Below are positions 1-64,000 of a DNA stretch of 64,000 bases, in pieces. The position numbers and the translations under genes were made by a program. Under the pieces are notes generated by a model that worked only from the letters and a program-made list of their open reading frames with translations, ran no database searches and was not told where the DNA came from. This stretch comes from Chroococcidiopsis sp. CCMEE 29 (GTDB lineage Bacteria > Cyanobacteriota > Cyanobacteriia > Cyanobacteriales > Chroococcidiopsidaceae), in contig NZ_CP083761.1 of NCBI RefSeq assembly GCF_023558375.1, positions 3,094,001 through 3,158,000 of the forward strand, given 5' to 3'. How positions within the stretch are numbered: the stretch's first letter is position 1; every line of letters begins with the position of its first letter.

Positions 1-524
1 ACGCGCGATTACGCCCTTCTGATAATAGATAGGGGTATATGCTCCCATAGACACAGGGGAGTCAACCAGATTATTCAGTATAAAAAGTGCTTTGAGATAT
101 ACGTCAAATGGAGTTGCGAGATTAAGCCAATCCTCCAGCTTTTTGATTAACTCAGCAAGTAAATCACGAGCATTCTGGGCAACATCATCATACCAATTTG
201 TAAACATACAAATTTGCCTAGGATCTCGGCTCATACTTACTTGTTCGGCAGATAGGCTAAGTCCTTTGAAACTGTAATTAGATGATCCATGCCATATTAA
301 TCTAGAATCACAAATATAAAATTTACAATGGAAAGGCACACTAAGCTCACGAGCGTCGCGGATAATGAAACGTCCAGATTTCATGCGCTCAACCAATTCA
401 AAAACTGTCTCCCAAAGATCTGTTTCACATTGCCCTAAATCAGCCACAATCTCATCAATGACAGCGGCATGAACATTCCTACCTTCCTCCTTGCCGACTA
501 AGATGTGAAATTGAACTTCCGGTG

Positions 525-1841
525 CTACATATTCCCGTCCCAATTTGTACCCACGCAAAGTGAATTGACACCCTCCCACCACTGATTCGGAGTACCGAAT
601 GCAGTGGGGGATTCCATAGAGTCGCCTCTAGGATTTCCTGGTTCCACGAGTCTACTTAACCAACCGAAGTTACCCTCGACTAGCCAGAGGTGGTTCTCTC
701 CCCAGGCGTGAGTTTCTGGCTGCCCACCAGTACTTTTTTCTACTCCCAAAACCTCTAGTCCTTTGACTAGAATGTTCTGGGCAGCATTATGATCGCGATG
801 TATTTTCAGTCCACACTTCAGGCACTGATGAGTACGTTCACTCAAAGTCTTTTGAACTCGATGACCACAACCACTACAGTCCTGACTTGTGTATTGAGGT
901 GGAACTGCCACTGTCACAATCTTGTGCAGCTTGGCAAAATACTCTACCCACTCAATGAACATCGACCAAGATGCATCTGATATCGACTTAGCTAACTTAT
1001 GGTTTTTGACCAGATTTCGCACTTGCAAGTTTTCATAGGCAATGAGGTCATAAGACGCTACTAACGCACCCGCCGTCTTTACAGCAAAGTCTTTACGCTG
1101 CCTACTCACTTTCAAGTGCTGTCTTGCCATTGTGTTGATGGCTTTTGTGCGGTTTTTACTGCCTTTGTTCTTTAAAGAAACTTTCTTTTGTAGCCGTTTG
1201 AGACGCTTCTCAGACTTCCTTAAACGGCGTGGGTTAGCTACTGTTTGCCCATCAGAATCTGTATAGAACAATTCCAGTCCTAAGTCAATGCCGACTATCG
1301 AGCCTGTATATTCGTGTTCGATTTCTCTGTCTACATCAACGCAAAACTGAGCATAGTAGCCATCGGCTCTACGCACTACTCGAATTCGTTTAATCTGAGA
1401 TATTTGATAGAAGTTGAGGTCCCGTGTACCCCACATTTCAAAAGTCCCAGCAGCAAAACCATCGGTGAAAGTTATTGATTTGCGGTCATCCGAAAGCTTC
1501 CAGCCTGACGTTTTATACTCAACTGAGCGAGTATTTTTCTTGAAGCGTGGGAACCCTTTCTTCCCAGGTTTTTTCTTCTTGCAGTTGTTGTAGAACCGAG
1601 CTATTGATTGCCAAGCACGTTCAGCACTGGCTTGCCTTGCCATTGAGTTGAGCTTACCTGCAAACTCAAACTTTTTGGCTAAAACCGCACATAACTTTGA
1701 TAAGTCTCCTTTCCCTACGTTTTGATTGTCCATCCAATACCTGATACAACTATTTCGCACAAATTGAGCAGTACGGATGGCTTCGTCTAGCCGCCCATAC
1801 TGCTCGTTCGTGCTTTTTAGCTTGGTTTCAAGTACTATCAT
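525..1841 (-). CDS. tnpB: TnpB RNA-guided nuclease of an IS200/IS605-type element
   Basis: This 438-residue protein has the TnpB layout: an N-terminal OrfB helix-turn-helix region, the GFPRFKK motif near residue 97, and a RuvC-like core. The acidic residues are D186 (GIDLG), E270 (AYENL) and D350 (HRDHNAAQN), with a zinc finger C322/C325/C340/C343. All catalytic positions look intact. TnpB proteins are guide-RNA-directed DNA nucleases that promote retention of the element. No TnpA transposase is next to it, so mobility would need TnpA in trans. The reading frame crosses the element's right end at 565, so the last 13 residues come from host DNA. The 3' part should overlap the omega RNA. Confidence 0.9.
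   Translation of the reverse strand: MIVLETKLKSTNEQYGRLDEAIRTAQFVRNSCIRYWMDNQNVGKGDLSKLCAVLAKKFEFAGKLNSMARQASAERAWQSIARFYNNCKKKKPGKKGFPRFKKNTRSVEYKTSGWKLSDDRKSITFTDGFAAGTFEMWGTRDLNFYQISQIKRIRVVRRADGYYAQFCVDVDREIEHEYTGSIVGIDLGLELFYTDSDGQTVANPRRLRKSEKRLKRLQKKVSLKNKGSKNRTKAINTMARQHLKVSRQRKDFAVKTAGALVASYDLIAYENLQVRNLVKNHKLAKSISDASWSMFIEWVEYFAKLHKIVTVAVPPQYTSQDCSGCGHRVQKTLSERTHQCLKCGLKIHRDHNAAQNILVKGLEVLGVEKSTGGQPETHAWGENHLWLVEGNFGWLSRLVEPGNPRGDSMESPTAFGTPNQWWEGVNSLCVGTNWDGNM
579..607 (-). other. Right-end bulged hairpin of TnpB element 1 (omega RNA 3' region)
   Basis: On the minus strand CCACTG, a bulged C, ATTCGG, the loop TACT, CCGAAT and CAGTGG form a 12-bp stem with a single bulge, followed by TGGGAGGGTGTCAA. 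The second element has the same architecture with different bases. In related elements this segment is both the transposition right end and the 3' end of the TnpB guide-RNA scaffold. The guide itself would be the flanking host sequence starting TTCACTTTGCG. Confidence 0.7.
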
Positions 1842-1902
1842 GTATAAATTATAACTTATCTATTTTTGTTTTGGATAAGATGTTGAGTACCATAGATCCT
1901 GT

Positions 1903-1955
1903 CCGCGATTCATCTCACCGCCAAATCAAAGATTATGGCGGGAGCCTTCTCGCGG
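1903..1955 (-). other. Left-end double-stem structure of TnpB element 1
   Basis: An outer stem CCGCGA/TCGCGG encloses the conserved internal strands GAAGGCTC and GAGATGAAT and an inner stem CCGCC/GGCGG. It lies upstream of tnpB near the left end of the element. The second element has the same layout with GTCGGCA/TGCCGAC as its outer stem, so pairing is conserved while the sequence changes. Confidence 0.7.
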
Positions 1956-2205
1956 TTGAAGGTAAGCACTAGCAAGGCGGATTACGTTTTGAGCCTCCGG
2001 GAAATAAGCTTTAATGAATTCTAAACCGACACCGGAACCAACACCTGAGATGAGTTGACCACTGTGATCAAATTGTGAGACTAAAGCCAGTTTTGATTTT
2101 GACTGACGAGGCATGAGGGAACGCCCTCAAGTATCTGAGAGAAGACAATGACTTTGTCGTCAAGTGTAGCTGATGCCTTATAAACCTGCTTAGTCGTCTA
2201 GCGGT

Positions 2206-2291
2206 CTAACGCTGCCTATCACCCGCCGCAGACCGTCTCCGCATCATAGCCGCTCAATTGTCGGCGGGTCGGTGTTGCATGGGCGTTGTTG
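2206..2291. repeat. Structured inverted repeat, attC-like
   Basis: CTAACGC (2206-2212) and GCGTTGTTG (2283-2291) bracket a longer inverted pair ACCCGCCG (2221-2228) and CGGCGGGT (2262-2269). This resembles an integron attC site, with core motifs outside and stem arms inside, but the right core does not fit the GTTRRRY consensus. It could equally be a dispersed cyanobacterial palindrome. Confidence 0.3.
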
Positions 2292-2312
2292 TGCTGCGAT
2301 CTCCAACAGCCT

Positions 2313-3317
2313 CTAGATAGTGATCGAAGGCTCACCCACACTCACCATAGATTTCCCAACCCACTGACGGCTATGGGGTAGCCCAAAATTAATCTCTGGA
2401 CCTGCGGGCACAATCCGAGTTGGATTCAGTTCCGGCAAACCTGCGTAGTAGAGTCGTTTCACATGGTCAATACTACAAACGAACTGGGCAGCAGGATATT
2501 GATACAATTCGCGGCAATAGTTCCAGAGATGGGGAAAATCTACCAACTGTTTAAGGTTGCACTTGAATAATCCGTAGTAAGCCAAATCAAATCGAAATAG
2601 TGTTGTGAATAAGCACCAGTCTGCTAGGGTTAGTTGGCTACCGCAGAGGTATCGCTGTTTTGACAACACATTTTCCCACGTTTCCAAGGCTTGAAATAAT
2701 TCCGTGACTGCTGTGTCATAGGCAGCCTGGGAAGCTGCAAAACCAGAGCGATATACTCCGTTGTTGATCGGGTGATAAATTTCATCAAGAATACGATCAA
2801 CCTCTTGTCGTAATGCTTGTGGATAAAAGTCGATTGGACTTGCTCCCAATCCATCAAATTCTGAATTGAACATTTGAATGATTTGGCGAGACTCATTATT
2901 GACAATCTGATTCGTTTGCTTATCCCACAGCACAGGCACCGTAACCCGTCCAGTGTAGCCTGGATCAGACTTGACATACACTTGCCACAAATAGTCTGCC
3001 TGGTTAACCGTATCGTGAATACACCCCGGATAGTCTGAAAATTGCCAGCCCTGTTCGCTGATGACTGGATCGACAATGGACAATCCAATAATAGTTTCAA
3101 GACCTTTCAGCTTCCATAATATTGCTGTTCGATGCGCCCAAGGACAACCCAAGGAAATGTAGAGGTGATAGCGCCCACTTTCAGCTTTAAATCCACTCGC
3201 TCCATCGGCAGCGATCCAATGATGAAACTGCGTGGACATCCGTTGAAATTGACCTTTTTGATTCCGTTCTGTCCATTGTGTTGTCCATTGACCATTCACT
3301 AACTGACCTAGTGCCAT
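2313..3317 (-). CDS. Glutathionyl-hydroquinone reductase (Xi-class GST)
   Basis: The 334-residue protein has the family's usual length and the hallmark SLGCPWAHRT, with the nucleophilic cysteine at about residue 58 in the thioredoxin fold. An all-helical GST C-terminal domain follows from about residue 170. Such enzymes reduce glutathionyl-hydroquinones with glutathione, recycling quinone adducts in the cytoplasm. It starts 25 bp after the dioxygenase gene on the same strand, so the two are probably co-transcribed. A paralogue lies at 50358-51326. A second ORF inside it is only an out-of-frame shadow. Confidence 0.9.
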   Translation of the reverse strand: MALGQLVNGQWTTQWTERNQKGQFQRMSTQFHHWIAADGASGFKAESGRYHLYISLGCPWAHRTAILWKLKGLETIIGLSIVDPVISEQGWQFSDYPGCIHDTVNQADYLWQVYVKSDPGYTGRVTVPVLWDKQTNQIVNNESRQIIQMFNSEFDGLGASPIDFYPQALRQEVDRILDEIYHPINNGVYRSGFAASQAAYDTAVTELFQALETWENVLSKQRYLCGSQLTLADWCLFTTLFRFDLAYYGLFKCNLKQLVDFPHLWNYCRELYQYPAAQFVCSIDHVKRLYYAGLPELNPTRIVPAGPEINFGLPHSRQWVGKSMVSVGEPSITI

Positions 3318-3342
3318 TCCGTGATTCCTGTTTCAAAAGTGA

Positions 3343-4122
3343 TTACATGAATGCGTAAGCTGCCATACTAAAAGCACTATAGGTATAACTGCGATGGAGT
3401 TGTATCCCTCTGACATCCACTCCTCCAGCTCCCAAGGCTACAAACAATGGTAATAAGTGTTCTTCCGTGGGATGATTTTCCTGAGCATAGGGTGCAACTT
3501 CCCGATACTGCATTAAGGCATTCCAGTTCCTTTGCTCTATAGTTTCTGCAAGCCATTCATCAAACTGTTGCACCCAGAGTGGCGGCAGTGCATCATAACG
3601 TTCACCAAAGGCATAGAGATTGTGAGTCGCACTGCCACTGCCCATGATGAGCACCCCCTCGTGTCGTAAGGGTTCTAGTGCCTGCCCCAGTTCCCAATGA
3701 TGGAATGAGTCACGGTGGTACTGAATAGATAGCTGGGTAACTGGAATATCAGCGGCTGGATATGCCAGAATTAGTGGTGTCCAGGTGCCATGGTCAAGTC
3801 CTCGCGAGGGATGAGTATCACAGGCAATACCTGCCTGGGTGAGTAAGGTCACGACCCGCTCAGCAAGATCGGGAGCACCAGGAGCAGGATAGCTGAGGTG
3901 ATACAGTGCTTCAGGAAATCCAGAAAAATCGTGGATTGTTTTGGGTTGCCGCGCAGTGCTGACCATCGGTGGATCGGAATGCCAGTGGGCAGAGATGACC
4001 AGGATAGCTTTGGGTTGTGGGAATTGTTGATGGAGCGATCGCAGGAAGTTAGTAACCGCACCCTCTCGAATGGGTAAATCCGGCGCTCCATGAGATAAAA
4101 AGATTGCAGGTAGGTTGTTCAT
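3343..4122 (-). CDS. DODA-type (LigB family) extradiol dioxygenase
   Basis: This 259-residue protein belongs to the class III extradiol ring-cleavage dioxygenases, like bacterial YgiD and plant DOPA 4,5-dioxygenase. Likely metal-binding histidines are in FLSHGAPDL near the N-terminus, SAHWHSDPP near residue 46, and GLDHGTWTP and ATHNLYAFG further on. These enzymes open catechol rings using a divalent metal and O2. The true substrate is unknown. Pairing with a hydroquinone reductase, DoxX and a MarR regulator suggests handling of phenolic or quinone compounds. Confidence 0.88.
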   Translation of the reverse strand: MNNLPAIFLSHGAPDLPIREGAVTNFLRSLHQQFPQPKAILVISAHWHSDPPMVSTARQPKTIHDFSGFPEALYHLSYPAPGAPDLAERVVTLLTQAGIACDTHPSRGLDHGTWTPLILAYPAADIPVTQLSIQYHRDSFHHWELGQALEPLRHEGVLIMGSGSATHNLYAFGERYDALPPLWVQQFDEWLAETIEQRNWNALMQYREVAPYAQENHPTEEHLLPLFVALGAGGVDVRGIQLHRSYTYSAFSMAAYAFM

Positions 4123-4335
4123 GAAAAGCAGTTCAAAGCATGTTTAGAGAAACCATTCAAAGCGTTTACTTTGCAACCATTTTTGAACATGTCGCCAATG
4201 AGCACGCATAACTTTCTACCAATGAACCGACATTAATCGCAGAAACACTGAATTCTGCTTGGGTTGCTTGTGGGATTGAGTTCCTGATCCGATCAAACTC
4301 ATACAGCTAAGCTCCCGATCTGCCTAAAGGGTTGG

Positions 4336-4818
4336 CTAAGCGCGTTTGCGATGCCGAATTGAACCGGTCGCAAACGCGCCATCCCCAAGGAGAAATTGCA
4401 CTAGACACGCGATCGCAAATAACGCTGGGAATTCCCAACCGCCTCCGTTGTTCGTGAACAGCCAACCATTAGCACCATGTACTTTGAACGTGGCAACTAG
4501 CAAAATGGGAAATAAAACCAAAGATATCCAGCGCGTGTAAATACCTGCAATTAAAAGAACTCCGCCGACAATTTCAGCCAGTGCCACAGGCGGTGCCATG
4601 AAACCAGGAAGACCCACACTTTCAAAAAATTGTGCGGTTCCTGGCAACGTGAATGTAAACACCTTCAGCAGTCCATGTGCCAAAAACAAGAGTCCCAAGC
4701 TCGCCCTCAATATCAGAATGGCATAGGGCGCAGTTTCCAAATCAATCACAGGTTTTGCCAATCGTTGAACGCGAGATTGTGGAACAGCCGCAGCCGCATC
4801 ACGAATCGTAATCTTCAT
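4336..4818 (-). CDS. DoxX family membrane protein
   Basis: A small four-helix membrane protein of 160 residues. A DoxX segment begins near residue 30 (AILILRASLGLLFLAHGLLKV), followed by GLPGFMAPPVALAEIVGGVLL and two further hydrophobic segments. DoxX proteins are inner-membrane proteins often linked to thiosulfate, redox or catechol stress, and their exact activity varies. The preceding operator at 4835-4849 matches those in front of the CDGSH and MarR genes, so all three are probably under the same repressor. Confidence 0.85.
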   Translation of the reverse strand: MKITIRDAAAAVPQSRVQRLAKPVIDLETAPYAILILRASLGLLFLAHGLLKVFTFTLPGTAQFFESVGLPGFMAPPVALAEIVGGVLLIAGIYTRWISLVLFPILLVATFKVHGANGWLFTNNGGGWEFPALFAIACLVQFLLGDGAFATGSIRHRKRA

Positions 4819-4834
4819 GGGTTTATCTGTCTTA

Positions 4835-4849
4835 CTAGAACAGTTTTAA
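4835..4849. promoter_or_regulatory. MarR-type operator before doxX
   Basis: CTAGAAC-A-GTTTTAA lies 17 bp upstream of the DoxX start codon. It is a variant of the palindrome TTAGAAC-A-GTTCTAA found at 5084-5098. Confidence 0.6.
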
Positions 4850-4886
4850 TTAAAATTGTTGAGAAAAAAACGGATCTATGATCGCT

Positions 4887-5060
4887 TTACTTCGAGATCT
4901 CGACAACTTTAGGAACTTCCAGTTCCAAGACCAAAGGCTGGAACTGCGTGCCCTGGTGAGTACCATCACAGTGGGGGAAATTCTTGGACGACCCACAGCT
5001 ACAAATCCAGTGGGTTCCAGCATCCAAACGAACAGTTACTGAGGAATTTGGTTGAGACAT
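4887..5060 (-). CDS. CDGSH-type iron-sulfur protein
   Basis: A 57-residue protein with the [2Fe-2S]-binding CDGSH signature CSCGSSKNFPHCDGTH (three cysteines and one histidine). Such proteins carry a labile redox-active cluster. I prefer the ATG at 5060 because GGAG lies just upstream of it. An ATG at 5075 would add five residues, with no visible Shine-Dalgarno. The perfect operator at 5084-5098 overlaps the promoter region, so the gene probably answers to the adjacent MarR regulator. Confidence 0.88.
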   Translation of the reverse strand: MSQPNSSVTVRLDAGTHWICSCGSSKNFPHCDGTHQGTQFQPLVLELEVPKVVEISK

Positions 5061-5083
5061 CCTAGTGTTCTCCATGCCAAAGA

Positions 5084-5098
5084 TTAGAACAGTTCTAA
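5084..5098. promoter_or_regulatory. MarR-type operator before the CDGSH gene
   Basis: TTAGAAC-A-GTTCTAA is a perfect 15-bp palindrome. A further half-site (TTAGAAC) follows at 5099. Confidence 0.7.
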
Positions 5099-5157
5099 TT
5101 AGAACTTATTTATTAATATAATTCCTGCCCATTATGCTGTCAAGCGAATCTGGAAAA

Positions 5158-5619
5158 TCAGTTCTGGAAAGCCTGTCTCAACCGACTCAATAAGACTTTG
5201 AGCAATTCTAACTCCGATGGATCGAGTTTCTCAAACTGTCCTTTGAGATGGGCAATGTGGGCTGGAAATACCTGTTCAAAAACTTGCTGTCCACTCGGCG
5301 TTAATTGCACAATCACATTGCGGCGATTGTCAGAGGGAATTTCTCGGACAACCAATTGTTTCTGGATAAGACGATCAATGACTCCGGTCAAGGTTCCCTT
5401 CGTAATCAAGGTTCTCTCGCCAATTTCTCCCATACTCATACCATTGGTATTGCCAAGCGTTGCAATCACATCAAACTGGGCGGGGGTTAAATCAAATTGC
5501 CGAATATGCGCTTCAGAGTAAGCAGAGAATGATTGGTACGCCCTCACCAGTTCCTTCATAGTAGGGATGAAAGGCTCTTTTGCAGCTTGAACAGTTGATT
5601 TTTGGGGGATGATAGACAC
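5158..5619 (-). CDS. MarR family transcriptional regulator
   Basis: A 153-residue winged-helix protein. The recognition segment reads MSMGEIGERTLITKGTLTGVIDRLI, followed by the wing VVREIPSDNRRNVIVQLTP, typical of MarR. Helices at both ends would form the dimer interface. It heads a same-strand run with the CDGSH, DoxX, dioxygenase and reductase genes. A palindromic site matching those before the CDGSH and DoxX genes is 13 bp upstream of its start, so autoregulation is likely. The inducer is unknown; phenolics or quinones are plausible given the enzymes. Confidence 0.88.
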   Translation of the reverse strand: MSIIPQKSTVQAAKEPFIPTMKELVRAYQSFSAYSEAHIRQFDLTPAQFDVIATLGNTNGMSMGEIGERTLITKGTLTGVIDRLIQKQLVVREIPSDNRRNVIVQLTPSGQQVFEQVFPAHIAHLKGQFEKLDPSELELLKVLLSRLRQAFQN

Positions 5620-5631
5620 TCGGGGTGCAGA

Positions 5632-5646
5632 ATAGAACCATTCTAG
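5632..5646. promoter_or_regulatory. MarR-type operator before marR
   Basis: ATAGAAC-C-ATTCTAG lies just upstream of the MarR start codon, in the same register as the sites at 4835 and 5084. Confidence 0.6.
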
Positions 5647-5833
5647 TTAGCCCTATATGATAACCTAATCATATGCTACTACCCCATAAATTTTCAGGAA
5701 TTCCCCCATGACACCCTGATGAGCGGTACAACGATACAGTTGAGGGGCTGCTAGTAACCTTTGCATCGTCATCAAGATCTCTCAGCAGTCCACCCCAACC
5801 GGATTGTTATGCGGCTGGCAAATGCATAAGTTC

Positions 5834-6376
5834 TCAACTTCTTTCGGACAACTTAATCAACTTAGTTACATGCATACACCACTCCTTAGATTGGGAATCG
5901 TACTGTAAACTGAAATCACCCAAACTTCCTTCTACTTGGTTTTCAGCTATATATTTGACTGCCTTGACAATACTACCGGGGATCATAGCTCTTGCTTCAT
6001 CAGAGTGGTATCTATTCAAGGTTACGCTTAATTTGTTACTACCCAAATCAACTTCCAACGTCAGATCTGTTTTCTGATGGTGGCACACAACGGCATTAGG
6101 ATAGTCCTTCAATAAGTCATTAGTGACTGCAACTATTGTGGCAAGCTCTTTTTCTAGTTTAAAGAACCAAGAGGCGACCTCTTCACGATGACTTTCTCCC
6201 AGTTCTTTGAGGGCATCACCCTTAAGAAGACCATCTAAGTATTTTCTAATGAACGGTGCAACAACAATTGAGACTGCTAATCCAATTGCAGGAGTTACTG
6301 GTGAAAGAAAGTTACTGCCACTACCTCGGATGATTGGGCAACGAGTACCGCCAAGCCTATCTTCTAAGGACAGCAA
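5834..6376 (-). CDS. Hypothetical protein with one hydrophobic segment
   Basis: I do not recognise this 180-residue protein. Residues 26-45 (SPVTPAIGLAVSIVVAPFI) could form one membrane helix, followed by a charged helical stretch rich in Glu and Lys and a mixed C-terminal part with VDLGSNKLSVTLNRY. Its 5' end lies directly against the decayed ctpA-like gene, so the first residues may be fused to foreign sequence and the true start may be later. It may itself be a C-terminal fragment of a larger protein. Confidence 0.45.
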   Translation of the reverse strand: MLSLEDRLGGTRCPIIRGSGSNFLSPVTPAIGLAVSIVVAPFIRKYLDGLLKGDALKELGESHREEVASWFFKLEKELATIVAVTNDLLKDYPNAVVCHHQKTDLTLEVDLGSNKLSVTLNRYHSDEARAMIPGSIVKAVKYIAENQVEGSLGDFSLQYDSQSKEWCMHVTKLIKLSERS

Positions 6377-6387
6377 GAAATGTTTTA

Positions 6388-7255
6388 CATCATCTCTGCT
6401 GCGCTGGCTGTTCCTTGATTCACAAGTATCACGAGCGGTTTATCTGTAATTTGAGCCTCAGTAGAGCGGAGTTCAGTTGTGCCCGTTCGCTCTACTGATG
6501 TACCGATTAGCGTTTCTCCTAAGAATCCCGCAATTTCTTGAATGTGAACTGATGCAAACTGATATATCCAATTTGCCTTCCCAGGTTGTTTCTAACCTCG
6601 CCTGAACTGCTGGGACAGGTCTAACTTCCCTCCGAGTTAGCACGACATGAAGCGTTGAATTATTCCGTTGAATCGTGAGCTGTACCGTTGAACCTTCTGA
6701 ACCTCGGAGTCTCATTGCAGCATCGCCCAAATCCATTCCATCAGTTGAGACCCTATCAATAGCGACGACGCGATCGCCAGGAAGCAAGCCAGCTTCAGCT
6801 GCCGGAGTGTTGGGGGCAGGGGTCACAATCGTCAATTGTCGTCAATATCGAGTGATAACAACTCAGGTAGCCAAACGCCAATATGAGGTTGACCGGTCAC
6901 TTCCCGTTCACTGTTGAGGCGTTAGCAGTCGAGTTCCAGGGTTGTTAAGCTGACTGAGCATGGCTTAAATGGCTGTATAAGCATCTTCTGAGGAGGTGTA
7001 GTGACGGGATTGTATTTCCTCACGAATTTGTTGCCAATCTAGTCCATTAAAGGTTGGATCGACATAATTCTCCTCAACAATCTGCCAAGCTTGATCGACT
7101 AGCTGCTCAAAGCGATTCGTTGGGGATGACCTCGCGATATCGGTTTTTGCATTGGCAGATTGACTTCGGGGCACAGATGCGATGACAGAGGTGCTGATGT
7201 CAAGAAGTGAACCAACCGTAGCAAGTAGCACAATACAGGCAAGGAATGGCTTCAT
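6388..7255 (-). pseudogene. ctpA: CtpA-like S41 carboxyl-terminal processing protease, multiply disrupted
   Basis: Pieces of one gene are recognisable in order. A signal peptide and N-domain (FEQLVDQAWQIVEENYVDP) run from 7255. After an in-frame TAA come AMLSQLNNPGTRLLTPQQ, then a PDZ domain (PAEAGLLPGDRVVAIDRVSTDG). Last is the catalytic serine region, KPLVILVNQGTASAAEM, near 6390. At least two stops and two or more frameshifts separate the blocks, and the rest of the C-terminal catalytic region is missing. Intact CtpA proteins of this type process the D1 precursor or other exported proteins. This copy cannot be functional. Confidence 0.8.
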
Positions 7256-7849
7256 AGAAATCCTTCAAGGTTATCTGAAGTTTATACCAATTTCTTCATT
7301 GCCTATATGGCGATAACTAGCTCGATTGCTCCATCGACAATTCCAAAGGGCTGTCCTTACAGAAGAGTGAAGCGGAACGTTGCTGTTCAGCGGCGGCAAG
7401 TAACCTCTTTCCTCAGCACTAAAATCTCCCCTCCGTCCGCTGCAACACGGTTGTTGTGCTGCTTATGCTGTAGACATTTCAGGCTCAACATTAGGTGATG
7501 CTGGCTCAAAGCGTAGCACCATCATTTGCTCTGCTATGTTCAGCTAGTCAATATTGATTGGTGGTTATCATTGTTATATTTAATGGTTTAGGTTTTATAT
7601 AGATAGCAATCAATATATAGCATTGTTATACCCAATGGTTATTTGAGCTTATAAGTAAAATTTATATTTTCCATCGTATAGTTTGTTGATTGGATAATTT
7701 ATTTTTAATTATTTAAGCTTTAAACTTGAACTTGAAGATAAGAAGAACAGTAATCAATCTGCGTTGGTCAAAGTTATTAAATTTCGTCAGGCAGATTCAA
7801 AGTTGTTCTTAAAATTTTGAATTGAATTGAAAAATTAGAAGTAATATCA
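7256..7849. other. Intergenic region upstream of ndhF3, 594 bp
   Basis: No convincing gene is visible. The left half is GC-richer and may be eroded coding DNA. The right half is very AT-rich and holds a NdhR-like site (7553-7574) and a repeated motif, CATTGTTATANNNAATGGTT, at 7569-7588 and 7621-7640. Confidence 0.5.
7553..7574. promoter_or_regulatory. Probable NdhR (CcmR) binding site
   Basis: ATTGAT, ten bases, then CATTGT. The NdhR motif published for Synechocystis is TCAATG-N10-ATCAAT, whose complement is ATTGAT-N10-CATTGA, so 11 of 12 positions agree. The site is about 275 bp upstream of ndhF3. The overlapping repeats CATTG-N7-CAATG nearby may be further contacts. This fits low-CO2 induction of the operon. 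Confidence 0.55.
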
Positions 7850-9676
7850 ATGGCCCAATTTCTTCTCCAAACCATCTGGTTTGTACCTTGCTATGCCTTA
7901 GTTGGTGCAATTTTAACCATACCTTGGTCGCCCGGAGTTATCCGTCGCACGGGACCACGACCAGCAGGTTATGTGAATTTATTCATGACCTTCTTGGCTT
8001 TCATTCACGGTTTAGTTGCCCTTCAAGCCACCTGGAACAAGCCACCGCAACAGCTATTGTTCCCCTGGCTTACAGTAGCCAATCTAGATATATCTTTACC
8101 CCTAGAAATTTCTTCAGTCACGGTTGGCGCAACAGTTCTGGTAACTGGTATGAATCTGCTGGCGCAGATATACGCTGTTGGTTATATGGAGATGGACTGG
8201 GGTTGGGCACGCTTTTATGCCTTTCTAGCCCTGTTTGAAGGTGGAATGTGTGCTTTAGCTCTGTGTAACTCTTTGTTTTTCAGCTATGTAATTCTGGAAA
8301 TTCTAACGCTGGGAACTTACCTGCTAGTTGGGTTGTGGTTCAGCCAACCGCTAGTCGTGACGGGTGCTAGAGACGCTTTCTTAACCAAGCGGGTCGGTGA
8401 CTTACTGTTATTGATGGGGGTAATTGCCCTTTTGTCAATAGCAGGAACGTGGAATTATTCAGAGTTAGCTGAGTGGGCGAGTACAGCCAACGTAGACCCC
8501 AAGGTAATTACACTAATAGGTTTAGCGTTAATCGCGGGCCCGATGGGTAAGTGCGCCCAGTTCCCTCTGCATCTGTGGTTGGATGAGGCAATGGAAGGAC
8601 CAGTTCCCAGTACGATCTTGCGGAACTCTGTGGTAGTCGCAACGGGAGCTTGGGTACTGATTAAGCTGCAACCTGTTTTAGCGCTCTCGCCCGTGGTTTT
8701 ATGGGCATTGGTGTTGATTGGTGCTGTAACAGCAGTGGGTGGTTCCTTGATTGCGATCGCCCAAGTTGACGTTAAACGCGCATTATCGTACTCCGTCAGC
8801 GCTTACATGGGATTAGTGTTTATTGCCGTGGGGACACAGCAAGATGAGGCGGCGTTGTTGTTGGTATTAACTCATGCCGTAGCGATGGGGCTATTGGTGA
8901 TGAGCATTGGTGGGATTGTATGGAATAACATTACCCAAGACTTAACCCAATTAGGTGGTCTTTGGTCCCGCCGCCCAATTACAGGCTTAGCTTTTATCGT
9001 CGGGACACTGGGGTTAATCGCTTGTCCTCCCTTTGGCAGCTTTTGGGCGTTGCTGAAAATAGCAGATGCTTTGTGGTCAACTCAACCTTGGCTGGTGGGA
9101 ACTATACTGCTTGTGAACGCTTTGACAGCGTTTAGTTTAACTAGGGTATTCAGTCTAATTTTTGGGGGTCAACCTCAGCAGATGACAGTGCGATCGCCAG
9201 AGGCATTATGGCTAATGGTGTTGCCAATGACGGTTTTACTCGGCTTCACCCTCCATGTTCCCTTAGTGTTACAAAGCTTGTCCCTATTACCCAGTTGGGC
9301 AACTTTGAATAAAGATGTGGCACTACTGCTTATTTGGTCTAGTGTTTTCGGTTGCAGCATTGGTGGCGCGATTTATCTAGGAGGAACTGGGACTAAACCA
9401 TTTCGTTCTATCTGGAAACCATTGCAAGAATTGCTAGCATACGACTTTTACACCGCCAAAATTTACCGCCTAAGTATTGTTTTTGGGGTTGATTTGATTT
9501 CAAAAATTACTGCTTGGATTGACCGCTATATCGTTGATGGGGCAGTTAACCTAGTTGGTCTGGCGACTGTTTTAAGTGGGCAGGGATTGAAGTACAACGT
9601 TTCCGGTCAGTCCCAGTTTTATATGCTGACCATTGTTTTAGCAGTGGCTCTGTTATTAGGATTTCTGACAACTTGA
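7850..9676 (+). CDS. ndhF3: NDH-1 subunit NdhF3 (CO2-uptake NDH-1MS complex)
   Basis: A 608-residue polytopic proton-pumping subunit related to Nuo L. It has many membrane helices, the conserved PRPAGYVNL start, the GPMGKCAQFPLHLWLDEAMEGP region near residue 230, and KRALSYSVSAYMGL near 305. The family member found next to NdhD3 and CupA forms the distal membrane module of the CO2-converting NDH-1MS complex on thylakoids. It opens a three-gene operon, with ndhD3 146 bp downstream. The constitutive paralogue NdhF4 cannot be fully excluded by eye. The NdhR-like site upstream favours the inducible F3 type. Confidence 0.9.
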   Translation: MAQFLLQTIWFVPCYALVGAILTIPWSPGVIRRTGPRPAGYVNLFMTFLAFIHGLVALQATWNKPPQQLLFPWLTVANLDISLPLEISSVTVGATVLVTGMNLLAQIYAVGYMEMDWGWARFYAFLALFEGGMCALALCNSLFFSYVILEILTLGTYLLVGLWFSQPLVVTGARDAFLTKRVGDLLLLMGVIALLSIAGTWNYSELAEWASTANVDPKVITLIGLALIAGPMGKCAQFPLHLWLDEAMEGPVPSTILRNSVVVATGAWVLIKLQPVLALSPVVLWALVLIGAVTAVGGSLIAIAQVDVKRALSYSVSAYMGLVFIAVGTQQDEAALLLVLTHAVAMGLLVMSIGGIVWNNITQDLTQLGGLWSRRPITGLAFIVGTLGLIACPPFGSFWALLKIADALWSTQPWLVGTILLVNALTAFSLTRVFSLIFGGQPQQMTVRSPEALWLMVLPMTVLLGFTLHVPLVLQSLSLLPSWATLNKDVALLLIWSSVFGCSIGGAIYLGGTGTKPFRSIWKPLQELLAYDFYTAKIYRLSIVFGVDLISKITAWIDRYIVDGAVNLVGLATVLSGQGLKYNVSGQSQFYMLTIVLAVALLLGFLTT

Positions 9677-9822
9677 GCTTTTTCTACTAGTTCTCGTTTG
9701 TAGGCTGTGTTAGCTGATGCCATAAAAACTAAACCTGCAGCTTTCACCAAGACAAACTGCATACTCTGAATGAATTGAATTAACAATAACTAACAACTTT
9801 TTTGCAGGAATAGAAGCGTTTT

Positions 9823-11355
9823 ATGCTCAGTACCTTGATTTGGTTGCCTGTATTGGGTGCTGCCATAGTCGGGTTGTTGCCCGGAAATTTAACTGCTAGG
9901 CAGCTACGTTTAATAAGTTTAGCGATCGCTAGCGCTCTACTTTTCTGGCTCGTTTGCTTAGCAAGTCAATTTAACACCGTCACGGTAGGGTTGCAGTTTC
10001 AAGAGTTCTTGCCTTGGATTGAAACATTAGGCTTGAACTATCAACTGGGAGTTGATGGCTTATCCTTTCCATTACTGGCTTTAAATGGTCTACTGACTTG
10101 GGTTGCCATCTACAGCAGTAGCAATTCTGTTGAGCGCCCCCGACTTTACTATGCTTTGATTCTCTTAGTTAATGTTGGTATAGCTGGTGCTTTCACTGCT
10201 CAAAATTTACTACTGTTTTTCTTGTTCTATGAACTGGAATTGATTCCCCTGTACCTATTGATTAATATCTGGGGTGGTGCCAAGCGTGGTTATGCGGCAA
10301 CGAAATTTCTGATCTATACAGCTGTTTCTGGGATTATAATTCTGGCTGCATTTTTAGGCATTACTTGGCTCAGTGGTTCTGCCACCTTTGATTATCAATC
10401 GCTCAAAACCGAAGGATTATCCTTGAAGGCGCAGCTAATACTACTGACAATGCTGTTGGTAGGGTTTGGCATCAAAATTCCCTTGGTTCCCTTACATACT
10501 TGGTTGCCCGATGCTTACGTTGAAGCTTCCCCGCCTGTAGCCATTCTTCTGGGAGGCATTGTAGCTAAGTTGGGAACTTATGGATTGTTGCGGTTTGGGA
10601 TGGGGCTGTTTCCTCAAACATGGGCGATTGTTGCTCCAGGGCTAGCGCTTTTGGGAACAGTGAGTGTGCTGTACGGGGCATTCAGCGCGATCGCTCAAAA
10701 AGACATTAAACGCATGGTTGCTTATAGTTCCATCGGTCATATGGGCTATGTGATGTTAGGAGGTGCAGCCGCTACTTCCCTCAGCCTTGTCGGCGCAGTT
10801 TCCCAAATGGTTGCCCACGGCTTGATTTTGGCTTTGTTGTTTCATCTAGTGGGAGTTGTGGAAACCAAGGTTGGCACCCGGGAGTTAGATGTGCTCAATG
10901 GTCTAATGAATCCGATCCGCGGTTTGCCTGTAATCAGCGGTTTACTGGTGTTAGCGGGGATGGCGAGTGCTGGTATCCCGGGAATGGTGGGCTTTATCGC
11001 TGAATTTATTGTGTTTCAGGGCAGTTACCCGGTGTTTCCCCTGTTAACTCTTTTAGCTGTAGTCGGTACTGGCTTAACGGCAGTTTACTTCGTAATTCTG
11101 CTCAATCGCACTTGTTTCGGCAAACTAGACAACTACAAGGCGTATTATCCCAAGGTTGAGTGGTCTGAGCGTATACCAGCTTTGGTGTTAACAGCACTCA
11201 TTTTCATTCTAGGAGTGCAACCAAACTGGTTAGTACGTTGGAGTGAACCGACGACAACGGCAATGGTTGCGGCTGTGCAAATGAGTAGCGGTATGCAATT
11301 AGCCCAGAATTTAGAAGCCAGGAAACAGGAAAAGGATAATCTGGCTGAAATGTAA
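9823..11355 (+). CDS. ndhD3: NDH-1 subunit NdhD3 (CO2-uptake NDH-1MS complex)
   Basis: A 510-residue antiporter-like subunit (NuoM/NdhD family) with about 14 membrane helices. Conserved blocks include LLFFLFYELELIPLYLLI (helix 5 with its key glutamate), KIPLVPLHTWLPDAYVEASPP near residue 225, and KDIKRMVAYSSIGHMGY near residue 300. In the thylakoid membrane it pairs with NdhF3 and CupA in low-CO2-induced CO2 hydration. It sits between ndhF3 and cupA on the same strand. Confidence 0.92.
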   Translation: MLSTLIWLPVLGAAIVGLLPGNLTARQLRLISLAIASALLFWLVCLASQFNTVTVGLQFQEFLPWIETLGLNYQLGVDGLSFPLLALNGLLTWVAIYSSSNSVERPRLYYALILLVNVGIAGAFTAQNLLLFFLFYELELIPLYLLINIWGGAKRGYAATKFLIYTAVSGIIILAAFLGITWLSGSATFDYQSLKTEGLSLKAQLILLTMLLVGFGIKIPLVPLHTWLPDAYVEASPPVAILLGGIVAKLGTYGLLRFGMGLFPQTWAIVAPGLALLGTVSVLYGAFSAIAQKDIKRMVAYSSIGHMGYVMLGGAAATSLSLVGAVSQMVAHGLILALLFHLVGVVETKVGTRELDVLNGLMNPIRGLPVISGLLVLAGMASAGIPGMVGFIAEFIVFQGSYPVFPLLTLLAVVGTGLTAVYFVILLNRTCFGKLDNYKAYYPKVEWSERIPALVLTALIFILGVQPNWLVRWSEPTTTAMVAAVQMSSGMQLAQNLEARKQEKDNLAEM

Positions 11356-11364
11356 ATTCTGTAT

Positions 11365-11420
11365 GGGCAGGTTTGATCGAATTGTCTTTGTTCCCATAGG
11401 TGTGTTTGTTAAACCTGCCC
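11365..11420. repeat. Inverted repeat between ndhD3 and cupA
   Basis: GGGCAGGTTT (11365-11374) pairs with AAACCTGCCC (11411-11420) across a 36-nt loop. It may attenuate or stabilise the operon transcript. Similar GGGCAGGTTT palindromes recur in cyanobacterial intergenic DNA. Confidence 0.6.
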
Positions 11421-11470
11421 TTACGACTTCTGACTCCTTAATTGTTGTTAATTAAAAGCAAATTAAGATA

Positions 11471-12763
11471 ATGACAAACACTGCAACTACAGCTAAATTA
11501 CCACCTTCTAAGCATGAATTTGCTGATGTAATTCACCGTCTGGAAGCTGGGGGCGCGATGCTGCCAGATACCCCAGAAAATCTGATGCAAATTATCGGCA
11601 TATACAAAGCATACGCAGTGCCGATGGATTTTTACTGGCGCGACCTGCTGTATATTGCCGAGCGGGTCTTTTTAAATCCTGTTCCCTTGTTTAAATACTT
11701 CCTCCCAAAAGAGTATTTAGATCTACATAATCATTACGCGGGAGATGATGCTGAGCTGCGGATCTGGCAAAAAGGTGCAGCTACTGCTCATCCTGAACTT
11801 TTAGCGTTTATCGAGAAGGGTGAAACCGGCAAGATGCCTAAGCTATTGCATCACTTATGGCATGACCGGATCAACATGGAGTTTGCTGAAGCTTGTATGC
11901 AGGCAATGTTATGGCATCGAGGTATGGGCGGAAAATTTGACCCCTATCTAGATACTCCCGAATATAAAGCAGCGGCAGATAAGGCAATTAAAGCTTACTT
12001 TCAGGGCAATCCAGTAATGCTGGGACTGTATAAGCTATTCCCAGAAATGTTCATTGAACAGGTGCGGCAGTTGTCCTACTACAGTAATTTAGGATTGTTT
12101 TGGGAAGTAATGGCTCCGGTTTTCTTTGAAATGAGCGATCGCTATGATGCCGGAGAAATCAAAAGCGTTCCGGATGCGATGAACTTTCTAGTCAATGGCA
12201 TATTTGCAGTGGCAGATCGTCCTATTTATCACCACGTGTATATTAGAGGCGAACGCTACGAAATCATCCCGAAGTCCTGCGGGTTCACTTGGCTACACGA
12301 AGCTGCTTTGCCTTATGTAGAAGCTGTATTTTATCGCACCGCACCATTCCGGGGAACAAAATCTTATAATGCCCAGGCTAAGCAAGTTCCCGAGGATCAG
12401 AAAGATTTCCACTATGGAATTCTCTATGCTGATGTATTTCCCGTGGGTACAGCTGGCATTCCACCCACGCTGCTGATGCAAGATATGCTCCACTTCCTAC
12501 CACCGTACTTAGTGGATTACTATCGCCAGCACTGCCGGGGCGAAGATGATATGTTGATCCAATTAGGGATTAGTTTCCAACGCTCAATGTACTGTGTTAC
12601 TTCTGCAGTGATTCAAGCGTTGCGGACAGTGCTGCATTATCCTTTAGACGATCCTAACCCAGAGCATCTACAAGCGAATCGGGCTTTCTTTGAAAGTCAG
12701 CTGGATCGATTTAAGCGTCCTGAAGCTCGACTGCGGGATATTCAAAGACAAGATTATCGCTAG
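11471..12763 (+). CDS. cupA: CO2 hydration protein CupA (ChpY)
   Basis: A 430-residue soluble protein matching the CO2 hydration protein family in length and composition, rich in His, Trp and Tyr (LLHHLWHDRINMEFAEACMQAMLWHRGMGG split over residues 125-155). CupA docks on the NdhF3/NdhD3 module and converts CO2 to bicarbonate in a carbonic-anhydrase-like, redox-driven reaction. It is the third gene of the operon. The small CupS gene that often follows cupA is absent here. CupB is the alternative identity. Confidence 0.88.
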   Translation: MTNTATTAKLPPSKHEFADVIHRLEAGGAMLPDTPENLMQIIGIYKAYAVPMDFYWRDLLYIAERVFLNPVPLFKYFLPKEYLDLHNHYAGDDAELRIWQKGAATAHPELLAFIEKGETGKMPKLLHHLWHDRINMEFAEACMQAMLWHRGMGGKFDPYLDTPEYKAAADKAIKAYFQGNPVMLGLYKLFPEMFIEQVRQLSYYSNLGLFWEVMAPVFFEMSDRYDAGEIKSVPDAMNFLVNGIFAVADRPIYHHVYIRGERYEIIPKSCGFTWLHEAALPYVEAVFYRTAPFRGTKSYNAQAKQVPEDQKDFHYGILYADVFPVGTAGIPPTLLMQDMLHFLPPYLVDYYRQHCRGEDDMLIQLGISFQRSMYCVTSAVIQALRTVLHYPLDDPNPEHLQANRAFFESQLDRFKRPEARLRDIQRQDYR

Positions 12764-12790
12764 GACACCGATAAAATTTTACTCAAAAGC

Positions 12791-12830
12791 ACATTAAAAG
12801 GACACTTGCTAGCAAGTGTCCTTTTAATGT
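12791..12830 (+). terminator. Perfect 40-bp palindrome after cupA
   Basis: ACATTAAAAGGACACTTGCT is followed directly by its exact reverse complement, with no loop. The transcript would fold into a 20-bp stem closed by its own central bases, 27 bp after the cupA stop. It may act as a terminator or 3' stabiliser, though no long U-run follows. Confidence 0.6.
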
Positions 12831-12835
12831 TTCTC

Positions 12836-12962
12836 ATATCAAATCCGCTTAAATGACTGTAAAATCTCGCCCTCAGCCCTTGCCCCTCTCCCAAGCTTGG
12901 GAGAGGGGTGCCGGAGGCGGGGTGAGGGCTGCCAATCATGGGCAATCAACCGGATTTGATAT
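12836..12962. repeat. MITE-like repeat with 12-bp terminal inverted repeats
   Basis: ATATCAAATCCG (12836-12847) and its complement CGGATTTGATAT (12951-12962) flank about 100 bp. The interior contains the CCCCTCTCCCAA/TTGGGAGAGGGG palindrome common in cyanobacterial intergenic DNA. It has no coding capacity. I infer a non-autonomous element. Confidence 0.6.
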
Positions 12963-13030
12963 CAGTAGTCGCGACCTAAAGGCTGTGCGCGAGTACGTCT
13001 TGCGACGATTATAAATCGTTAACGGGTAGG

Positions 13031-13228
13031 TTAAGCAATGAGGTGGAGCACGTTACGCAGCACGCTATAGCCAGCTAAATCCCAAAGTAGGTAAGCGAGA
13101 AAGCCAATCATAGCTAAACGTCCGTTCCACAGTTCAGCTTGGGGATTAAAGCCAAACAGAAAAGCATTGCGATCCTTGCCATTGTAAGCGTTAGCAACAG
13201 GTGGTAAATCAGTAGTGGGATTTTGCAT
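13031..13228 (-). CDS. High-light-inducible (Hli) one-helix chlorophyll-binding protein
   Basis: A 65-residue protein with a single membrane helix carrying the chlorophyll a/b-binding signature ELWNGRLAMIGF (residues about 32-43), followed by LAYLLWDLAGY. Hli proteins bind chlorophyll and carotenoid and protect photosystem II assembly intermediates or chlorophyll synthesis under stress. The N-terminal 30 residues are soluble. It is monocistronic, between the MITE-like repeat and the thiolase gene. Confidence 0.92.
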   Translation of the reverse strand: MQNPTTDLPPVANAYNGKDRNAFLFGFNPQAELWNGRLAMIGFLAYLLWDLAGYSVLRNVLHLIA

Positions 13229-13540
13229 TGTCTTATTCCTTTACAATCTCGTTATGTGTTCTCGTGCTCCGTTGCACCCACTGGGGTGAATTCCCGTTTT
13301 GCCAAAACTTACCTGAGTACTGTATTTCAGCAGTCGGAGAATTAGGAGCTTGGCTGGCTCTGTAATCAAGTCATATCCGCATAAGAGATTCTGGATGAAA
13401 TCTGCTTTCGCCTTGTTGGATGCACGAATCTCTTCTGCCCAACTTGATTATGCAACACTTATTTACATATTGCAAATAAAATTTACAAAATTCTTGAGGA
13501 GTAAAGCTAGTGGTATGATCGCTAGCCATGCCCCCTCCAG
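13229..13540. other. Intergenic region upstream of the hli gene, 312 bp
   Basis: It contains the hli promoter region and the sequence beyond the 3' end of the thiolase gene. I see no gene, clear operator or strong terminator. A 64-codon ORF on the plus strand has no supporting features. Confidence 0.4.
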
Positions 13541-14737
13541 CTAAGCCGTCAAATTCTCATACACTGCCGCTGCCCCCATGCCGCCACCAACGCACGCCGT
13601 GACGAGGCCATAGCGAATACCGCGCCGTTTCATTTCATGGAGGAGGGTGGCTGTGAGCTTTGCACCCGTACAACCCAGGGGGTGACCGAGAGCGATCGCT
13701 CCGCCGTTGACATTCACAATTTCCTCATTCAGACCGAGTTTGTCAATCACAGCAAGGGTTTGAGCAGCGAAGGCTTCATTCAATTCAATCAGCCCAATGT
13801 CATCTAATGTCAGACCCACCTGCTTCAGAACCTTCGGCACCGCTGCAATCGGACCGATACCCATAATTTCTGGAGGAACACCTGCAACCGCAAACCCCAA
13901 CATGCGTCCGAGCGGTTGCACGCCAAGTTCGTTTACCAGGCGCTGGCTGATCACTACCGTCGCTGCTGCGCCATCCGAAGTTTGCGATGAGTTACCAGGC
14001 GTGATCGTTCCACCCAGGCGAAAAACAGGTTGCAACCGAGCTAAGGCTTCTAGGCTGGTATCGGGGCGGGGACCTTCATCCACCTGGAAGACCTTCTCTA
14101 CCAACTGCGGCTTGCCATCAATATAGAAGGTTTCGCGCACGGGGAGCGGGACAATTTCTTCCGCAAACCGACCTTGCTCAATCGCAGCTAAGGCTCGCTG
14201 GTGCGATCGCAAAGCAAAGGTATCCTGCTCCTCGCGGGAAATCTGGTACTGCTGCGCCACGTTTTCTCCCGTGATGCCCATCGTACAGTAGGCTTGCGGA
14301 GCATCCGTCATCATCTCTGGGTTAGGAGCTAAATAATGTCCTCCCATCGGAATCAAACTCATGGATTCAGCTCCACCCGCAACAATAGCTTCCGCCTGTC
14401 CTGTGATAATTGCCTGGGTTGCCATAGCAATGGTTTGTAGTCCTGAGGCACAGAAGCGGTTAACGGTAGAGCCTGCTACAGAATCAGGCAAACCCGCTCG
14501 CTGTGCAATCACCCGCCCCAAATTAAACCCTTGTTCTGCTTCCGGAAACGCACAGCCAAAAATGATGTCATCAATGCATTCAGGTGCAAGGTCTTTGATG
14601 CGCTCAATTGCCCCTTTCACCGCAACCGCTCCCATATCATCAGGACGAACGTTGCGTAATGTGCCGCGTGGGGCTTTCCCAACCGCAGTCCGAACGCTGC
14701 TGACAATGTAGGCTTCTTTCATCTCCATGTCTCTCAA
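13541..14737 (-). CDS. fadA: Acetyl-CoA acyltransferase (beta-oxidation thiolase)
   Basis: A 398-residue thiolase of standard length. The nucleophilic cysteine is in VNRFCASGLQT (about residue 92), the second site is GGAIALGHPLGCTGAK near residue 352, and the C-terminal cysteine is in VTACVGGGMGAA. It cleaves 3-ketoacyl-CoA with CoA to release acetyl-CoA. It is the last gene of a three-gene operon, 12 bp after the FadB/FadN-type gene, which points to degradation rather than PHB synthesis. Confidence 0.92.
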   Translation of the reverse strand: MRDMEMKEAYIVSSVRTAVGKAPRGTLRNVRPDDMGAVAVKGAIERIKDLAPECIDDIIFGCAFPEAEQGFNLGRVIAQRAGLPDSVAGSTVNRFCASGLQTIAMATQAIITGQAEAIVAGGAESMSLIPMGGHYLAPNPEMMTDAPQAYCTMGITGENVAQQYQISREEQDTFALRSHQRALAAIEQGRFAEEIVPLPVRETFYIDGKPQLVEKVFQVDEGPRPDTSLEALARLQPVFRLGGTITPGNSSQTSDGAAATVVISQRLVNELGVQPLGRMLGFAVAGVPPEIMGIGPIAAVPKVLKQVGLTLDDIGLIELNEAFAAQTLAVIDKLGLNEEIVNVNGGAIALGHPLGCTGAKLTATLLHEMKRRGIRYGLVTACVGGGMGAAAVYENLTA

Positions 14738-14749
14738 CCTCCCTATCCC

Positions 14750-17098
14750 CTAATTCCGTAGGGGTTTCTTATTCTTAAGCACGTAGGCAATTCGCTCCTG
14801 GGTTTTGGGCTGACTTAGTAGGGGTAAAAACGCCTCCCGTTCCAGTTGCAGCAAGTAATCTTCATCAACCAAGGCGGGTGCAGACAATTCCCCACCAGTC
14901 ATGACATAGGCTAAGCGGTTAGCAAGATAGCGATCGTATTCCGTGATGAAACCACCTTGGTGGAAAATGTAAGCGGCATGTTCTAGCATTGCCCTACCAG
15001 GACAACCCAGCACCATAATCGCGTTGCGCTCAGGTGGTGGTGCATAGCCTTCTCGTTCTAGACGTAGCACCTCTTCTTTCGCGACTGCCAAACGTCGGTC
15101 TCCATTCATGACAATCTTGGTTGTCGGGGGCAAGAATCCCAGCTGTTGGGCTTCGTGGGCACTATTAGACACTTTTGCCATGCCAATCGTTTCAAAAGCT
15201 TGCCGCAGGAATGGCTGGATATGATGGGGAGATTCCGTTGCTGCCCGGTCAGCTGCCCAAGTCACCGTCCGCATAAGACCGCCAGCCCCAGGAATCAGAC
15301 CCACACTCAGTTCCACTAGTCCGATATAGGTTTCTGCTGCTGCCACTACCTGTGGACACGCCATTACTAACTCGCAACCGCCACCCAGAGTCCGCCCCCC
15401 AATTGCTGCGACAATTGGCTGAGTGGAGTAATGAATCCGCTGCAACAAGGTTTGGAATTTGACAATTAAGTCGGCGATCGCTTGGAATCCGGACTGTGCC
15501 AGCATCGCCATTTCCGCTAGATTTGCTCCACCTGAGAAGTTGGGGCTACCGTTACCAATAACTAATCCCCGCAAATCGCCATTTTCGAGGAGATCGAGCA
15601 CCTGGGCTAAACCATCAACCACCTGTAGACTCAGGGTATTACCTTTAGAGCGGAACTCATACAAAACCACCCCATCCCCCAAGTCCAACAACGCTGCTTC
15701 AGGATTTTGCCAAAGTGTACGTTTCGGGTTTGCCTTCAATGCAGCCAGGTTAATTTCATCGGTCGGGAGTAAAGAGGACGCAGAGAAGAAAGCTGCTCCC
15801 CCTGCCTCCTCTGGCTCATAAAACCCACCCACACCTGTATACTGCATCCTCTCCACCCACTCCGGCACCGGAATTCCAGCGGCTTTCATGTCTGCCAACA
15901 CAGTTTCAAACCCGAGAGCATCCCAAATTTCAAATGGACCGAGTTCCCAACCGAAACCCCACCGCATCGCCCGGTCAATATCGGCAGGACTATCAGCAAT
16001 TTCGGGAATACGAAAGGCACTGTACCCCAGCATTTGCAGGGTGGACTGCCGGAAGAAAGCACCCGCACGACTCGGATCGCGATACAGCGCCCGCAAGCGA
16101 TCGCCCAAATCGGGAATCTTGTCAATCGCGGCGATATCCCCTAAATTCAAGGGTTTGGCTGGCTCATAGGTCAGAGTTTTCAGGTTCAGAGAAAGAATCT
16201 GGCGATCTTGTTTCTTGTAGAAGCCTTGCCCTGTTTTCGCTCCCAGCGTCCCCGTCTCCACGAGTTTACGCAGCAGTTCAGGAACGCGGAAGACTTCTCG
16301 GCTTTCATCGTGGGGAATGGCTGGATAGAGATTGTCCGCCACGTACATCAGCGTATCAAGTCCGACTAAATCTGCTGTTCGGAATGTTGCAGATTTGGGA
16401 CGCCCGGCAATTGTCCCTGTCAGTGTATCAATTTCCTCAATTGTATATGCCTGCTCAATCAACGCCCGCAAACCGAGCATCGTCACATAAACTCCGATCC
16501 GATTGGCAATAAAGTTGGGGGTATCCTTTGCAACCACCACTCCTTTACCCAGGTGTAACCGTCCGAACCACTTTACCCGCTCTAGGACTTGCGGATCGGT
16601 GTCGGTTGTGGGAATGACTTCTAGTAACTTCAGATAGCGCGGTGGATTGAAAAAGTGAGTGCCCAAAAATCGTTTCCGGAAAGAATCAGAACGTCCTTTA
16701 GCGATCGCGCGGATCGGCAAGCCACTGGTATTAGTGGATACGATTGTATCCTCGCCAATTACGCCTTCCAAGCGTTCCATCAACTGCTGCTTGATGCCCA
16801 GATTTTCCATCACTGCTTCGATTACCCAATCGACTTGGGCAACCAGATGAAAATGCTGATCGAAATTACCCAGGATGACGCGGCGAGCGGTCTTTTCCGT
16901 GAAGAAGATTGGTGGAGACAGCTTGAGAGCTTTTTTGAATGATGTTTCGACCAGTTCGTTTTTATTGCTGGTATTGGCAGGGAGGTCTAGCAAATAAACA
17001 GTCAGCCCTGCATTGGCAAGGTGAGCGGCGATCTGGCTTCCCATCACCCCTGCACCGAGAACGGCAGCTGTTCGAAAAGGCTTCAACATAGTTCTCAA
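14750..17098 (-). CDS. 3-hydroxyacyl-CoA dehydrogenase / enoyl-CoA hydratase, FadN-type fusion
   Basis: A 782-residue bifunctional protein. The N-terminal Rossmann NAD domain begins with AAVLGAGVMGSQIAAHLANAG (residues 12-32, listed in two parts by function: GxGxxG and helix). A second dehydrogenase domain includes DTPNFIANRIG near residue 195. The hydratase domain lies C-terminal, with NFSGGANLAEM near residue 510 and GGGCELVMACPQVVAAAE near 570. This dehydrogenase-then-hydratase order and length match Bacillus FadN, not E. coli FadB. It catalyses hydration of enoyl-CoA and oxidation of the hydroxyacyl-CoA. The neighbours encode thiolase and acyl-CoA ligase. Confidence 0.9.
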   Translation of the reverse strand: MRTMLKPFRTAAVLGAGVMGSQIAAHLANAGLTVYLLDLPANTSNKNELVETSFKKALKLSPPIFFTEKTARRVILGNFDQHFHLVAQVDWVIEAVMENLGIKQQLMERLEGVIGEDTIVSTNTSGLPIRAIAKGRSDSFRKRFLGTHFFNPPRYLKLLEVIPTTDTDPQVLERVKWFGRLHLGKGVVVAKDTPNFIANRIGVYVTMLGLRALIEQAYTIEEIDTLTGTIAGRPKSATFRTADLVGLDTLMYVADNLYPAIPHDESREVFRVPELLRKLVETGTLGAKTGQGFYKKQDRQILSLNLKTLTYEPAKPLNLGDIAAIDKIPDLGDRLRALYRDPSRAGAFFRQSTLQMLGYSAFRIPEIADSPADIDRAMRWGFGWELGPFEIWDALGFETVLADMKAAGIPVPEWVERMQYTGVGGFYEPEEAGGAAFFSASSLLPTDEINLAALKANPKRTLWQNPEAALLDLGDGVVLYEFRSKGNTLSLQVVDGLAQVLDLLENGDLRGLVIGNGSPNFSGGANLAEMAMLAQSGFQAIADLIVKFQTLLQRIHYSTQPIVAAIGGRTLGGGCELVMACPQVVAAAETYIGLVELSVGLIPGAGGLMRTVTWAADRAATESPHHIQPFLRQAFETIGMAKVSNSAHEAQQLGFLPPTTKIVMNGDRRLAVAKEEVLRLEREGYAPPPERNAIMVLGCPGRAMLEHAAYIFHQGGFITEYDRYLANRLAYVMTGGELSAPALVDEDYLLQLEREAFLPLLSQPKTQERIAYVLKNKKPLRN

Positions 17099-17110
17099 AC
17101 CTCCCTCTTG

Positions 17111-19324
17111 TTAAGCAGTTAATGATGAATTCAGGGATTGTGCATAGGCGGGACACGAAGCCCTGGAAGTGGTTGGACAGGAATACACTGAGTGTTCATC
17201 AATGTTTCCCATCTCCCTATCGCCTGGTCTTTGTGTCTTCACGTCATCAGCTTCCCCGTATAGGGCATTAATTTCCTTAGCAAACACTTCCACTACTTTG
17301 GCGCGTCTAACTTCTCCGGTGGGAGCCAGCATCCCGTTCTCGGCGGTGAGCGTAGCACTGACGAGCTGGAAGCGTTTGACAGTAGACCAATAAGGTAAAT
17401 GGCAATTGGCTTCATCCACCAAAGTTTGGTAAAGGGCGAGGATGCACGGATGCTTTAACAATTCCTCAGTTGGCACGAGTCCCATGGTTTGGGCTTGCCT
17501 GTGTAGGGTGTCCAAATGGGGGAAAATCAGCATGGCACAGAATTTGCGTCCGGCTCCCACTGCGATCGCCTTTGCCACTAGAGGAGATTGTTCTAACTTG
17601 CTTTCTAAAGGCTGCGGTGTCACATATTTGCCTGTAGAGAGTTTGAATTGGCTTTTCTTCAAACCCGTAATCTTGAGAAAACCGTCTGCGGTAAACTCCC
17701 CAATATCGCCTGTATGAAACCAGCCGTCAGGATCGATCGCTTGTTGGGTGGCATCGGGGTTTTTGTAGTAGCCTTGAGTGACATTTGGTCCTCTAACCAG
17801 GATTTCACCATCGTCAGCGATCGCTATTTCCACCCCAGCCAGCGGCACCCCAACCGTTCCAGCACGGTTGAATTGAGCTCGATTACAGGCGACGGCTGAA
17901 CCGGTTTCGGTCAAGCCATACCCTTGCAAAATTCTGATGCCCGCTGCAGCAAACAGGTTAACTATCTCTGCTTTCAAGGCTGCACCTCCACAGATCGGGT
18001 ATTTGAGCCGTCCCCCAAATACAGAGCGCCATTGACAGAACACCAGCCGATCTGCCAGCTTCAGCATCAGGGCATATCTCCCTTGCGGTAGCTGTCCCAG
18101 TTCGTACCGTTGGGCAAGGTTCAGTGCCCAATTAAAGACCCGTTGGGTGTCTTGTCGCTGGCGCAATTTAAATGAAGACACAAACAGGCGCAGATGTGGT
18201 AACTTCCACTGATTAAATTGAGATAGGGGAATACCTAGACGCTCTCTGCGCGTCACTATCTCTCCTTGTCTCTGCCTCTCCTGCGTCTTCGCGTCTCTGC
18301 GGATCATCTGCACCGCAAAAGCACGGAAGCGGGGAAGCAAATCGTACATGCTATGTCTCGTGGTTCCCTGCTTTGCCCGCTTGCTTCCTTCTTCTAAAAT
18401 CTTGCTGTAAGTCTTTTCCAGCAAGAGTGGCACCATAGCGAATAGAGTCGGTTGCACTTCTTTAAGATGTTTCATCACCCGGTTAGGGGTGGTAAAGTAA
18501 ATGCTATGCCCATAGTTGATATGACCGTACAGAAAAACACGGGCAAAAACATGCGTCAGCGGCAGAAATGAAAGGATAACCTCCTTGTCGCCTAATTCCA
18601 GATCGGGAATGCCAGTAAACATCGCCAGCGCGTCAGCTGAGAGATTTTCATGACTCAGCATCACGCCCTGAGGTTTTCCCGTAGCTCCTGGGATATAGAC
18701 AATTGTGGCTAAATCATGTGCTGCTAGTACCAACCGCAGTTGCTGTCGCTGAGTGTCTGAGATCTGAGTTTGTCCTCGCAGACGAATCTCTAAAAGCGAA
18801 AAGACTTGGATGTACTTTAACCTTTGAACTTGCCTTTGCTGCCAATCAGAAGGGATATCAATAACAATCGCGGCTTTCAGATTGGGTGTCTCCCCCAAGA
18901 AAGGAGCAACTTGATCGAGTAAGTCTTGGTTGGCAACAATCAGTACCTTTGCCTCACTGTGCTGCAGAATAAAAGCGATGTTTTCGAGCGTTTGGGTTAA
19001 ATCGATTGGCACATCAATCAGTTTTGCCAACAAACAGCCCATGTCTGCAATGCAGAAGTTAACATCGCTGTGCATCAACAGGGCAACGCGATCGCCCCTT
19101 TCCAGCCCCAAGTTCAACAAACCTAGCGCGAACTCTTCGGCAGCGCTACGAAAGGCTTGATTAGATAGGGGTTGCCAACCTTTATCTGTCCATTGGTTAA
19201 AAGCGTGGGGGTTGGGAGTGCGATCGCAGGCTTCATCTAATAACGAAGGCAATGTACGCCCCACCATCACTTTCCCAGAGTCGGGGGGGGCTCTGTAAAT
19301 CTTCTCAGACAACATCTTAGCCAA
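17111..19324 (-). CDS. Long-chain fatty acid-CoA ligase (AMP-binding)
   Basis: A 737-residue adenylate-forming enzyme that would activate fatty acids with ATP and CoA. The P-loop-like A3 motif reads YIPGATGKPQGVMLSHENL near residue 212 instead of the usual YTSGTTGxPKG. Other motifs are canonical: GYGLTETGSAVA near 463, and GWFHTGDIGEF then LKKSQFKLSTGKYVTPQPLE near 535-570. The protein is long because of an insertion around residues 330-380 and a C-terminal tail (DVKTQRPGDREMGN and onward) of no known function. It is the first gene of the beta-oxidation operon. Confidence 0.85.
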   Translation of the reverse strand: MAKMLSEKIYRAPPDSGKVMVGRTLPSLLDEACDRTPNPHAFNQWTDKGWQPLSNQAFRSAAEEFALGLLNLGLERGDRVALLMHSDVNFCIADMGCLLAKLIDVPIDLTQTLENIAFILQHSEAKVLIVANQDLLDQVAPFLGETPNLKAAIVIDIPSDWQQRQVQRLKYIQVFSLLEIRLRGQTQISDTQRQQLRLVLAAHDLATIVYIPGATGKPQGVMLSHENLSADALAMFTGIPDLELGDKEVILSFLPLTHVFARVFLYGHINYGHSIYFTTPNRVMKHLKEVQPTLFAMVPLLLEKTYSKILEEGSKRAKQGTTRHSMYDLLPRFRAFAVQMIRRDAKTQERQRQGEIVTRRERLGIPLSQFNQWKLPHLRLFVSSFKLRQRQDTQRVFNWALNLAQRYELGQLPQGRYALMLKLADRLVFCQWRSVFGGRLKYPICGGAALKAEIVNLFAAAGIRILQGYGLTETGSAVACNRAQFNRAGTVGVPLAGVEIAIADDGEILVRGPNVTQGYYKNPDATQQAIDPDGWFHTGDIGEFTADGFLKITGLKKSQFKLSTGKYVTPQPLESKLEQSPLVAKAIAVGAGRKFCAMLIFPHLDTLHRQAQTMGLVPTEELLKHPCILALYQTLVDEANCHLPYWSTVKRFQLVSATLTAENGMLAPTGEVRRAKVVEVFAKEINALYGEADDVKTQRPGDREMGNIDEHSVYSCPTTSRASCPAYAQSLNSSLTA

Positions 19325-20209
19325 GAAGAGCTTAAAACTCTTCCGTTCAATAAAATTTATCTTTGATTTTTCACACCAAGCCAGATCGACGAGCAGAGTT
19401 CAGGCTTTGAACTTATTTAACACTTCTCACTGCCACTTTATATCTCTTTAGCAACTAGGGAGTATCAGTTTATCCAACTTAGATGAATAAACTGTTCTTC
19501 AACAATGCTATGGAAAAACAAATTTATGACTCAGTGGTTATTTCAAAGGCTAATTTCTGACACCTGAGTCTAATAGTTTCCTTGCCTCTCCTTATTAACT
19601 GGGTGACAATTAACGGTGGAAATGTATGATTTTGAGACTGTGGCACTTTCATGCCTAACCGTCTTTAAATCAACATGTTTTGCACAGACTCTTTTTGTAA
19701 CCTTAGTGTAGCTTACTGATCGCCAAAGATGCCATCTAATTCAATATATCTTTGGTAATAAATGCAATTAAATATTAAGAGTTTTTAGGCAACATATCAA
19801 CGCAATTGGGCAGAACAAATCTTAACAATATGAACGACAAAGAACTACGGTGTTACACATTTAACTTGCATATTCCCAAGCGAAAATATCTGTTATTCTC
19901 CCCCTGCTCCCCCTGCTCAAGGAAGCTCCCCCTGCTTGGCTTAACAGGCAAACTAGATATTTAACGGCTTAGCCGCCTTCGCTGCCGCCGTAGTCTTCTG
20001 CCTCAAACAAGCTGATGAAGTTGGAGAATTTTGGAATTTGTAGTACCTGCTGATATTCTGCGTCCATCCAAGGGAATAATTTAGAATAGTATAGTAGGTT
20101 ACTTTTAATCAAAGAACGAAAAAACACTTTTAGCAGTGACCCATTCGACTTTGATTTGCAACCTAGATTCAACTCGGCTCTAACGCGCTCAGTTAGAGAG
20201 TACAGCAAG
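19325..20209. other. Intergenic region between the ligase gene and the PhyH gene, 885 bp
   Basis: AT-rich, with no convincing gene. Three direct copies of CTCCCCCTGCT lie at 19898-19908, 19907-19917 and 19926-19936. A minus-strand ORF (19969-20208) ends in FEAEDYGGSEGG but has no clear start signals. Confidence 0.4.
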
Positions 20210-21013
20210 ATGATTCAAAGCATAGATAAGGCTTATAGGGCTACTGACCTGGACCGATTCGCGCAGGAATTGAATCGAGATGGAATTTGTGTGATTCGCG
20301 GACTTTTCGACCCAGAGTTGATTAAGGAGTGGGCAGAAGCTTTTAATGCCTTATTCCAAGAACGCCAAAACCGACCCGGTGGTCTGGCTCCCCGCGAACA
20401 AGCTCGCTACTATCTGACGTTGCCCTGGATTGCTCCCTTTTCTAATCCAGAAGTCTTTGCTAACCCAGCGATCCTCGGTGTCCTCGATCGCGTGTTTTCT
20501 CAGGAATATGTGATGGTTCAGTTAGGAGTTGACATTCCAGTGCAGGGGTCGGATTATCAAGAAATTCATCGAGACTTTCGTCCTCTATTCTCGGATCAGG
20601 TAGTAACGCCACTTTACTCTCTGGCGGTCAACTTCCCGCTAGTTGAAGTAACAGCGGAGAACGGACCTTTCCAGATGGCTCGTGGTACGCACGTCTTACC
20701 CCGTGACGAAGGGCTGGTCAAGCTCACCAGCGGTGAGATTCCAATGGAGTCTTTCTATATGATGCCGGGAGACGTGGCAATTCGGACACCCTTGGCGTTG
20801 CACCGAGGTTCACCCAACCGCACGAGCCAGCCAAGACCAATGGTTGTGATGGGCTACGCGATGCATTGGCTGCACACACCAAAAGTAGACTTGACTGTCC
20901 AGCGGGACGATTACGAGAGCCTACCGGAGCAAACGAAGCAATTATTGCGGTGTCAGGTGGTGGAGCAGTTGCCGGAGAATAAGGTCGAAACCTACATAAA
21001 TTTCAAGTATTAG
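20210..21013 (+). CDS. Phytanoyl-CoA dioxygenase (PhyH) family oxygenase
   Basis: A 267-residue Fe(II)/2-oxoglutarate-dependent oxygenase of the PhyH family. The metal triad is H and D in EIHRDFRPL and the distal H in ALHRGSPNRTSQPRP, whose arginine would bind 2-oxoglutarate. The substrate is not predictable; PhyH-like enzymes hydroxylate lipids and many secondary metabolites. I chose the ATG at 20210. A TTG at 20156 would add 18 weakly supported residues. It appears monocistronic and stands alone between the beta-oxidation operon and a degraded region. Confidence 0.82.
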   Translation: MIQSIDKAYRATDLDRFAQELNRDGICVIRGLFDPELIKEWAEAFNALFQERQNRPGGLAPREQARYYLTLPWIAPFSNPEVFANPAILGVLDRVFSQEYVMVQLGVDIPVQGSDYQEIHRDFRPLFSDQVVTPLYSLAVNFPLVEVTAENGPFQMARGTHVLPRDEGLVKLTSGEIPMESFYMMPGDVAIRTPLALHRGSPNRTSQPRPMVVMGYAMHWLHTPKVDLTVQRDDYESLPEQTKQLLRCQVVEQLPENKVETYINFKY

Positions 21014-21100
21014 AATCTGTTTTAGCCTTAACCGTAACAATCCCCGCACCATAACATGGATTTTCTGCCTGTATTTGATGGGATTGAACCTGTCTAATCG

Positions 21101-21548
21101 TCAGACAAAAATCAGCTGCAAAGAAAGCAAAAAACCTGGTAGCATGCCTTCCCCCGACAGGCTAGGGGGCGATTGCAATACTTCGGTTTCCTGCCCTGGG
21201 CGATAAATCTCAACTTGCCTATCTTGAGGATTAATCAGCCAGCCCAACCGCGCACCGTTATCCATATACTCCTGCATCTTGGCTTATTGTTCCTCAAGAC
21301 TATCTGTAGGCGAGCGCAGTTCTACCACAAAGTCAGGGCATAATGGCGGATAGCCATCTTGCTGCTGTCGAGTCCGAGCATCCCAGCGCTCGCGCTTCAC
21401 CCAGGAAACATCGAGCATTCGCTTAGCTCCATTAGGCAGAATAAACATAGTGTTGGAATCAAATGTTTTTCCTGCATCACTAGTCAGATTCCAGCCCTCT
21501 AACTGGTAACAAAGGTTGCTGTTTTTGTTTCCAAGATCTTCCTCCTGT
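21101..21548 (-). pseudogene. Uma2 (DUF820) family endonuclease remnant
   Basis: The frame reads LEGWNLTSDAGKTFDSNTMF, PNGAKRMLDVSWVKRERWDA and CPDFVVELRSPTDSLEEQ, then an in-frame TAA, then AKMQEYMDNGARLGWLINPQ and a normal end at 21101. These blocks are the PD-(D/E)XK core of Uma2 proteins, abundant in cyanobacteria. The 5' end is missing beyond about 21548. One stop plus 5' truncation make it a pseudogene. Confidence 0.8.
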
Positions 21549-21608
21549 TAACGGTTGTTAGGTTGAGATCAGCACATCTGCAACCAAATCGCACGCAAAT
21601 ACTGTACC

Positions 21609-22369
21609 CTATTGAGCAATCGCACCTCCATCAATGGGAATTGCAGCACCCGTAATAAAGGAACTGGCTTCGGAAGCCAGAAATAAAACGACTTGTGCAA
21701 CTTCATCTGGTGAGGCGAGACGACCAAGAGGATGTTTGGTTGCAAGCTGATCAATTTGTTCTTGAGTTGGAGCAAGTACAGTCTGAATGGGTGGTGTTTC
21801 AACAACTCCAGGCATGATGGCGTTGATGCGAATACTTTGCTGTGCATATTCTAAAGCGGTTGATCGCGTCATCCCAATCACCCCGTGTTTTGTCGTGGAG
21901 TACATGGCTCCGTATGGCTGTCCCTTATTACCGACAATGGAAGCACATTGTTAATGATGATGCCGCCGCCTTGCTTTAGCATTTGCAAAATTTCATGTTT
22001 GAGGCAGAAGAACACGCTAGTCAAATTTGTATTGATCACCCTAAACCAATCCTGCTCGGTCATCTCTGTAATCGCTCCCAGCCTTCCAAAAATTCCAGAG
22101 TTGTTAAACGCAACATTAGTTCGCCCAAAATGGTTGATGGTCTGTTGAACTAAATTCTCAATTTGTTCTTCTCTAATGACATCAGTTTGAACAAAAACTG
22201 CTTCACCACCTGCTTCTTCAATCTGTTTCACAGTTTCTTCACTTTCATTGATTCGTCGGCTGGCAACCACAAGTTTTGCACCTTCTTGACCAAATGCAAT
22301 TGCCGTTGCTTTACTAATTCCTGAACTTGCTCCAGTGACAAGTACAACTTTATCTGCAAAGATTGGCAT
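21609..22369 (-). pseudogene. Short-chain dehydrogenase/reductase with a frameshift
   Basis: The first frame (22369 downward) has the nucleotide-binding motif VTGASSGISKATA and NNSGIFGRLG. The second frame (from 21905) has the catalytic YSTTKHG motif, the PGVVETPP loop and the C-terminal ITGAAIPIDGGA. The frames meet near 21945, where INNVLPLSV should read INNASIVGNKGQPYGAMYS; two extra bases (TG) would explain the shift. Rejoined, the protein is about 250 residues, standard for SDR enzymes. The lesion could be real or a sequencing error. Confidence 0.8.
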
Positions 22370-22380
22370 AACAAATCTTC

Positions 22381-23535
22381 CTCAGGACTTACGCAAGTGT
22401 CATGGCAATTGCTGGATTCTTAAGCTGCTGAATTAAGTATAGTGAGAGCAATCCATGCTTGAGAGCATAGATAGTCTGGTCTGTAGAGTAAGCTAGATGT
22501 TTCAGTCTCAACCAGACCAGTAGGGCACAACCAATATGATTTCGTTGAATGCGAGCTTGACGACATTAGCAGGCTTCTATACCGGTTAATTGCTTAATCT
22601 CACGGTGAAACTCCGATGGTCTTCCAACGAACATCACACACCTGTTGTACGGCATCCGTAGAATCTTGATTTTTCTCGTTTGTAGCGATGAATTCCGTCT
22701 TGTCGGTAGAGACAACGACCCGGAATAGTTTCACCTTTTTAGCACCTGGAAAACCTTTGATTTTAATGAGTTTGCCTTGTAGAGCTTCAGTTTGATTCCA
22801 GTCTAGCTGTTGAATAGCTTTGTATTTTTCCACTCCCCCTGTATCATCAACGAGTCGATTTATCTTCAAAGGACAATAATATATCTTGCCCAAATCATCA
22901 ATCAACAGCATGATTTTTTGGGTAGCATACCAGCTATCCATCAACACTCTCGTGAATGGTAAGTGCTGATTTATCACCAGGTTGTTAAGCATCTGTGAGC
23001 CGTGTTCCAGCTTGGTCTTACCATCACCATCCGGGTCATATACCCGATAGTCAATTACCCAAAACTGCCCAGTTTCTGGATTGACATATACACAGCTAAC
23101 TAAACCAATACCACGAATAACTCGATGTTCGTTTCCACTATAGTGTCGCTTTGTCAGTTCAATTTTTTTAGCATATTTTTTATCTAAAACTGTGTCATCA
23201 AAAATCAAATAAGCATTTTCATGCCTTTGAATAACATGCTGCACATTATCCCAAAGTAAACAAGGAGTAATTTTCTCGTTCCTCAAGTAGCGGTTGATAG
23301 TATCATGGCTGAAATTCCCAAGCTGGGCAGCTAAGTTAGTTAACGTGTAATTGATTTGGCTACTCAGTAAATATTGACAGTAGTCTAATTTAGTAAATCC
23401 CATTGTTTGGGAGCGCTATTTCCATCTATTTTTAACAACTGCCGCACAGTCCTGTTTCCACGCCCTCTAAGTATTACTACTTACTCAGCCTCCAGGTCTT
23501 GGGGCTGAAAACTTTACCCCTGCGTAAGTCCTGAG
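22381..23535 (-). mobile_element. IS701-like insertion sequence, decayed
   Basis: Perfect 15-bp terminal inverted repeats CTCAGGACTTACGCA (22381-22395) and TGCGTAAGTCCTGAG (23521-23535) enclose one transposase gene. No target duplication is visible. The right end cuts an MscS-like remnant and the left end abuts the SDR start region, so flanking DNA was probably deleted. Confidence 0.8.
22389..23403 (-). pseudogene. IS701-like DDE transposase, frameshifted
   Basis: The N-terminus is intact (MGFTKLDYCQYLLSSQINYT), with FDDTVLDKKYAKK as the first catalytic aspartate region and LMDSWYAT as the second. At about 22600 the frame shifts: DVRWK should continue into EFHREIKQLTGIEAC, which is found in another frame. 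There it meets a TAA and then runs through RIQRNHIGCALLVWLRLKHL to AIAMTLA, ending inside the terminal repeat. Two lesions make it inactive. Confidence 0.85.
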
Positions 23536-24246
23536 TATAAATCTCGGTTGGCAGTTTGATTCCTGCCTGCATGAGTGACTCTTTGATTACCTGGGCAGCT
23601 TGGGAAGTAATTTCTAGAAATGCCAGGCGGCGCGAATTTACCCTAAATCTTACTTCTACGTTGACAGTGCTAGCAGCCAATTCCCTCACCAGGATTTCTA
23701 TTGATTGGCTTGGTTCTACCCCTTCAACCTTAGCAACTGCATCGGCAATAATTCGCTTGGCAGTGGTAATGTCTGCTTTATAGTCAATATTTAATGCATC
23801 TGCCCACCGTTGCCCTAGTGACTCAACCTCTAATCCAAAGTCCTGGGCATCCTGTTGTGTCACCGTCATCAAAACACGGTTATTTAATTGCAATGTCGCT
23901 ACATTACGTTGCGGATTAGATTGAACAATGACTGGTCCCAAACTCTCTTCTCGCGCCAATACACTGGCAATGCGTCGATTGATAATCCGTGCGCGTTCAG
24001 TTGCACTTAACTCAAGCAGACTGCCGACCTGAAGATTGGTCTTCCCCTAACTAAAATATCTGCAAAAAACAATCCATCAGCCGGAACTGTCACAGATGTG
24101 GGGCTTGGTGTAGTTTCAAGTGGTAAGGGAATCTCTTGAGCTAGACTTGCAGAACTCGTAGCAAACATTAGACTCGTTATGAAGGCTACAATGCCCAACT
24201 GAGGTAAGCGTTGTTTGCTCTTGAAAGTTTGGAAAATTGCTTTCAT
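23536..24246 (-). pseudogene. Mechanosensitive channel (MscS family) remnant
   Basis: A signal peptide and N-domain (VPADGLFFADILVRGRPIF) start at 24246. A one-base frameshift near 24025 separates them from VGSLLELSATERARIINRR and onward. DALNIDYKADITTAKRII leads into an MscS-like C-terminal cytoplasmic domain (VNVEVRFRVNSRRLAFLEI) and ends at PTEIYT, where the IS begins. The transmembrane pore region expected between the two parts is absent, so there is an internal deletion as well. Confidence 0.65.
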
Positions 24247-24754
24247 AATCTATCCACTAACCAAGTTGATGGCAACGATTGTATATATCACGTGAGAAAA
24301 ATCGGTAGCGTCGTTAAAGTGCTGTAATACCGTTTTCAGTTAAGGACAGTATAAAACCATAAATACAGCCTATTTGATGGCAGGTGCTTCCTTCAAATAT
24401 TCATTTACAAAATAAAAATGATTTTCTCAATTTCATTGTTTTCTGGTCCTTTAGAAAAATAAAACTCTTGTAAAAACATAAAGTGTGTTCCATTACAGAA
24501 AGTAGAATCACCTTTATTTAATACAGTTCATAAAAATAAAACATATTTAACAAATATAGAATAAATCGTAGAATTACGTAAGTCATTAGATTTTAAGCCT
24601 AAAAAAAATCAGTAAATCCATGGATGAATAAGATATTAAATTGAGGCTAGATTTTAACAAGTAAATTATCAGCAATAGGACTTTAATCTATTAAAAGCTT
24701 GCTAAAAGCCATAGACAAATTATCTAGCCAGGTATAAATAGGAGTATTCAATAC
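24247..24754. other. AT-rich region upstream of the PAP cluster, 508 bp
   Basis: No ORF of note. It should contain the promoter and leader of the slr0144-like operon. I cannot single out promoter boxes with confidence. Confidence 0.4.
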
Positions 24755-25477
24755 ATGGTCGTTACCTCTACAAATAAGCTCGTTATTCCTAAAAGAGAGC
24801 TTGCTTTTAAGTTAGAACATTTTTTAAAGCAGAAGTATCCCAAGAAACATGATCACTATAGCTTTGAGGATTTTTTTTATTTCCAATCCAATACAGGAAC
24901 AGTGACTGACTGGAATGAAGCTCGCAATATTTTTACCAGTGAAGACTTCATCATTGGTTTAATAGAGGGTTTAGAAGAAGAAGTGGGTAACGCTTCCGGA
25001 GTCGTCATGTACAGCATTGGCTACCAGTGGGGTATGAGGGATGCCAAGTTTTTCCAGCAGTGGTTTGAGCAGGAGTACGAAAAGAACATCAGTGAAATAA
25101 ATTCAATGTTTATGCTAGAGGCCTGGTGGTGGCCTTTTACAGCCCAGGGTTGGGGGAACTGGCAAGTGGACATGAGCGAACAGAAGAACGGATTTACGTT
25201 TGTCAACATTTTTGATTCAGCAGTGGCGCGTACTCTGGGTGATGTTGGTAAACCTGTATGTCATATTTACGCTGGTTTATTTGCCGGTTTCTTTAGCAAT
25301 CTGGTTAAAAAACCCTTAAGCTGCATTGAAATTCAGTGCTACTCCATGGGGGAAACCTACTGCAAATTCCTCTTGGGTAGACAAGATCGGATCGATGCAG
25401 CAACCTTTTGGCAAAACGAAGGTGCTACAGCAAGGGATATTGAAAAGCGACTTCGGAATGGGGAGCGCTTAGGATGA
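24755..25477 (+). CDS. V4R-domain protein, Slr0144-like (PAP cluster)
   Basis: A 240-residue protein with a 4-vinyl-reductase (V4R) domain. The C-terminal part CIEIQCYSMGETYCKFLLG carries the conserved cysteines of that domain. It is the first gene of a run whose order matches slr0144-slr0152 of Synechocystis, a cluster reported to aid photosystem II assembly. It overlaps the next gene by four bases (ATGA), so the two are translationally coupled. V4R domains bind small hydrophobic ligands; the ligand here is unknown. A second V4R protein is at 26519. Confidence 0.85.
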   Translation: MVVTSTNKLVIPKRELAFKLEHFLKQKYPKKHDHYSFEDFFYFQSNTGTVTDWNEARNIFTSEDFIIGLIEGLEEEVGNASGVVMYSIGYQWGMRDAKFFQQWFEQEYEKNISEINSMFMLEAWWWPFTAQGWGNWQVDMSEQKNGFTFVNIFDSAVARTLGDVGKPVCHIYAGLFAGFFSNLVKKPLSCIEIQCYSMGETYCKFLLGRQDRIDAATFWQNEGATARDIEKRLRNGERLG

Positions 25478-25995
25478 GCCGTCAGTCTTCCTGGCAGTGC
25501 CTATCAGTACAGGAATTTTTTAGCCTGTGTAACTGGCAAGGTCAAGCATTAGAGAACAGCAACTGGCAGCACCAGAACCAGCCTTTGAATTTGTCCCTTT
25601 GCCAGTGCCTATCAGTACAGGAATTTTTTAGTCTTTGTAACTGGCAAGGTCAAGCATTAGAGAACAGCAACTGGCAGCACCGGAACCAGCCTTTGAATTT
25701 AACCCTGCAAACAGCGGAAGCAACGATCGCCAGCCGTATGGATTCTTGGCAGTGCTTATCAGTACAGGAATTTTTTAGCCTGTGTAACTGGCAAGGTCAA
25801 CCGTTAGACAACAGCAATTGGCATTCGACAAACCCATGGTCGCGCTTAACCCTACAGGTTGGGAAGTTTTTCCGGTTTATTCCTTGGGAAGGTAATCCCG
25901 AAATCGGGTCTCTACCAATGGTATCGACTATTCCAGAGCCCACTACCTTAGCGCCTGTAGCGACCACATTAACAGATCTGTCCGATTTATTTTAG
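25474..25995 (+). CDS. Repeat protein, Slr0145-like (PAP cluster)
   Basis: A 173-residue protein made largely of three copies of a unit containing CLSVQEFFSLCNWQGQ, then LENSNWQ. Units start near 25495, 25603 and 25750. The first two are 108 bp apart and differ at about five positions in 100 by eye, so duplication or conversion is recent. The C-terminal 40 residues are unrelated and rich in Pro and Thr. The repeat has conserved Cys and Trp residues. Its position between the V4R gene and the Slr0146-like gene identifies it. The function is unknown. Confidence 0.8.
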   Translation: MSRQSSWQCLSVQEFFSLCNWQGQALENSNWQHQNQPLNLSLCQCLSVQEFFSLCNWQGQALENSNWQHRNQPLNLTLQTAEATIASRMDSWQCLSVQEFFSLCNWQGQPLDNSNWHSTNPWSRLTLQVGKFFRFIPWEGNPEIGSLPMVSTIPEPTTLAPVATTLTDLSDLF

Positions 25996-26005
25996 AGCTG
26001 AAAAC

Positions 26006-26503
26006 ATGCACCCAGAGATTAAAACTTTACTGTATGAGGCGGAAGATCACTATCTGACGTCAGAGGAAGTCGAGACTTTTAAGCATTGTGCTTCGTCTCT
26101 AGCCCAGCGCCTAGAAACCTATGAGTTGCTGCGTGACCAAGAATTAGCCATCTTCCAACCTGTCGCCGATCAACTTCTAGAAGCCTTTCCTGAGAATAAG
26201 CAGGAAACTTTAGAGCGAGCCTTAAAACATTGGCTATCAGTCTTACGCTACTGCGCTATGGCAATGCTAATAAATAACCAAGAATTCTTGCAGCGACGAC
26301 TACTGGAATGGCTCACAGACTTAGTGCGAGTTCACCAGACGCAAGCAATTGAGATGACTGTCTACCAGTTGCTACAGATCCGCCTGAGAGAACTTCTTTC
26401 TGAACAACAGTTGGCTCTAGTACAACCTTTTTTAGTTCAAGCCGAGGATAACCTTTTACGGACCGATGACTTGGCTGAATTGCAAACAACGTTACAACTT
26501 TGA
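26006..26503 (+). CDS. Helical protein, Slr0146-like, possibly phycobilisome-like fold (PAP cluster)
   Basis: A 165-residue all-helical protein. The segment HWLSVLRYCAMAMLINNQEF resembles the phycobiliprotein RDxxYYLRxxTY helix, and the protein is similar in layout to its neighbour at 27831. It has no cysteine at the bilin-attachment position, so it would not carry a covalent chromophore there. The similarity to phycobiliproteins is my inference from the pattern. It lies 10 bp after the Slr0145-like gene. Confidence 0.75.
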   Translation: MHPEIKTLLYEAEDHYLTSEEVETFKHCASSLAQRLETYELLRDQELAIFQPVADQLLEAFPENKQETLERALKHWLSVLRYCAMAMLINNQEFLQRRLLEWLTDLVRVHQTQAIEMTVYQLLQIRLRELLSEQQLALVQPFLVQAEDNLLRTDDLAELQTTLQL

Positions 26504-26518
26504 AGCGGGAGACTGCTC

Positions 26519-27178
26519 GTGATTGCTGTTGCTGATTTGCTTAAAGCTCAACGCTTACCAGGAAATTACTTTACCCCCGATGCTTATATAAAGGGTGATT
26601 TTGAATCAGGCTTGCTCGAAAACCGTCGAGGCGATCGCCTGTTGGCTCTACCAGAGACTCTGATTCAGGCTATTTATGCAGGTCTTGAACAAGAGGCAGG
26701 TCAAGCTGCCAGTGCAGTGCTTTTCAACTGCGGTCGTTGGTGGGGCAAGAACTTTTATGCTCGTTTTGTCGAAGAAGTCAGTGACTACTATGGCAAGACT
26801 CTAGCCGAGATGGAGGTGGTGGAATTGCTCCAGTGTCTGAAACAATGTTGGAAAACCCACGGCTGGGGTACTTTTGACCTTGACCTGAGCTATTACCAGC
26901 AGGGATTTCTCGTTGTGAAAATCTGGAACTCTGCCTTTGCTCAACAAGCCCCGCAGGGGAACCGACCAGCGTGTTTTCTAGAAGCAGGCATACTGAGTGT
27001 CTTTTTCAGCCAACTCACCGGGCGACAGTTGAATTGCGTGCAAACCTCCTGTGAGTCCTTAGAAGCTGATTGTAACCGCTTTATTTTAGGCTTGCCAGAG
27101 CGCCTTGAACATACAAAAGCTTGGTTAGAGGAAGACCATGAAACTGTCATGGAGCGACTGTGTATGGGAAGGGGCTAG
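26519..27178 (+). CDS. V4R-domain protein, Slr0147-like (PAP cluster)
   Basis: A 219-residue paralogue of the first gene, starting at GTG 15 bp after its neighbour. The V4R region ends in LNCVQTSCESLEADCNRFIL. Shared features with the gene at 24755 include the LxQxxxAGLEQEAGQAASAV / LEEEVGNASGVV block and the WGxxxxxxF motif. Having two V4R proteins in one operon is characteristic of the PAP cluster. Confidence 0.85.
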   Translation: MIAVADLLKAQRLPGNYFTPDAYIKGDFESGLLENRRGDRLLALPETLIQAIYAGLEQEAGQAASAVLFNCGRWWGKNFYARFVEEVSDYYGKTLAEMEVVELLQCLKQCWKTHGWGTFDLDLSYYQQGFLVVKIWNSAFAQQAPQGNRPACFLEAGILSVFFSQLTGRQLNCVQTSCESLEADCNRFILGLPERLEHTKAWLEEDHETVMERLCMGRG

Positions 27179-27181
27179 AAG

Positions 27182-27299
27182 CTAGTACTCTGTCAAGTTG
27201 AAAAGATGGGTTGAGATTGACACGGTGACGCGGTGACGCGGTGACGCGGAGAATACTATCTACCACCTACCCTTCAATTTTCGGTTGACACACTGCTAG
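27182..27299. repeat. MITE-like repeat with internal tandem octamers
   Basis: The left end CTAGTACTCTGTCAAGTTGA and the right end, read as complement CTAGCAGTGTGTCAACCGAA, form imperfect terminal inverted repeats both starting CTAG. Inside are three tandem copies of CGGTGACG (27223-27246). It lies between the Slr0147- and Slr0148-like genes and encodes nothing. Confidence 0.5.
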
Positions 27300-27317
27300 G
27301 AAAAAGAAGTAGAAAAT

Positions 27318-27800
27318 ATGGCAAAGCTTGTAAAACTAGAACCTATTTCTCAAGAGACAGCGGTCAATACCAATGACAACATTCTGTCTGCTCTGCTGGC
27401 AAATGAACTAACAGTTCTTCAAGAATGTGACGGTCGAGGGATGTGCTCTACCTGCCATGTTTATATCAAAAATGGCATGGAAAGCCTTTCTCCGGTTAAC
27501 CGCCGTGAGAAGCGTACGCTAGAGGTAATTACCACAGCTAAGCCCAATTCTCGCCTTGCCTGCCAAGCTCGAGTAATGGGTGAGGGGATTGTGATTGAGA
27601 TCCCCGCAGGGCTGTATGTTAATGCAATTGAAGATATTGAAGCTTTAATTGGTCGCCGTGCAGAGCAAGATATCCTTCATCCCCTCAACGGCAAGGTTTT
27701 AGTGGAAGCCAGTAAATTGGTTACTCGGTCTATGATTAGCCAACTCCAAGACACCCGCTCGCAAGTAGGAGAATATCTTGCCCGTACTCGAGAAGCTTAA
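27318..27800 (+). CDS. [2Fe-2S] ferredoxin, Slr0148-like (PAP cluster)
   Basis: A 160-residue ferredoxin-fold protein. The cluster-binding cysteines are in ECDGRGMCSTCHVY and, about 36 residues on, in RLACQARVMG. The spacing C-x5-C-x2-C follows the adrenodoxin/Fdx type rather than the plant type. A C-terminal extension of about 60 residues is unusual for a simple ferredoxin. In Synechocystis the matching protein (Fed5) is reported as a phosphorylation target linked to SpkG, whose homologue is the last gene of this cluster. Confidence 0.85.
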   Translation: MAKLVKLEPISQETAVNTNDNILSALLANELTVLQECDGRGMCSTCHVYIKNGMESLSPVNRREKRTLEVITTAKPNSRLACQARVMGEGIVIEIPAGLYVNAIEDIEALIGRRAEQDILHPLNGKVLVEASKLVTRSMISQLQDTRSQVGEYLARTREA

Positions 27801-27830
27801 GAAGACAGATTACTAAAAAGAGAAAAAACA

Positions 27831-28298
27831 ATGCTGACACAACTAAGCCGCTTAAGTGTAGAAGCGGATGGTCGCTATGCCATAGCTGAGGAACTACACT
27901 TTCTGAAAGGCTATATTCAATCCTTGGACCAGCGCCTGAGTGCCTATGAGAAGATTCGTGCTGCCGAAGAACAAATCATTCGTCAAGTAGAAGCGAAAAT
28001 GCGGGTTATTGACCCCAACTTATTTACTAATGCTTCTGGAGATTTCACCGAAACATGGAAAAGGGACATCATGCAGTTGTTACGCTACGCAGCAGCAGCC
28101 TTGTTATGCAACGAGCATGACCACCTACGAGAGGGGCTTCTACTTTGGCACAACACGATCGCCAAGTCTTATCAGTTTGAGCGAACCTGCAGGATTACGT
28201 TTGAAGTGATGCCGGAGGTTGTTAAACAGTATCTTACTCCCCAGGAAGCAGCTCTGTTTTATCCAATTTTGGAACTCAACCACATCCTACTAACCTAG
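27831..28298 (+). CDS. Helical protein, Slr0149-like, possibly phycobilisome-like fold (PAP cluster)
   Basis: A 155-residue helical protein. WKRDIMQLLRYAAAALLCN closely follows the phycobiliprotein pattern CxRDxxYYLRxxTY, but the bilin cysteine is replaced by Trp. The region around YEKIRAAEEQIIRQVEAKM matches YELLRDQELAIFQPVADQL of the gene at 26006, so the two are paralogues. It starts 30 bp after the ferredoxin gene. A role as a pigment-free binding or assembly module is an inference. Confidence 0.75.
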   Translation: MLTQLSRLSVEADGRYAIAEELHFLKGYIQSLDQRLSAYEKIRAAEEQIIRQVEAKMRVIDPNLFTNASGDFTETWKRDIMQLLRYAAAALLCNEHDHLREGLLLWHNTIAKSYQFERTCRITFEVMPEVVKQYLTPQEAALFYPILELNHILLT

Positions 28299-28365
28299 TA
28301 GATTTTATAGCAGCTAATTGGAAATTGCTTAATGTGTCAATTCCCTATGGAGGTATTTTAACGCG

Positions 28366-29271
28366 ATGCAAGGATATTTGAAAGAGAAATTAAACATTAA
28401 AGATTACCAGTGGCAGGACATTGTAGAAATCTTGTCAGTGCTTGGCTCTATTGGTGGTTCAATCGCATCTATAGTGACTCACCAAGTTGTATTCGCTTCT
28501 ATTCCGCTATCTTTATCCGTAACGCTAAATCTGGTAAACCGCAGACAACTTTTGGATTCAATCCATCAAAGCAACCAAACTGCAATTACTCAGCTTAGGG
28601 AAGAGAGTAGAGAACAGAGCACTGAAACCCGAGTTAGACTTGGAACGCTAACCGAGCAGCTAGCAGACGTTCAACAACTGACTACTGACTTAGGTCAAGG
28701 TCATAGTAGTCTAGAAAACTACACAAGTCAACTCGGGAAAGAGAGTGAGGAAACTCAGGTTAAACTTGGGACGCTAAGCGAGAAGCTAGTAGAGGTACAG
28801 CAACTTACTACTGGCTTAGACCAAGGTAATAGTAATTTACAAGATTACACCCAAAGCCTCCATCAGGAGCAGAAGAAAATTGCAGATATCGTAAGCTGCT
28901 TGCGAGAGATTGAGACTTGCACCCAAACTATTCGCATCAATCCTAACTATGCTGAAGCTTATTACAACCGAGGCATTGCCTACCAAAACTTGGCAGAGAA
29001 ACAGGGAGCAATAGGTGATTACACTGAGGCTATCCGAATTAATCCCAGCTATGCTGATGCCTACTATAATCGAGGTCTCATCCGCGCTGATCTAGGAGAT
29101 AAAAAGGGAGGAGTTGAAGATTTACGCGAAGCTGCGAAATTCTTTTTTGAAGAAGGGGATATCGCTAGCTACCAAAAAGCAAGAGACCTCAGCAAGAACT
29201 TCCATGAGCTAAGTTCACAATCTACGACTGATGCTTTTGAAGAAGTAGCAGTAGGGCGTTTATTTTTTTAG
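28366..29271 (+). CDS. TPR membrane protein, Slr0151-like (PAP cluster)
   Basis: A 301-residue protein with a GGAGG ribosome-binding site. One hydrophobic N-terminal segment (residues about 20-50) would anchor it. Two tandem units of about 42 residues follow (RLGTLTEQLADVQQLTT and KLGTLSEKLVEVQQLTT), predicted coiled coil. Two TPR motifs come next (NPNYAEAYYNRGIAYQNL and NPSYADAYYNRGLIRADL). Slr0151 is reported to support photosystem II repair. The order TPR-then-ferredoxin here is the reverse of the Synechocystis gene numbering. Confidence 0.85.
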   Translation: MQGYLKEKLNIKDYQWQDIVEILSVLGSIGGSIASIVTHQVVFASIPLSLSVTLNLVNRRQLLDSIHQSNQTAITQLREESREQSTETRVRLGTLTEQLADVQQLTTDLGQGHSSLENYTSQLGKESEETQVKLGTLSEKLVEVQQLTTGLDQGNSNLQDYTQSLHQEQKKIADIVSCLREIETCTQTIRINPNYAEAYYNRGIAYQNLAEKQGAIGDYTEAIRINPSYADAYYNRGLIRADLGDKKGGVEDLREAAKFFFEEGDIASYQKARDLSKNFHELSSQSTTDAFEEVAVGRLFF

Positions 29272-29330
29272 ACGCTTTAACTCAGTTACTGCTTTATTTA
29301 TGCAATTAAAAATAGATCAAGGAGTTAAAA

Positions 29331-29666
29331 ATGTTCAATCAAAGAAACGGTAATCAAGTGTATAAAGTTACGTTAATTAACGAAGCACAAGGAGTAAATA
29401 CCACTATTGAAGTTTGTGGTGATGAGTATATTCTTGATGCTGCTGAACAGCAGAACGTTCAAATACCCTATGCCTGCCGTGCAGGTGCTTGCGTTGTTTG
29501 TACTGGTAAGCTTATGGAAGGTTCAGTTGACCAGTCTGACCACTCTTTTTTAAGGGAAAAGGAACTTAAAGCTGGTTTTGTCCTTACCTGTAGAGCCTAT
29601 CCTGACTCTGATTGTGTGATTCGAACTCACCAGGAAGAGCAATTGTTTGACCTCTACCAAGGGTAA
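29331..29666 (+). CDS. petF: Plant-type [2Fe-2S] ferredoxin, Slr0150-like (PAP cluster)
   Basis: A 111-residue ferredoxin with the plant-type cluster motif [16 protein letters not shown] and the fourth cysteine in FVLTCRAYP. The last residues EEQLFDLYQ match typical cyanobacterial ferredoxin ends. It would carry electrons from photosystem I or to a partner in this cluster. It lies 59 bp after the TPR gene, and a strong hairpin at 29738 follows, probably ending this transcription unit. Confidence 0.88.
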
Positions 29667-29737
29667 CTCTAAAATTAATTGCCGAACACTTATATAACCA
29701 GCATAATTAATAAAGTTGGTAAAACAACCTTAAAATT

Positions 29738-29755
29738 GCGCAGCTAATGCTGCGC
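29738..29755 (+). terminator. Rho-independent-type terminator after the ferredoxin gene
   Basis: GCGCAGC-TAAT-GCTGCGC forms a 7-bp GC-rich stem followed by TATTCGTTATTTTT. It separates the main PAP operon from the two genes downstream. Confidence 0.7.
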
Positions 29756-30032
29756 TATTCGTTATTTTTATCCTGTAGAAGATTTGGATAGGCTTAGGTT
29801 TTTTAGCAAAATAAAATGCTAATGAATTTAATGTTATCATTGCGATTCCATATAATCTTAATAAGGAAAAATGCTTTGATATGCAATCCTAAATAAGTTG
29901 TGAGATGTGGCATAGGCAATATGCCTACGCAGGCTGTAAGCCTTCCCCACAAATCAAATTAGATTGCTACAGTTAACTTCTTAATATCTAATTAAATTTA
30001 TATGAAAAGCTTTTAGATTTAATTGAATTTTT

Positions 30033-30824
30033 ATGAATCAGGAAATTCTCCAGGATTTTTTAAATATACCATCAGTTATAGCAATTGCCTTAATTCAGGG
30101 GCAATTACTCCCCTATTTTTATGTAAAAGAGGAAATATTGAGCTGGCAGAACAAGCAAGCTCTAATTCAGGAAGTCAGAAAAACTCTTAGAACTAAAGAT
30201 GTTAATATTTCTGATTTTCAGATTATGGGCTACTATGGGTATACCTATAAGCTGAATACTAATCTTAACCTTCTAGTTTTAACCAGTACTGATATTGCTG
30301 CGCTCAAGTTAGTTTCACTATCAGCTAATCAATTGAAAGCTGCTTTACAAAAAGATGTTGATCGGGCAATTGCAACCTTTGAAGTTTTGACTACAAAGGC
30401 TTCGCAACCATCAGCAGTTGCAAATTGCAGAAATAGAGCATCATACTCGTTAGGGGTTAACAACTCTTCTCCTGCATTTTTAGAAGTCAAAATCACCGTT
30501 GAAGAGGTACTTAAGGCATTCAATCATCTGAGTAAATTTAGTAGTAATTATATTGGTAAAAATTTAACTGCAAACTATTTACGGTTAACTCGACCTGACT
30601 TGGACTGGCTAAACAATTTTCAAATTAATGGCTCGGCTGAGATTATACTTTCTGGTGTAATTACTGAACCTGTTAGTACTGTACAACTTCAATCAATACA
30701 ACAGTGGACTGCTGCTTTTATTAAGCAGTGTGCTCAAATTGTCCAAGATTTGCCTATGCTGATTGAGGAAAAAGGTCTAGATGAAGAAGAAAAAAAATTA
30801 CTATTAATCTCTCCTGCTAGTTAA
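30033..30824 (+). CDS. Hypothetical protein between PAP ferredoxin and kinase genes
   Basis: A 263-residue soluble protein I do not recognise. Residues 1-130 look like a roadblock-like or profilin-like alpha/beta unit (IPSVIAIALIQGQLLPYFYV, MGYYGYTYKL, LLVLTSTDIAALKL), and residues 145-250 contain a second alpha/beta-looking unit (EVKITVEEVLKAF, EIILSGVITEPV). The fold statement is only an impression. It is not part of the slr0144-slr0152 set as I know it, yet sits between the ferredoxin and the kinase on the same strand. 366 bp with a terminator separate it from the ferredoxin gene. Confidence 0.7.
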   Translation: MNQEILQDFLNIPSVIAIALIQGQLLPYFYVKEEILSWQNKQALIQEVRKTLRTKDVNISDFQIMGYYGYTYKLNTNLNLLVLTSTDIAALKLVSLSANQLKAALQKDVDRAIATFEVLTTKASQPSAVANCRNRASYSLGVNNSSPAFLEVKITVEEVLKAFNHLSKFSSNYIGKNLTANYLRLTRPDLDWLNNFQINGSAEIILSGVITEPVSTVQLQSIQQWTAAFIKQCAQIVQDLPMLIEEKGLDEEEKKLLLISPAS

Positions 30825-32371
30825 CTGATAATACTAAATCGTTCTCAGAACAGTTTGGAATCATTTTAGACACTTTTAACTTAACTCCACAAGCTTAATA
30901 ATTGCTAACAATGACTTGCGACGTGAAAGTTGAGTGAGCCGACGCAACTAGTATGAGTCAACCTTTCACAAATTTGCCTAAAATATTACTGCAGCAATCC
31001 AATTATCGCATTTTGGGACTAGTTGGGCAAGGACAATTTGGGCGTGTTTTTTGCGCTATTCACCGGCAAACAGGCTGTTTAGTAGCTCTAAAAGAGCTTG
31101 AGCACCAGAGGTTTCCAACTAACAAATTTTTGCGAGAACTGCGTTTTTTGTTGAGTTTGCAGCATCCCAATATTGTTACCTGTCAGGCTTTAGAACATAC
31201 TCCGAATGGACAATATTTAGTGATGGATTATTGTGAGGGAGGCACTTTACGTAATCTGATTCAGCCAAAGCTTCAATTAAGTTTAGTTCAAAACTTAAAA
31301 TTAGTTGCTGATGTCCTAGCAGGTCTTGAGCATGCTCATGAGCGTGGTATTGTTCACTGCGATATTAAGCCAGAAAATATTTTGCTGAGCTTGAATACTA
31401 CGGGATGGATAGCTCGTATTTCTGACTTTGGGGTTGCGCGGTGGATCAGTCAGGAAACTTGTAGTGTTCATCTGGGTGACACAGGCTCACCTGCTTATAT
31501 GGCTCCAGAAAGATTTTATGGCAAGTACTCTCCCGCCTCTGACCTTTACGCGGTTGGAGTCTTGCTATTTGAATTAGTAGCTGGCTATCGACCTTTTTCC
31601 GGTTTACCTGGAGAACTGATGTCAGCTCACCTGACTCAACCAGTCAAGATTCCAAATACAATCCCACTCCTACTGCGCTCAACAATTTCGACTGCTCTGC
31701 AAAAGTTACCTGCTCGTCGATTTGCTTCCGCTGCTGAAATGTTGAATTCAATTCGACTGGCTATAGAAGTACAGAGTTTAACACACCGTAGCACCTCTTT
31801 CTCAATACCAACTGTTGTCTTGTCGGTTTCTTCGCTGGATAACATTCAACAAGAGCCGCTGCACGCTCCAGTGACAATTTTGGCAATCGAATCTCAGCAG
31901 GTTTATCAAGCAAATGCATCGCAAGTTCATTGCCAGACTTATGCAAGTAATGCTTTAGCTGGAGCTCCTTTGCACCAGTGGCAAATGCAGTTAAAAGCTC
32001 CAGTGCAGGCGATCGCGTTACGACCTCAAGGATGCTTTGCACTCACCCAGTTTCGCCAGCATAACTGTTTGATATATTCAGTTTACTGCCTACCTAGAAC
32101 GCAGCCTTTGCCTATCTTATCTGGTAATCTGTCCGAATCTGCTTTAGAGCGTTACCAATTATTGTCTCTAGAGTGTACAGGTTTAGCAATGACTATTGCT
32201 CCTCAAGGACGGTGGATGGCGATCGCTAAAACAACCACGAAACCGGACAGGGAAGGAAGTCAAACAACATTCCAAGTTTTGAAGCCCGATTTACAGCCGG
32301 TTAAACCGCCGGTCACCTGCCTTCCATCACAGTTGATCGCTCTGGATAGCCGTCATGGAATTGCTTAGGAC

Positions 32372-33331
32372 TTACGCATTGACAAAAGACTGATTATGTA
32401 AATTCACTTCAAGTTTCTGCTGGAGGTGTTCTAGAATGAATTCCCTTGCCACCTGTAGGTACAAATTCTTTTGTAATTCGTACCAGTTTTCAATTAGTTC
32501 TTCAGCTCGCATTAACTCTAACTTAGTAAAGGCTCGGATTGAACAAAAAATGTGAGTTTTAATAGCCTCACTTGTTCTGACCATAAACCGCGAAACTCCA
32601 CACAGTTGTTTCAAGGCTCGGTGATAGCATTCAATTCCCCAATGGATTGAGTGCGACTCATTGAATTCCTGTCGGCTAACTTGTTCGGTAGCATCTGAAT
32701 TAGGTAGGTATGTAATGTAGTATCTCTCGGCTTCGTTTTTGAATATCCTCCGAAATACTTTGACGCGCCCAAAGTTTTTCAGATGTATTACCAAACCTTG
32801 GTCAGGAATTTCCAAATTTTGTACCTGGGTGTAATTTTTACCATCAGTTGAGACTTTTCGATTTTTGGCAATACCCATGAGAAATCCTACTTCCCGGTTT
32901 TTCAAGAATTTCAGATTTTCAAGGGCTGAATACCAAGCATCACCAGTTACCGTTTCTGGCTGCAAGCCCCAAGCCAAAACCTCCGTAATCATTACTCGAA
33001 AGTAATCGTTTTTTGTCAAACCCTCCCGCTTATCGTAGATCCGATAATTAACTGGGATAGACTTAGCTGATGCGTCGGTGTAATACAGGGTAATGAGGTG
33101 AAGCCCTTTAACAATTCGATGATGTTTTCCTGACCAAAAGTATCCAATTAGTTCAGCTAAATTTGGCTCACTATAAGGTTTATCAATAACGGTATCGTCA
33201 CAGCTTAAAGTGCCGCCCACCAATTGAATGTGTGGTTTTATCTCTTCAAACAAGTCTTTAGGTTGATATCTTTCCCTTAACAAGAAGCGATTGACGCTGT
33301 CGTGTGAGACGTGCTTAAGAATTTCTGACAA
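32372..33331 (-). CDS. IS701-like DDE transposase
   Basis: At least 319 residues. Catalytic regions are LSCDDTVIDKPYSEPN (first Asp), VTGDAWYSALENLKFLKN (second Asp) and HWGIECYHRALKQLCG (Glu). Family-like sequence (KCNLDTYTLFLLAEPKYAGC) continues in frame upstream of the first ATG, open back to 33466, so the true start may be a non-ATG codon or a lost start. It is the transposase of the metal-resistance transposon. Confidence 0.85.
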   Translation of the reverse strand: MSEILKHVSHDSVNRFLLRERYQPKDLFEEIKPHIQLVGGTLSCDDTVIDKPYSEPNLAELIGYFWSGKHHRIVKGLHLITLYYTDASAKSIPVNYRIYDKREGLTKNDYFRVMITEVLAWGLQPETVTGDAWYSALENLKFLKNREVGFLMGIAKNRKVSTDGKNYTQVQNLEIPDQGLVIHLKNFGRVKVFRRIFKNEAERYYITYLPNSDATEQVSRQEFNESHSIHWGIECYHRALKQLCGVSRFMVRTSEAIKTHIFCSIRAFTKLELMRAEELIENWYELQKNLYLQVAREFILEHLQQKLEVNLHNQSFVNA

Positions 33332-33629
33332 GCGGTTGCAGCCTGCGTACTTAGGTTCAGCTAACAGGAATAAGGTATAAGTGTCGAGGTTGCATTTGGC
33401 TGTAGATGGTTTTGTAATCTCTCTGATGGTCGAATATCCCTGGGAAGTAAAACTATTTGCTGAAAGTTAAAGGGTGCAGTCAGTAGATAATATCTCTAAT
33501 CAACTATTTCCATATCTATCAACTCCACTCCATCTCGAACTACCTAAGCACAAAAAGCGATCTTGAATGTTTTATGGCAAGGATGTATGCACGGAGTGCA
33601 CCTGTCTGTTCAACTGACTTAACTCACTC

Positions 33630-34247
33630 TTAGGCTTGTTGTAATTCTCTCCAAGACTGAGAAACAACTTTAGAAGCTGATTTGACAAAGACTACGGTGA
33701 GCAGAAGTCCGACAACTAAATCGGGTAGCAAAGAGTTTGTCAGAAATACGAAAAAAGCAGCTCCCAGAACAGAAGTGTTAGCAATGATATCATTGCGAGA
33801 ACAAAGCCATACCGAGGACATATTAATATTGTCGTTTCTGTGTCTAGTCAATAAGAATAGACACAGCAAGTTGGCAAACAAGGCTATTAACCCTACCGCA
33901 CTCATTGCCCTCACCTCTGGCATTGTCTGAGCAAATAGCTGATAGCTGGCTCTGGCGAAGACAGCCACAGCTGACAAAAACATAATGCTCCCCTTGAGCA
34001 GTGCCGACCTTGCTTGAGCCTTCCTCCCTTGGTTGATGACTAAAAGACTACTACCATAAACCAACGCATCCCCTAGCATATCGAGCGAATCTCCCGTCAG
34101 CGAAAGTGATGCAGACCTAATACCAGCTCCTAATTCCACCACAAACATTACGGCATTGATGAGCAGAACGGTCCACAAAACTCTACTCTGCTGTTTTCTG
34201 AGTTTGGACACTTCGCCAGCCTTCTTGTGGCAGCAATCATCACTCAT
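33630..34247 (-). CDS. Cation diffusion facilitator (CDF) family metal exporter
   Basis: A 205-residue membrane protein with about six helices and a GGGAGG ribosome-binding site. The metal site of CDF proteins is seen as LTGDSLDMLGDALVYG in helix 2 and SRNDIIANTSVLGAA in helix 5. The N-terminus has DDCCHKK, a possible metal-binding tip. The long C-terminal cytoplasmic domain of larger CDFs is missing, as in short CDF members. It would pump divalent ions such as Zn, Cd or Pb out of the cytoplasm. The neighbouring CadC-like gene and the operators at 34287-34357 suggest metal-inducible expression. Confidence 0.85.
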   Translation of the reverse strand: MSDDCCHKKAGEVSKLRKQQSRVLWTVLLINAVMFVVELGAGIRSASLSLTGDSLDMLGDALVYGSSLLVINQGRKAQARSALLKGSIMFLSAVAVFARASYQLFAQTMPEVRAMSAVGLIALFANLLCLFLLTRHRNDNINMSSVWLCSRNDIIANTSVLGAAFFVFLTNSLLPDLVVGLLLTVVFVKSASKVVSQSWRELQQA

Positions 34248-34286
34248 GGTTCACCTCCCAGCTATGACGCTTAGAAGACAATTGTT

Positions 34287-34357
34287 CAAACATTCAAAAC
34301 AATATTAGAATGATTGTCCCCGAAAAACTCAAACATTCAAAAAAAGTTAGAATCTTA
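34287..34357. promoter_or_regulatory. Two candidate operators between cadC-like and CDF genes
   Basis: CAAACATTCAAAA is followed by AGAATGATT at 34287-34315 and repeated as CAAACATTCAAAA then AGAATCTTA at 34330-34357. Each has opposed ATTC/GAAT halves, as in ArsR/CadC operators. They lie directly upstream of the CDF gene. Confidence 0.5.
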
Positions 34358-34376
34358 ACCACTTACAATCGAATGG

Positions 34377-34742
34377 CTAGCCTGCTATTTGCCCGAGTGC
34401 ATAATAGAGAACTTCTACAATACGTTGGTCTTTTAGTGAGTAGTAGGCAAGTTTGCCATCATTTCTGTACTTGAGTATCTTGAGGTCTCGCAGTTTTCGC
34501 AGATGGTGGGAGGCAACTGCTACCTTAACCCCAAGCATTGATGCTACGTCACAGACGCAAAGCTCTTGATTATTACTGAGGGCATAGAGGATTTTTAGTC
34601 GTGACTTGTCTGCTAGAGCACTGAAGAGTATTTGAGCTTCTTCCAGAACCTCGTCCCCAGGCATTGCTTCACAGACTTGGGTTACCAAGTCTATATTAAA
34701 ACACCGCACCTGACAGACATCGTCTGGTTTTGGTTTTGTCAC
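34377..34742 (-). CDS. CadC-type ArsR family metal-sensing repressor
   Basis: A 121-residue winged-helix repressor. Cysteines at 10 and 14 (DVCQVRCF) and 62 and 64 (ELCVCD) match the four thiolates that bind Cd(II), Pb(II) or Zn(II) in CadC, with nearly the same spacing. The recognition helix region is VKVAVASHHLRKL. I prefer the GTG at 34742, which gives CadC-like length. An ATG at 34799 would add a Cys-rich but unconserved 19 residues. Metal binding would release it from DNA and permit export by the CDF protein. Confidence 0.88.
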   Translation of the reverse strand: MTKPKPDDVCQVRCFNIDLVTQVCEAMPGDEVLEEAQILFSALADKSRLKILYALSNNQELCVCDVASMLGVKVAVASHHLRKLRDLKILKYRNDGKLAYYSLKDQRIVEVLYYALGQIAG

Positions 34743-35374
34743 AAAATTTCTACAGCACCAGCGCTCAGGACAACACCTCCAGTTTAGCGGTTTTTGCAAT
34801 CTCTACAGAAGGTTTGATTCATTAGTTAATCCTACGGCTGAGTTTACCCTCTACTGGCTCTTACCTGAAAGAACTAATTCATAATCAATGTTTCCACATG
34901 CAGATAACTGTTCTTCTGTCAATGCGTAAGTCCTATTGCTATTTCTACTCAATTAGGAGATGAGATTCGAGGTGTCGGTACTATTTTTGAGTTCTTTAAC
35001 CGTCGCGGTGACTTTATTGCTGCATTAGACTTACCAGTGTCCCTACATCTGGTTACCCCCAATGTTACGTTTCGCTATCGCCTCCTTGCTGTAGAGCAAA
35101 ACAATCCCACGTCAGCGCTACTGATTGATCTAAAACCTTTTAGAGTATTTGGAATTCTTTTGGAGATAGCTCCGGCGTTTATAGTTGCGGCTAATTGGGG
35201 TTACATTGTGGCTGATCGGCAAGGACAGATAGTGCTGCTCGATCACAATGGACAAAAAATCGGCGCTTTTCAGGTACCTGCTGCTCCCACAGCGATCGCA
35301 ACATTTGCAGATTCCGGTCTCATGATTGCAACTTGGTCAGGTAATCAGGGTGTCTTGTATAAAGTTGACTTGAG

Positions 35375-35675
35375 GGTTCTGTCGCAAAAAGTGAAGGAGA
35401 TGGTAGGGTAGGAAAGTTTGACTGTTATTTATCTTGTTCCAATGTCCACCCCACCTTTGTTCAAATGGCGTCATTTTCAGGCAGACATCATCCTGCTGAA
35501 TGTGCGATGGTACTGCCGCTATGCCCTCTGTTACCGAGACTTGGAGGAGATGATGTGGGAGCGGGGAAGTGAGGTGGATCATTCCACGATTAATCGATGG
35601 GTATTGAAACACGCCCCAGAACTAGACCACGCAATTCGTTCTCATTTGCAACCGATGAACGACTCATGGCGAAAA
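35375..35675 (+). mobile_element. IS6-family remnant (left end and transposase N-terminus)
   Basis: It begins with GGTTCTGTCGCAAAAA, resembling IS6/IS26 terminal repeats, and contains LFKWRHFQADIILLNVRWY, RDLEEMMWERGSEVDHSTIN and MNDSWR of the transposase. After the last block the sequence switches to the porin gene on the other strand. Most of the transposase and the right end are missing. The fragment joins the damaged 3' end of spkG to the truncated porin. Confidence 0.8.
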
Positions 35676-36745
35676 GTACTGCCAGTGCGATGTGCCAGGT
35701 TCCCATCATCTGCATAGTTATGTAGATACGTCAATGCCAGTTCCAAGTTCGTTACTGGTTTGAAGGAAAGTTGTGCCAAAGCACTATATGTGCCGTTAAA
35801 TAATCCATTCCCAGGAGTAGGAATGTCTGCATTTTGTGCTAGATACCCTAAGTCAAGGCGAAGTGCTTCGTTAAACCTGTAAACTGCTGCAACACCACCA
35901 GAACTAAAATTTCCAATTCGATAAATTGGGTTGCGATCGCCAAAACGAGAGGGAGAACCTTTCGCACCCCCAAAGCTAGCAAAAAACGGGTTTAGGACTG
36001 TGGCGTAGTAGTGGTGGGAGGCGGCGTTGGCATAGAGATAAATATTTAGGCGATCGCCTACAGGAAATCGATATTCCAACAGGTTAAGTCGGAGATTGTT
36101 ATCAGTGTTCCCTACTTCAAAAGATAGGCGCGCCATGTTCGTGCCAGAGATCCCACTGAAATTTGGCACTCTGTTAGAAGCTTGAAGACCGACAAGCAGG
36201 CGATCTTTGCCAGTAAAGCTAGTAATTAAATTCAGTCTAGTGCGATGGTTCAGCGCTAGGTTGGAGTCAATGTTAGTATCGGGGTTACCATCCGCCGTAT
36301 CTCCTGTTAAGTCACTAGCAGCAACAACAATTGAACCACTCAGTTGCGTTGTAGAGAATTGGTTGAGTGCTAACTCAGCAGTGTGAGTTTCCAGGCTATC
36401 TATCCGAGTTCTTAGGGCGGCTAACTCAGCGGCAAACTCATCTTGTAATCGGCTGGTAGTGGCAATGTCTGCTGAAGACAGTTCGGATTGATTCCTCAGT
36501 TGTTCGCTGAGTGTATTTAAGCAAGCATTCAATCGAGCAGCAAACTCGTAGCGAGTTAAAACTCGATCGCCCTGGTAGGTACCATCTGGGTAACCTGCTA
36601 TGTAACCATACTGCTCAACTAAAGATTGTAGAGCTTGAAATGCCCAATCAGTAGGCTGTACATCAGAGAGTTGGGAAACGGAATTCTCCTGAACTTCGGC
36701 GATCGCAGCCGAAGTTGACATTACTAGGGTAATACCCCGAATCAT
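35642..36745 (-). pseudogene. SLH-domain porin (OprB type), 3' truncated
   Basis: An outer-membrane porin of the cyanobacterial SLH/OprB type. An S-layer-homology domain (DVQPTDWAFQALQSLVEQYG, GYPDGTYQGDRVLTRYEFAARL) is followed by a coiled coil (residues 75-120) and beta-barrel strands. Homologues are around 500 residues or more. Here only about 367 codons remain, and the last dozen or so are IS6 sequence. No ATG is found in the upstream signal-peptide-like stretch except at 36745, so the N-terminus may also be affected. The barrel is incomplete. Confidence 0.75.
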
Positions 36746-36941
36746 CGGACTGCTAAGCAGGAAATTCCTTAAAACTACAAACTTTTTCTCTATTACTCTA
36801 ACTACTGGATTACCTCATAAGGCGCACAAGAGGCGATTGCTACTCCATCAGAGAGATGTGATCGTCCCTCCAAAGGTTTAATCTGAGTCACAAAATACTC
36901 AGAAAAGAAAAAGGACTTTAGCACAAAATTGCTAATGAAAT

Positions 36942-38162
36942 ATGCAAATGAGACGCAAAACTAACCAAGGGTGGTTATTGATTGGATGTGTTTTACTCCT
37001 AGGAATAGCCTTTCCTGCTAGCTCACAGCAGCCGGATAAACAAAGGATAGAGCGAATGGAGGGCTACCTAGCAACGCCCGAACGTCTGGAATTCGATGAA
37101 GCACTGGTGAAAAAGCTCCAGCTGCCCAAGGGATTTCAAATCAACGTGTTTGCCAAAGATCTAGGCAATCCGCGTAAGGTAGCGATCGCTCCTGATGGTA
37201 ATGTTTATGTCACGCGCCGCGAACAAGGTGATGTGATTGCCCTTATAGATCGCAATCGTGACGGGCGTGCAGACGAGCAACGGACTGTAGCGTCAAATCT
37301 TGAATACATTAATGGCATTACTATTCATAAAAATCGTCTTTACTTGGTCACCGATAGGGAACTTTACGCAGCTAATTTGGGAAGGGGTGGAAAACTAGGT
37401 AAACCCCAGTTGTTAATCAACGACTTGCCTGATGCTGGACAACACCCAAACCGCACACTTGGCTTTGGTCCTGATGGGTTGCTCTATATTTCAGTTGGCA
37501 GTACGTGTAATGCCTGCGATGAAACGAATGAGGAAAGTGCTACCCTCCTACAAGTGCAACCCGATGGTAAGAAGCGGACAATTTATGCCAGGGGCTTGCG
37601 GAATACGATAGGCTTCGCTTGGCATCCACAAACAGGTGAGTTGTGGGGGATGGATCATGGTTCCGACTGGCGGGGTAACGATCAGCCACCAGAAGAACTG
37701 AATTTAATCCAGCAAGGTCAAAACTACGGCTGGCCATTCTGTTGGGGCGATCGCCAACCAGACGTGTACCTGCCATCAGATCCGGAAGGCACAACCAAGA
37801 AAGAGTTCTGTGCAAAAACCGCACCCCCAACCCTAACCTATACCGCCCACAGTGCACCTTTAGATCTGGTGTTCTACACTGCAAATCAGTTTCCTCAGGA
37901 ATATCGTAATGATGCCTTCGTGACGATGCGCGGTTCGTGGAATCGAAATCCTCCCGTGGGATACAAACTTGTGCGGGTGCGTTACAAAGATGGCAAACCA
38001 GTAGCGTTTGAAGATTTTATCACTGGTTTCCTGACAAAAGATGGCGCGGCACAGTTTGGCAGACCCGTTGGCTTATCTGTAGCACCAGACGGTTCACTAT
38101 TTTTTACCGACGATACCAACGGCGTCATCTATCGCGTAACGTATACAGCTAGCAAAAAATAG
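36942..38162 (+). CDS. Exported PQQ-type sugar (sorbosone/glucose) dehydrogenase
   Basis: A 406-residue protein with a signal peptide (WLLIGCVLLLGIAFPASSQ). It has the beta-propeller blocks of the GSDH/sorbosone dehydrogenase family: PRKVAIAPDGNVYVTRREQG, NRTLGFGPDGLLYISVGS, ARGLRNTIGFAWHPQTGE, and NYGWPFCWG. The family oxidises sugars in the periplasm with pyrroloquinoline quinone, though many cyanobacterial members have no proven cofactor. It begins its own transcription unit; a hairpin at 38188-38237 follows. Confidence 0.85.
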   Translation: MQMRRKTNQGWLLIGCVLLLGIAFPASSQQPDKQRIERMEGYLATPERLEFDEALVKKLQLPKGFQINVFAKDLGNPRKVAIAPDGNVYVTRREQGDVIALIDRNRDGRADEQRTVASNLEYINGITIHKNRLYLVTDRELYAANLGRGGKLGKPQLLINDLPDAGQHPNRTLGFGPDGLLYISVGSTCNACDETNEESATLLQVQPDGKKRTIYARGLRNTIGFAWHPQTGELWGMDHGSDWRGNDQPPEELNLIQQGQNYGWPFCWGDRQPDVYLPSDPEGTTKKEFCAKTAPPTLTYTAHSAPLDLVFYTANQFPQEYRNDAFVTMRGSWNRNPPVGYKLVRVRYKDGKPVAFEDFITGFLTKDGAAQFGRPVGLSVAPDGSLFFTDDTNGVIYRVTYTASKK

Positions 38163-38187
38163 TCAGCAGTGGAGTTAGCTTTTCTCT

Positions 38188-38237
38188 AAAAAGTGGCAGT
38201 TGAAATTACTAATCTAGCAACAACGCTGTCACTTTTT
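38188..38237 (+). terminator. Likely terminator after the sugar dehydrogenase gene
   Basis: AAAAAGTGGCAG (38188-38199) pairs with CTGTCACTTTTT (38226-38237), 11 of 12 matching, across a 26-nt loop and ending in T's. Confidence 0.5.
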
Positions 38238-38321
38238 AATCACATTTGTTTTCCATATTACAAACTAGATAGCTAACAAAGCTGCTTTAAAAGCAGTTAG
38301 CTCCAAGGAGGAACTATTAAT

Positions 38322-38675
38322 ATGACGGGACTTCTTATTAGTTGGATAGTCACTACTATCAGTTTTTTGATCATTTCTAGACTGCCGCTTGGCATTGAAA
38401 TTGATAGTGTTAAAAAAGCCATAATTTCAGCAGCAGTATTTGGAATTTTGAATGCCATATTACGACCAATATTGTTTTTTTTCACGTTTCCCTTCATTAT
38501 TTTGACGTTTGGTTTATTTGCCTTTGTTTTGAATGCCATTATCTTTGGTTTAGCTGCTTTTTTAGTTCCAGGTTTTCGATTACGGTGGGGAATTTGGAGT
38601 GCTTTGATTGGCGCGATCGCTCTAAGTATTATTAACTCCTTGCTTTTCAATCTGTTAGCAGGACTCCGCATGTAA
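38322..38675 (+). CDS. Phage holin-4 superfamily membrane protein (YvlD type)
   Basis: A 117-residue protein of almost only membrane helices (about four). NAILRPILFFFTFPFIILTF and ALIGAIALSIINSLLF are typical for the mycobacterial 4TM phage holin / YvlD family. A strong AAGGAGG ribosome-binding site precedes it. Despite the name, chromosomal members are not phage genes and their role in the membrane is unknown. It lies 48 bp before the ferric-reductase-like gene on the same strand. Confidence 0.85.
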   Translation: MTGLLISWIVTTISFLIISRLPLGIEIDSVKKAIISAAVFGILNAILRPILFFFTFPFIILTFGLFAFVLNAIIFGLAAFLVPGFRLRWGIWSALIGAIALSIINSLLFNLLAGLRM

Positions 38676-38723
38676 TCAAAGCTTGACTTGCATAAAAAAG
38701 AACACCAGAACTAGAGGTTTCAC

Positions 38724-40067
38724 ATGAGAAGTTTGTTAATGAGAAATCCCGTGGTCGTGGGAGCCTCTTGGATCGGCGCGTATCTTTTGATTACCGTTTT
38801 ACCCTTACTTATTCTGCTTTTATATCCCCCTACACCGACTAACGGTAGAGGATTTTGGATTGAATTTTCAGTTGCCCTTGGTTTTGTTGGTTTGGCGATG
38901 ATGGCGCTCCAATTCGCTTTAACAGCGCGCCTCAACAAAGTAGAAGCCTCTTATGGCATTGATCTAATCCTTCAGTTCCACCGCTATATCTCCCTAGTCG
39001 CCTTCATCTTCATTCTTGTCCACCCATTGATGTTGTTTGTGACTGACCCTGAGACGCTGCAACTGTTGAATGTCTTTGAGGCTCCTTGGCGCGCTAGGTT
39101 TGCCGTTTTGGCAACTCTGGCACTGATAGCACTCGTCGCCACCTCAATCTGGCGCCAACAGCTGAAAATCCCCTATGAGCCTTGGCGGATTGCTCATGGC
39201 ATCTTAGCAGTATCCGCAATCGGCTTTGGTCTGGCACACGCCTTGGGTGTGAGCTACTACCTGAGTCTGTTCTGGAAAGTAGTGATCTGGACTGGTCTTG
39301 CACTAACTGCCCTGTGGTTACTGATTTACGTCCGCTTGGTCAAACCTTGGTTTATGCTGAGAAAACCTTACCTGGTGGAAGAGGTTAGACCAGAGCGAGG
39401 CAATGTCTGGTCTCTGGTTTTGCGACCTAGAGGTCACGAAGGAATACATTTCCAGCCTGGACAATTTGCCTGGATTACCCTTCAAATCTCACCGTTTCGA
39501 ATGCGAGAACACCCCTTTTCTATGGCTTCCAGTGCTGAAGATACTGAACGCTTGGAGTTTGGCATTAAAGCTGTGGGGGACTTCACAAACACCGTTAAGG
39601 ACGTGCCACCCGGCACCAAAGCTTTCCTCGACGGTCCGTATGGCGTATTCACCACAGATCGCTATGAGAATACGGTGGGTTTTGTCTTCATTGCTGGAGG
39701 TATCGGGATCACACCGATCATGAGTATGCTCGTTACCTTAGCTGAACGCAAGGACGACCGGCCCTTGATTTTGATCTATGCAAACAAGACTTGGGAAGAT
39801 GTGACTTACCGAGAAGAAATTGAGGATCTGAAAGAAAAATTAGACCTTCAAGTTGTCCATGTTCTGCGGGAACCACCGGAAGATTGGTCAGGGGAGACAG
39901 GATATGTTGATAAGGAAATGCTGAAACGCTACATTCCTAAGCGTGCAGCCACCCGTAATTACTTCATTTGTGCAGTACCCAAAATGATGGATCAGGTGGA
40001 GAAAGCTTTATACGAACTGGAAGTACCTGTAACGCACGTTCACATGGAACACTACAATCTTGTATAA
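38724..40067 (+). CDS. Ferric-reductase-like oxidoreductase (heme, FAD, NAD(P)H)
   Basis: A 447-residue protein. The N-terminal half has about six membrane helices with histidines in LQFHRYISLVAF, FILVHPLMLF and RIAHGILA, IGFGLAHALG, fitting two b-type hemes. The C-terminal half is an FNR-type module: FAD site REHPFSMASS near residue 268 and NAD(P) site AGGIGITPIMSML near 327. It would move electrons from cytoplasmic NAD(P)H across the membrane to a metal or other acceptor. It resembles the family of NADPH oxidases and ferric reductases. The acceptor is unknown. Confidence 0.88.
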   Translation: MRSLLMRNPVVVGASWIGAYLLITVLPLLILLLYPPTPTNGRGFWIEFSVALGFVGLAMMALQFALTARLNKVEASYGIDLILQFHRYISLVAFIFILVHPLMLFVTDPETLQLLNVFEAPWRARFAVLATLALIALVATSIWRQQLKIPYEPWRIAHGILAVSAIGFGLAHALGVSYYLSLFWKVVIWTGLALTALWLLIYVRLVKPWFMLRKPYLVEEVRPERGNVWSLVLRPRGHEGIHFQPGQFAWITLQISPFRMREHPFSMASSAEDTERLEFGIKAVGDFTNTVKDVPPGTKAFLDGPYGVFTTDRYENTVGFVFIAGGIGITPIMSMLVTLAERKDDRPLILIYANKTWEDVTYREEIEDLKEKLDLQVVHVLREPPEDWSGETGYVDKEMLKRYIPKRAATRNYFICAVPKMMDQVEKALYELEVPVTHVHMEHYNLV

Positions 40068-40113
40068 CTTCCAACATCACGACTTAAGCTGGTAAGAACC
40101 ATCAACTGTATCT

Positions 40114-40701
40114 ATGCGTTTACGTCGCATTGCCATACTTTTTTTGGTAGGTTTTGCCTCTGTCTCACTGATTGGGGTGTTGTCTCCCACAGTCATCGTA
40201 CCCCCTAGTGCTCCGGCTGCTCCAGTCACCGCTTACGTAGTCGATCAAGGCTTCCACGCGGGATTGGTTTTACCTGATCGCAACGGCGGATTAATCCAGT
40301 ATGCCTACGGTGATTGGAATTATTTTGCACTGAATCAGCAAGGCTTGAGCGATGGCTTGGCAGCACTGTTGATTCCAACTCAAGGAACCCTCGGCAGACG
40401 TAAATTTAGCAATGTTGCTGAACTTGAGCAATGGGTGGGTGATGAAACTCTACTAAGTTTGGCAGTGACGGGAACTAAAGCGGTAAAACTTTTGGACTCA
40501 TTAAACGCACGCTTCAACCGCCACATCGACACCCATGTAGAGAACCAGGTGACTGGGCTAACTCTAGTCCAAGATGACCTTGACTATACTTTATTTCACA
40601 ATAGCAATCACGAACTGGTCGTATGGCTAGAAGAATTGGATTGCCGCGTTGAGGGATTCGTCTTGTTGTCTAATTTTCAAGTGAAATCTCCAAAGGATTA
40701 A
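40114..40701 (+). CDS. DUF2459 family protein
   Basis: A 195-residue protein matching the TIGR02117/DUF2459 family: VTAYVVDQGFHAGLVLP after an N-terminal membrane anchor or signal, then YAYGDWNYFALNQQG. The function of the family is not established, though members often occur near polyhydroxyalkanoate or urease genes. It starts 46 bp after the reductase gene on the same strand. The normal C-terminus may be shortened, because the end departs into LLSNFQVKSPKD. Confidence 0.7.
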   Translation: MRLRRIAILFLVGFASVSLIGVLSPTVIVPPSAPAAPVTAYVVDQGFHAGLVLPDRNGGLIQYAYGDWNYFALNQQGLSDGLAALLIPTQGTLGRRKFSNVAELEQWVGDETLLSLAVTGTKAVKLLDSLNARFNRHIDTHVENQVTGLTLVQDDLDYTLFHNSNHELVVWLEELDCRVEGFVLLSNFQVKSPKD

Positions 40702-40841
40702 TGGTGAAACGGTATGTTTTATTACATTCTTCTACCTAAAGGCTGACAGTGATGACTATTAGCTAGAAGTACTATTAAAGAGGTGTCTGTACAACTTGTA
40801 CCTAAAACAGTTCAGTTCCGTTTTGTTGAATTTGGAGACTT

Positions 40842-41006
40842 ATGCGTTATAGCATCATGCTTCAGTTAGTAACAAGTATTGCCCTCATACTTGTCGCTAG
40901 TGCTGCTCTGTTTGGCTGGTTGCAAAGCCGCCCAATTCCGAATGAAAACGCGATGGAGGATGAGATTTTGAGTCATTCATCTAGTCGCAAGCATTTGCTG
41001 GTTTAA
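40842..41006 (+). CDS. Small single-helix membrane protein, 54 residues
   Basis: ATG at 40842 with GGAG nine bases upstream. The N-terminal two thirds form one membrane helix (LQLVTSIALILVASAALFGW), followed by a short polar tail ending SHSSSRKHLLV. I do not recognise the family. Support is the ribosome-binding site and the membrane segment. It lies in what would otherwise be a 370-bp gap. Confidence 0.5.
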   Translation: MRYSIMLQLVTSIALILVASAALFGWLQSRPIPNENAMEDEILSHSSSRKHLLV

Positions 41007-41072
41007 ATAATTAAGAGTAATTGATCAGCTTAGGCTTATTGGTATCTAACAGCAGCTATTTTTTCAATAGGC

Positions 41073-42485
41073 ATGGGATCAAAACGGGCTAAAAGAAAAC
41101 TTGACAATCGTCAAAATCGCTGGTTTGAGCGGCTAATCGCCATCCTAGCACTCCTAAACTTAGGTTTAGTATTCTTTGATCTAAGCTATTTGCATTTGCG
41201 TGATTTCTATCTTCAAGTAGTTCCGAGCCTGGCACAGGTATACGATCCGGTTAAGGGTGTTGAACCTCATCCAGAAACACAGAACTATCTCAGTGCAGTC
41301 GATCAACTAGAAGCGCAGGTTTTGCAAACAGGATTGCGATCGCCTCAGGCAGAAAGCTCGCTGGCTGAACTACGTATTCTCAGTAACCAAATGATTGAGG
41401 ATAACCCGTTTGATTTAGCAAATAAAAGCGGCACTTTAGCAAAGATTAAAAATGAGATCCGGCTGCGCGTAGGAGAAAAATCTGCCCGTGAAGCTTTTGC
41501 TACCTTTTGGAGTCCAGCTTATCTCTCTCAAGCAGGGTGGCAGCAAGAACTAACTTTTTTTAATACACAAATTCAGCCATTAATCCAAACTAATTACTAT
41601 CGAGATATCAATAGATTGGGGAAATTCGTTGATTATTTTTGGTTAATTGACTTACCGTTTATTATTATATTTGGTTTAGAATTACTCGCTCGTACCTTCT
41701 ATATTAGTCGCCGTAATCCTCAATTAAATTGGCTAGAAGCTATCCTAAGGCGTTGGTACGACATTTTCTTGGTGCTTCCCTTCTGGCGCTGGCTACGAGT
41801 TATTCCCGTGACAATTCGCCTCTACCAAGCTGATCTATTGAATCTTGAACCTTTACGGGCGCAATTAAATCATGATTTTGCGATTAGTTTTGCTGAAGAA
41901 ATCACTGAAATGGTGGGTATTCAGGTGATCGATCAAATGCAAGATTCAATTCGGCGAGGCGATCTTGCCCGTTGGTTATTTCATCCCGAAACTCGCCGCC
42001 CCTACGTTCAGGTTAACAATACGAATGAAGTGAAAGAGATCGCCACTCGTCTAGTTAACGTCAGTCTATATGATGTTATACCCAGAATTCAGCCCAACAT
42101 CGAAGCATTAATGCATCACAGCATTGAAAGTACCCTGAATGAATCACCAGTTTACCGACAACTTCAGAATGTGCCTGGTTTAAGTCACTTACCTACCCAG
42201 ATGACAGAGAATTTGACTAAAGACTTGTCTCAGAGAGCTTACAGTACCTTAATTAAAGCGCTTGAAGATCCAGTAGGAGCAGAACTAATCGCTAATCTGA
42301 TTACAAACTTTAGAGATGTGTTGGAGGACGAATTACAGAAGAAGCATAACCTACAACAAATCCACGCTTGGCTAATAGATATGCTAGAGGAAATCAAAAT
42401 TAATTACATTAAAAGCATTGCTGAAAATAGGATGGAAAAAATTGTGGAAGAAGCTGAACAATTGCGTTACGTATCTCAGCGTTAA
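41073..42485 (+). CDS. Membrane protein of unknown function with long helical C-terminal domain
   Basis: A 470-residue protein. Hydrophobic segments are near residues 17-38 (RLIAILALLNLGLVFFDLSY), 190-212 (DYFWLIDLPFIIIFGLELLA) and 225-245 (DIFLVLPFWRWLRVIPVTI). The layout, with a large extra-membrane loop between the first two and a soluble helical tail of about 220 residues, is seen in cyanobacterial hypothetical proteins. I cannot assign a function. It converges on the broken kinase-like gene, which begins 12 bp beyond its stop on the opposite strand. Confidence 0.7.
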   Translation: MGSKRAKRKLDNRQNRWFERLIAILALLNLGLVFFDLSYLHLRDFYLQVVPSLAQVYDPVKGVEPHPETQNYLSAVDQLEAQVLQTGLRSPQAESSLAELRILSNQMIEDNPFDLANKSGTLAKIKNEIRLRVGEKSAREAFATFWSPAYLSQAGWQQELTFFNTQIQPLIQTNYYRDINRLGKFVDYFWLIDLPFIIIFGLELLARTFYISRRNPQLNWLEAILRRWYDIFLVLPFWRWLRVIPVTIRLYQADLLNLEPLRAQLNHDFAISFAEEITEMVGIQVIDQMQDSIRRGDLARWLFHPETRRPYVQVNNTNEVKEIATRLVNVSLYDVIPRIQPNIEALMHHSIESTLNESPVYRQLQNVPGLSHLPTQMTENLTKDLSQRAYSTLIKALEDPVGAELIANLITNFRDVLEDELQKKHNLQQIHAWLIDMLEEIKINYIKSIAENRMEKIVEEAEQLRYVSQR

Positions 42486-42497
42486 TCAAAATTTAGT

Positions 42498-44127
42498 TTA
42501 ACTTGCTTTGGCATCACGGGCGGGTAAAAATTTTGTTCTACTAAAACTGACAAACCGAACAAGTTTATCAGCCAAATGATTGAAAGAATGTTCTGTTAAT
42601 GTATCTTCATTACCCCAAATTGGGAATTGATCACCTAGGCGAGTGAAAGTATCATAGACAATAAATTTAGCTATCTTACCTCGCTTACCACTTGCTGAAT
42701 AAAGCATTTGGCAGGGATATGCAATATTACCAATGAGCATCGGTACTAATCCTAATACAAAGGCAACCCATGGAATTTCTTTGCCCTCTACAACCGCTTG
42801 CGTCATTCTATAAGAAGTATATACTGTCCGAGAAATTGGTCCACCACTTATCAGTAAGAAAGCTAAAACAATTTCATTAATTATTCCAGCTGCATATAAT
42901 AATGGGAAAAATAAATACTCAAATCCTTTGACAAATACCTTCATGCCGATATGGACACCAAAATCACTTAAATAATCATTGGCATGATCGTTGTGTAAGT
43001 GATGCAATAACTACTCAGCTTCTTCAGGTTGTAATTGATCTCTACTTTGCCAATGCTCTATTCTTGCAGTTACATAATTTCTAGCAGTATTTAAGCGGTG
43101 TTTTCGGGATACCAAAATTTTCCAGAATCCTACAAAAAAATCTTTGTAAGGAAGTGCCTTTAGCTTGTCAAATATTTTTAATGGTAGTTCAATAAACAGC
43201 TTATTTAAACCTCGCCAAAATACTCTTTTTAGTTCCCGTGCGTACCAAAGTAGTGGATGCCTTACATACCAATTAGCCTGTGACTCTGTGATCCGTCCTT
43301 TTTTAAATTGATACTGAATACATACGATTAACTCTCCGCATCAGCTTCCATCGATTTTGATGGTATTCTAATCGTTCGATATAGTCTAAAATCGTCAGAC
43401 AACGCCTGCTACCCAGTTGTGCTTCTAAATTTACTTTATGGGCATTAATATAGTTTTTAAATTTGCTAGTATCAACATCATCGAATAACGCCCGACGATA
43501 TTTGAATGATTTAGGTAAATAAAATGAAAAAAGCGATAAAGGATTTAAAGGAATTAACGCCGGAACACCAAATTCTAAATCTATCCAAACAAAGTGATAG
43601 CTGTCAGGAGCAGAATCATCTACTAGTAAAAAATTATTTAAAGCTACAGGATTTCCTTTTCCTGCTTGCCAAACCAGTCCATCAAATCCTGCTTGAATCA
43701 ATTTATTTTGCAGGGATAACATTATGTTATGGACTAAATCCTTGACCTCAGCATCTCCATCTGAGTTAAAAGGTTGATGTAATGCTACAGCTCTTCCTTT
43801 AGCAAATTTTGTATCTAGTTGGTATGCTTTTAGTTGTTCATGCCAGCCGGTATCAGTCGCATCGGCTACTGTTAGTTTATCACTAAACCAAAACTGAACT
43901 AAGTCAGTGATAATTTTGCGCCGATAATAGGCAGATTGTAAGGCATCTTCATTCCAAATATAGGGATTCGGTGCGCCGAAGAAAAAATAGTGAATCAAAT
44001 TTGTAATCGTGTCGCCAAAAAAAACTTTCCTGGCAATACTACCCGCTTGAGACTCGACTAAAAAAACTTGTCCCGATCTCCCTGCTCCTAATAACTTTGG
44101 GTTAGAAGCAGCTTGTAAATCTGCCAT
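42498..44127 (-). pseudogene. Kinase-like membrane protein, frameshifted and with an in-frame stop
   Basis: The first frame (from 44127) has a glycine-loop-like LLGAGRSGQVFLVE and a WIDLEFG aspartate region, as in atypical or lipopolysaccharide kinases. Near 43320 the frame shifts: after RRVNRMYS the sequence goes on in another frame as QYQFKKGRITESQANWY and through VRHPLLWYARELKRVF to QPEEAE. A TAG then stands where CAG is expected. The same frame continues with LLHHLHNDHANDYLSDFG into two membrane segments and ends at 42498. Rejoined, the protein would be about 540 residues. Two lesions support a pseudogene. Confidence 0.75.
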
Positions 44128-44166
44128 TTGATATATTTAATATTTCTAATAATGTCGCAGCACTTA

Positions 44167-45079
44167 GAGGATGTTTTAAAAGTCGGTTAGGTAGTAAAAA
44201 AGCTCACCCAGTGTAAGCTGCGAATAGTAAAGAACACAGCACCGAGTGAGTACAATGAGTAAAGCTTACCCTAGTAATCTGACTCTTGCCCAGTATGAAT
44301 TGCTCAGTGACCTGATTCCAGAACCAAAACCTGGTGGTCGTCCCCGTGAAGCCAAGATGTGGGCAGTTCTCAACGCTATATTTTATGTTCTAGTGGAGGG
44401 GGTGCGCTGGCGATCTTTACCGAGTGACTTCCCAGCATGGCAAACAGTGTACACATACTTTCGCAACTGGCGTCTTGATGGAACTTGGCTCAGGATACAT
44501 GAGCGTCTGCGGCAGTGGATGAGAGTGGCTCAGGAGCGACAACCAAGCCCATCCGAAGCAATCATTGACAGTCAAAGTGTCAAAAGCGCGGCAATGGTCA
44601 GCAAGGCAGTCGGCTTTGATGCAGGTAAATTAACTAAGGGACGCAAACGGTTTTTGACAGTGGATACGTTGGGCTTAGTGCTGCGAGTGTTAGTGAGTGC
44701 GGCGAACGTTGGAGAGCGTGAGGGCGGCAAACAAGTACTCAAGCGAGTTAAAAAGATGGCTCCAGCAGTGTCTCGTCTGCATACAATTTGGGTTGATGCA
44801 GGCTTTGACGGTGAGCCATTCATGCAATGGGTGATGAACGTTTGTCGTTGGATTGTGCAGGTAGTGCTGCGACCAGAACAAACCAAAGGGTTCGTGTTGT
44901 TGAAAAAGCGGTGGGTAGTGGAGCGAACTTTTGGCTGGCTAATGGGCTGTCGCCGATTGGTCAGAGACTATGAGTTATTGCCCCAAACATCGGAGACATT
45001 TATCTACCTTGCCATGATCCGGATCATGGTGAGGCGACTGGCATAAAATTTAACCCTTCAAAACTTTTCAAACATCCTC
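44167..45079 (+). mobile_element. IS5-family insertion sequence, 913 bp
   Basis: Terminal inverted repeats GAGGATGTTTTAAAAGT (44167) and the complement GAGGATGTTTGAAAAGT (ending 45079) enclose one transposase. TTA is duplicated at 44164-44166 and 45080-45082, fitting the TNA target of the IS1031 group. Confidence 0.88.
44255..45046 (+). CDS. IS5-family transposase
   Basis: A 263-residue single-ORF transposase. It has the IS5 N-terminal block (LTLAQYELLSDLIPEPKPGG) and GVRWRSLPSDFPAWQTVYTY. The DDE residues are in IIDSQSVKSA, WVDAGFDG and VERTFGWLMGCRRLVRDYE. I use the ATG at 44255; a GTG at 44246 is possible. Frame and catalytic residues are intact, so the copy may be active. It lies upstream of the start of the broken kinase-like gene. 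Confidence 0.9.
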   Translation: MSKAYPSNLTLAQYELLSDLIPEPKPGGRPREAKMWAVLNAIFYVLVEGVRWRSLPSDFPAWQTVYTYFRNWRLDGTWLRIHERLRQWMRVAQERQPSPSEAIIDSQSVKSAAMVSKAVGFDAGKLTKGRKRFLTVDTLGLVLRVLVSAANVGEREGGKQVLKRVKKMAPAVSRLHTIWVDAGFDGEPFMQWVMNVCRWIVQVVLRPEQTKGFVLLKKRWVVERTFGWLMGCRRLVRDYELLPQTSETFIYLAMIRIMVRRLA

Positions 45080-45322
45080 TTAGCAATCCGCATTTTTACA
45101 AGTATAAAGCTTTACAAATATTCTAGCTACTAACTTTGGATTGATTGTTACTTAGCTTTACAGAAAGAAAATTCGCCCTAGAACTTATTACTACTAAAAA
45201 TACATCCTACTAAGGATTTAAATATCAGGTTAATTTTAAATCAACTGATTGAATAAGCTTGCTGGATAAAGTAGTAATTGTTAATAATTTGTTCACTGGG
45301 AACTATTAGTCTGTACCTGATG

Positions 45323-46279
45323 TTAAATTGCTTTTCTAAACTGTTTGGGTGTAACACCAACTACCTGCTTAAATGCCGTTGTCATGTGGCTTTGACTAGA
45401 GAATCCAACCTGATAGGCAATATCAGCTAAGTTAGGTTTCCCCTGCCGAATGAGTTCTTGTGCTTTACTAACACGATAATGGAGAACATAGTGGCGAGGC
45501 GTTTGTCCTAGTGTGTTCCGGAAAGCTCGCAAAAAATGATACTGACTGAGCTTGAGCAGATGTGCTAATTCTCCTACAGATAGCGATCGCTCCAAATTGG
45601 CATCGATGTATTCAAGTACTTGCTCCAATTGAGTGGGGGTAAGCTTCTCCTGCTGCAAGCGATCGGGTGGGGAAAATAGATTTGAATAGCCTCGGATGAG
45701 ATGAACGCCCAACACTTGAGCAAGAGAGTTAGTTTCTAGTTGTAGCGGTTTGTCAGGTTTAAAAAATATCTCAACCGCACTTGCACTCAAACGCTGTAAC
45801 TGGTCATCTTGCAGCAATTCTCCCTCGATTAACTCAAATCGGTCTGAATCAACATCAAATGCTTCAGTAGCCAAAGTATTTAGGAATTTGGGAGTGAAAT
45901 AGATATGAGCAAAGCGAGTTTCTCCTTCTGACTGCCAAACACTAGCACTTTGAGCAGGAAGAATTGCGAACCGTCCCGGAATCACCCCTGGCTTCTTTTT
46001 ATCTAAACGATGGACTCGTTGACCTGATAACTGCAACGAGATGGTATGGTTGGCTGGTTGTTTAGTACGACTGAACTCTAAAAGATGATTGCGCCAAATG
46101 GCAACTTGCAGATTGTCAACATTCGTATCTCCAGCAACAGATTCAAGAACAGCATATGGCCGGCTGTAAACCAGTTCACACATAGTCAGGAGAGGCAATG
46201 AGGCGCCATCATCACTAAGCTGTTGCCTAGCACTGTCTACTTGCTCATCTAACTTTTGCTGTTTTGAATTAAGCTCCAT
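45323..46279 (-). CDS. AraC family transcriptional regulator
   Basis: A 318-residue regulator. The C-terminal part carries two helix-turn-helix motifs: SVGELAHLLKLSQYHFLRAF and NLADIAYQVGFSSQSHMTTA, followed by FKQVVGVTPKQFRK, the AraC signature. The N-terminal 200 residues form the ligand or dimer domain. It is divergent from the quinone-oxidoreductase-like gene at 46492 with about 210 bp between them, so it most likely controls that gene and the monooxygenase behind it. Confidence 0.9.
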   Translation of the reverse strand: MELNSKQQKLDEQVDSARQQLSDDGASLPLLTMCELVYSRPYAVLESVAGDTNVDNLQVAIWRNHLLEFSRTKQPANHTISLQLSGQRVHRLDKKKPGVIPGRFAILPAQSASVWQSEGETRFAHIYFTPKFLNTLATEAFDVDSDRFELIEGELLQDDQLQRLSASAVEIFFKPDKPLQLETNSLAQVLGVHLIRGYSNLFSPPDRLQQEKLTPTQLEQVLEYIDANLERSLSVGELAHLLKLSQYHFLRAFRNTLGQTPRHYVLHYRVSKAQELIRQGKPNLADIAYQVGFSSQSHMTTAFKQVVGVTPKQFRKAI

Positions 46280-46491
46280 CGTTTAAACAAAGCTCATTTG
46301 TAAAATTACCGTATTGTAATGTTCGCAATCAATTTTTTCAGGTTTCATAAAAACCTGCAACTATACAGCTAACTGTAACAATCGCAATCTGATGAAAATT
46401 CACTGCAAAACTTGAAAGATTTAACGCTGCCTTCATTCATACAGTGGTCTCAAAGGTAAAACATAACAAGAATTTCAACATTGGAGGCAGC

Positions 46492-47484
46492 ATGATGAAG
46501 GCATATGTTATTGACCAATTCGGAGAGCCAACAGTTTTTCAGCGGATTGATATTGCTAAACCAGAGGTGCAGCCTGGTCAAATCTTAATTCGCGTCGCTG
46601 CTACCAGCGTCAATCCAGTCGATTACAAAATTCGGAGTGGTGCTGTAGCAGATATCGCACCTGAGTTTCCGGCAGTTTTACATGGTGATGTAGCAGGTAT
46701 TGTAGAGGCGGTTGGTGAAAACGTTAGTAATTTCCAACCGGGTGATGAAGTGTATGCTTGTGCGGGTGGTGTTAAGGGATTGAGTGGAGCGCTAGCTGAG
46801 TATATGTTAGCTGATGCTAATTTAGTGGCGAAAAAACCTCAATCTCTCACGATGGCAGAAACAGCTGCCCTACCACTGGTATCTATTACAGCTTGGGAGG
46901 GATTGATCGATCGCGCCAAGGTTTACCCCGGGCAAAGTGTATTAGTTTACGGTGGAACAGGCGGCGTCGGACACATCGCAATCCAGTTAGCAAAGTGGGC
47001 AGGGGCAAGGGTCTACACAACGGCATCCGGTCCTGAAAAAGCGGCGATCGCCCAACAGCTTGGTGCAGATGAAGTGATTGACTACCGACAACAATCGGTT
47101 GAGGAGTATGTGAATCAACACACCAACGGCAAAGGCTTTGATGTTGTGTTTGACACCATTGGCAACGACCATTTGCAGACAGCATTCAAAGCAGCTGCCC
47201 TGAATGGAGTTGTGGTTTCACTCGTCTCACTGTCGCAACAGGATTTGACGCTGCTTCATGCCAAAGGACTGACCTTGCATCTCGTGTTCATGCTCATTCC
47301 CATGCTGCACAATATCGGACGTGGCTATCATGGAGAAATTCTTTCCAAGCTTGCTCACTTGGTCGATAGTGGTACTGTCCGTCCCTTGATTGATGCTGAA
47401 CCCTTTCGCTTTGCAGATGTTGCCCTGGCTCACCAACGAGCCGAATCAGGGCAGGCGATTGGAAAAGTAGTTTTAACCCGATAG
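46492..47484 (+). CDS. Zinc-independent MDR alcohol dehydrogenase / quinone oxidoreductase
   Basis: About 330 residues of the medium-chain dehydrogenase/reductase superfamily. The NADPH site is VLVYGGTGGVGHIAIQLAKW near residue 147 and the GroES-like N-domain has HGDVAGIVEAVGENV. The structural-zinc cysteines are absent, as in quinone oxidoreductases. I chose ATG 46492 because GGAGG lies just before it, rather than an upstream GTG. It probably reduces quinones or enals with NADPH. The monooxygenase gene follows 23 bp downstream. Confidence 0.9.
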   Translation: MMKAYVIDQFGEPTVFQRIDIAKPEVQPGQILIRVAATSVNPVDYKIRSGAVADIAPEFPAVLHGDVAGIVEAVGENVSNFQPGDEVYACAGGVKGLSGALAEYMLADANLVAKKPQSLTMAETAALPLVSITAWEGLIDRAKVYPGQSVLVYGGTGGVGHIAIQLAKWAGARVYTTASGPEKAAIAQQLGADEVIDYRQQSVEEYVNQHTNGKGFDVVFDTIGNDHLQTAFKAAALNGVVVSLVSLSQQDLTLLHAKGLTLHLVFMLIPMLHNIGRGYHGEILSKLAHLVDSGTVRPLIDAEPFRFADVALAHQRAESGQAIGKVVLTR

Positions 47485-47507
47485 TTGTGCCTTTGGAGGA
47501 AACCAGA

Positions 47508-47801
47508 ATGCAGCTTACCGTTGTTGCCAAAATTGAAGCAAAATCTGGATCGGAAGACCTGGTGTATCAGGAGTTGCGAAATCTGATTGCCCCGACACAA
47601 GCAGAAGACGGATGCATCAACTACGATCTGCACCGCTCCATTGAAAATCCAGCACTGTTCCTGTTCTATGAAAACTGGATAAATCGAGAGCTTTGGGAGG
47701 CACACATGCAATCTGCCCATATCAAGGGATTTGAACAAAAGACTGAAGCGGCGATCGCCAACTGGGAACTCCTGTTGCTGACCCTTGATACCGCCTCTTG
47801 A
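47508..47801 (+). CDS. Antibiotic biosynthesis monooxygenase (ABM/YgiN) family protein
   Basis: A 97-residue ferredoxin-like-fold protein starting at ATG 47508 behind GGAGG. Family motifs are AKIEAKSGSEDLVYQELRNL, EDGCINYDLHRS and FLFYENWINRELWEAHMQSAHIKGF split over residues 45-70. Such small enzymes oxidise quinols or related aromatics without a cofactor, and YgiN acts with a quinone reductase. The oxidoreductase gene just upstream supports a joint quinone-cycling role. Confidence 0.88.
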   Translation: MQLTVVAKIEAKSGSEDLVYQELRNLIAPTQAEDGCINYDLHRSIENPALFLFYENWINRELWEAHMQSAHIKGFEQKTEAAIANWELLLLTLDTAS

Positions 47802-47838
47802 AACAGATAGCCACTCAATGCTTGAGGGCTAACCACAC

Positions 47839-48291
47839 TCACATAGATTCTGTTTCAGCATCTAAAATCCGTTGCAGTGCGAGCGCCATCACCTTGACTT
47901 CTTCATCCGTCAAGTGACGCGCAAAATATTTCTGAATGCTTTGAGAATAAACCTTCCACATGGTTTGTTGCATTGCCAGTCCCGCCTCGGTTAACACAGC
48001 AAATGCCCCCCGGCGATCGTCCTGACACGCTTCACGTCGAATCAGATCTGCTTTTTCCAAGCGATCGGCTAGTCGAGTTACATTCGTGCGATTAACCAGT
48101 AGAACTTCAGCCAAATCACTCAAACGTAAGCGCTGATTCGGAGCCTGCTTCAGTGCCAGCAGCACGTCATACCACTCAAAGGGCGGCAGCCCAGCCTGCT
48201 TTAAATCTTGCTCCACTCGCTCCACCAAACGAGTATGAACTGTCAGAAATAGCCTCCACAGAGAGTTTCGGGTCGAGTCAAGTTTAGCCAT
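47839..48291 (-). CDS. MarR family transcriptional regulator
   Basis: A 150-residue winged-helix regulator. The recognition region is LRLSDLAEVLLVNRTNVTRL and the wing REACQDDRRGAFAVLTEAG. It is divergent from the transporter gene at 48441, with 149 bp between the two starts, and two similar 12-bp sites lie in that gap. It probably represses the transporter and itself. The ligand is unknown. Confidence 0.88.
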   Translation of the reverse strand: MAKLDSTRNSLWRLFLTVHTRLVERVEQDLKQAGLPPFEWYDVLLALKQAPNQRLRLSDLAEVLLVNRTNVTRLADRLEKADLIRREACQDDRRGAFAVLTEAGLAMQQTMWKVYSQSIQKYFARHLTDEEVKVMALALQRILDAETESM

Positions 48292-48323
48292 CTCACCTCT
48301 ACAAATAATTTTTACTGTAATTA

Positions 48324-48373
48324 TTGCATTTGTAACTAGATTAATGCTACACCTTTAATAGTTGCAAACGTAA
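48324..48373. promoter_or_regulatory. Paired candidate MarR sites between marR and DMT transporter genes
   Basis: TTGCATTTGTAA (48324-48335) and TTGCAAACGTAA (48362-48373) are direct copies, nine of twelve identical, each with partial dyad symmetry. Their centres are 38 bp apart. Confidence 0.4.
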
Positions 48374-48440
48374 TTATCTCGAATGTAACCAAACCAAGAG
48401 TAGACCCCTCTACCTCTCTACCCTTCCCAGGAGTACTAAG

Positions 48441-49373
48441 ATGTTGGACGTTCCTGCCGTCAGATCAACACGCCTTTCCTCCAGTTCGCTAGGGCTGATT
48501 GCGATTCTCCTAACGGTTTTGTGTTGGGCAGTTGCCGCTAATGTTGCCCACGATTTGTTTATGGCAGGCATCAACCCACTGGAATTAGCCGGAACCAGTG
48601 CCATGATTGCCACTTTGGGTTTCGCAATTCTCAATAGTTTCTGGGGGGGCGGACAGACCAGACCCATGAACTTGAAACAGTTTGCCTTAGGACTGGTGTT
48701 GGTCTTTCTGGTTGGTGCGGATTACATTGCCATTCAACAGTTGCCTGTGGCGATCGCGATCGTCTTGCTGTTCACTTCACCGATTCTGGTGGTGCTATGG
48801 ACCGCGTTTGCTGCTCGTCGTATCCCATCTCGATTCGTTCTAATTGCCCTGACGCTGTCGATTCTGGGCGTTGTTTTGGTCTCGAAACTTCTGGAAAGCA
48901 ATTTAGCTCAGGTCAATTGGTTTGGCATTGGTATTGGTCTCACCACTGCTGTATTCTTTGCCGCCTACATCATCTTAAGTGAGCAAATGGCAGGTACGGG
49001 TGAACCAGTAGGTATCTTGCTGAAAACCTATGCTGTTGCCAGCTTGTTCTGGTTAGCGTATCAGCTCACCCAAGGATTGCCCACCGCTCTGCTGACTCCT
49101 GAACACTTTCCCAAAGTGCTAGTGGTTGGAATTGTCGGAAATCTGCTGCCCTATCTGCTGTTTTTGTGGAGCATTCAACGAGTTCATGCCGAACGAGCGG
49201 CGATCGTTGCCACCTTAGAACCCTTTGTTGCTGCAATTTTAGCCTGGCTGTGGTTTGGTCAAACCTTAACACTGCTGCAAATTGCAGGTGGCATTCTCAT
49301 CATCGTCGCCGTTACTGCCATGCAACTGAAAGTGCCTCAACCTTCTCCATATCAGCACAGTGAACAACGCTGA
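48441..49373 (+). CDS. EamA/DMT superfamily transporter
   Basis: A 310-residue protein with about ten membrane helices in two EamA halves: LLTVLCWAVAANVAHDLFMA begins the first, and TTAVFFAAYIILSEQMAGTG begins the second, with the conserved ERAAIVATLEPFVAAILAWL before the last helices. DMT permeases export metabolites or drugs such as amino acids or quaternary amines; the substrate here cannot be predicted. It is controlled by the divergent MarR gene by context. Confidence 0.88.
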   Translation: MLDVPAVRSTRLSSSSLGLIAILLTVLCWAVAANVAHDLFMAGINPLELAGTSAMIATLGFAILNSFWGGGQTRPMNLKQFALGLVLVFLVGADYIAIQQLPVAIAIVLLFTSPILVVLWTAFAARRIPSRFVLIALTLSILGVVLVSKLLESNLAQVNWFGIGIGLTTAVFFAAYIILSEQMAGTGEPVGILLKTYAVASLFWLAYQLTQGLPTALLTPEHFPKVLVVGIVGNLLPYLLFLWSIQRVHAERAAIVATLEPFVAAILAWLWFGQTLTLLQIAGGILIIVAVTAMQLKVPQPSPYQHSEQR

Positions 49374-49435
49374 ACTTTCCACAGCAGTAATTGCTATCTA
49401 AAGCGCTCTAGAAACTAATTCAAAGAGTTTCAACC

Positions 49436-50134
49436 ATGTCTATTCCAGAATTAGAACTTGTCAGTCATCATCTGTGTCCTTATGTTCAACGGGCAGTAAT
49501 CACGCTGTTAGAGAAAGAGATTCCTCACCAGCGCACTTACATTGATTTATCGAACAAACCTGACTGGTTTCGTCAGATCTCTCCACTGGGGAAAGTTCCT
49601 CTGTTAAAAGTTGGCGATGAAGTTTTGTTTGAATCAGCGGTCATTTGCGAGTACTTGGATGAAATTACGCCTGGTTCACTCCATCCGACCGACCCACTTG
49701 CCAAAGCTAAGCACCGCGCTTGGATTGAATTTGGCTCCAGCATTCTGAATACGATCGCAGGATTTTATAATGCCGCCACTGAAGAAGCATTTGAGCAGAA
49801 GCGCCGTGACCTCGTAGATAAATTTGCCTGGATCGAGCGTCACTGGCAAGGCAATGGTTACTTTGCGGGCGATCGGTTCTTATTAGTTGATGCAGTATAT
49901 GGACCGATCTTTCGCTACTTTGATGTGTTTGACTCGATTGCCGATTTCAAGGTTTTTGTAAACACACCCAACGTTCGAGGCTGGCGACAAGCATTGCAAG
50001 CTCGTTCTTCAATTCAACAGGCTGTTACTGGGGACTATCCTGAACGATTGCTCATGTTTCTCATCCAACGGCATTCTTACCTATCTGATCTAGTGCATTC
50101 CAAAACTGATTACCTTCCAGCTAACGTAATGTAA
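49436..50134 (+). CDS. Glutathione S-transferase
   Basis: A 232-residue GST with a thioredoxin-like domain beginning LVSHHLCPYVQRAVITLLEK, where Cys of CPY is the likely catalytic residue, as in omega or beta-type GSTs. The glutathione-binding GKVPLLKV and FESAVICEYLDE motifs follow, and then a helical domain from about residue 90. It would conjugate or deglutathionylate electrophiles. The gene lies 62 bp after the transporter gene on the same strand, and may share its promoter. Confidence 0.9.
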   Translation: MSIPELELVSHHLCPYVQRAVITLLEKEIPHQRTYIDLSNKPDWFRQISPLGKVPLLKVGDEVLFESAVICEYLDEITPGSLHPTDPLAKAKHRAWIEFGSSILNTIAGFYNAATEEAFEQKRRDLVDKFAWIERHWQGNGYFAGDRFLLVDAVYGPIFRYFDVFDSIADFKVFVNTPNVRGWRQALQARSSIQQAVTGDYPERLLMFLIQRHSYLSDLVHSKTDYLPANVM

Positions 50135-50357
50135 AGGCTTTCTATACGCACGTATTGCACATCGATACATCGAACGATCACTCGATTGCTGGCAAACTAG
50201 TTTGTCACAATTACGGACATTCAATTTGTCAATGCTAATGGATTGAACACTGAATTATGCGAGCGATCTCTAGCAGAAGCCCAAGAGACACTCAGGCAAT
50301 TGACGATCAATTGGTAAACAATTTCTCAACGCTTTCTCGTTCTTATCGGAGATTTCT

Positions 50358-51326
50358 ATGAAACTATTAGTGGATGGTGTTTGGCATTCTGGCTTTCAGC
50401 CACTGAAAGGGGAAAGAATTTCAGCAGGTTCTTTCCGGAATTTCATTTCTGCCGATGGGTCTTCTGGCTTTAAAGCTCAACCCGATCGCTATCATCTGTA
50501 TGTTTCCTATGCCTGTCCGTTTGCCCATCGCACGATTTTGGCGCGTAAACTAAAGGGATTGGAAAACGTGATTTCAATATCGGTTCTCAGTCCGGATTGG
50601 GGCGACCCGAACGGATGGATATTTGGGAATTGGAAAGATACGACACCGGATACCATCAATGGGTTTGATTATCTTCATCAGGTGTACACCAAGGCAAAGC
50701 CAGACTTCACGGGCAGAGTCACGGTTCCAGTCCTGTGGGATAAGATAACAGGAACGATTGTCAACAATGAGTCTGCGGATATCCTGCGGATGTTGGTGAC
50801 TGAATTTGATGCATTCGGGAATGCGAGTCTTGATCTCTATCCCCAAGACCTCAGAGCGGAAATTGATCAAATCAATGCCTTTGTATCCGATCGCATCAAT
50901 ATTGGCGTTTACAAAGTTGGTTTTGCCAGTTCTCAAGCAGATTACGATGGGGCGATCGACCCACTCTTTGAGGCGCTGGATACTCTGGAAACTCAATTGT
51001 CGGGCAAGCAATATCTTGTGGGCGATCGCTTCACTCAAGCAGATATTCGCCTGTTTGTTACTCTAGTTCGATTCGATGCGGCCTACTACGGAGCCTTGAA
51101 TTGTAATCTCCGCCATCTCACCGATTATCCAAATCTATGGAACTACACGCGCCACATTTATCACTTACCCGACGTAGCTGAAACGGTGAAGTTTGACCAC
51201 ATCAAACGCCACTACTTCAATACTTATGAGGGTGTAATCAATCGTCGCATCATTCCCAGAGGACCGATCGTTGATTTCGACTTAGCGCCAACTAAGGCAA
51301 TGACAGCAGCTGCGATCGCAGCGTGA
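50358..51326 (+). CDS. Glutathionyl-hydroquinone reductase, second copy
   Basis: A 322-residue protein, a paralogue of the one at 2313-3317. The active-site segment reads YVSYACPFAHRTILARKLKG with the catalytic Cys near residue 54. TGRVTVPVLWDK and IVNNESADILRML are shared with the other copy. It reduces glutathionyl-hydroquinones. Its neighbours are a GST and a truncated hydrolase on the same strand. Confidence 0.9.
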   Translation: MKLLVDGVWHSGFQPLKGERISAGSFRNFISADGSSGFKAQPDRYHLYVSYACPFAHRTILARKLKGLENVISISVLSPDWGDPNGWIFGNWKDTTPDTINGFDYLHQVYTKAKPDFTGRVTVPVLWDKITGTIVNNESADILRMLVTEFDAFGNASLDLYPQDLRAEIDQINAFVSDRINIGVYKVGFASSQADYDGAIDPLFEALDTLETQLSGKQYLVGDRFTQADIRLFVTLVRFDAAYYGALNCNLRHLTDYPNLWNYTRHIYHLPDVAETVKFDHIKRHYFNTYEGVINRRIIPRGPIVDFDLAPTKAMTAAAIAA

Positions 51327-51389
51327 AATCAGAATTCAATTATTGCTGATACTCAATTGCTAACAACAATTTCTTTAAGGAGTTATACC

Positions 51390-51695
51390 ATGACACTTCA
51401 TCACGCACTTCATCGCACAATTCAAGTAGACGGTCTCGATATTTTCTATCGAGAAGCAGGTTCACCCAATGCACCCACTATTTTGCTTCTGCATGGGTTT
51501 CCGACTTCATCTCACATGTTCCGTCATCTCATCCCTGCTTTAGCGAATCAATTTCACTGGGTTGCACCAGACTATCCCGGCTTTGGTAACAGTTCTGCAC
51601 CAACGGTTGATGAGTTTGACTACACCTTTAATCGCCTCGCTGAAGTCATCGAAAAGTTCATCGAACTCATTGATTTAAGCAAGTACAGCCTCTAG
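51390..51695 (+). pseudogene. Alpha/beta hydrolase, 3' truncated
   Basis: ATG at 51390 behind AAGGAG. Only the N-terminal 101 residues remain: [20 protein letters not shown] (oxyanion HG motif) and [10 protein letters not shown], as in epoxide hydrolases and haloalkane dehalogenases. The nucleophile elbow and the catalytic His are missing. After KYSL a stop occurs and the following 120 bp are unrelated, so the 3' two thirds were deleted. Confidence 0.85.
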
Positions 51696-51818
51696 ATGCA
51701 CGCTCAACTGGTAGAGGCGTGAGAGCCTGTGTCTGGAGCCAGTTCGACCAACTAACACTCAACAGACGTAGATGTGATGATCAAACCTGTACCAATCTAC
51801 TGCACTAAATCGGGTTGC

Positions 51819-52367
51819 TCATTTCAATAGGTATAGTTCCTCTGGTAAGTGTTGAATAACACGCCCAAAAGGAACTGGATTGTCCAATCCTTGCGATAAG
51901 ATTAGTGAACCTTGAATGGCGATCACCGCATCTTCACCCCGCTGCTGGGCAAGTTTCTCCTCCATACCTGACTCGATTAATACGGCAGCGATCGCATCAA
52001 TCCAGACGCGAAACAGAGCTTTTACCTTGTCGTGAAATACATCTCTTGCTGAACCCAACAGCAAAATGGCAAATAGACAAGGTTGCTGTCCTCCTTCATA
52101 GAGTTCGCTCAGGCGATCGCACATTCGCTGCAATCGGGAGAGAGCATCACCCGAACTATTGAGCATTTGCAGAATGTTTTGCTCCAACCAGCGTTCAAGA
52201 TAATCTAAGACTGCCTCGACCATCTCATCCTTGCCACCAGGGAAGTGATGGTAAAGGCTGGCTTTGCCCAATCCAGTTGCTTCAGAAATCTTAGATAGGG
52301 TTGCGCCATCGTAACCATACTGCCGAAACAGTCGTAGCAAGCAGGGAATATAGGTCTCTTTAGGCAT
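51819..52367 (-). CDS. TetR family transcriptional regulator
   Basis: A 182-residue repressor. The N-terminal helix-turn-helix reads GATLSKISEATGLGKASLYH followed by HFPGGKDEMVEAVL. The C-terminal ligand domain resembles the LmrA/YxaF type. It is divergent from the GST gene at 52481. The shared 113-bp gap contains two palindromes, one overlapping the -10 box, so it likely represses both genes until an electrophile or drug binds. Confidence 0.9.
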   Translation of the reverse strand: MPKETYIPCLLRLFRQYGYDGATLSKISEATGLGKASLYHHFPGGKDEMVEAVLDYLERWLEQNILQMLNSSGDALSRLQRMCDRLSELYEGGQQPCLFAILLLGSARDVFHDKVKALFRVWIDAIAAVLIESGMEEKLAQQRGEDAVIAIQGSLILSQGLDNPVPFGRVIQHLPEELYLLK

Positions 52368-52392
52368 TTGTCATAAAGTTGGAAGTTTTCTC

Positions 52393-52448
52393 TTGACATT
52401 ATACTGAACGTTCGGTACAGTTTGACTGTACCGAATGAACGGTACAGT
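52393..52448 (+). promoter_or_regulatory. Promoter with TetR-type operators before the GST gene
   Basis: A -35 TTGACA (52393-52398) and a -10 TACAGT (52416-52421), 17 bp apart, point to the GST gene. The palindrome ACTGAACGTTCGGTACAGT (52403-52421) covers the spacer and -10. A second site (52425-52448) has perfect 9-bp arms ACTGTACCG and CGGTACAGT around AATGAA. Confidence 0.75.
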
Positions 52449-52480
52449 TTTTGTTCTAATCTAATTTAAAGGACTAACCG

Positions 52481-53098
52481 ATGATTAAGCTATATGGTCA
52501 CGAACTGTCTGGTAACAGCTACAAAGTAAAATTAATGTTGTCTCTGCTTAGCTTAGACTACGAGTGGATTAAAGTTGATTTAATGGCAGGAGCGCACAAG
52601 CAGCCTGACTTTTTAGCACTCAATCCCTTTGGACAGGTTCCAGTACTGATTGATGGAAATATGGTTCTGGCAGACGCTCAAGCGATTCTGGTTTACCTGG
52701 CGCGGCAGTATGGTCAAGAACAGTGGCTGCCACTGGAGGCAGAACCGATGAGCCGCGCGATCCGCTGGCTCTCAACGACAGCGGGAGAAGTGCGGCAAGG
52801 TCCAGAAGCTGCCCGTCTGTATCACCTATTCAAAGCAACCAGCATCAACCTGGAACGGGCAAATCAAAAATCAGAGTTCATTCTGACCCAACTCAACAAT
52901 CATTTGGCAGAGCGGGAATGGCTAGAGTTAGAGCATCCGACGATCGCCGATGTGGCAGTTTTCCCCTATGTTGCCCTTGCCCCTGATGGTAAGATTGACC
53001 TCACTCCTTATCCTCATGTGCTTGCTTGGATTGATCGCGTCAAACTTCTCCCTGGCTTTGTGGGCATGATTGGCATTGAACAACCTATGACGGTTTAG
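52481..53098 (+). CDS. Glutathione S-transferase
   Basis: A 205-residue GST. The N-terminal thioredoxin domain has LYGHELSGNSYKVKLMLSLL (Ser of SGN as likely catalytic residue), FGQVPVLIDG and LADAQAILVYLARQYG; the helical C-domain follows from residue 85. This serine-type site differs from the cysteine type at 49436. It is the first gene of a unit with the flavin-binding protein behind it, 9 bp downstream, under the TetR-controlled promoter. Confidence 0.9.
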   Translation: MIKLYGHELSGNSYKVKLMLSLLSLDYEWIKVDLMAGAHKQPDFLALNPFGQVPVLIDGNMVLADAQAILVYLARQYGQEQWLPLEAEPMSRAIRWLSTTAGEVRQGPEAARLYHLFKATSINLERANQKSEFILTQLNNHLAEREWLELEHPTIADVAVFPYVALAPDGKIDLTPYPHVLAWIDRVKLLPGFVGMIGIEQPMTV

Positions 53099-53107
53099 GA
53101 GAGCTCT

Positions 53108-53761
53108 ATGCCACGTAAATTTGGAGAAATTGCCTTTACGCCCGAAGTGCAAGCTGCTCAGGAACAGCGAGGTTCGCGACAAACCTATGAACGCTATATC
53201 ACCAACGGTCCTGCTAATGATGCCATTACTCCAAAGATGGAGGAATTCATTGCTCAACTCGATGGTTTTTACCTGGGAACCGTCAGTTCCAATGGCTACC
53301 CCTACATCCAGTTTCGGGGGGGACAGCCAGGTTTTCTCAAGGTGCTGGATGAGAAAACTTTGGGCTTTGCCGACTTCTCTGGGAATGTGCAATACATCAC
53401 AGTGGGCAACCTATCTGGTAATGACAAAGCGTTTCTGTTTTTAATGGACTACCGTCACCGCAAACGCATTAAAATTTGGGGCAGAGCCAAATACGTTGAA
53501 GGGGATTTGGAATTGATTGAACGACTGAGAGTACCGGACTACCCCGCCGAAATTGAACGGGCAATTCTTTTTCACGTTGAAGCCACAAGCGAGAACTGTC
53601 CCCAACATATTCCCATCCGTTATTCAAAGACGGAAGTTGAAGCGATGATGGCTCCCTTGCAAGCCCAGATTACCGAGTTAGAACAGCAGTTGAGTCAGCG
53701 AAATTTTACCTTAATGTCGGCAGAAGGCTCCCGCCTCCCCGAAGGGCAGGCGGCGAGATGA
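53108..53761 (+). CDS. Pyridoxamine 5'-phosphate oxidase family (FMN-binding) protein
   Basis: A 217-residue protein with the split-barrel flavin-binding fold: FIAQLDGFYLGTVSSNGYPY, FRGGQPGFLKVLDEKTLGFA and KAFLFLMDYRHRKRIKIWG. Members bind FMN or F420 and reduce various substrates. The C-terminal helix (residues 180-198) is followed by LMSAEGSRLPEGQAAR, which belongs to the TnpB element inserted at 53710. Without the element the frame would probably end two codons after NFT. The core is intact, so the protein may still work. Confidence 0.85.
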   Translation: MPRKFGEIAFTPEVQAAQEQRGSRQTYERYITNGPANDAITPKMEEFIAQLDGFYLGTVSSNGYPYIQFRGGQPGFLKVLDEKTLGFADFSGNVQYITVGNLSGNDKAFLFLMDYRHRKRIKIWGRAKYVEGDLELIERLRVPDYPAEIERAILFHVEATSENCPQHIPIRYSKTEVEAMMAPLQAQITELEQQLSQRNFTLMSAEGSRLPEGQAAR

Positions 53762-53769
53762 ATGCCGAC
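53716..53769 (+). other. Left-end double-stem structure of TnpB element 2
   Basis: The outer stem GTCGGCA/TGCCGAC (7 bp) encloses GAAGGCTC, an inner stem CCGCC/GGCGG and GAGATGAA. The inner motifs equal those of element 1, while the outer stem has different bases but still pairs. Confidence 0.7.
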
Positions 53770-53839
53770 CAACAAATAAAAGCGAAGCATCCTTTTAGAA
53801 AATATTAATTTGTTTTCTAAGACATGATATTGTGCTTGT

Positions 53840-55099
53840 ATGATAACGTTAACCTACGAGTACAAGCTAGCTCCCACACTTAAACAAATACAGGTTTTTG
53901 ACCAGTGGTTAGAAATCTGTCGTTCGGTGTGGAATTTTGCGTTAAGAGAACGCAAGGATTGGGCTAACTCTAGGAAGTGCGATATCAATGCTTGTAGCAT
54001 CGTTTCGGAATATATAATTACGCCCGTATTTAAGCGACCTACCTATGCTAGTCAATGCAAAGCATTAACCGCAGCTAAAAAGGAATTTCCTCAGCTTAAA
54101 ATAGTTCACTCCCAAGTGTTGCAACAAGTTCTAAAACAACTTGAAACAGCATTTGTGTCGATGTGGGAAAAAGGATTTGGTTTTCCCCGCTTTAAGAAAA
54201 AGATGCGTTCGTTTGTCTTTCCACAAATGAGCGAAAAAGATTTGGTCGGGGATGTAATTAAGCTGCCGAGTATCGGCATGGTTAAGATGTATTTATCTCG
54301 TCCGATACCTGACAGGTTTTCTCTAAAACAGGCTCGGATTGTCAAACGTGCATCTGGATACTACATAATGCTTTCATTGCAATGCAATGTTAATGTACCT
54401 GATGTTCCTCCTCATGGGGAGCCGTTAGGGATTGATGTCGGATTGCGACGGTTTGTTGCTACATCCGAAGGCGAATTAGTTGAAAGACCTCGTTTCTTTG
54501 TTGATACCCAGAGTCAGCTGAAATTGCTACAAAGACGGTTAAAACACAAGAAAAAAGGTAGTAAGAATTGGCGCAAGCTCAACCAAAAAATAGCTCTATT
54601 GCACGAACATATTTCCAACTCAAGAAAAGACTGGCATTTCAAACTCAGCCACCATCTGTGTAATCAAGCAGGGATGATTTTTGCAGAGGACTTAAACTTA
54701 AAAGCAATGTCTAGAGGGATGCTATGCAAGCATACTTTAGATGCGGGTTTTGGTCAGTTCCTAAGTATTTTGAGTTGGGTATGTTGGAAACGCGATGTGT
54801 ACTTCGCCAAAGTAAATTGCAATGGTACATCTCAAACTTGCCCCATGTGTGATACTCCAACGGAGAAAGATTTAAGCGTTAGGGTGCATGATTGCGTTTG
54901 TGGATATCGAACCGATAGAGATGTAGCAGCAGCCCAAGTAGTGAAAAAGAGAGGACTTTTAAGCCTCAACGCCGATGGACAAGCGGTGAAACAAAATGTC
55001 TGTGGAGTTGATCTGACGGGGATAGAAATATCTAGTCAAGAAGCTTTGAAGCAGAAAACCCAGACTGCGAGGTTTGGAATCCCCCGCCAGATTGCGTAA
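53840..55099 (+). CDS. tnpB: TnpB RNA-guided nuclease of an IS200/IS605-type element
   Basis: A 419-residue protein. RuvC-like residues are D199 (LGIDVG), E283 (FAEDLN) and D361 (TDRDVAAAQVV), with zinc-binding C334/C337 and C352/C354, the last pair in the CxCG form common in cyanobacterial copies. The GFPRFKKK motif is near residue 114. All catalytic positions are present. It belongs to a different TnpB branch from the copy at 525, as shown by its start LTYEYKLAPTLKQ and end. It is a guide-RNA nuclease, and the 3' end of the gene overlaps the guide-RNA scaffold. Confidence 0.9.
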   Translation: MITLTYEYKLAPTLKQIQVFDQWLEICRSVWNFALRERKDWANSRKCDINACSIVSEYIITPVFKRPTYASQCKALTAAKKEFPQLKIVHSQVLQQVLKQLETAFVSMWEKGFGFPRFKKKMRSFVFPQMSEKDLVGDVIKLPSIGMVKMYLSRPIPDRFSLKQARIVKRASGYYIMLSLQCNVNVPDVPPHGEPLGIDVGLRRFVATSEGELVERPRFFVDTQSQLKLLQRRLKHKKKGSKNWRKLNQKIALLHEHISNSRKDWHFKLSHHLCNQAGMIFAEDLNLKAMSRGMLCKHTLDAGFGQFLSILSWVCWKRDVYFAKVNCNGTSQTCPMCDTPTEKDLSVRVHDCVCGYRTDRDVAAAQVVKKRGLLSLNADGQAVKQNVCGVDLTGIEISSQEALKQKTQTARFGIPRQIA

Positions 55100-55110
55100 G
55101 CAATTGGCGG
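55084..55110 (+). other. Right-end bulged hairpin of TnpB element 2 (omega RNA 3' region)
   Basis: CCGCCA, a bulged G, ATTGC, loop GTAA, GCAAT and TGGCGG form the same bulged stem as in element 1 with different bases. TGGGAGGATGTCAA follows. The next host bases, TTCAGCTTGACC, would serve as guide. Confidence 0.7.
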
Positions 55111-55321
55111 TGGGAGGATGTCAATTCAGCTTGACCTACAGACGGGTTATGTTGTCAGCGCTCATCCAACCAGTGGTGTGGATGTTTCAAGCTTTGGGTT
55201 AACGCTACCCCGGCTGCGATCGCGCTCCGGGTCGTAAACTACCTTAAACGACAACTCAATAAGCATTAAAGTACACATAGTCTAGTGAATTGTAGGATTA
55301 GACTATAGTCAAACACTCAGC

Positions 55322-56209
55322 ATGAAATTTCTCTTAGTTTCAACAATTGAGAGTACAACAACTCCCACTTTGGGATGGGTGGAAGAAATTTATCAAGCAT
55401 TTGTACTTGGGCTGGTTCAAGGAGTTACAGAATTTCTGCCGATCAGCAGTACAGCCCACCTACTCATCTTCGCTAAAGCACTTGGTTGGACAGTCTTAGG
55501 AGAAAAATATTTTGTTGATGCCATTCAACTTGGTAGTGTCATCGCTATAGCAATCTACTTCTGGTCAGACATTTGCCAACTTATCACCGGAAGTTATTCA
55601 GCGTTTCGCCAACATGCCTGGGAGCGAGAAGAGTGGAAAATTCTGATCGGCATTGCAGTTGGTACACTACCTGCCTTAGTTGCTGGTTTTCTAATCCAAA
55701 CGGCCCTGTCAGAGAATATGCGAAGGGCAATACAAGGTGCGGCAGTGATTGCCATTGTATCCATTGTGATGGCTCTACTCTTAGGATTAGCTGAACAAAT
55801 TGGCAGTCATAAACGTAATTTTACTTCCCTAAGCGTTAAGGATGGGATTTTAGTTGGATTTGGTCAAATGCTAGCTCTCATTCCAGGTGGATCTCGTTCG
55901 GGTTCAACCATAACGGCTGCTTTGTTTTTAGGGTTGGAGCGACAAACAGCGGCGCGGTTTTCCTTTCTGTTAGGTTTACCAATTCTAACCGTTGCCACGC
56001 TGTATGAACTTAAAGAAGCGGTCAATCATTCTAATCTATTAGCCTTACTCGTAGGAATTGTTTCAACCTTTATCTTCTCTTATCTATCAATTGCCTGGTT
56101 ATTGCGCTATTTGCAACATCAAAATAACTGGGTGTTTGTTTGGTATCGTCTTGCGTTTGGATTAGCCATTTTGGGAGCAATTCTTACTGGGTGGATGAAC
56201 AACAGCTAG
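55322..56209 (+). CDS. uppP: Undecaprenyl-diphosphatase UppP (BacA)
   Basis: A 295-residue polytopic enzyme that removes a phosphate from undecaprenyl diphosphate to recycle the lipid carrier for peptidoglycan. The signature motifs are LVQGVTEFLPISSTAHL near residue 38 and PGGSRSGSTITAALFLGLER near residue 190, both complete. About eight membrane helices. It is a single gene, and 198 bp lie between it and the TetR gene downstream. Confidence 0.93.
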   Translation: MKFLLVSTIESTTTPTLGWVEEIYQAFVLGLVQGVTEFLPISSTAHLLIFAKALGWTVLGEKYFVDAIQLGSVIAIAIYFWSDICQLITGSYSAFRQHAWEREEWKILIGIAVGTLPALVAGFLIQTALSENMRRAIQGAAVIAIVSIVMALLLGLAEQIGSHKRNFTSLSVKDGILVGFGQMLALIPGGSRSGSTITAALFLGLERQTAARFSFLLGLPILTVATLYELKEAVNHSNLLALLVGIVSTFIFSYLSIAWLLRYLQHQNNWVFVWYRLAFGLAILGAILTGWMNNS

Positions 56210-56374
56210 CAGCATCAACGATGAAGAATCCATGGATTTCCGATCGCCTCACCCTGAGGCGTTACAACGGTGAAAGGGCTAAAGCGTCGTTTCCTATTTG
56301 TATGCCTCCTACTTTTGTTTAGCAGAAATAATTTGTTGCCCCACTTGACTTTATGTTGAATGTTCAGTTAATTT

Positions 56375-56400
56375 ATTTATATCAATTGTCCGATATAAAT
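56375..56400. promoter_or_regulatory. Palindromic operator at the TetR-DevBCA promoter
   Basis: ATTTATATC and GATATAAAT are perfect 9-bp inverted arms around eight bases, ending 7 bp before the start codon of the TetR gene. It is the likely autoregulatory site. Confidence 0.6.
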
Positions 56401-56407
56401 CGATTGA

Positions 56408-56968
56408 ATGCCTAAGATTGTTGACCACGATCAGTACCGCAAAGAACTACTGATGAAGAGTTTTGACTTGTTTGCCCAGAAGGGCTATAGCTCAATTACC
56501 ATGCGGCAACTGGCTCAAGAGGTGGGAGTTTCTACCGGGACGCTTTACCATTACTTTCCCAGTAAAGAAGCTTTGTTTTTACAGTTGGTCGAAGAGCTTA
56601 CCCAGCAAGACATTCTCAACTTTCTGGCTGAGGCAGGAAATCCCCCAACACTGGCAGAGCGGATTGAAACCTTGTTCAATTTTATCGCCAAAAACGAAGA
56701 CTACTTCGGTAAACAAACTCTACTTTGGGTTGACTTCCATCAGCAAAACCCCTCTGAGTTGATGAATAACGAGACGCTAAAACAAGCGGATGAGCAATCC
56801 ATACAGGCGATCGCAGACTACCTACGAATTTCAGACAGAGCGCTCGTTGATTATGTTCTGAACTTGCTCTATGGCTTGCTTTTAAGACGCATCTTTGGGG
56901 ACAAAACACTTTCTTTTAAGCAGCAAGGGACACTGCTCAGCAAAATGCTAACTGCTTACTTGGATTAA
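56408..56968 (+). CDS. TetR family transcriptional regulator
   Basis: A 186-residue repressor. The helix-turn-helix is SITMRQLAQEVGVSTGTLYH followed by YFPSKEALFLQLVEEL. It precedes the DevB-like gene by 57 bp on the same strand, a common arrangement for DevBCA exporters in cyanobacteria. The palindrome at 56375 suggests autoregulation and control of the exporter genes behind it. Confidence 0.9.
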   Translation: MPKIVDHDQYRKELLMKSFDLFAQKGYSSITMRQLAQEVGVSTGTLYHYFPSKEALFLQLVEELTQQDILNFLAEAGNPPTLAERIETLFNFIAKNEDYFGKQTLLWVDFHQQNPSELMNNETLKQADEQSIQAIADYLRISDRALVDYVLNLLYGLLLRRIFGDKTLSFKQQGTLLSKMLTAYLD

Positions 56969-57025
56969 GAAGGACTAGAGGCTAAGACTGAAGAGATTTT
57001 ACATATGGTTTAGCAAGGAGGAAAG

Positions 57026-58201
57026 ATGAATCTACAATCGCTCTCAAAGCCTGCTAATCGACAGGTAATTAGGTCAGTTGTTGCTGCTACTGCCATCATA
57101 GGAGCAATCACCTTTTATGGTATTTCCCAATTTGAGTTAGTAGGTGAGCGTTCATCTCAGCCGGTGAAGACAACTCCAGTTAGAAAAGTGACAGCTTTGG
57201 GACGATTGGAACCAGAAGCGGAAGTGATTCGCTTGGATGCGCCTTTGAATTTGGATGGCGATCGCCTTGCTCAACTACTTGTCAAAGAGGGGGATTCAGT
57301 TAAAGCAGGACAGGTGGTGGCAATTCTTGACTCGCGCGATCGCTTACAAGATGCTTTAGCACAAGCAAAAGAGCAAGTCAGAGTCGCTCAAGCTCGCTTA
57401 GCACAGGTTAAAGCTGGGGCAAAAACGGGAGAAATTCAGGCGCAGGAAGCAACAATCACCCGACTACAGGCGGAATTAGCTGGAGAAATTACTAGCCAAA
57501 ACGCGGCGATCGCCCGTTGGCAATCGGAAGCTCGTAATGCTCGTGCTGAGTATAGCCGCTTTGAGCAGTTGTATCGAGACGGTGCAATTTCTGCCTCTAG
57601 TTTGGATAGTAAACGCCTGGGTGCAGAAACAGCTCACGCACAACTTGAGGAGGCGATCGCTACACAAAATCGCACGAAAGAAACACTGCAAGCTCAACTC
57701 AACGAAGCCAGAGCCACTCTTAGCCGCATTGCCGAAGTCCGTCCAGTGGATGTGAAGGCAGCTCAGACTGAGGTAGATAATGCCATCGCAGCACTGAGAC
57801 AAGCACAGACTAACTTAGAACAAGCTGACATCCGAACGCCAATGGCGGGTCAAATTCTCAAGGTTCATACCCGCGTTGGAGAAAAGATCGGTGACGCTGG
57901 GATTGCCGATCTGGGGCAGACTGAGCAAATGGTCGTAGTGGCAGAGGTTTATCAAACTGATATTAGTAAAGTCCAGCTGGGACAGCAGGCAGTAATTACC
58001 AGTCAGGCATTTGGGGGCGAACTGCAAGGAACAGTCTCACAGATTGGATTGCAAGTAAACCGTCAAAATGTTTTCAGTAATCAGCCTGGAGAAAATCTAG
58101 ATCGCAGGGTGATTGAGGTGAAGATTCGTCTCAATCCTGGAGACAGTAAACGAGTTTCAGGTTTGACCAACTTGCAGGTGCAGACAGCGATTCAATTATA
58201 A
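57026..58201 (+). CDS. devB: DevB-like membrane fusion protein of an ABC exporter
   Basis: A 391-residue HlyD-type adaptor. One N-terminal membrane helix (residues about 13-32) is followed by a lipoyl half (VRKVTALGRLEPEAEVIRLD), a coiled-coil hairpin (residues 100-250) and the second half (ADIRTPMAGQILKVHTRVGE). It starts behind AAGGAGG. DevB connects the inner-membrane DevCA pump to a TolC-like channel. In heterocyst formers DevBCA exports glycolipids, while other copies export stress-related compounds. Confidence 0.9.
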   Translation: MNLQSLSKPANRQVIRSVVAATAIIGAITFYGISQFELVGERSSQPVKTTPVRKVTALGRLEPEAEVIRLDAPLNLDGDRLAQLLVKEGDSVKAGQVVAILDSRDRLQDALAQAKEQVRVAQARLAQVKAGAKTGEIQAQEATITRLQAELAGEITSQNAAIARWQSEARNARAEYSRFEQLYRDGAISASSLDSKRLGAETAHAQLEEAIATQNRTKETLQAQLNEARATLSRIAEVRPVDVKAAQTEVDNAIAALRQAQTNLEQADIRTPMAGQILKVHTRVGEKIGDAGIADLGQTEQMVVVAEVYQTDISKVQLGQQAVITSQAFGGELQGTVSQIGLQVNRQNVFSNQPGENLDRRVIEVKIRLNPGDSKRVSGLTNLQVQTAIQL

Positions 58202-58252
58202 ATTTGTGCTGAGTCAATTTATAACGAACGACTGATATAAAGGAGAATCCAA

Positions 58253-58606
58253 ATGCTTCAAATCGTCTACTTGATTCTTTGCATCCTGGGTACTGTTTTA
58301 CCGTATTCACAGTTTGTTCCATTTTTGTTGGAGCAAGGATTCGATCTAAAAAGCTTCTTTGAGCAGCTTTTTGCTAACCATATTTCTGGATTCTTTGGGA
58401 TGGATGTGATTGTCTCGTCGCTAGTTCTGTGGTTTTTTGTAGCTTGGGAAGGTTCACGTCTCAAAATGAATAATTTGTGGATTTACATTGTCAGTAACTT
58501 ACTGGTTGGTGTTTCCCTTGGATTACCTCTATTTCTCCTAATGCGACAACGCAAGCTTGAAGAAGCTGATTTAGAACGATTTATAAAATACAAAAATGCT
58601 CCTTGA
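58253..58606 (+). CDS. DUF2834 family membrane protein
   Basis: A 117-residue protein with three membrane helices (YLILCILGTVLPYSQFVPFL, MDVIVSSLVLWFFVAWEG, IYIVSNLLVGVSLGLPLFLL), matching DUF2834. Its function is unknown. It lies inside the exporter cluster between devB and the GNAT gene, preceded by AAGGAG. Confidence 0.85.
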   Translation: MLQIVYLILCILGTVLPYSQFVPFLLEQGFDLKSFFEQLFANHISGFFGMDVIVSSLVLWFFVAWEGSRLKMNNLWIYIVSNLLVGVSLGLPLFLLMRQRKLEEADLERFIKYKNAP

Positions 58607-58686
58607 GTAACGATTTCAAACGAGAAATTTGCAAGTATAGCAGTTTGCACTAACCCAGACCTCAAGTGAAACGAGTAACTCTAGCC

Positions 58687-58887
58687 ATGCTGTGTAAAAC
58701 ATCTCCGGTTTGGTTCCGATTCTTGCGACGAAAAACTTACCCCTGGGTAACCTTGGCGACCGCAGCTTGTAAAATTGCTTACTCCTCTAGAATCGAACGG
58801 GATAAAGAAAAAGCTCACCTGATGCTAGCTCTAGCAAGGATCAACGTTGTTAGTGTTCTCGAATTGATGAATGAATTGTTGTGGTGA
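58687..58887 (+). CDS. Short hypothetical ORF resembling a DevC N-terminus
   Basis: About 66 residues. MLCKTSPVWFRFLRRKTYPW is similar in pattern to the DevC start MFRKTPLAWFQLMKEKTRLA at 59601, and the rest (KEKAHLMLALARINVVSVLE) is unlike DevC. A GTG at 58666 is an alternative start. It may be a remnant of a duplicated devC start or a chance ORF. Confidence 0.3.
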   Translation: MLCKTSPVWFRFLRRKTYPWVTLATAACKIAYSSRIERDKEKAHLMLALARINVVSVLELMNELLW

Positions 58888-58894
58888 AACTATT

Positions 58895-59524
58895 ATGAAT
58901 ACGAATGTTGTTTGTCTGAAGCGATCGCAAATTGACCAGGCAAGTGAAATTCTGGCAAATGCATTTAATGACGATCCGATGTTTCGTTACCTTAGTTCTG
59001 AAGCAGAACAGGCAAGAACAAATTTCCTCAAGTGGAACTGTAAAACAGCATTACGTTATTGCCAGCCTCACAACCATATCTATACAACCGCAAGTAATTT
59101 GAAAGGAGTTGCAGCCTGGATACCTCCAGGAAATTCTTCCTTCAATATTTTGAGACTGTTGCCAATGCTGCTGGCATTGCCTTTTAAGCTGGATTGGAGC
59201 AAACTCGGGCGAGTTATGTCGCTGTTATCCACAATGGAAGAACACCATAAACAGGATATGCCTCAGCCCCACTGGTATCTAGCTATGCTCGGCGTTGCAC
59301 CCGCATATCAAGGGCAAAGAATTGGTAGTTCACTGCTGCAACCGATCCTTAAACAAGCAGAGAGAGAGGGATTGCCTTGCTACCTTGAGACTTCTACACA
59401 ACAAGCTGTCCGTTTCTATCAGAAACAAGGGTTTGAAGTCCTATGGATGGGTGAATTGCCAGGAGGTAGTCCCAGCCTGTGGACGATGAAAAGAGAGCCT
59501 CAGAGGGAACTAGTTAATGGATAA
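58895..59524 (+). CDS. GNAT family N-acetyltransferase
   Basis: A 209-residue GNAT enzyme. The acetyl-CoA site is in LAMLGVAPAYQGQRIGSSLL (motif A, Q-x-x-G-x-G/S form) and motif B in CYLETSTQQAVRFYQKQGFE. I use the ATG at 58895 rather than the one at 58871, because family similarity starts with VVCLKRSQIDQASEILANAF. The substrate is unknown. Its presence between devB and devC suggests acetylation of, or resistance to, the exported compound. Confidence 0.85.
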   Translation: MNTNVVCLKRSQIDQASEILANAFNDDPMFRYLSSEAEQARTNFLKWNCKTALRYCQPHNHIYTTASNLKGVAAWIPPGNSSFNILRLLPMLLALPFKLDWSKLGRVMSLLSTMEEHHKQDMPQPHWYLAMLGVAPAYQGQRIGSSLLQPILKQAEREGLPCYLETSTQQAVRFYQKQGFEVLWMGELPGGSPSLWTMKREPQRELVNG

Positions 59525-59600
59525 TCGAGTGTTTTAGCAATTGCTCATCACCAATCATTGAGCGCCGAATCTATCCCAAATTGAATCAGGTTACTCAATC

Positions 59601-60752
59601 ATGTTTCGCAAAACACCGCTGGCATGGTTCCAGTTGATGAAAGAAAAAACCCGCCTTGCCGTCGCACTGGCAGGAATTGCCTTTGCCGATATGCTGATGT
59701 TCGTGCAACTGGGACTTGTAGACGCACTGTTTGATAGTGCAACGCAACCTCACCAAAATCTCCAAGCTGATTTAGTCTTGATTAATCCCCAATTTCAAAG
59801 CCTATTTGGCGTGAAAAGTTTTCCCAGAGAGCGATTGCAGCAAACTTTGGCATATGAAGGGATAGAATCTATCCGCCCTTTGTACATTAGTTCTACCCAA
59901 TGGCGCAATCCCGAAACTCTCCTCAGCCGCGAAATTTTAGTGTGGGGTATTGATCCGGCAAATCCACCATTTGCTTTACCCGAAGTAAACCAGAACCTGG
60001 AGCAGCTCAAGCTACTGGATCGAGTGCTGTTTGACCGAGCTTCTCGACCGGAATACGGTCCCATTACCGATCTGGTGAAACAACAAGGAACCTTAGAAGT
60101 GCAGTTGAATGCTCAAACCGTGCAAACGATTGGCTTGTTTCAGATGGGTGCTTCCTTTGGCGCAGATGGCAACATTATCACCAGTGATTCTACTTTCCTC
60201 AGACTATTTCCAGACCGTCAGTCCAATCAAATCGAGGTTGGTTTAATTAATCTCAAACCTGGCGCAGATGTGCCACAAATACAGTCGCAACTTAGAACAG
60301 ATTTACCGCCAGATGTGAAAGTCCTTACACCGCAAGAATTTGCTCAAACCGAAATCGATTACTGGGGAGATCAAGGAATCGGGTTCATTTTTGGGCTAGG
60401 AGCGGTGGTGGGATTCATTGTGGGTATTGTGATTGTCTACCAGATCCTTTACGCTGATGTGTCCGATCACTTGCCAGAGTACGCCACGTTGAAAGCAATG
60501 GGATACAGCGATCGCTACCTACTTGGCATGTTGCTCCAAGAAGCATTACTCCTAGCAGTGCTGGGGTATATACCTGGCTTCTTGCTCTCATTGGGACTGT
60601 ATCAAATCACCTATGCTGCTACCCTACTGCCGATCGCGATGAAGATTGACCGCGCTGTGTTAGTACTGCTGCTAACAATTGTGATGTGTAGTGTTTCCGG
60701 GGCGATCGCGATGCAAAAACTCCGCTCTGCCGACCCTGCTGATGTCTTCTGA
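59601..60752 (+). CDS. devC: DevC-like ABC exporter permease
   Basis: A 383-residue FtsX/MacB-type permease. One membrane helix at residues 18-38 is followed by a periplasmic domain of about 200 residues and three C-terminal helices from residue 265 (GIGFIFGLGAVVGFIVGIVI). It matches the DevC family in length and layout. It starts 76 bp after the GNAT gene and precedes the ATPase gene by 19 bp. Confidence 0.92.
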   Translation: MFRKTPLAWFQLMKEKTRLAVALAGIAFADMLMFVQLGLVDALFDSATQPHQNLQADLVLINPQFQSLFGVKSFPRERLQQTLAYEGIESIRPLYISSTQWRNPETLLSREILVWGIDPANPPFALPEVNQNLEQLKLLDRVLFDRASRPEYGPITDLVKQQGTLEVQLNAQTVQTIGLFQMGASFGADGNIITSDSTFLRLFPDRQSNQIEVGLINLKPGADVPQIQSQLRTDLPPDVKVLTPQEFAQTEIDYWGDQGIGFIFGLGAVVGFIVGIVIVYQILYADVSDHLPEYATLKAMGYSDRYLLGMLLQEALLLAVLGYIPGFLLSLGLYQITYAATLLPIAMKIDRAVLVLLLTIVMCSVSGAIAMQKLRSADPADVF

Positions 60753-60771
60753 CTAAATTCACAATTACCCA

Positions 60772-61509
60772 ATGCCTAATACTATGCAGCCTCTAACTTC
60801 TCCTACCAGCGTAAACCAGCTAAAAATAGCCGAACCCTCGATCTCAATCCGCAATCTCAATCACTACTTCGGTCAGGGAGAACTCCGTAAACAGGTTTTG
60901 TATGACATCTCGCTGGATATTACAGCAGGAGAAATCGTAATCATGACCGGGCCTTCTGGCTCAGGCAAAACTACCCTGCTAACCCTAATGGGTGGCTTAC
61001 GCTCTGCCCAAGAGGGTAGTTTGAAGATTTTTGGGCAAGAGATATGCGGAGCCAGTAAGCAGCAGTTAACCGGGATTCGCCGCCAAATTGGCTATATCTT
61101 TCAGGCGCACAACCTGATGACGTTCTTGACAGCAAAGCAGAATGTGCGAATGTCCCTGGAACTACATGAGAATATGTCGAGGCAGGATGTGGATGCTAAG
61201 GCAACTGCTATTTTAGAAGCTGTTGGTTTAGGGAATCGCACTCACTATTACCCTGAGAAACTGTCAGGCGGACAGAAACAACGGGTGGCGATCGCCCGTG
61301 CTTTAGTCAGTCATCCCAAATTGGTCTTAGCTGACGAACCCACAGCGGCTCTAGATAGTAAATCAGGTCGAGATGTAGTCCAGTTGATGCAACAATTAGC
61401 ACAGCAACAAGGCTGCACTATTTTATTAGTGACTCACGACAATCGCATTTTGGATATTGCTGACCGGATTGTTCACATGGAAGATGGTCATTTAGCCAGA
61501 GCTGATTAG
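60772..61509 (+). CDS. devA: DevA-like ABC exporter ATPase
   Basis: A 245-residue ATPase of the LolD/MacB type. Walker A is GPSGSGKTTLL near residue 64, the signature LSGGQKQRVAIARAL near 164 and Walker B LVLADEPTAALD near 184, with the H-loop VTHD near 224. All motifs are intact. It powers the DevB-DevC exporter. Two candidate starts, at 60772 and at the ATG four codons later, differ little. Confidence 0.93.
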   Translation: MPNTMQPLTSPTSVNQLKIAEPSISIRNLNHYFGQGELRKQVLYDISLDITAGEIVIMTGPSGSGKTTLLTLMGGLRSAQEGSLKIFGQEICGASKQQLTGIRRQIGYIFQAHNLMTFLTAKQNVRMSLELHENMSRQDVDAKATAILEAVGLGNRTHYYPEKLSGGQKQRVAIARALVSHPKLVLADEPTAALDSKSGRDVVQLMQQLAQQQGCTILLVTHDNRILDIADRIVHMEDGHLARAD

Positions 61510-61536
61510 CCTGGCGATCGCACATCAGCATCCATC

Positions 61537-62154
61537 CTAAACGGCTGGTTTAGCAAAAATCGTCAACAAAATGGGACCCAGCAGATAGTGGTGTCCCAAG
61601 CAACACAGTTCTACATTTCTACCCAACTGCTCGCGTGCTTCAGGACTGTATAGTCTAATGCCACCAGGCGAGACAGCTATATATTGCGACTCTGCTTGCC
61701 GCCTAACCGTTGGATCAACTAAATAAAAGTGCCCCCCTGGATACAGCACACGCCTAACTTCTGAAAAAACTTCCTCTGGTTTGGAATAGTGGAGAAAACT
61801 GAGAGTATTGAAGACGGCATCAAACTGACCATCTGCAAAGGGAAGTGCTTCAGCATTACCCTGCACGTAGATTAGACGAGGGTGATGACGATTGTGGCAG
61901 CGAGCTTGACGCAGCATCTCAGCAGAGAAATCTAGTCCAGTAGCCCGTAAGTGGGGGAATTTAACCGCAAGACGATCGAGCAAGCGTCCAGTACCGCAGC
62001 CGAGATCGAGAATATTAGATTGATTTGGCAACTTGACGTATTCGAGCAACCTTTTGTGGATAGCTTGGTAAACAACTGATGGGAATATCCAGTCGTAGTT
62101 TGGTGCCCAGCGATCAAAAAGTTGTTGTTTTTGGCTTGAAAGATTATTTGTCAT
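61537..62154 (-). CDS. Class I SAM-dependent methyltransferase
   Basis: A 205-residue methyltransferase of the UbiE/Methyltransf_11 type. The SAM site is ILDLGCGTGRLLDRLA near residue 44 and GLDFSAEMLRQA near 74, followed by GNAEALPFADGQFDAVFNTL. The substrate is not predictable. It is convergent with the exporter genes, 27 bp from the devA stop. Confidence 0.9.
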   Translation of the reverse strand: MTNNLSSQKQQLFDRWAPNYDWIFPSVVYQAIHKRLLEYVKLPNQSNILDLGCGTGRLLDRLAVKFPHLRATGLDFSAEMLRQARCHNRHHPRLIYVQGNAEALPFADGQFDAVFNTLSFLHYSKPEEVFSEVRRVLYPGGHFYLVDPTVRRQAESQYIAVSPGGIRLYSPEAREQLGRNVELCCLGHHYLLGPILLTIFAKPAV

Positions 62155-62302
62155 TGTTCAGTAAGGCAGAGGCATATAGCACTTAAACCGTCATTTCTTC
62201 ATCAGACAGGGGTAATCATGATCCTGGTACACACTTCCTTGGTTGCACAGAATCTAGCGCTTCGTCTGAGATGATTTCCTCAGAGTAATTCCAAAGGCTA
62301 AA

Positions 62303-63754
62303 ATGAATCGCCAGCGCTTATTTGTGCTGTTCACAGCGCTATTACTAATTTTACTTTCCTGGTGGAGGGTGGCAGCAGCGCAGGCTGGACTGGAGGTGCG
62401 ATCGCTAGAGCGTGATGGAGTTCCGATGCTGTATGTCGCGCCACAGCAAGGAGAGAGGATGCCGGGTGTCTTAATAGCACATGGCTTTGCGGGTTCTAAG
62501 CAGTTGATGCTGGGTTATGCTTACGTTCTGGCACATACAGGTTACGCCGTCATGCTTTGGGATTTTGGCGGTCATGGGGCTAACGCGACACCACTAGAAC
62601 GTCTTACACTCCAGCAAGATCTCGGAGTTGCTTATACAGTGCTGCGATCGCAACCAGAAGTAGATCCCACTCGTCTGGCGTTGTTAGGACACTCTATGGG
62701 TAGCGGTGCGGCAATGTCAGCTGGTATCCGCAATAGCGATCGCTTTGCTGCGACTGTTGCCATCTCACCCACGGGTGCAGCGGTAACACCACAGATGCCA
62801 CGCAACCTCCAGTTGCAAGCTGGTAGTAGAGAAGGCCGCTTTATCTTCAATGCCCAGCGGCTGTTGCAGGAGGCGGGTGGAGAAAATCAGAACTTGGCTG
62901 AGGGTAGGGGGCGATCGCTTGTAACCATACCACAGGCTAACCACATTACCGTTCTCTTTCACAATCTCAGCCATCAGGCAGCCCGAAGATGGCTCGACGC
63001 TACCTTCAGTATCCAAGCCACCAACAGCTATGTGGATCGTCGGATGACTTGGTATGGCTTGCACCTGCTGGCATGGCTAATGATGCTGGGTGCAGTTGCC
63101 CCTGCCCTGAATTTACCTTCTGTACACAGGATGAGAGCGCATTGGGTAAGAAGCTGGGGAGGTTTACTCCTAGCCCCACTTGCGGCAAGCGTTATCCTCA
63201 CGTTGAGCAGTCGCGTGGGCGAGATTCAAAGTTTGGGAGGCTTACTAGTGGGTGGTGCGGTAGGAATCTGGTTGTTTGTGGCTGGTATAGTTTGGTTGGT
63301 TATTCTCTCTCACCTGCCACGTCCTACAATCCGAGTGGTTGTGTTAGGGATAGCACTGTTCATACTACTTTGGGTTGCCTTTGGGGCAATGGCACAGGTA
63401 GTCTGGCTGCAATGGTGGCTGATTCCAGCACGCCTGCAACTCTGGCCCTTGCTGTCACTTGCCTGTTTTCCTTGGTTTCTAGCCTCGGGCGTGGCACAAC
63501 AAGGGGTTGGAATCGGCAGCAGGTTGATCTGGTGGCTAGGGCAAAGTGTAGTGCTAGTAGGAGGCTTCTTTTTGACGCTGCAATTCCTACCTCAACTGAG
63601 CTTTATCTTTCTGTTACTACCGCTATTTCCCATATTCATGGCAATTTTCTCATTTGCTGCCGCCATGCTTAACGAAGCGTGGAGCTATGCCCTTGGGAGT
63701 GCGCTGTTCTTTGGCTGGGTAATTGCGGCTGCTTTTCCTCTAGGAGTTTCTTAG
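62303..63754 (+). CDS. Alpha/beta hydrolase with a C-terminal membrane domain
   Basis: A 483-residue protein. After an N-terminal hydrophobic segment the hydrolase domain has PGVLIAHGFAGSKQLM (oxyanion motif) and the nucleophile elbow ALLGHSMGSGAAM near residue 130. The catalytic His is probably in VTIPQANHITVLFH near residue 215. From about residue 250 seven or so membrane helices follow, giving a membrane-anchored esterase-like enzyme. The membrane half is not recognised. It is divergent from the methyltransferase gene. Confidence 0.82.
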   Translation: MNRQRLFVLFTALLLILLSWWRVAAAQAGLEVRSLERDGVPMLYVAPQQGERMPGVLIAHGFAGSKQLMLGYAYVLAHTGYAVMLWDFGGHGANATPLERLTLQQDLGVAYTVLRSQPEVDPTRLALLGHSMGSGAAMSAGIRNSDRFAATVAISPTGAAVTPQMPRNLQLQAGSREGRFIFNAQRLLQEAGGENQNLAEGRGRSLVTIPQANHITVLFHNLSHQAARRWLDATFSIQATNSYVDRRMTWYGLHLLAWLMMLGAVAPALNLPSVHRMRAHWVRSWGGLLLAPLAASVILTLSSRVGEIQSLGGLLVGGAVGIWLFVAGIVWLVILSHLPRPTIRVVVLGIALFILLWVAFGAMAQVVWLQWWLIPARLQLWPLLSLACFPWFLASGVAQQGVGIGSRLIWWLGQSVVLVGGFFLTLQFLPQLSFIFLLLPLFPIFMAIFSFAAAMLNEAWSYALGSALFFGWVIAAAFPLGVS

Positions 63755-63922
63755 ATTTATCCCTTTACTGGAGAGTAGTAACCTCATGGGTGGTAATTTA
63801 TTGGATGCAAACCTAAAGGGCACTAAGCTGATAGATGCCAGCCGATATGACATTTCTGCGACCTGTTCTTGCTGTGTGTTCATCTTAGAACCTCAGGTTG
63901 AATTATCAACTTTTAACAGCGA

Positions 63923-64000
63923 CTATTGTGTAATCTTTTTGAGTTGTTCAAGGATCTCTTGCGGGACATGAGGTAAAGCTTCGCCCTGCCACCCTTTTTT
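63923..64000 (-). CDS. C-terminal end of a gene entering from the right
   Basis: The last 25 codons (GWQGEALPHVPQEILEQLKK to ITQ, then TAG) are open to the window edge. The sequence looks like protein, but the family cannot be named from this length. Confidence 0.45.
   Translation of the reverse strand, partial: KKGWQGEALPHVPQEILEQLKKITQ

Follow-up and report, generated by a model that had tools for sequence, protein, structure and literature searches.

A candidate beta-oxidation gene set with a degenerate ligase-like protein in Chroococcidiopsis sp. CCMEE 29 and a minority of other cyanobacteria

Introduction

According to passages in three papers, beta-oxidation is absent from cyanobacteria (PMC7181335, PMC7379126, PMC6123915). 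A 64,000-nucleotide stretch of contig NZ_CP083761.1 from Chroococcidiopsis sp. CCMEE 29 (hereafter the window) raises the question of whether this holds throughout the phylum. An original prediction, made from its sequence alone, described a beta-oxidation operon of an acyl-CoA ligase, a dehydrogenase-hydratase and a thiolase. Here, we ask whether these genes could belong to a working cycle, where its acyl-CoA dehydrogenase is encoded, and what would accept the electrons.

Results and Discussion

Organization of the operon

Three open reading frames occupy positions 13541–14737, 14750–17098 and 17111–19324 of the minus strand. The predicted genes are confirmed, but not the predicted 12-bp gaps, which follow from upstream TTG starts; the ATG codons preceded by GGAGG at 17089 (fadN) and 14728 (fadA) give gaps of 21 nucleotides (Table 1).

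Table 1. Features of the operon in the window (positions of the whole stretch).
Feature	Position	Strand	Remark
fadA, 3-ketoacyl-CoA thiolase	13541..14728	-	ORF reaches TTG at 14737; start chosen by GGAGG before ATG
fadN, 3-hydroxyacyl-CoA dehydrogenase then enoyl-CoA hydratase	14750..17089	-	ORF reaches TTG at 17098
fadD-like ANL-fold protein, probably a pseudo-synthetase	17111..19315	-	ORF reaches TTG at 19324
Degenerate P-loop (A3), residues 210-220, YIPGATGKPQG vs YTSGTTGxPKG	18665..18697	-	coordinates derived from residues
Residues 268-273, including His268 and His273	18506..18523	-	coordinates derived from residues
A8 position, Gly-Leu vs Asp-Arg	17660..17665	-	coordinates derived from residues
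A10 position, Glu671 vs lysine	17312..17314	-	coordinates derived from residues

FadA contains the Pfam domains Thiolase_N and Thiolase_C and exceeds the cut-off of NCBIfam TIGR01930. The domains 3HCDH_N, 3HCDH and ECH_1 follow one another over the full length of FadN, which also matches NCBIfam Staph_FadB along its full length with 642 bits, short of the cut-off of 999 of this exception-type model. Six FadN residues (Ser125, His148, Glu160, Asn199, Glu576 and Glu596, numbered from the TTG) are unchanged in all 24 cyanobacterial rows; we take the first four to be catalytic in the dehydrogenase and the last two in the hydratase. Cys96, His352 and Cys382 of FadA (same numbering), presumably the catalytic residues of the thiolase, are likewise unchanged in 24/24 rows. 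The third protein scores above the cut-off for Pfam AMP-binding (216 bits) and AMP-binding_C_3, but stays below the cut-off for all 25 NCBIfam models that were listed for it (best FadD11, 241 of 950 bits). By its structural model, whose matches are acyl- and aryl-CoA ligases (top Z 43.6), the ANL fold is kept.

The acyl-CoA dehydrogenase

A search of the genome located acyl-CoA dehydrogenases at three places, all outside the window, in agreement with the original prediction that the window has none and that the pathway may be completed elsewhere. One of them is an E. coli-type FadE of 816 residues (C1:428988-431435), on the same contig and 2.7 Mb from the operon, so the genome does not lack the first enzyme of the cycle. 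The protein exceeds the cut-offs of NCBIfam PRK09463 (1047 bits, cut-off 600) and PRK13026 (940 bits, cut-off 608), though not that of the stricter FadE_coli exception model (895 bits, cut-off 1300), and its ACDH_C domain is matched along the whole domain length. Its structural model most resembles VLCAD and ACAD9. Glu496 aligns with the glutamate of the EG motif of these two enzymes, which we take to be catalytic, and is kept in 23/23 rows. A hydrophobic N-terminal segment is present in this FadE and in 22/22 cyanobacterial relatives. Both the protein families and the conservation of the catalytic residues, which do not vary in the cyanobacterial rows of FadN, FadA and FadE, thus support the proposed beta-oxidation operon.

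The two other acyl-CoA dehydrogenases of the genome were set aside as beta-oxidation enzymes, as both adjoin genes that, by sight, we take to be FkbH-like, presumably as in extender-unit clusters. FadE is the sole acyl-CoA dehydrogenase in three of four operon-bearing cyanobacteria checked; the fourth has one further match, below the cut-off.

Distribution and origin

The order fadD, fadN, fadA is repeated at 24 other distinct cyanobacterial loci and is, therefore, not a chance arrangement (at L076, a thin assembly, fadD and fadN are each broken into two frames). The gene fadE follows fadA in all 23 other cyanobacterial operons with an assembled downstream side. Compared with these, fadE has moved in Chroococcidiopsis sp. 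CCMEE 29, where it may be regulated apart, an observation that counts against our main explanation.

In a sample of 386 genomes from the phylum, close FadN and close FadE proteins occur in the same six genomes, and neither of the two further members of the window's family (G005 and G308) gave a match; the genes are, thus, not a general property of close relatives. Among the carriers are two culture-collection strains, Fischerella thermalis PCC 7521 and Xenococcus sp. PCC 7305. In Acaryochloris, one copy of the operon lies on a plasmid; its ligase is annotated as two pieces, and its fadN was matched in two unannotated pieces.

The trees of FadN, FadA, FadE and the FadD-like protein each contain a single cyanobacterial clade (100/100), with operons of Rhodothermota and other phyla as neighbours. 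The window proteins adjoin those of Fischerella and genome G334 in the FadN, FadE and FadD trees, and FadA is nearest to the same two by path. The FadN tree comprised all cyanobacterial loci except L076, 17 of the non-cyanobacterial loci L092-L109, and 16 of 45 other FadN loci (L071, L072, L110-L152); L067 is identical in sequence to L102 and was counted once. The FadE tree omits L076 and L090 because of contig ends, and L093, L095 and L098-L101 because they have no usable FadE; the FadD rows omit L076, L099, L112 and L117 as too short; row L118 of FadA has a very long branch. The six non-cyanobacterial FadD orthologues are every ligase longer than 500 residues at L092-L109 except that of L109, which is distant and downstream of fadE.

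Transfer between phyla, possibly from another phylum into cyanobacteria as raised in the original prediction, fits this topology. Base composition is a weak argument for a recent event: the operon genes have a G+C content of 50-54%, against 45% and 43% in the left and right flanks, and the neighbouring PhyH-like gene also reaches 51%. The FadN and FadE trees instead suggest an old, shared acquisition.

Comparison with known systems

The nearest relatives of the cyanobacterial proteins belong to operons of Rhodothermota, Balneolota, Calditrichota and Gemmatimonadota (e.g. Roseithermus sacchariphilus, L096). Among the 17 loci of L092-L109 (L102 apart), fadN and fadA are followed downstream by a long FadE in 11, several of the remainder ending early, and preceded by an orthologous fadD in six. 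In the Bacillus-type fadNAE operon (Bacillota), FadN precedes FadA as it does here, and a gene for an acyl-CoA dehydrogenase comes next. However, the identity of FadN is 42-45%, and the dehydrogenase there, of about 600 residues and 22-28% identity, is not of the E. coli FadE type. The Chroococcidiopsis FadE is 47% identical to FadE of E. coli K-12 over 788 columns and shares its ACDH_C domain and hydrophobic N-terminus, but belongs to an operon lineage with FadN.

F. thermalis PCC 7521, Xenococcus PCC 7305 and Chlorogloeopsis fritschii are far-red photoacclimation strains, so that the operon may have a link with this trait. The passages of one report that concern four successively numbered beta-oxidation genes of C. 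fritschii PCC 9212 (UYEDRAFT_05553-05556) describe them as about 10-fold higher in far-red light, and contain nothing on electron-transfer flavoprotein (ETF) or ligase motifs (PMC6424891). We infer that these four genes are the operon described here, and count their induction in favour of the explanation proposed below.

The ligase-like protein has lost ATP motifs

The canonical P-loop (A3) is found in 0/24 cyanobacterial operon rows, compared with 6/6, 7/7 and 5/5 in the other groups. The A8 arginine is likewise absent from all 24, and the A10 lysine is kept in only three (L080, L083 and L084), being a glutamate in the window. In contrast, the six non-cyanobacterial orthologues, one of them from Chloroflexota, retain the P-loop, the A8 arginine and the A10 lysine without exception. 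Two histidines shortly after the A4 motif, His268 and His273, are present in 24/24 cyanobacterial rows and in none of the six non-cyanobacterial operon rows. Among the 54 positions that do not vary across 18 canonical rows, 31 are retained by 23 or more of the 24 cyanobacterial rows, and 12 of the 14 lost positions fall within three ATP motifs. Estimates of dN/dS for fadD in five pairs of relatives (0.13-0.22; dS >1 in four of the five, and one pair, L080 and L084, still with the A10 lysine) show purifying selection in these pairs. The rate of change of FadD was dropped as evidence, since it is the least conserved of the four proteins in the Rhodothermota/Chloroflexota set too.

Thus, the "acyl-CoA ligase" of the original prediction is indeed a member of the ANL family, but, judging by its motifs, is probably not an ordinary ATP-dependent ligase, which that prediction did not foresee. 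Nor is it the known cyanobacterial acyl-ACP synthetase: the paralogues that we take, from their similarity, to be Aas-like form a separate clade and have intact ATP motifs, except for the A10 lysine in L178. The AlphaFold model fits 511 residues of 4g37 and 496 of 5bsr, compared with 417 of 4g36 and 406 of 5bsw. This would place its domain arrangement nearer to the first two, presumably thioester-forming, structures, a comparison to which we give little weight.

A protein that still acts as an ordinary ATP-dependent acyl-CoA ligase despite its unusual ATP site would account for the predicted ANL fold, for A7 Asp540 (24/24 rows) and the A5 glutamate (18/24), for the A10 lysine in three rows and for the 31 retained positions. 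We consider it rather unlikely, as the full P-loop and the A8 arginine are missing from every cyanobacterial row and kept in every orthologue, the losses are concentrated in the ATP motifs, and two new invariant histidines have appeared. A tentative reading, which we also rate as unlikely, is beta-oxidation that has neither its own ATP-dependent CoA ligase nor ETF: a neofunctionalized synthetase, stripped of its adenylation residues and bearing the two new histidines, would transfer the acyl group to CoA without ATP, from a lipid-lipase intermediate or acyl-ACP, and a membrane-bound FadE would reduce plastoquinone.

The electron acceptor of FadE

The original prediction called for a search for ETF genes. 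None was found in this genome, and searches with PF01012 and PF00766 were negative in all 26 operon-bearing cyanobacterial genomes (25 distinct), whereas 10 of 14 control genomes gave a match. We set aside an ETF hidden under another profile, as two Pfam models were both negative in the operon cyanobacteria. In contrast, nine of 12 operon genomes searched from Rhodothermota and other non-cyanobacterial phyla have ETF. The other three (G408, G410 and G417) gave no match, and one of these, Roseithermus (G408), has four further acyl-CoA dehydrogenase matches. The absence of ETF, therefore, need not speak of FadE alone.

With no ETF found in the operon cyanobacteria, FadE must pass its electrons elsewhere, and we propose plastoquinone as the acceptor. 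VLCAD itself uses ETF, so that the predicted fold match of FadE is no proof of quinone reduction. For E. coli FadE, the parts of two papers that bear on the matter treat as open whether ETF is needed or quinone is reduced directly (PMC11495604, PMC9329746), and one reports a speculation that the C-terminal domain of FadE does the work of ETF (PMC9329746). No ETF partner is identified there for E. coli either, although E. coli, unlike the operon cyanobacteria searched, has ETF-family genes.

Alternatively, beta-oxidation could be real and FadE could behave as an acyl-CoA oxidase does, giving its electrons directly to oxygen, which is plentiful in these cells, and forming hydrogen peroxide. The lack of a detected ETF is compatible with this, as is a passage linking E. 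coli FadE to cellular hydrogen peroxide formation (PMC11495604). The hydrophobic N-terminus common to all the cyanobacterial FadE proteins compared suggests a membrane acceptor instead, and we regard transfer to oxygen as quite unlikely.

Proposed pathway

A lipase-like domain is encoded at 16 of the 25 other operons; neither the window nor the fadE locus yielded a lipase homologue, which counts against our main explanation. Of eight operon genomes tested, only one gave a FadL, a result that speaks for an internal substrate. Isocitrate lyase is present in one of six sampled operon genomes and was not found in that of Chroococcidiopsis, making growth on fatty acids alone unlikely.

We consider it probable that these genes form the central part of a functioning beta-oxidation cycle, acquired once, by which these cyanobacteria burn or recycle their own membrane acyl chains, with FadE donating to plastoquinone. 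The operon, often with a lipase attached, would have entered the phylum once and been kept by a minority of lineages, serving at times when photosynthesis yields too little energy. Acyl chains released by a lipase would reach CoA by a step involving the pseudo-synthetase. FadE would form the enoyl-CoA and, anchored by its N-terminus, pass electrons to the membrane quinone pool; FadN would hydrate and oxidize the product, and FadA would split off acetyl-CoA. The degenerate ligase, on which acyl-CoA formation would ordinarily depend, also counts against this explanation.

The distant fadE and the degenerate ligase might be signs of pathway decay in this strain, as the fragmented Acaryochloris plasmid copy may illustrate; since all four genes are open in the Chroococcidiopsis genome and fadD is under purifying selection in the pairs above, we find this improbable. 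Another acyl-CoA route, such as trimming of secondary-metabolite side chains or supply of polyhydroxyalkanoate precursors, would suit the two FkbH-adjacent dehydrogenases and the undetected isocitrate lyase, but those dehydrogenases are separate enzymes, the operon set amounts to a full cycle with fadE and often a lipase as neighbours elsewhere, and FadE is of the E. coli type, so that we regard such a route as very unlikely.

Taken together, the sequences suggest that a minority of photosynthetic cyanobacteria carry beta-oxidation genes that share one origin and form an apparently complete set, and that the statement that cyanobacteria have no beta-oxidation fails for this minority, F. thermalis PCC 7521 and Xenococcus sp. 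PCC 7305 included. Genomes in which a single acyl-CoA dehydrogenase was found, and no ETF, offer a natural system for the question posed by E. coli FadE. The pseudo-synthetase presents a puzzle of its own, a member of an activating-enzyme family kept beside the pathway without the residues normally needed to activate. Should the ATP-free, ETF-free reading be true, lipid breakdown in these organisms would be wired into the photosynthetic electron chain.

Operon genes and the location of fadE

The first gene of the operon, fadD-like, encodes a product that reached the cut-off of none of the 25 listed NCBIfam ligase models. The original prediction placed 12-bp gaps between the three genes; ATG starts preceded by GGAGG instead give 21-nt gaps. 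Beyond fadA, on the opposite strand, lie an NdhD-like gene (assigned by sight) and a ChpXY gene (assigned with Pfam), neighbors that fit a cyanobacterial host. A PhyH-like dioxygenase gene is divergent from fadD, and a short-chain dehydrogenase gene, apparently split over two frames, lies beside a DDE_5 transposase gene.

Features of the operon and related loci (positions in the window unless prefixed; G000, window's genome; C1 and C2, its contigs)
Feature	Location	Strand	Remarks
fadD-like gene	17111-19324	minus	first in transcription order; AMP-binding, AMP-binding_C_3 (Pfam)
fadN	14750-17098	minus	second; 3HCDH_N, 3HCDH, ECH_1
fadA	13541-14737	minus	third; Thiolase_N, Thiolase_C
PhyH-like dioxygenase gene	20156-21013	plus
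Short-chain dehydrogenase gene, beside DDE_5 transposase gene	21609-22369, 22600-23403	minus
fadE	G000:C1:428988-431435
Further acyl-CoA dehydrogenase gene (L001)	G000:C1:2276198-2279629		adjoins FkbH-like genes
Further acyl-CoA dehydrogenase gene (L002)	G000:C2:572033-575464		adjoins FkbH-like genes
Plasmid operon copy with lipase	L183 (Acaryochloris sp. 'Moss Beach' pMB02), 6898-16349
Gene upstream of fadD, lipase domain in ~800-aa protein	L089 3972-6383; L090 3953-6376; L091 3912-6368
Lrp/AsnC-type regulator gene	L067 13835-14383
Isocitrate lyase gene	G334:C1:30584-31810		L158, L160

The genome (6.39 Mb, two contigs, completeness 99.99%) holds acyl-CoA dehydrogenase matches in three places. 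As the original prediction allowed, this step of the pathway is encoded outside the window, by an E. coli-type FadE of 816 aa that scores 1047 bits with NCBIfam PRK09463 (cut-off, 600) and has a full-length ACDH_C match. It shares 47% identity over 788 columns with FadE of E. coli K-12. In bacilli, the dehydrogenase that accompanies FadN and FadA is another one, 22–28% identical to the window genome's FadE. The other two dehydrogenases probably belong to two extender-unit clusters, one of them on the second contig, since we take an acyl-CoA dehydrogenase beside an FkbH-like gene to mark such a cluster. No acyl-CoA dehydrogenase besides FadE was found in Xenococcus PCC 7305, Leptothoe or Pseudanabaena lw0831, and Fischerella has FadE and one further weak match below the cut-off. 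Hydrophobic N-terminal segments are present in FadE of the window's genome, of 22/22 relatives and of E. coli. Residues 97–677 of the Fischerella FadE model (mean pLDDT 85.7) match VLCAD and ACAD9 with Z of 31–32.

Gene order and neighbors

Of 24 distinct cyanobacterial loci, 22 have a contig that extends beyond fadA (all except L076 and L090), and in each of these fadE lies downstream of fadA in the same orientation. The same order is found on the Acaryochloris plasmid, where the ligase is annotated in two pieces and the unannotated fadN was matched in two pieces. Thus, the set is together in 23/23 others, and only the window's genome departs from this. Sixteen of 25 loci (the 24 and the plasmid) have a lipase-like α/β hydrolase gene no more than ~1 kb from the operon; in L079 and L102 it forms a fusion with FadD, and in L088 it lies on the opposite strand. 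The protein encoded upstream of fadD in L089 contains DUF1400 (the α/β-hydrolase part) and Hydrolase_4. The nine loci lacking the lipase include L078 and L087, each with <1 kb of upstream sequence, and no lipase homologue was found within the window or at its genome's fadE locus. In Pseudanabaena, the gene for an Lrp/AsnC-type protein, a candidate regulator, lies upstream of the fused lipase-ligase gene (L067, identical in sequence to L102).

Distribution and history

β-Oxidation is described as absent from cyanobacteria in passages of three papers (PMC7181335, PMC7379126, PMC6123915), and from Synechocystis alone in passages of two others (PMC7133116, PMC11973298), the first of which also cites a single report that fatty acid catabolism is retained. 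Our partial literature search found such genes in a cyanobacterium only in a paper on Chlorogloeopsis fritschii; subscription journals were thinly covered, and others may exist.

In a phylum sample of 386 genomes, non-photosynthetic lineages included, FadE had some match in 62 and FadN in 45. Close full-length matches to both (63–78% identity for FadE, 58–77% for FadN) are confined to the same six genomes (G000, G334, G060, G185, G193 and G211), the FadN match of G185 consisting of two pieces of one frame. Outside the window's class, long FadE matches occur at 50–51% in G001, G007 and G016, and full-length FadN matches in G047 (46%) and G053 (41%); the FadE match of G029 is a fragment. Presence in all close relatives with anabolic roles, named as counter-evidence in the original prediction, is not what we observe: both proteins are absent from G005 and G308, the other sampled genomes of the window's family. 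In a further scan of one genome per bacterial or archaeal species, at least 20 places are cyanobacterial by title (L073–L091 and L102, among the best 80 listed). These 20 include Fischerella thermalis PCC 7521, Xenococcus sp. PCC 7305, Oculatella, Leptothoe, Adonisia, Petrachloros and Pseudanabaena sp. lw0831.

In IQ-TREE trees, the cyanobacterial operon proteins form one clade with 100/100 support in each case: 24 of 57 rows for FadN, 24 of 39 for FadE, 25 of 52 for FadA and 24 operon rows of 46 for FadD. The window lies beside G334 and Fischerella in the FadN, FadE and FadD trees; in the FadA tree it shares a starred set with two other cyanobacterial rows, and the rows nearest to it by path are G334 and Fischerella. 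The nearest outside rows in the three drawn trees vary by protein (Rhodothermota, Balneolota, Calditrichota, Gemmatimonadota, Chloroflexota or Myxococcota). As read from these protein trees, the pattern is compatible with a single putative acquisition long ago, numerous losses and some movement on plasmids.

A degenerate ligase

The names and roles of motifs A3, A5, A8 and A10 are those we take to apply to this ligase family. A full P-loop (A3) is found in 0/24 cyanobacterial operon rows, compared with 6/6 non-cyanobacterial operon orthologues (L092, L096, L098, L101, L103 and L106), 7/7 more distant rows (Ignavibacteria, Acidobacteria and one unclassified bacterium) and 5/5 cyanobacterial Aas-like paralogues. 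The A8 arginine has the same distribution (0/24 versus 6/6, 7/7 and 5/5), and the A10 lysine persists in three of the 24 (L080, L083 and L084) versus 6/6, 7/7 and 4/5; the A5 glutamate is retained by 18/24. Fourteen positions invariant in the 13 non-cyanobacterial rows are each lost from more than half of the cyanobacterial rows. Twelve of these fall in A3, A8 and A10, but three of the twelve positions (554, 668 and 672) also differ in every Aas-like row. Thirty-one of the 54 positions that are invariant in all 18 canonical rows persist in at least 23/24 cyanobacterial rows, those kept in 24/24 including Asp94, Tyr210, His258, Gly468-Tyr469-Gly470, Asp540 and Glu574. His268, His273, Phe436 and Gly554 are invariant in cyanobacterial FadD and different in 6/6 orthologues; His273 also occurs in one of the seven distant rows (L142). 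In the Acaryochloris plasmid pieces, judged by sight, the motifs are degenerate and the two histidines are present.

Across two Xenococcaceae pairs and three pairs from L089–L091, dN/dS is 0.13–0.22 for fadD and 0.03–0.08 for fadN, indicating purifying selection on fadD that is looser than on fadN. The fadD values are rough, as its dS exceeds 1 in four of the five pairs. The FadD model (mean pLDDT 82.3) keeps the ANL fold, with Z up to 43.6. Judging from the lost ATP motifs, the kept fold and the purifying selection, operonic FadD seems to be conserved for a role that would not need the usual ATP site.

Electron acceptor of FadE

The ETF genes for which the original prediction proposed a search were found with neither PF01012 nor PF00766 in any of 26 cyanobacterial genomes that bear the operon (25 distinct), the window's genome among them. 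Both searches together served as their own check, being positive in 10/14 control genomes, and ETF is present in 181/386 genomes of the phylum sample. Among the matches listed, the window's class is represented only by two genomes of one genus, G177 and G332. ETF is present in 9/12 non-cyanobacterial operon genomes; the other three (G408, G410 and G417) gave no match, PF00766 included. One of them, Roseithermus sacchariphilus (G408, L096), has five acyl-CoA dehydrogenase matches and no ETF match, which weakens the simple reading of missing ETF as a sign about FadE. For E. coli FadE, one paper describes the ETF partner as not identified and direct quinone reduction as possible (PMC11495604). 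A review regards the route of the electrons into the respiratory chain as a crucial question and mentions a speculation that the C-terminal domain of FadE performs the transfer (PMC9329746). We infer that plastoquinone is the acceptor of cyanobacterial FadE.

Acyl-CoA supply and physiological role

If operonic FadD does not supply it, acyl-CoA could be made by the Aas-like paralogues, matched in a frame of 628–685 aa in 6/6 cyanobacteria tested; Synechocystis Slr1609 makes acyl-ACP, according to a passage of PMC11973298. Alternatively, it could arise by ATP-free transfer.

As described in PMC6424891, transcripts of four successively numbered β-oxidation genes of C. fritschii PCC 9212 rise ~10-fold in far-red light and 15- to 70-fold in rfpBC mutants, and its authors infer membrane lipid use. 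These four genes are putative orthologues of the operon. The isocitrate lyase gene of operon-bearing G334 is listed in the table. A FadL-type porin was found in 1/8 operon genomes tested and isocitrate lyase in 1/6, and their rarity points to turnover of the cell's own lipids, not to growth on fatty acids taken up from outside.
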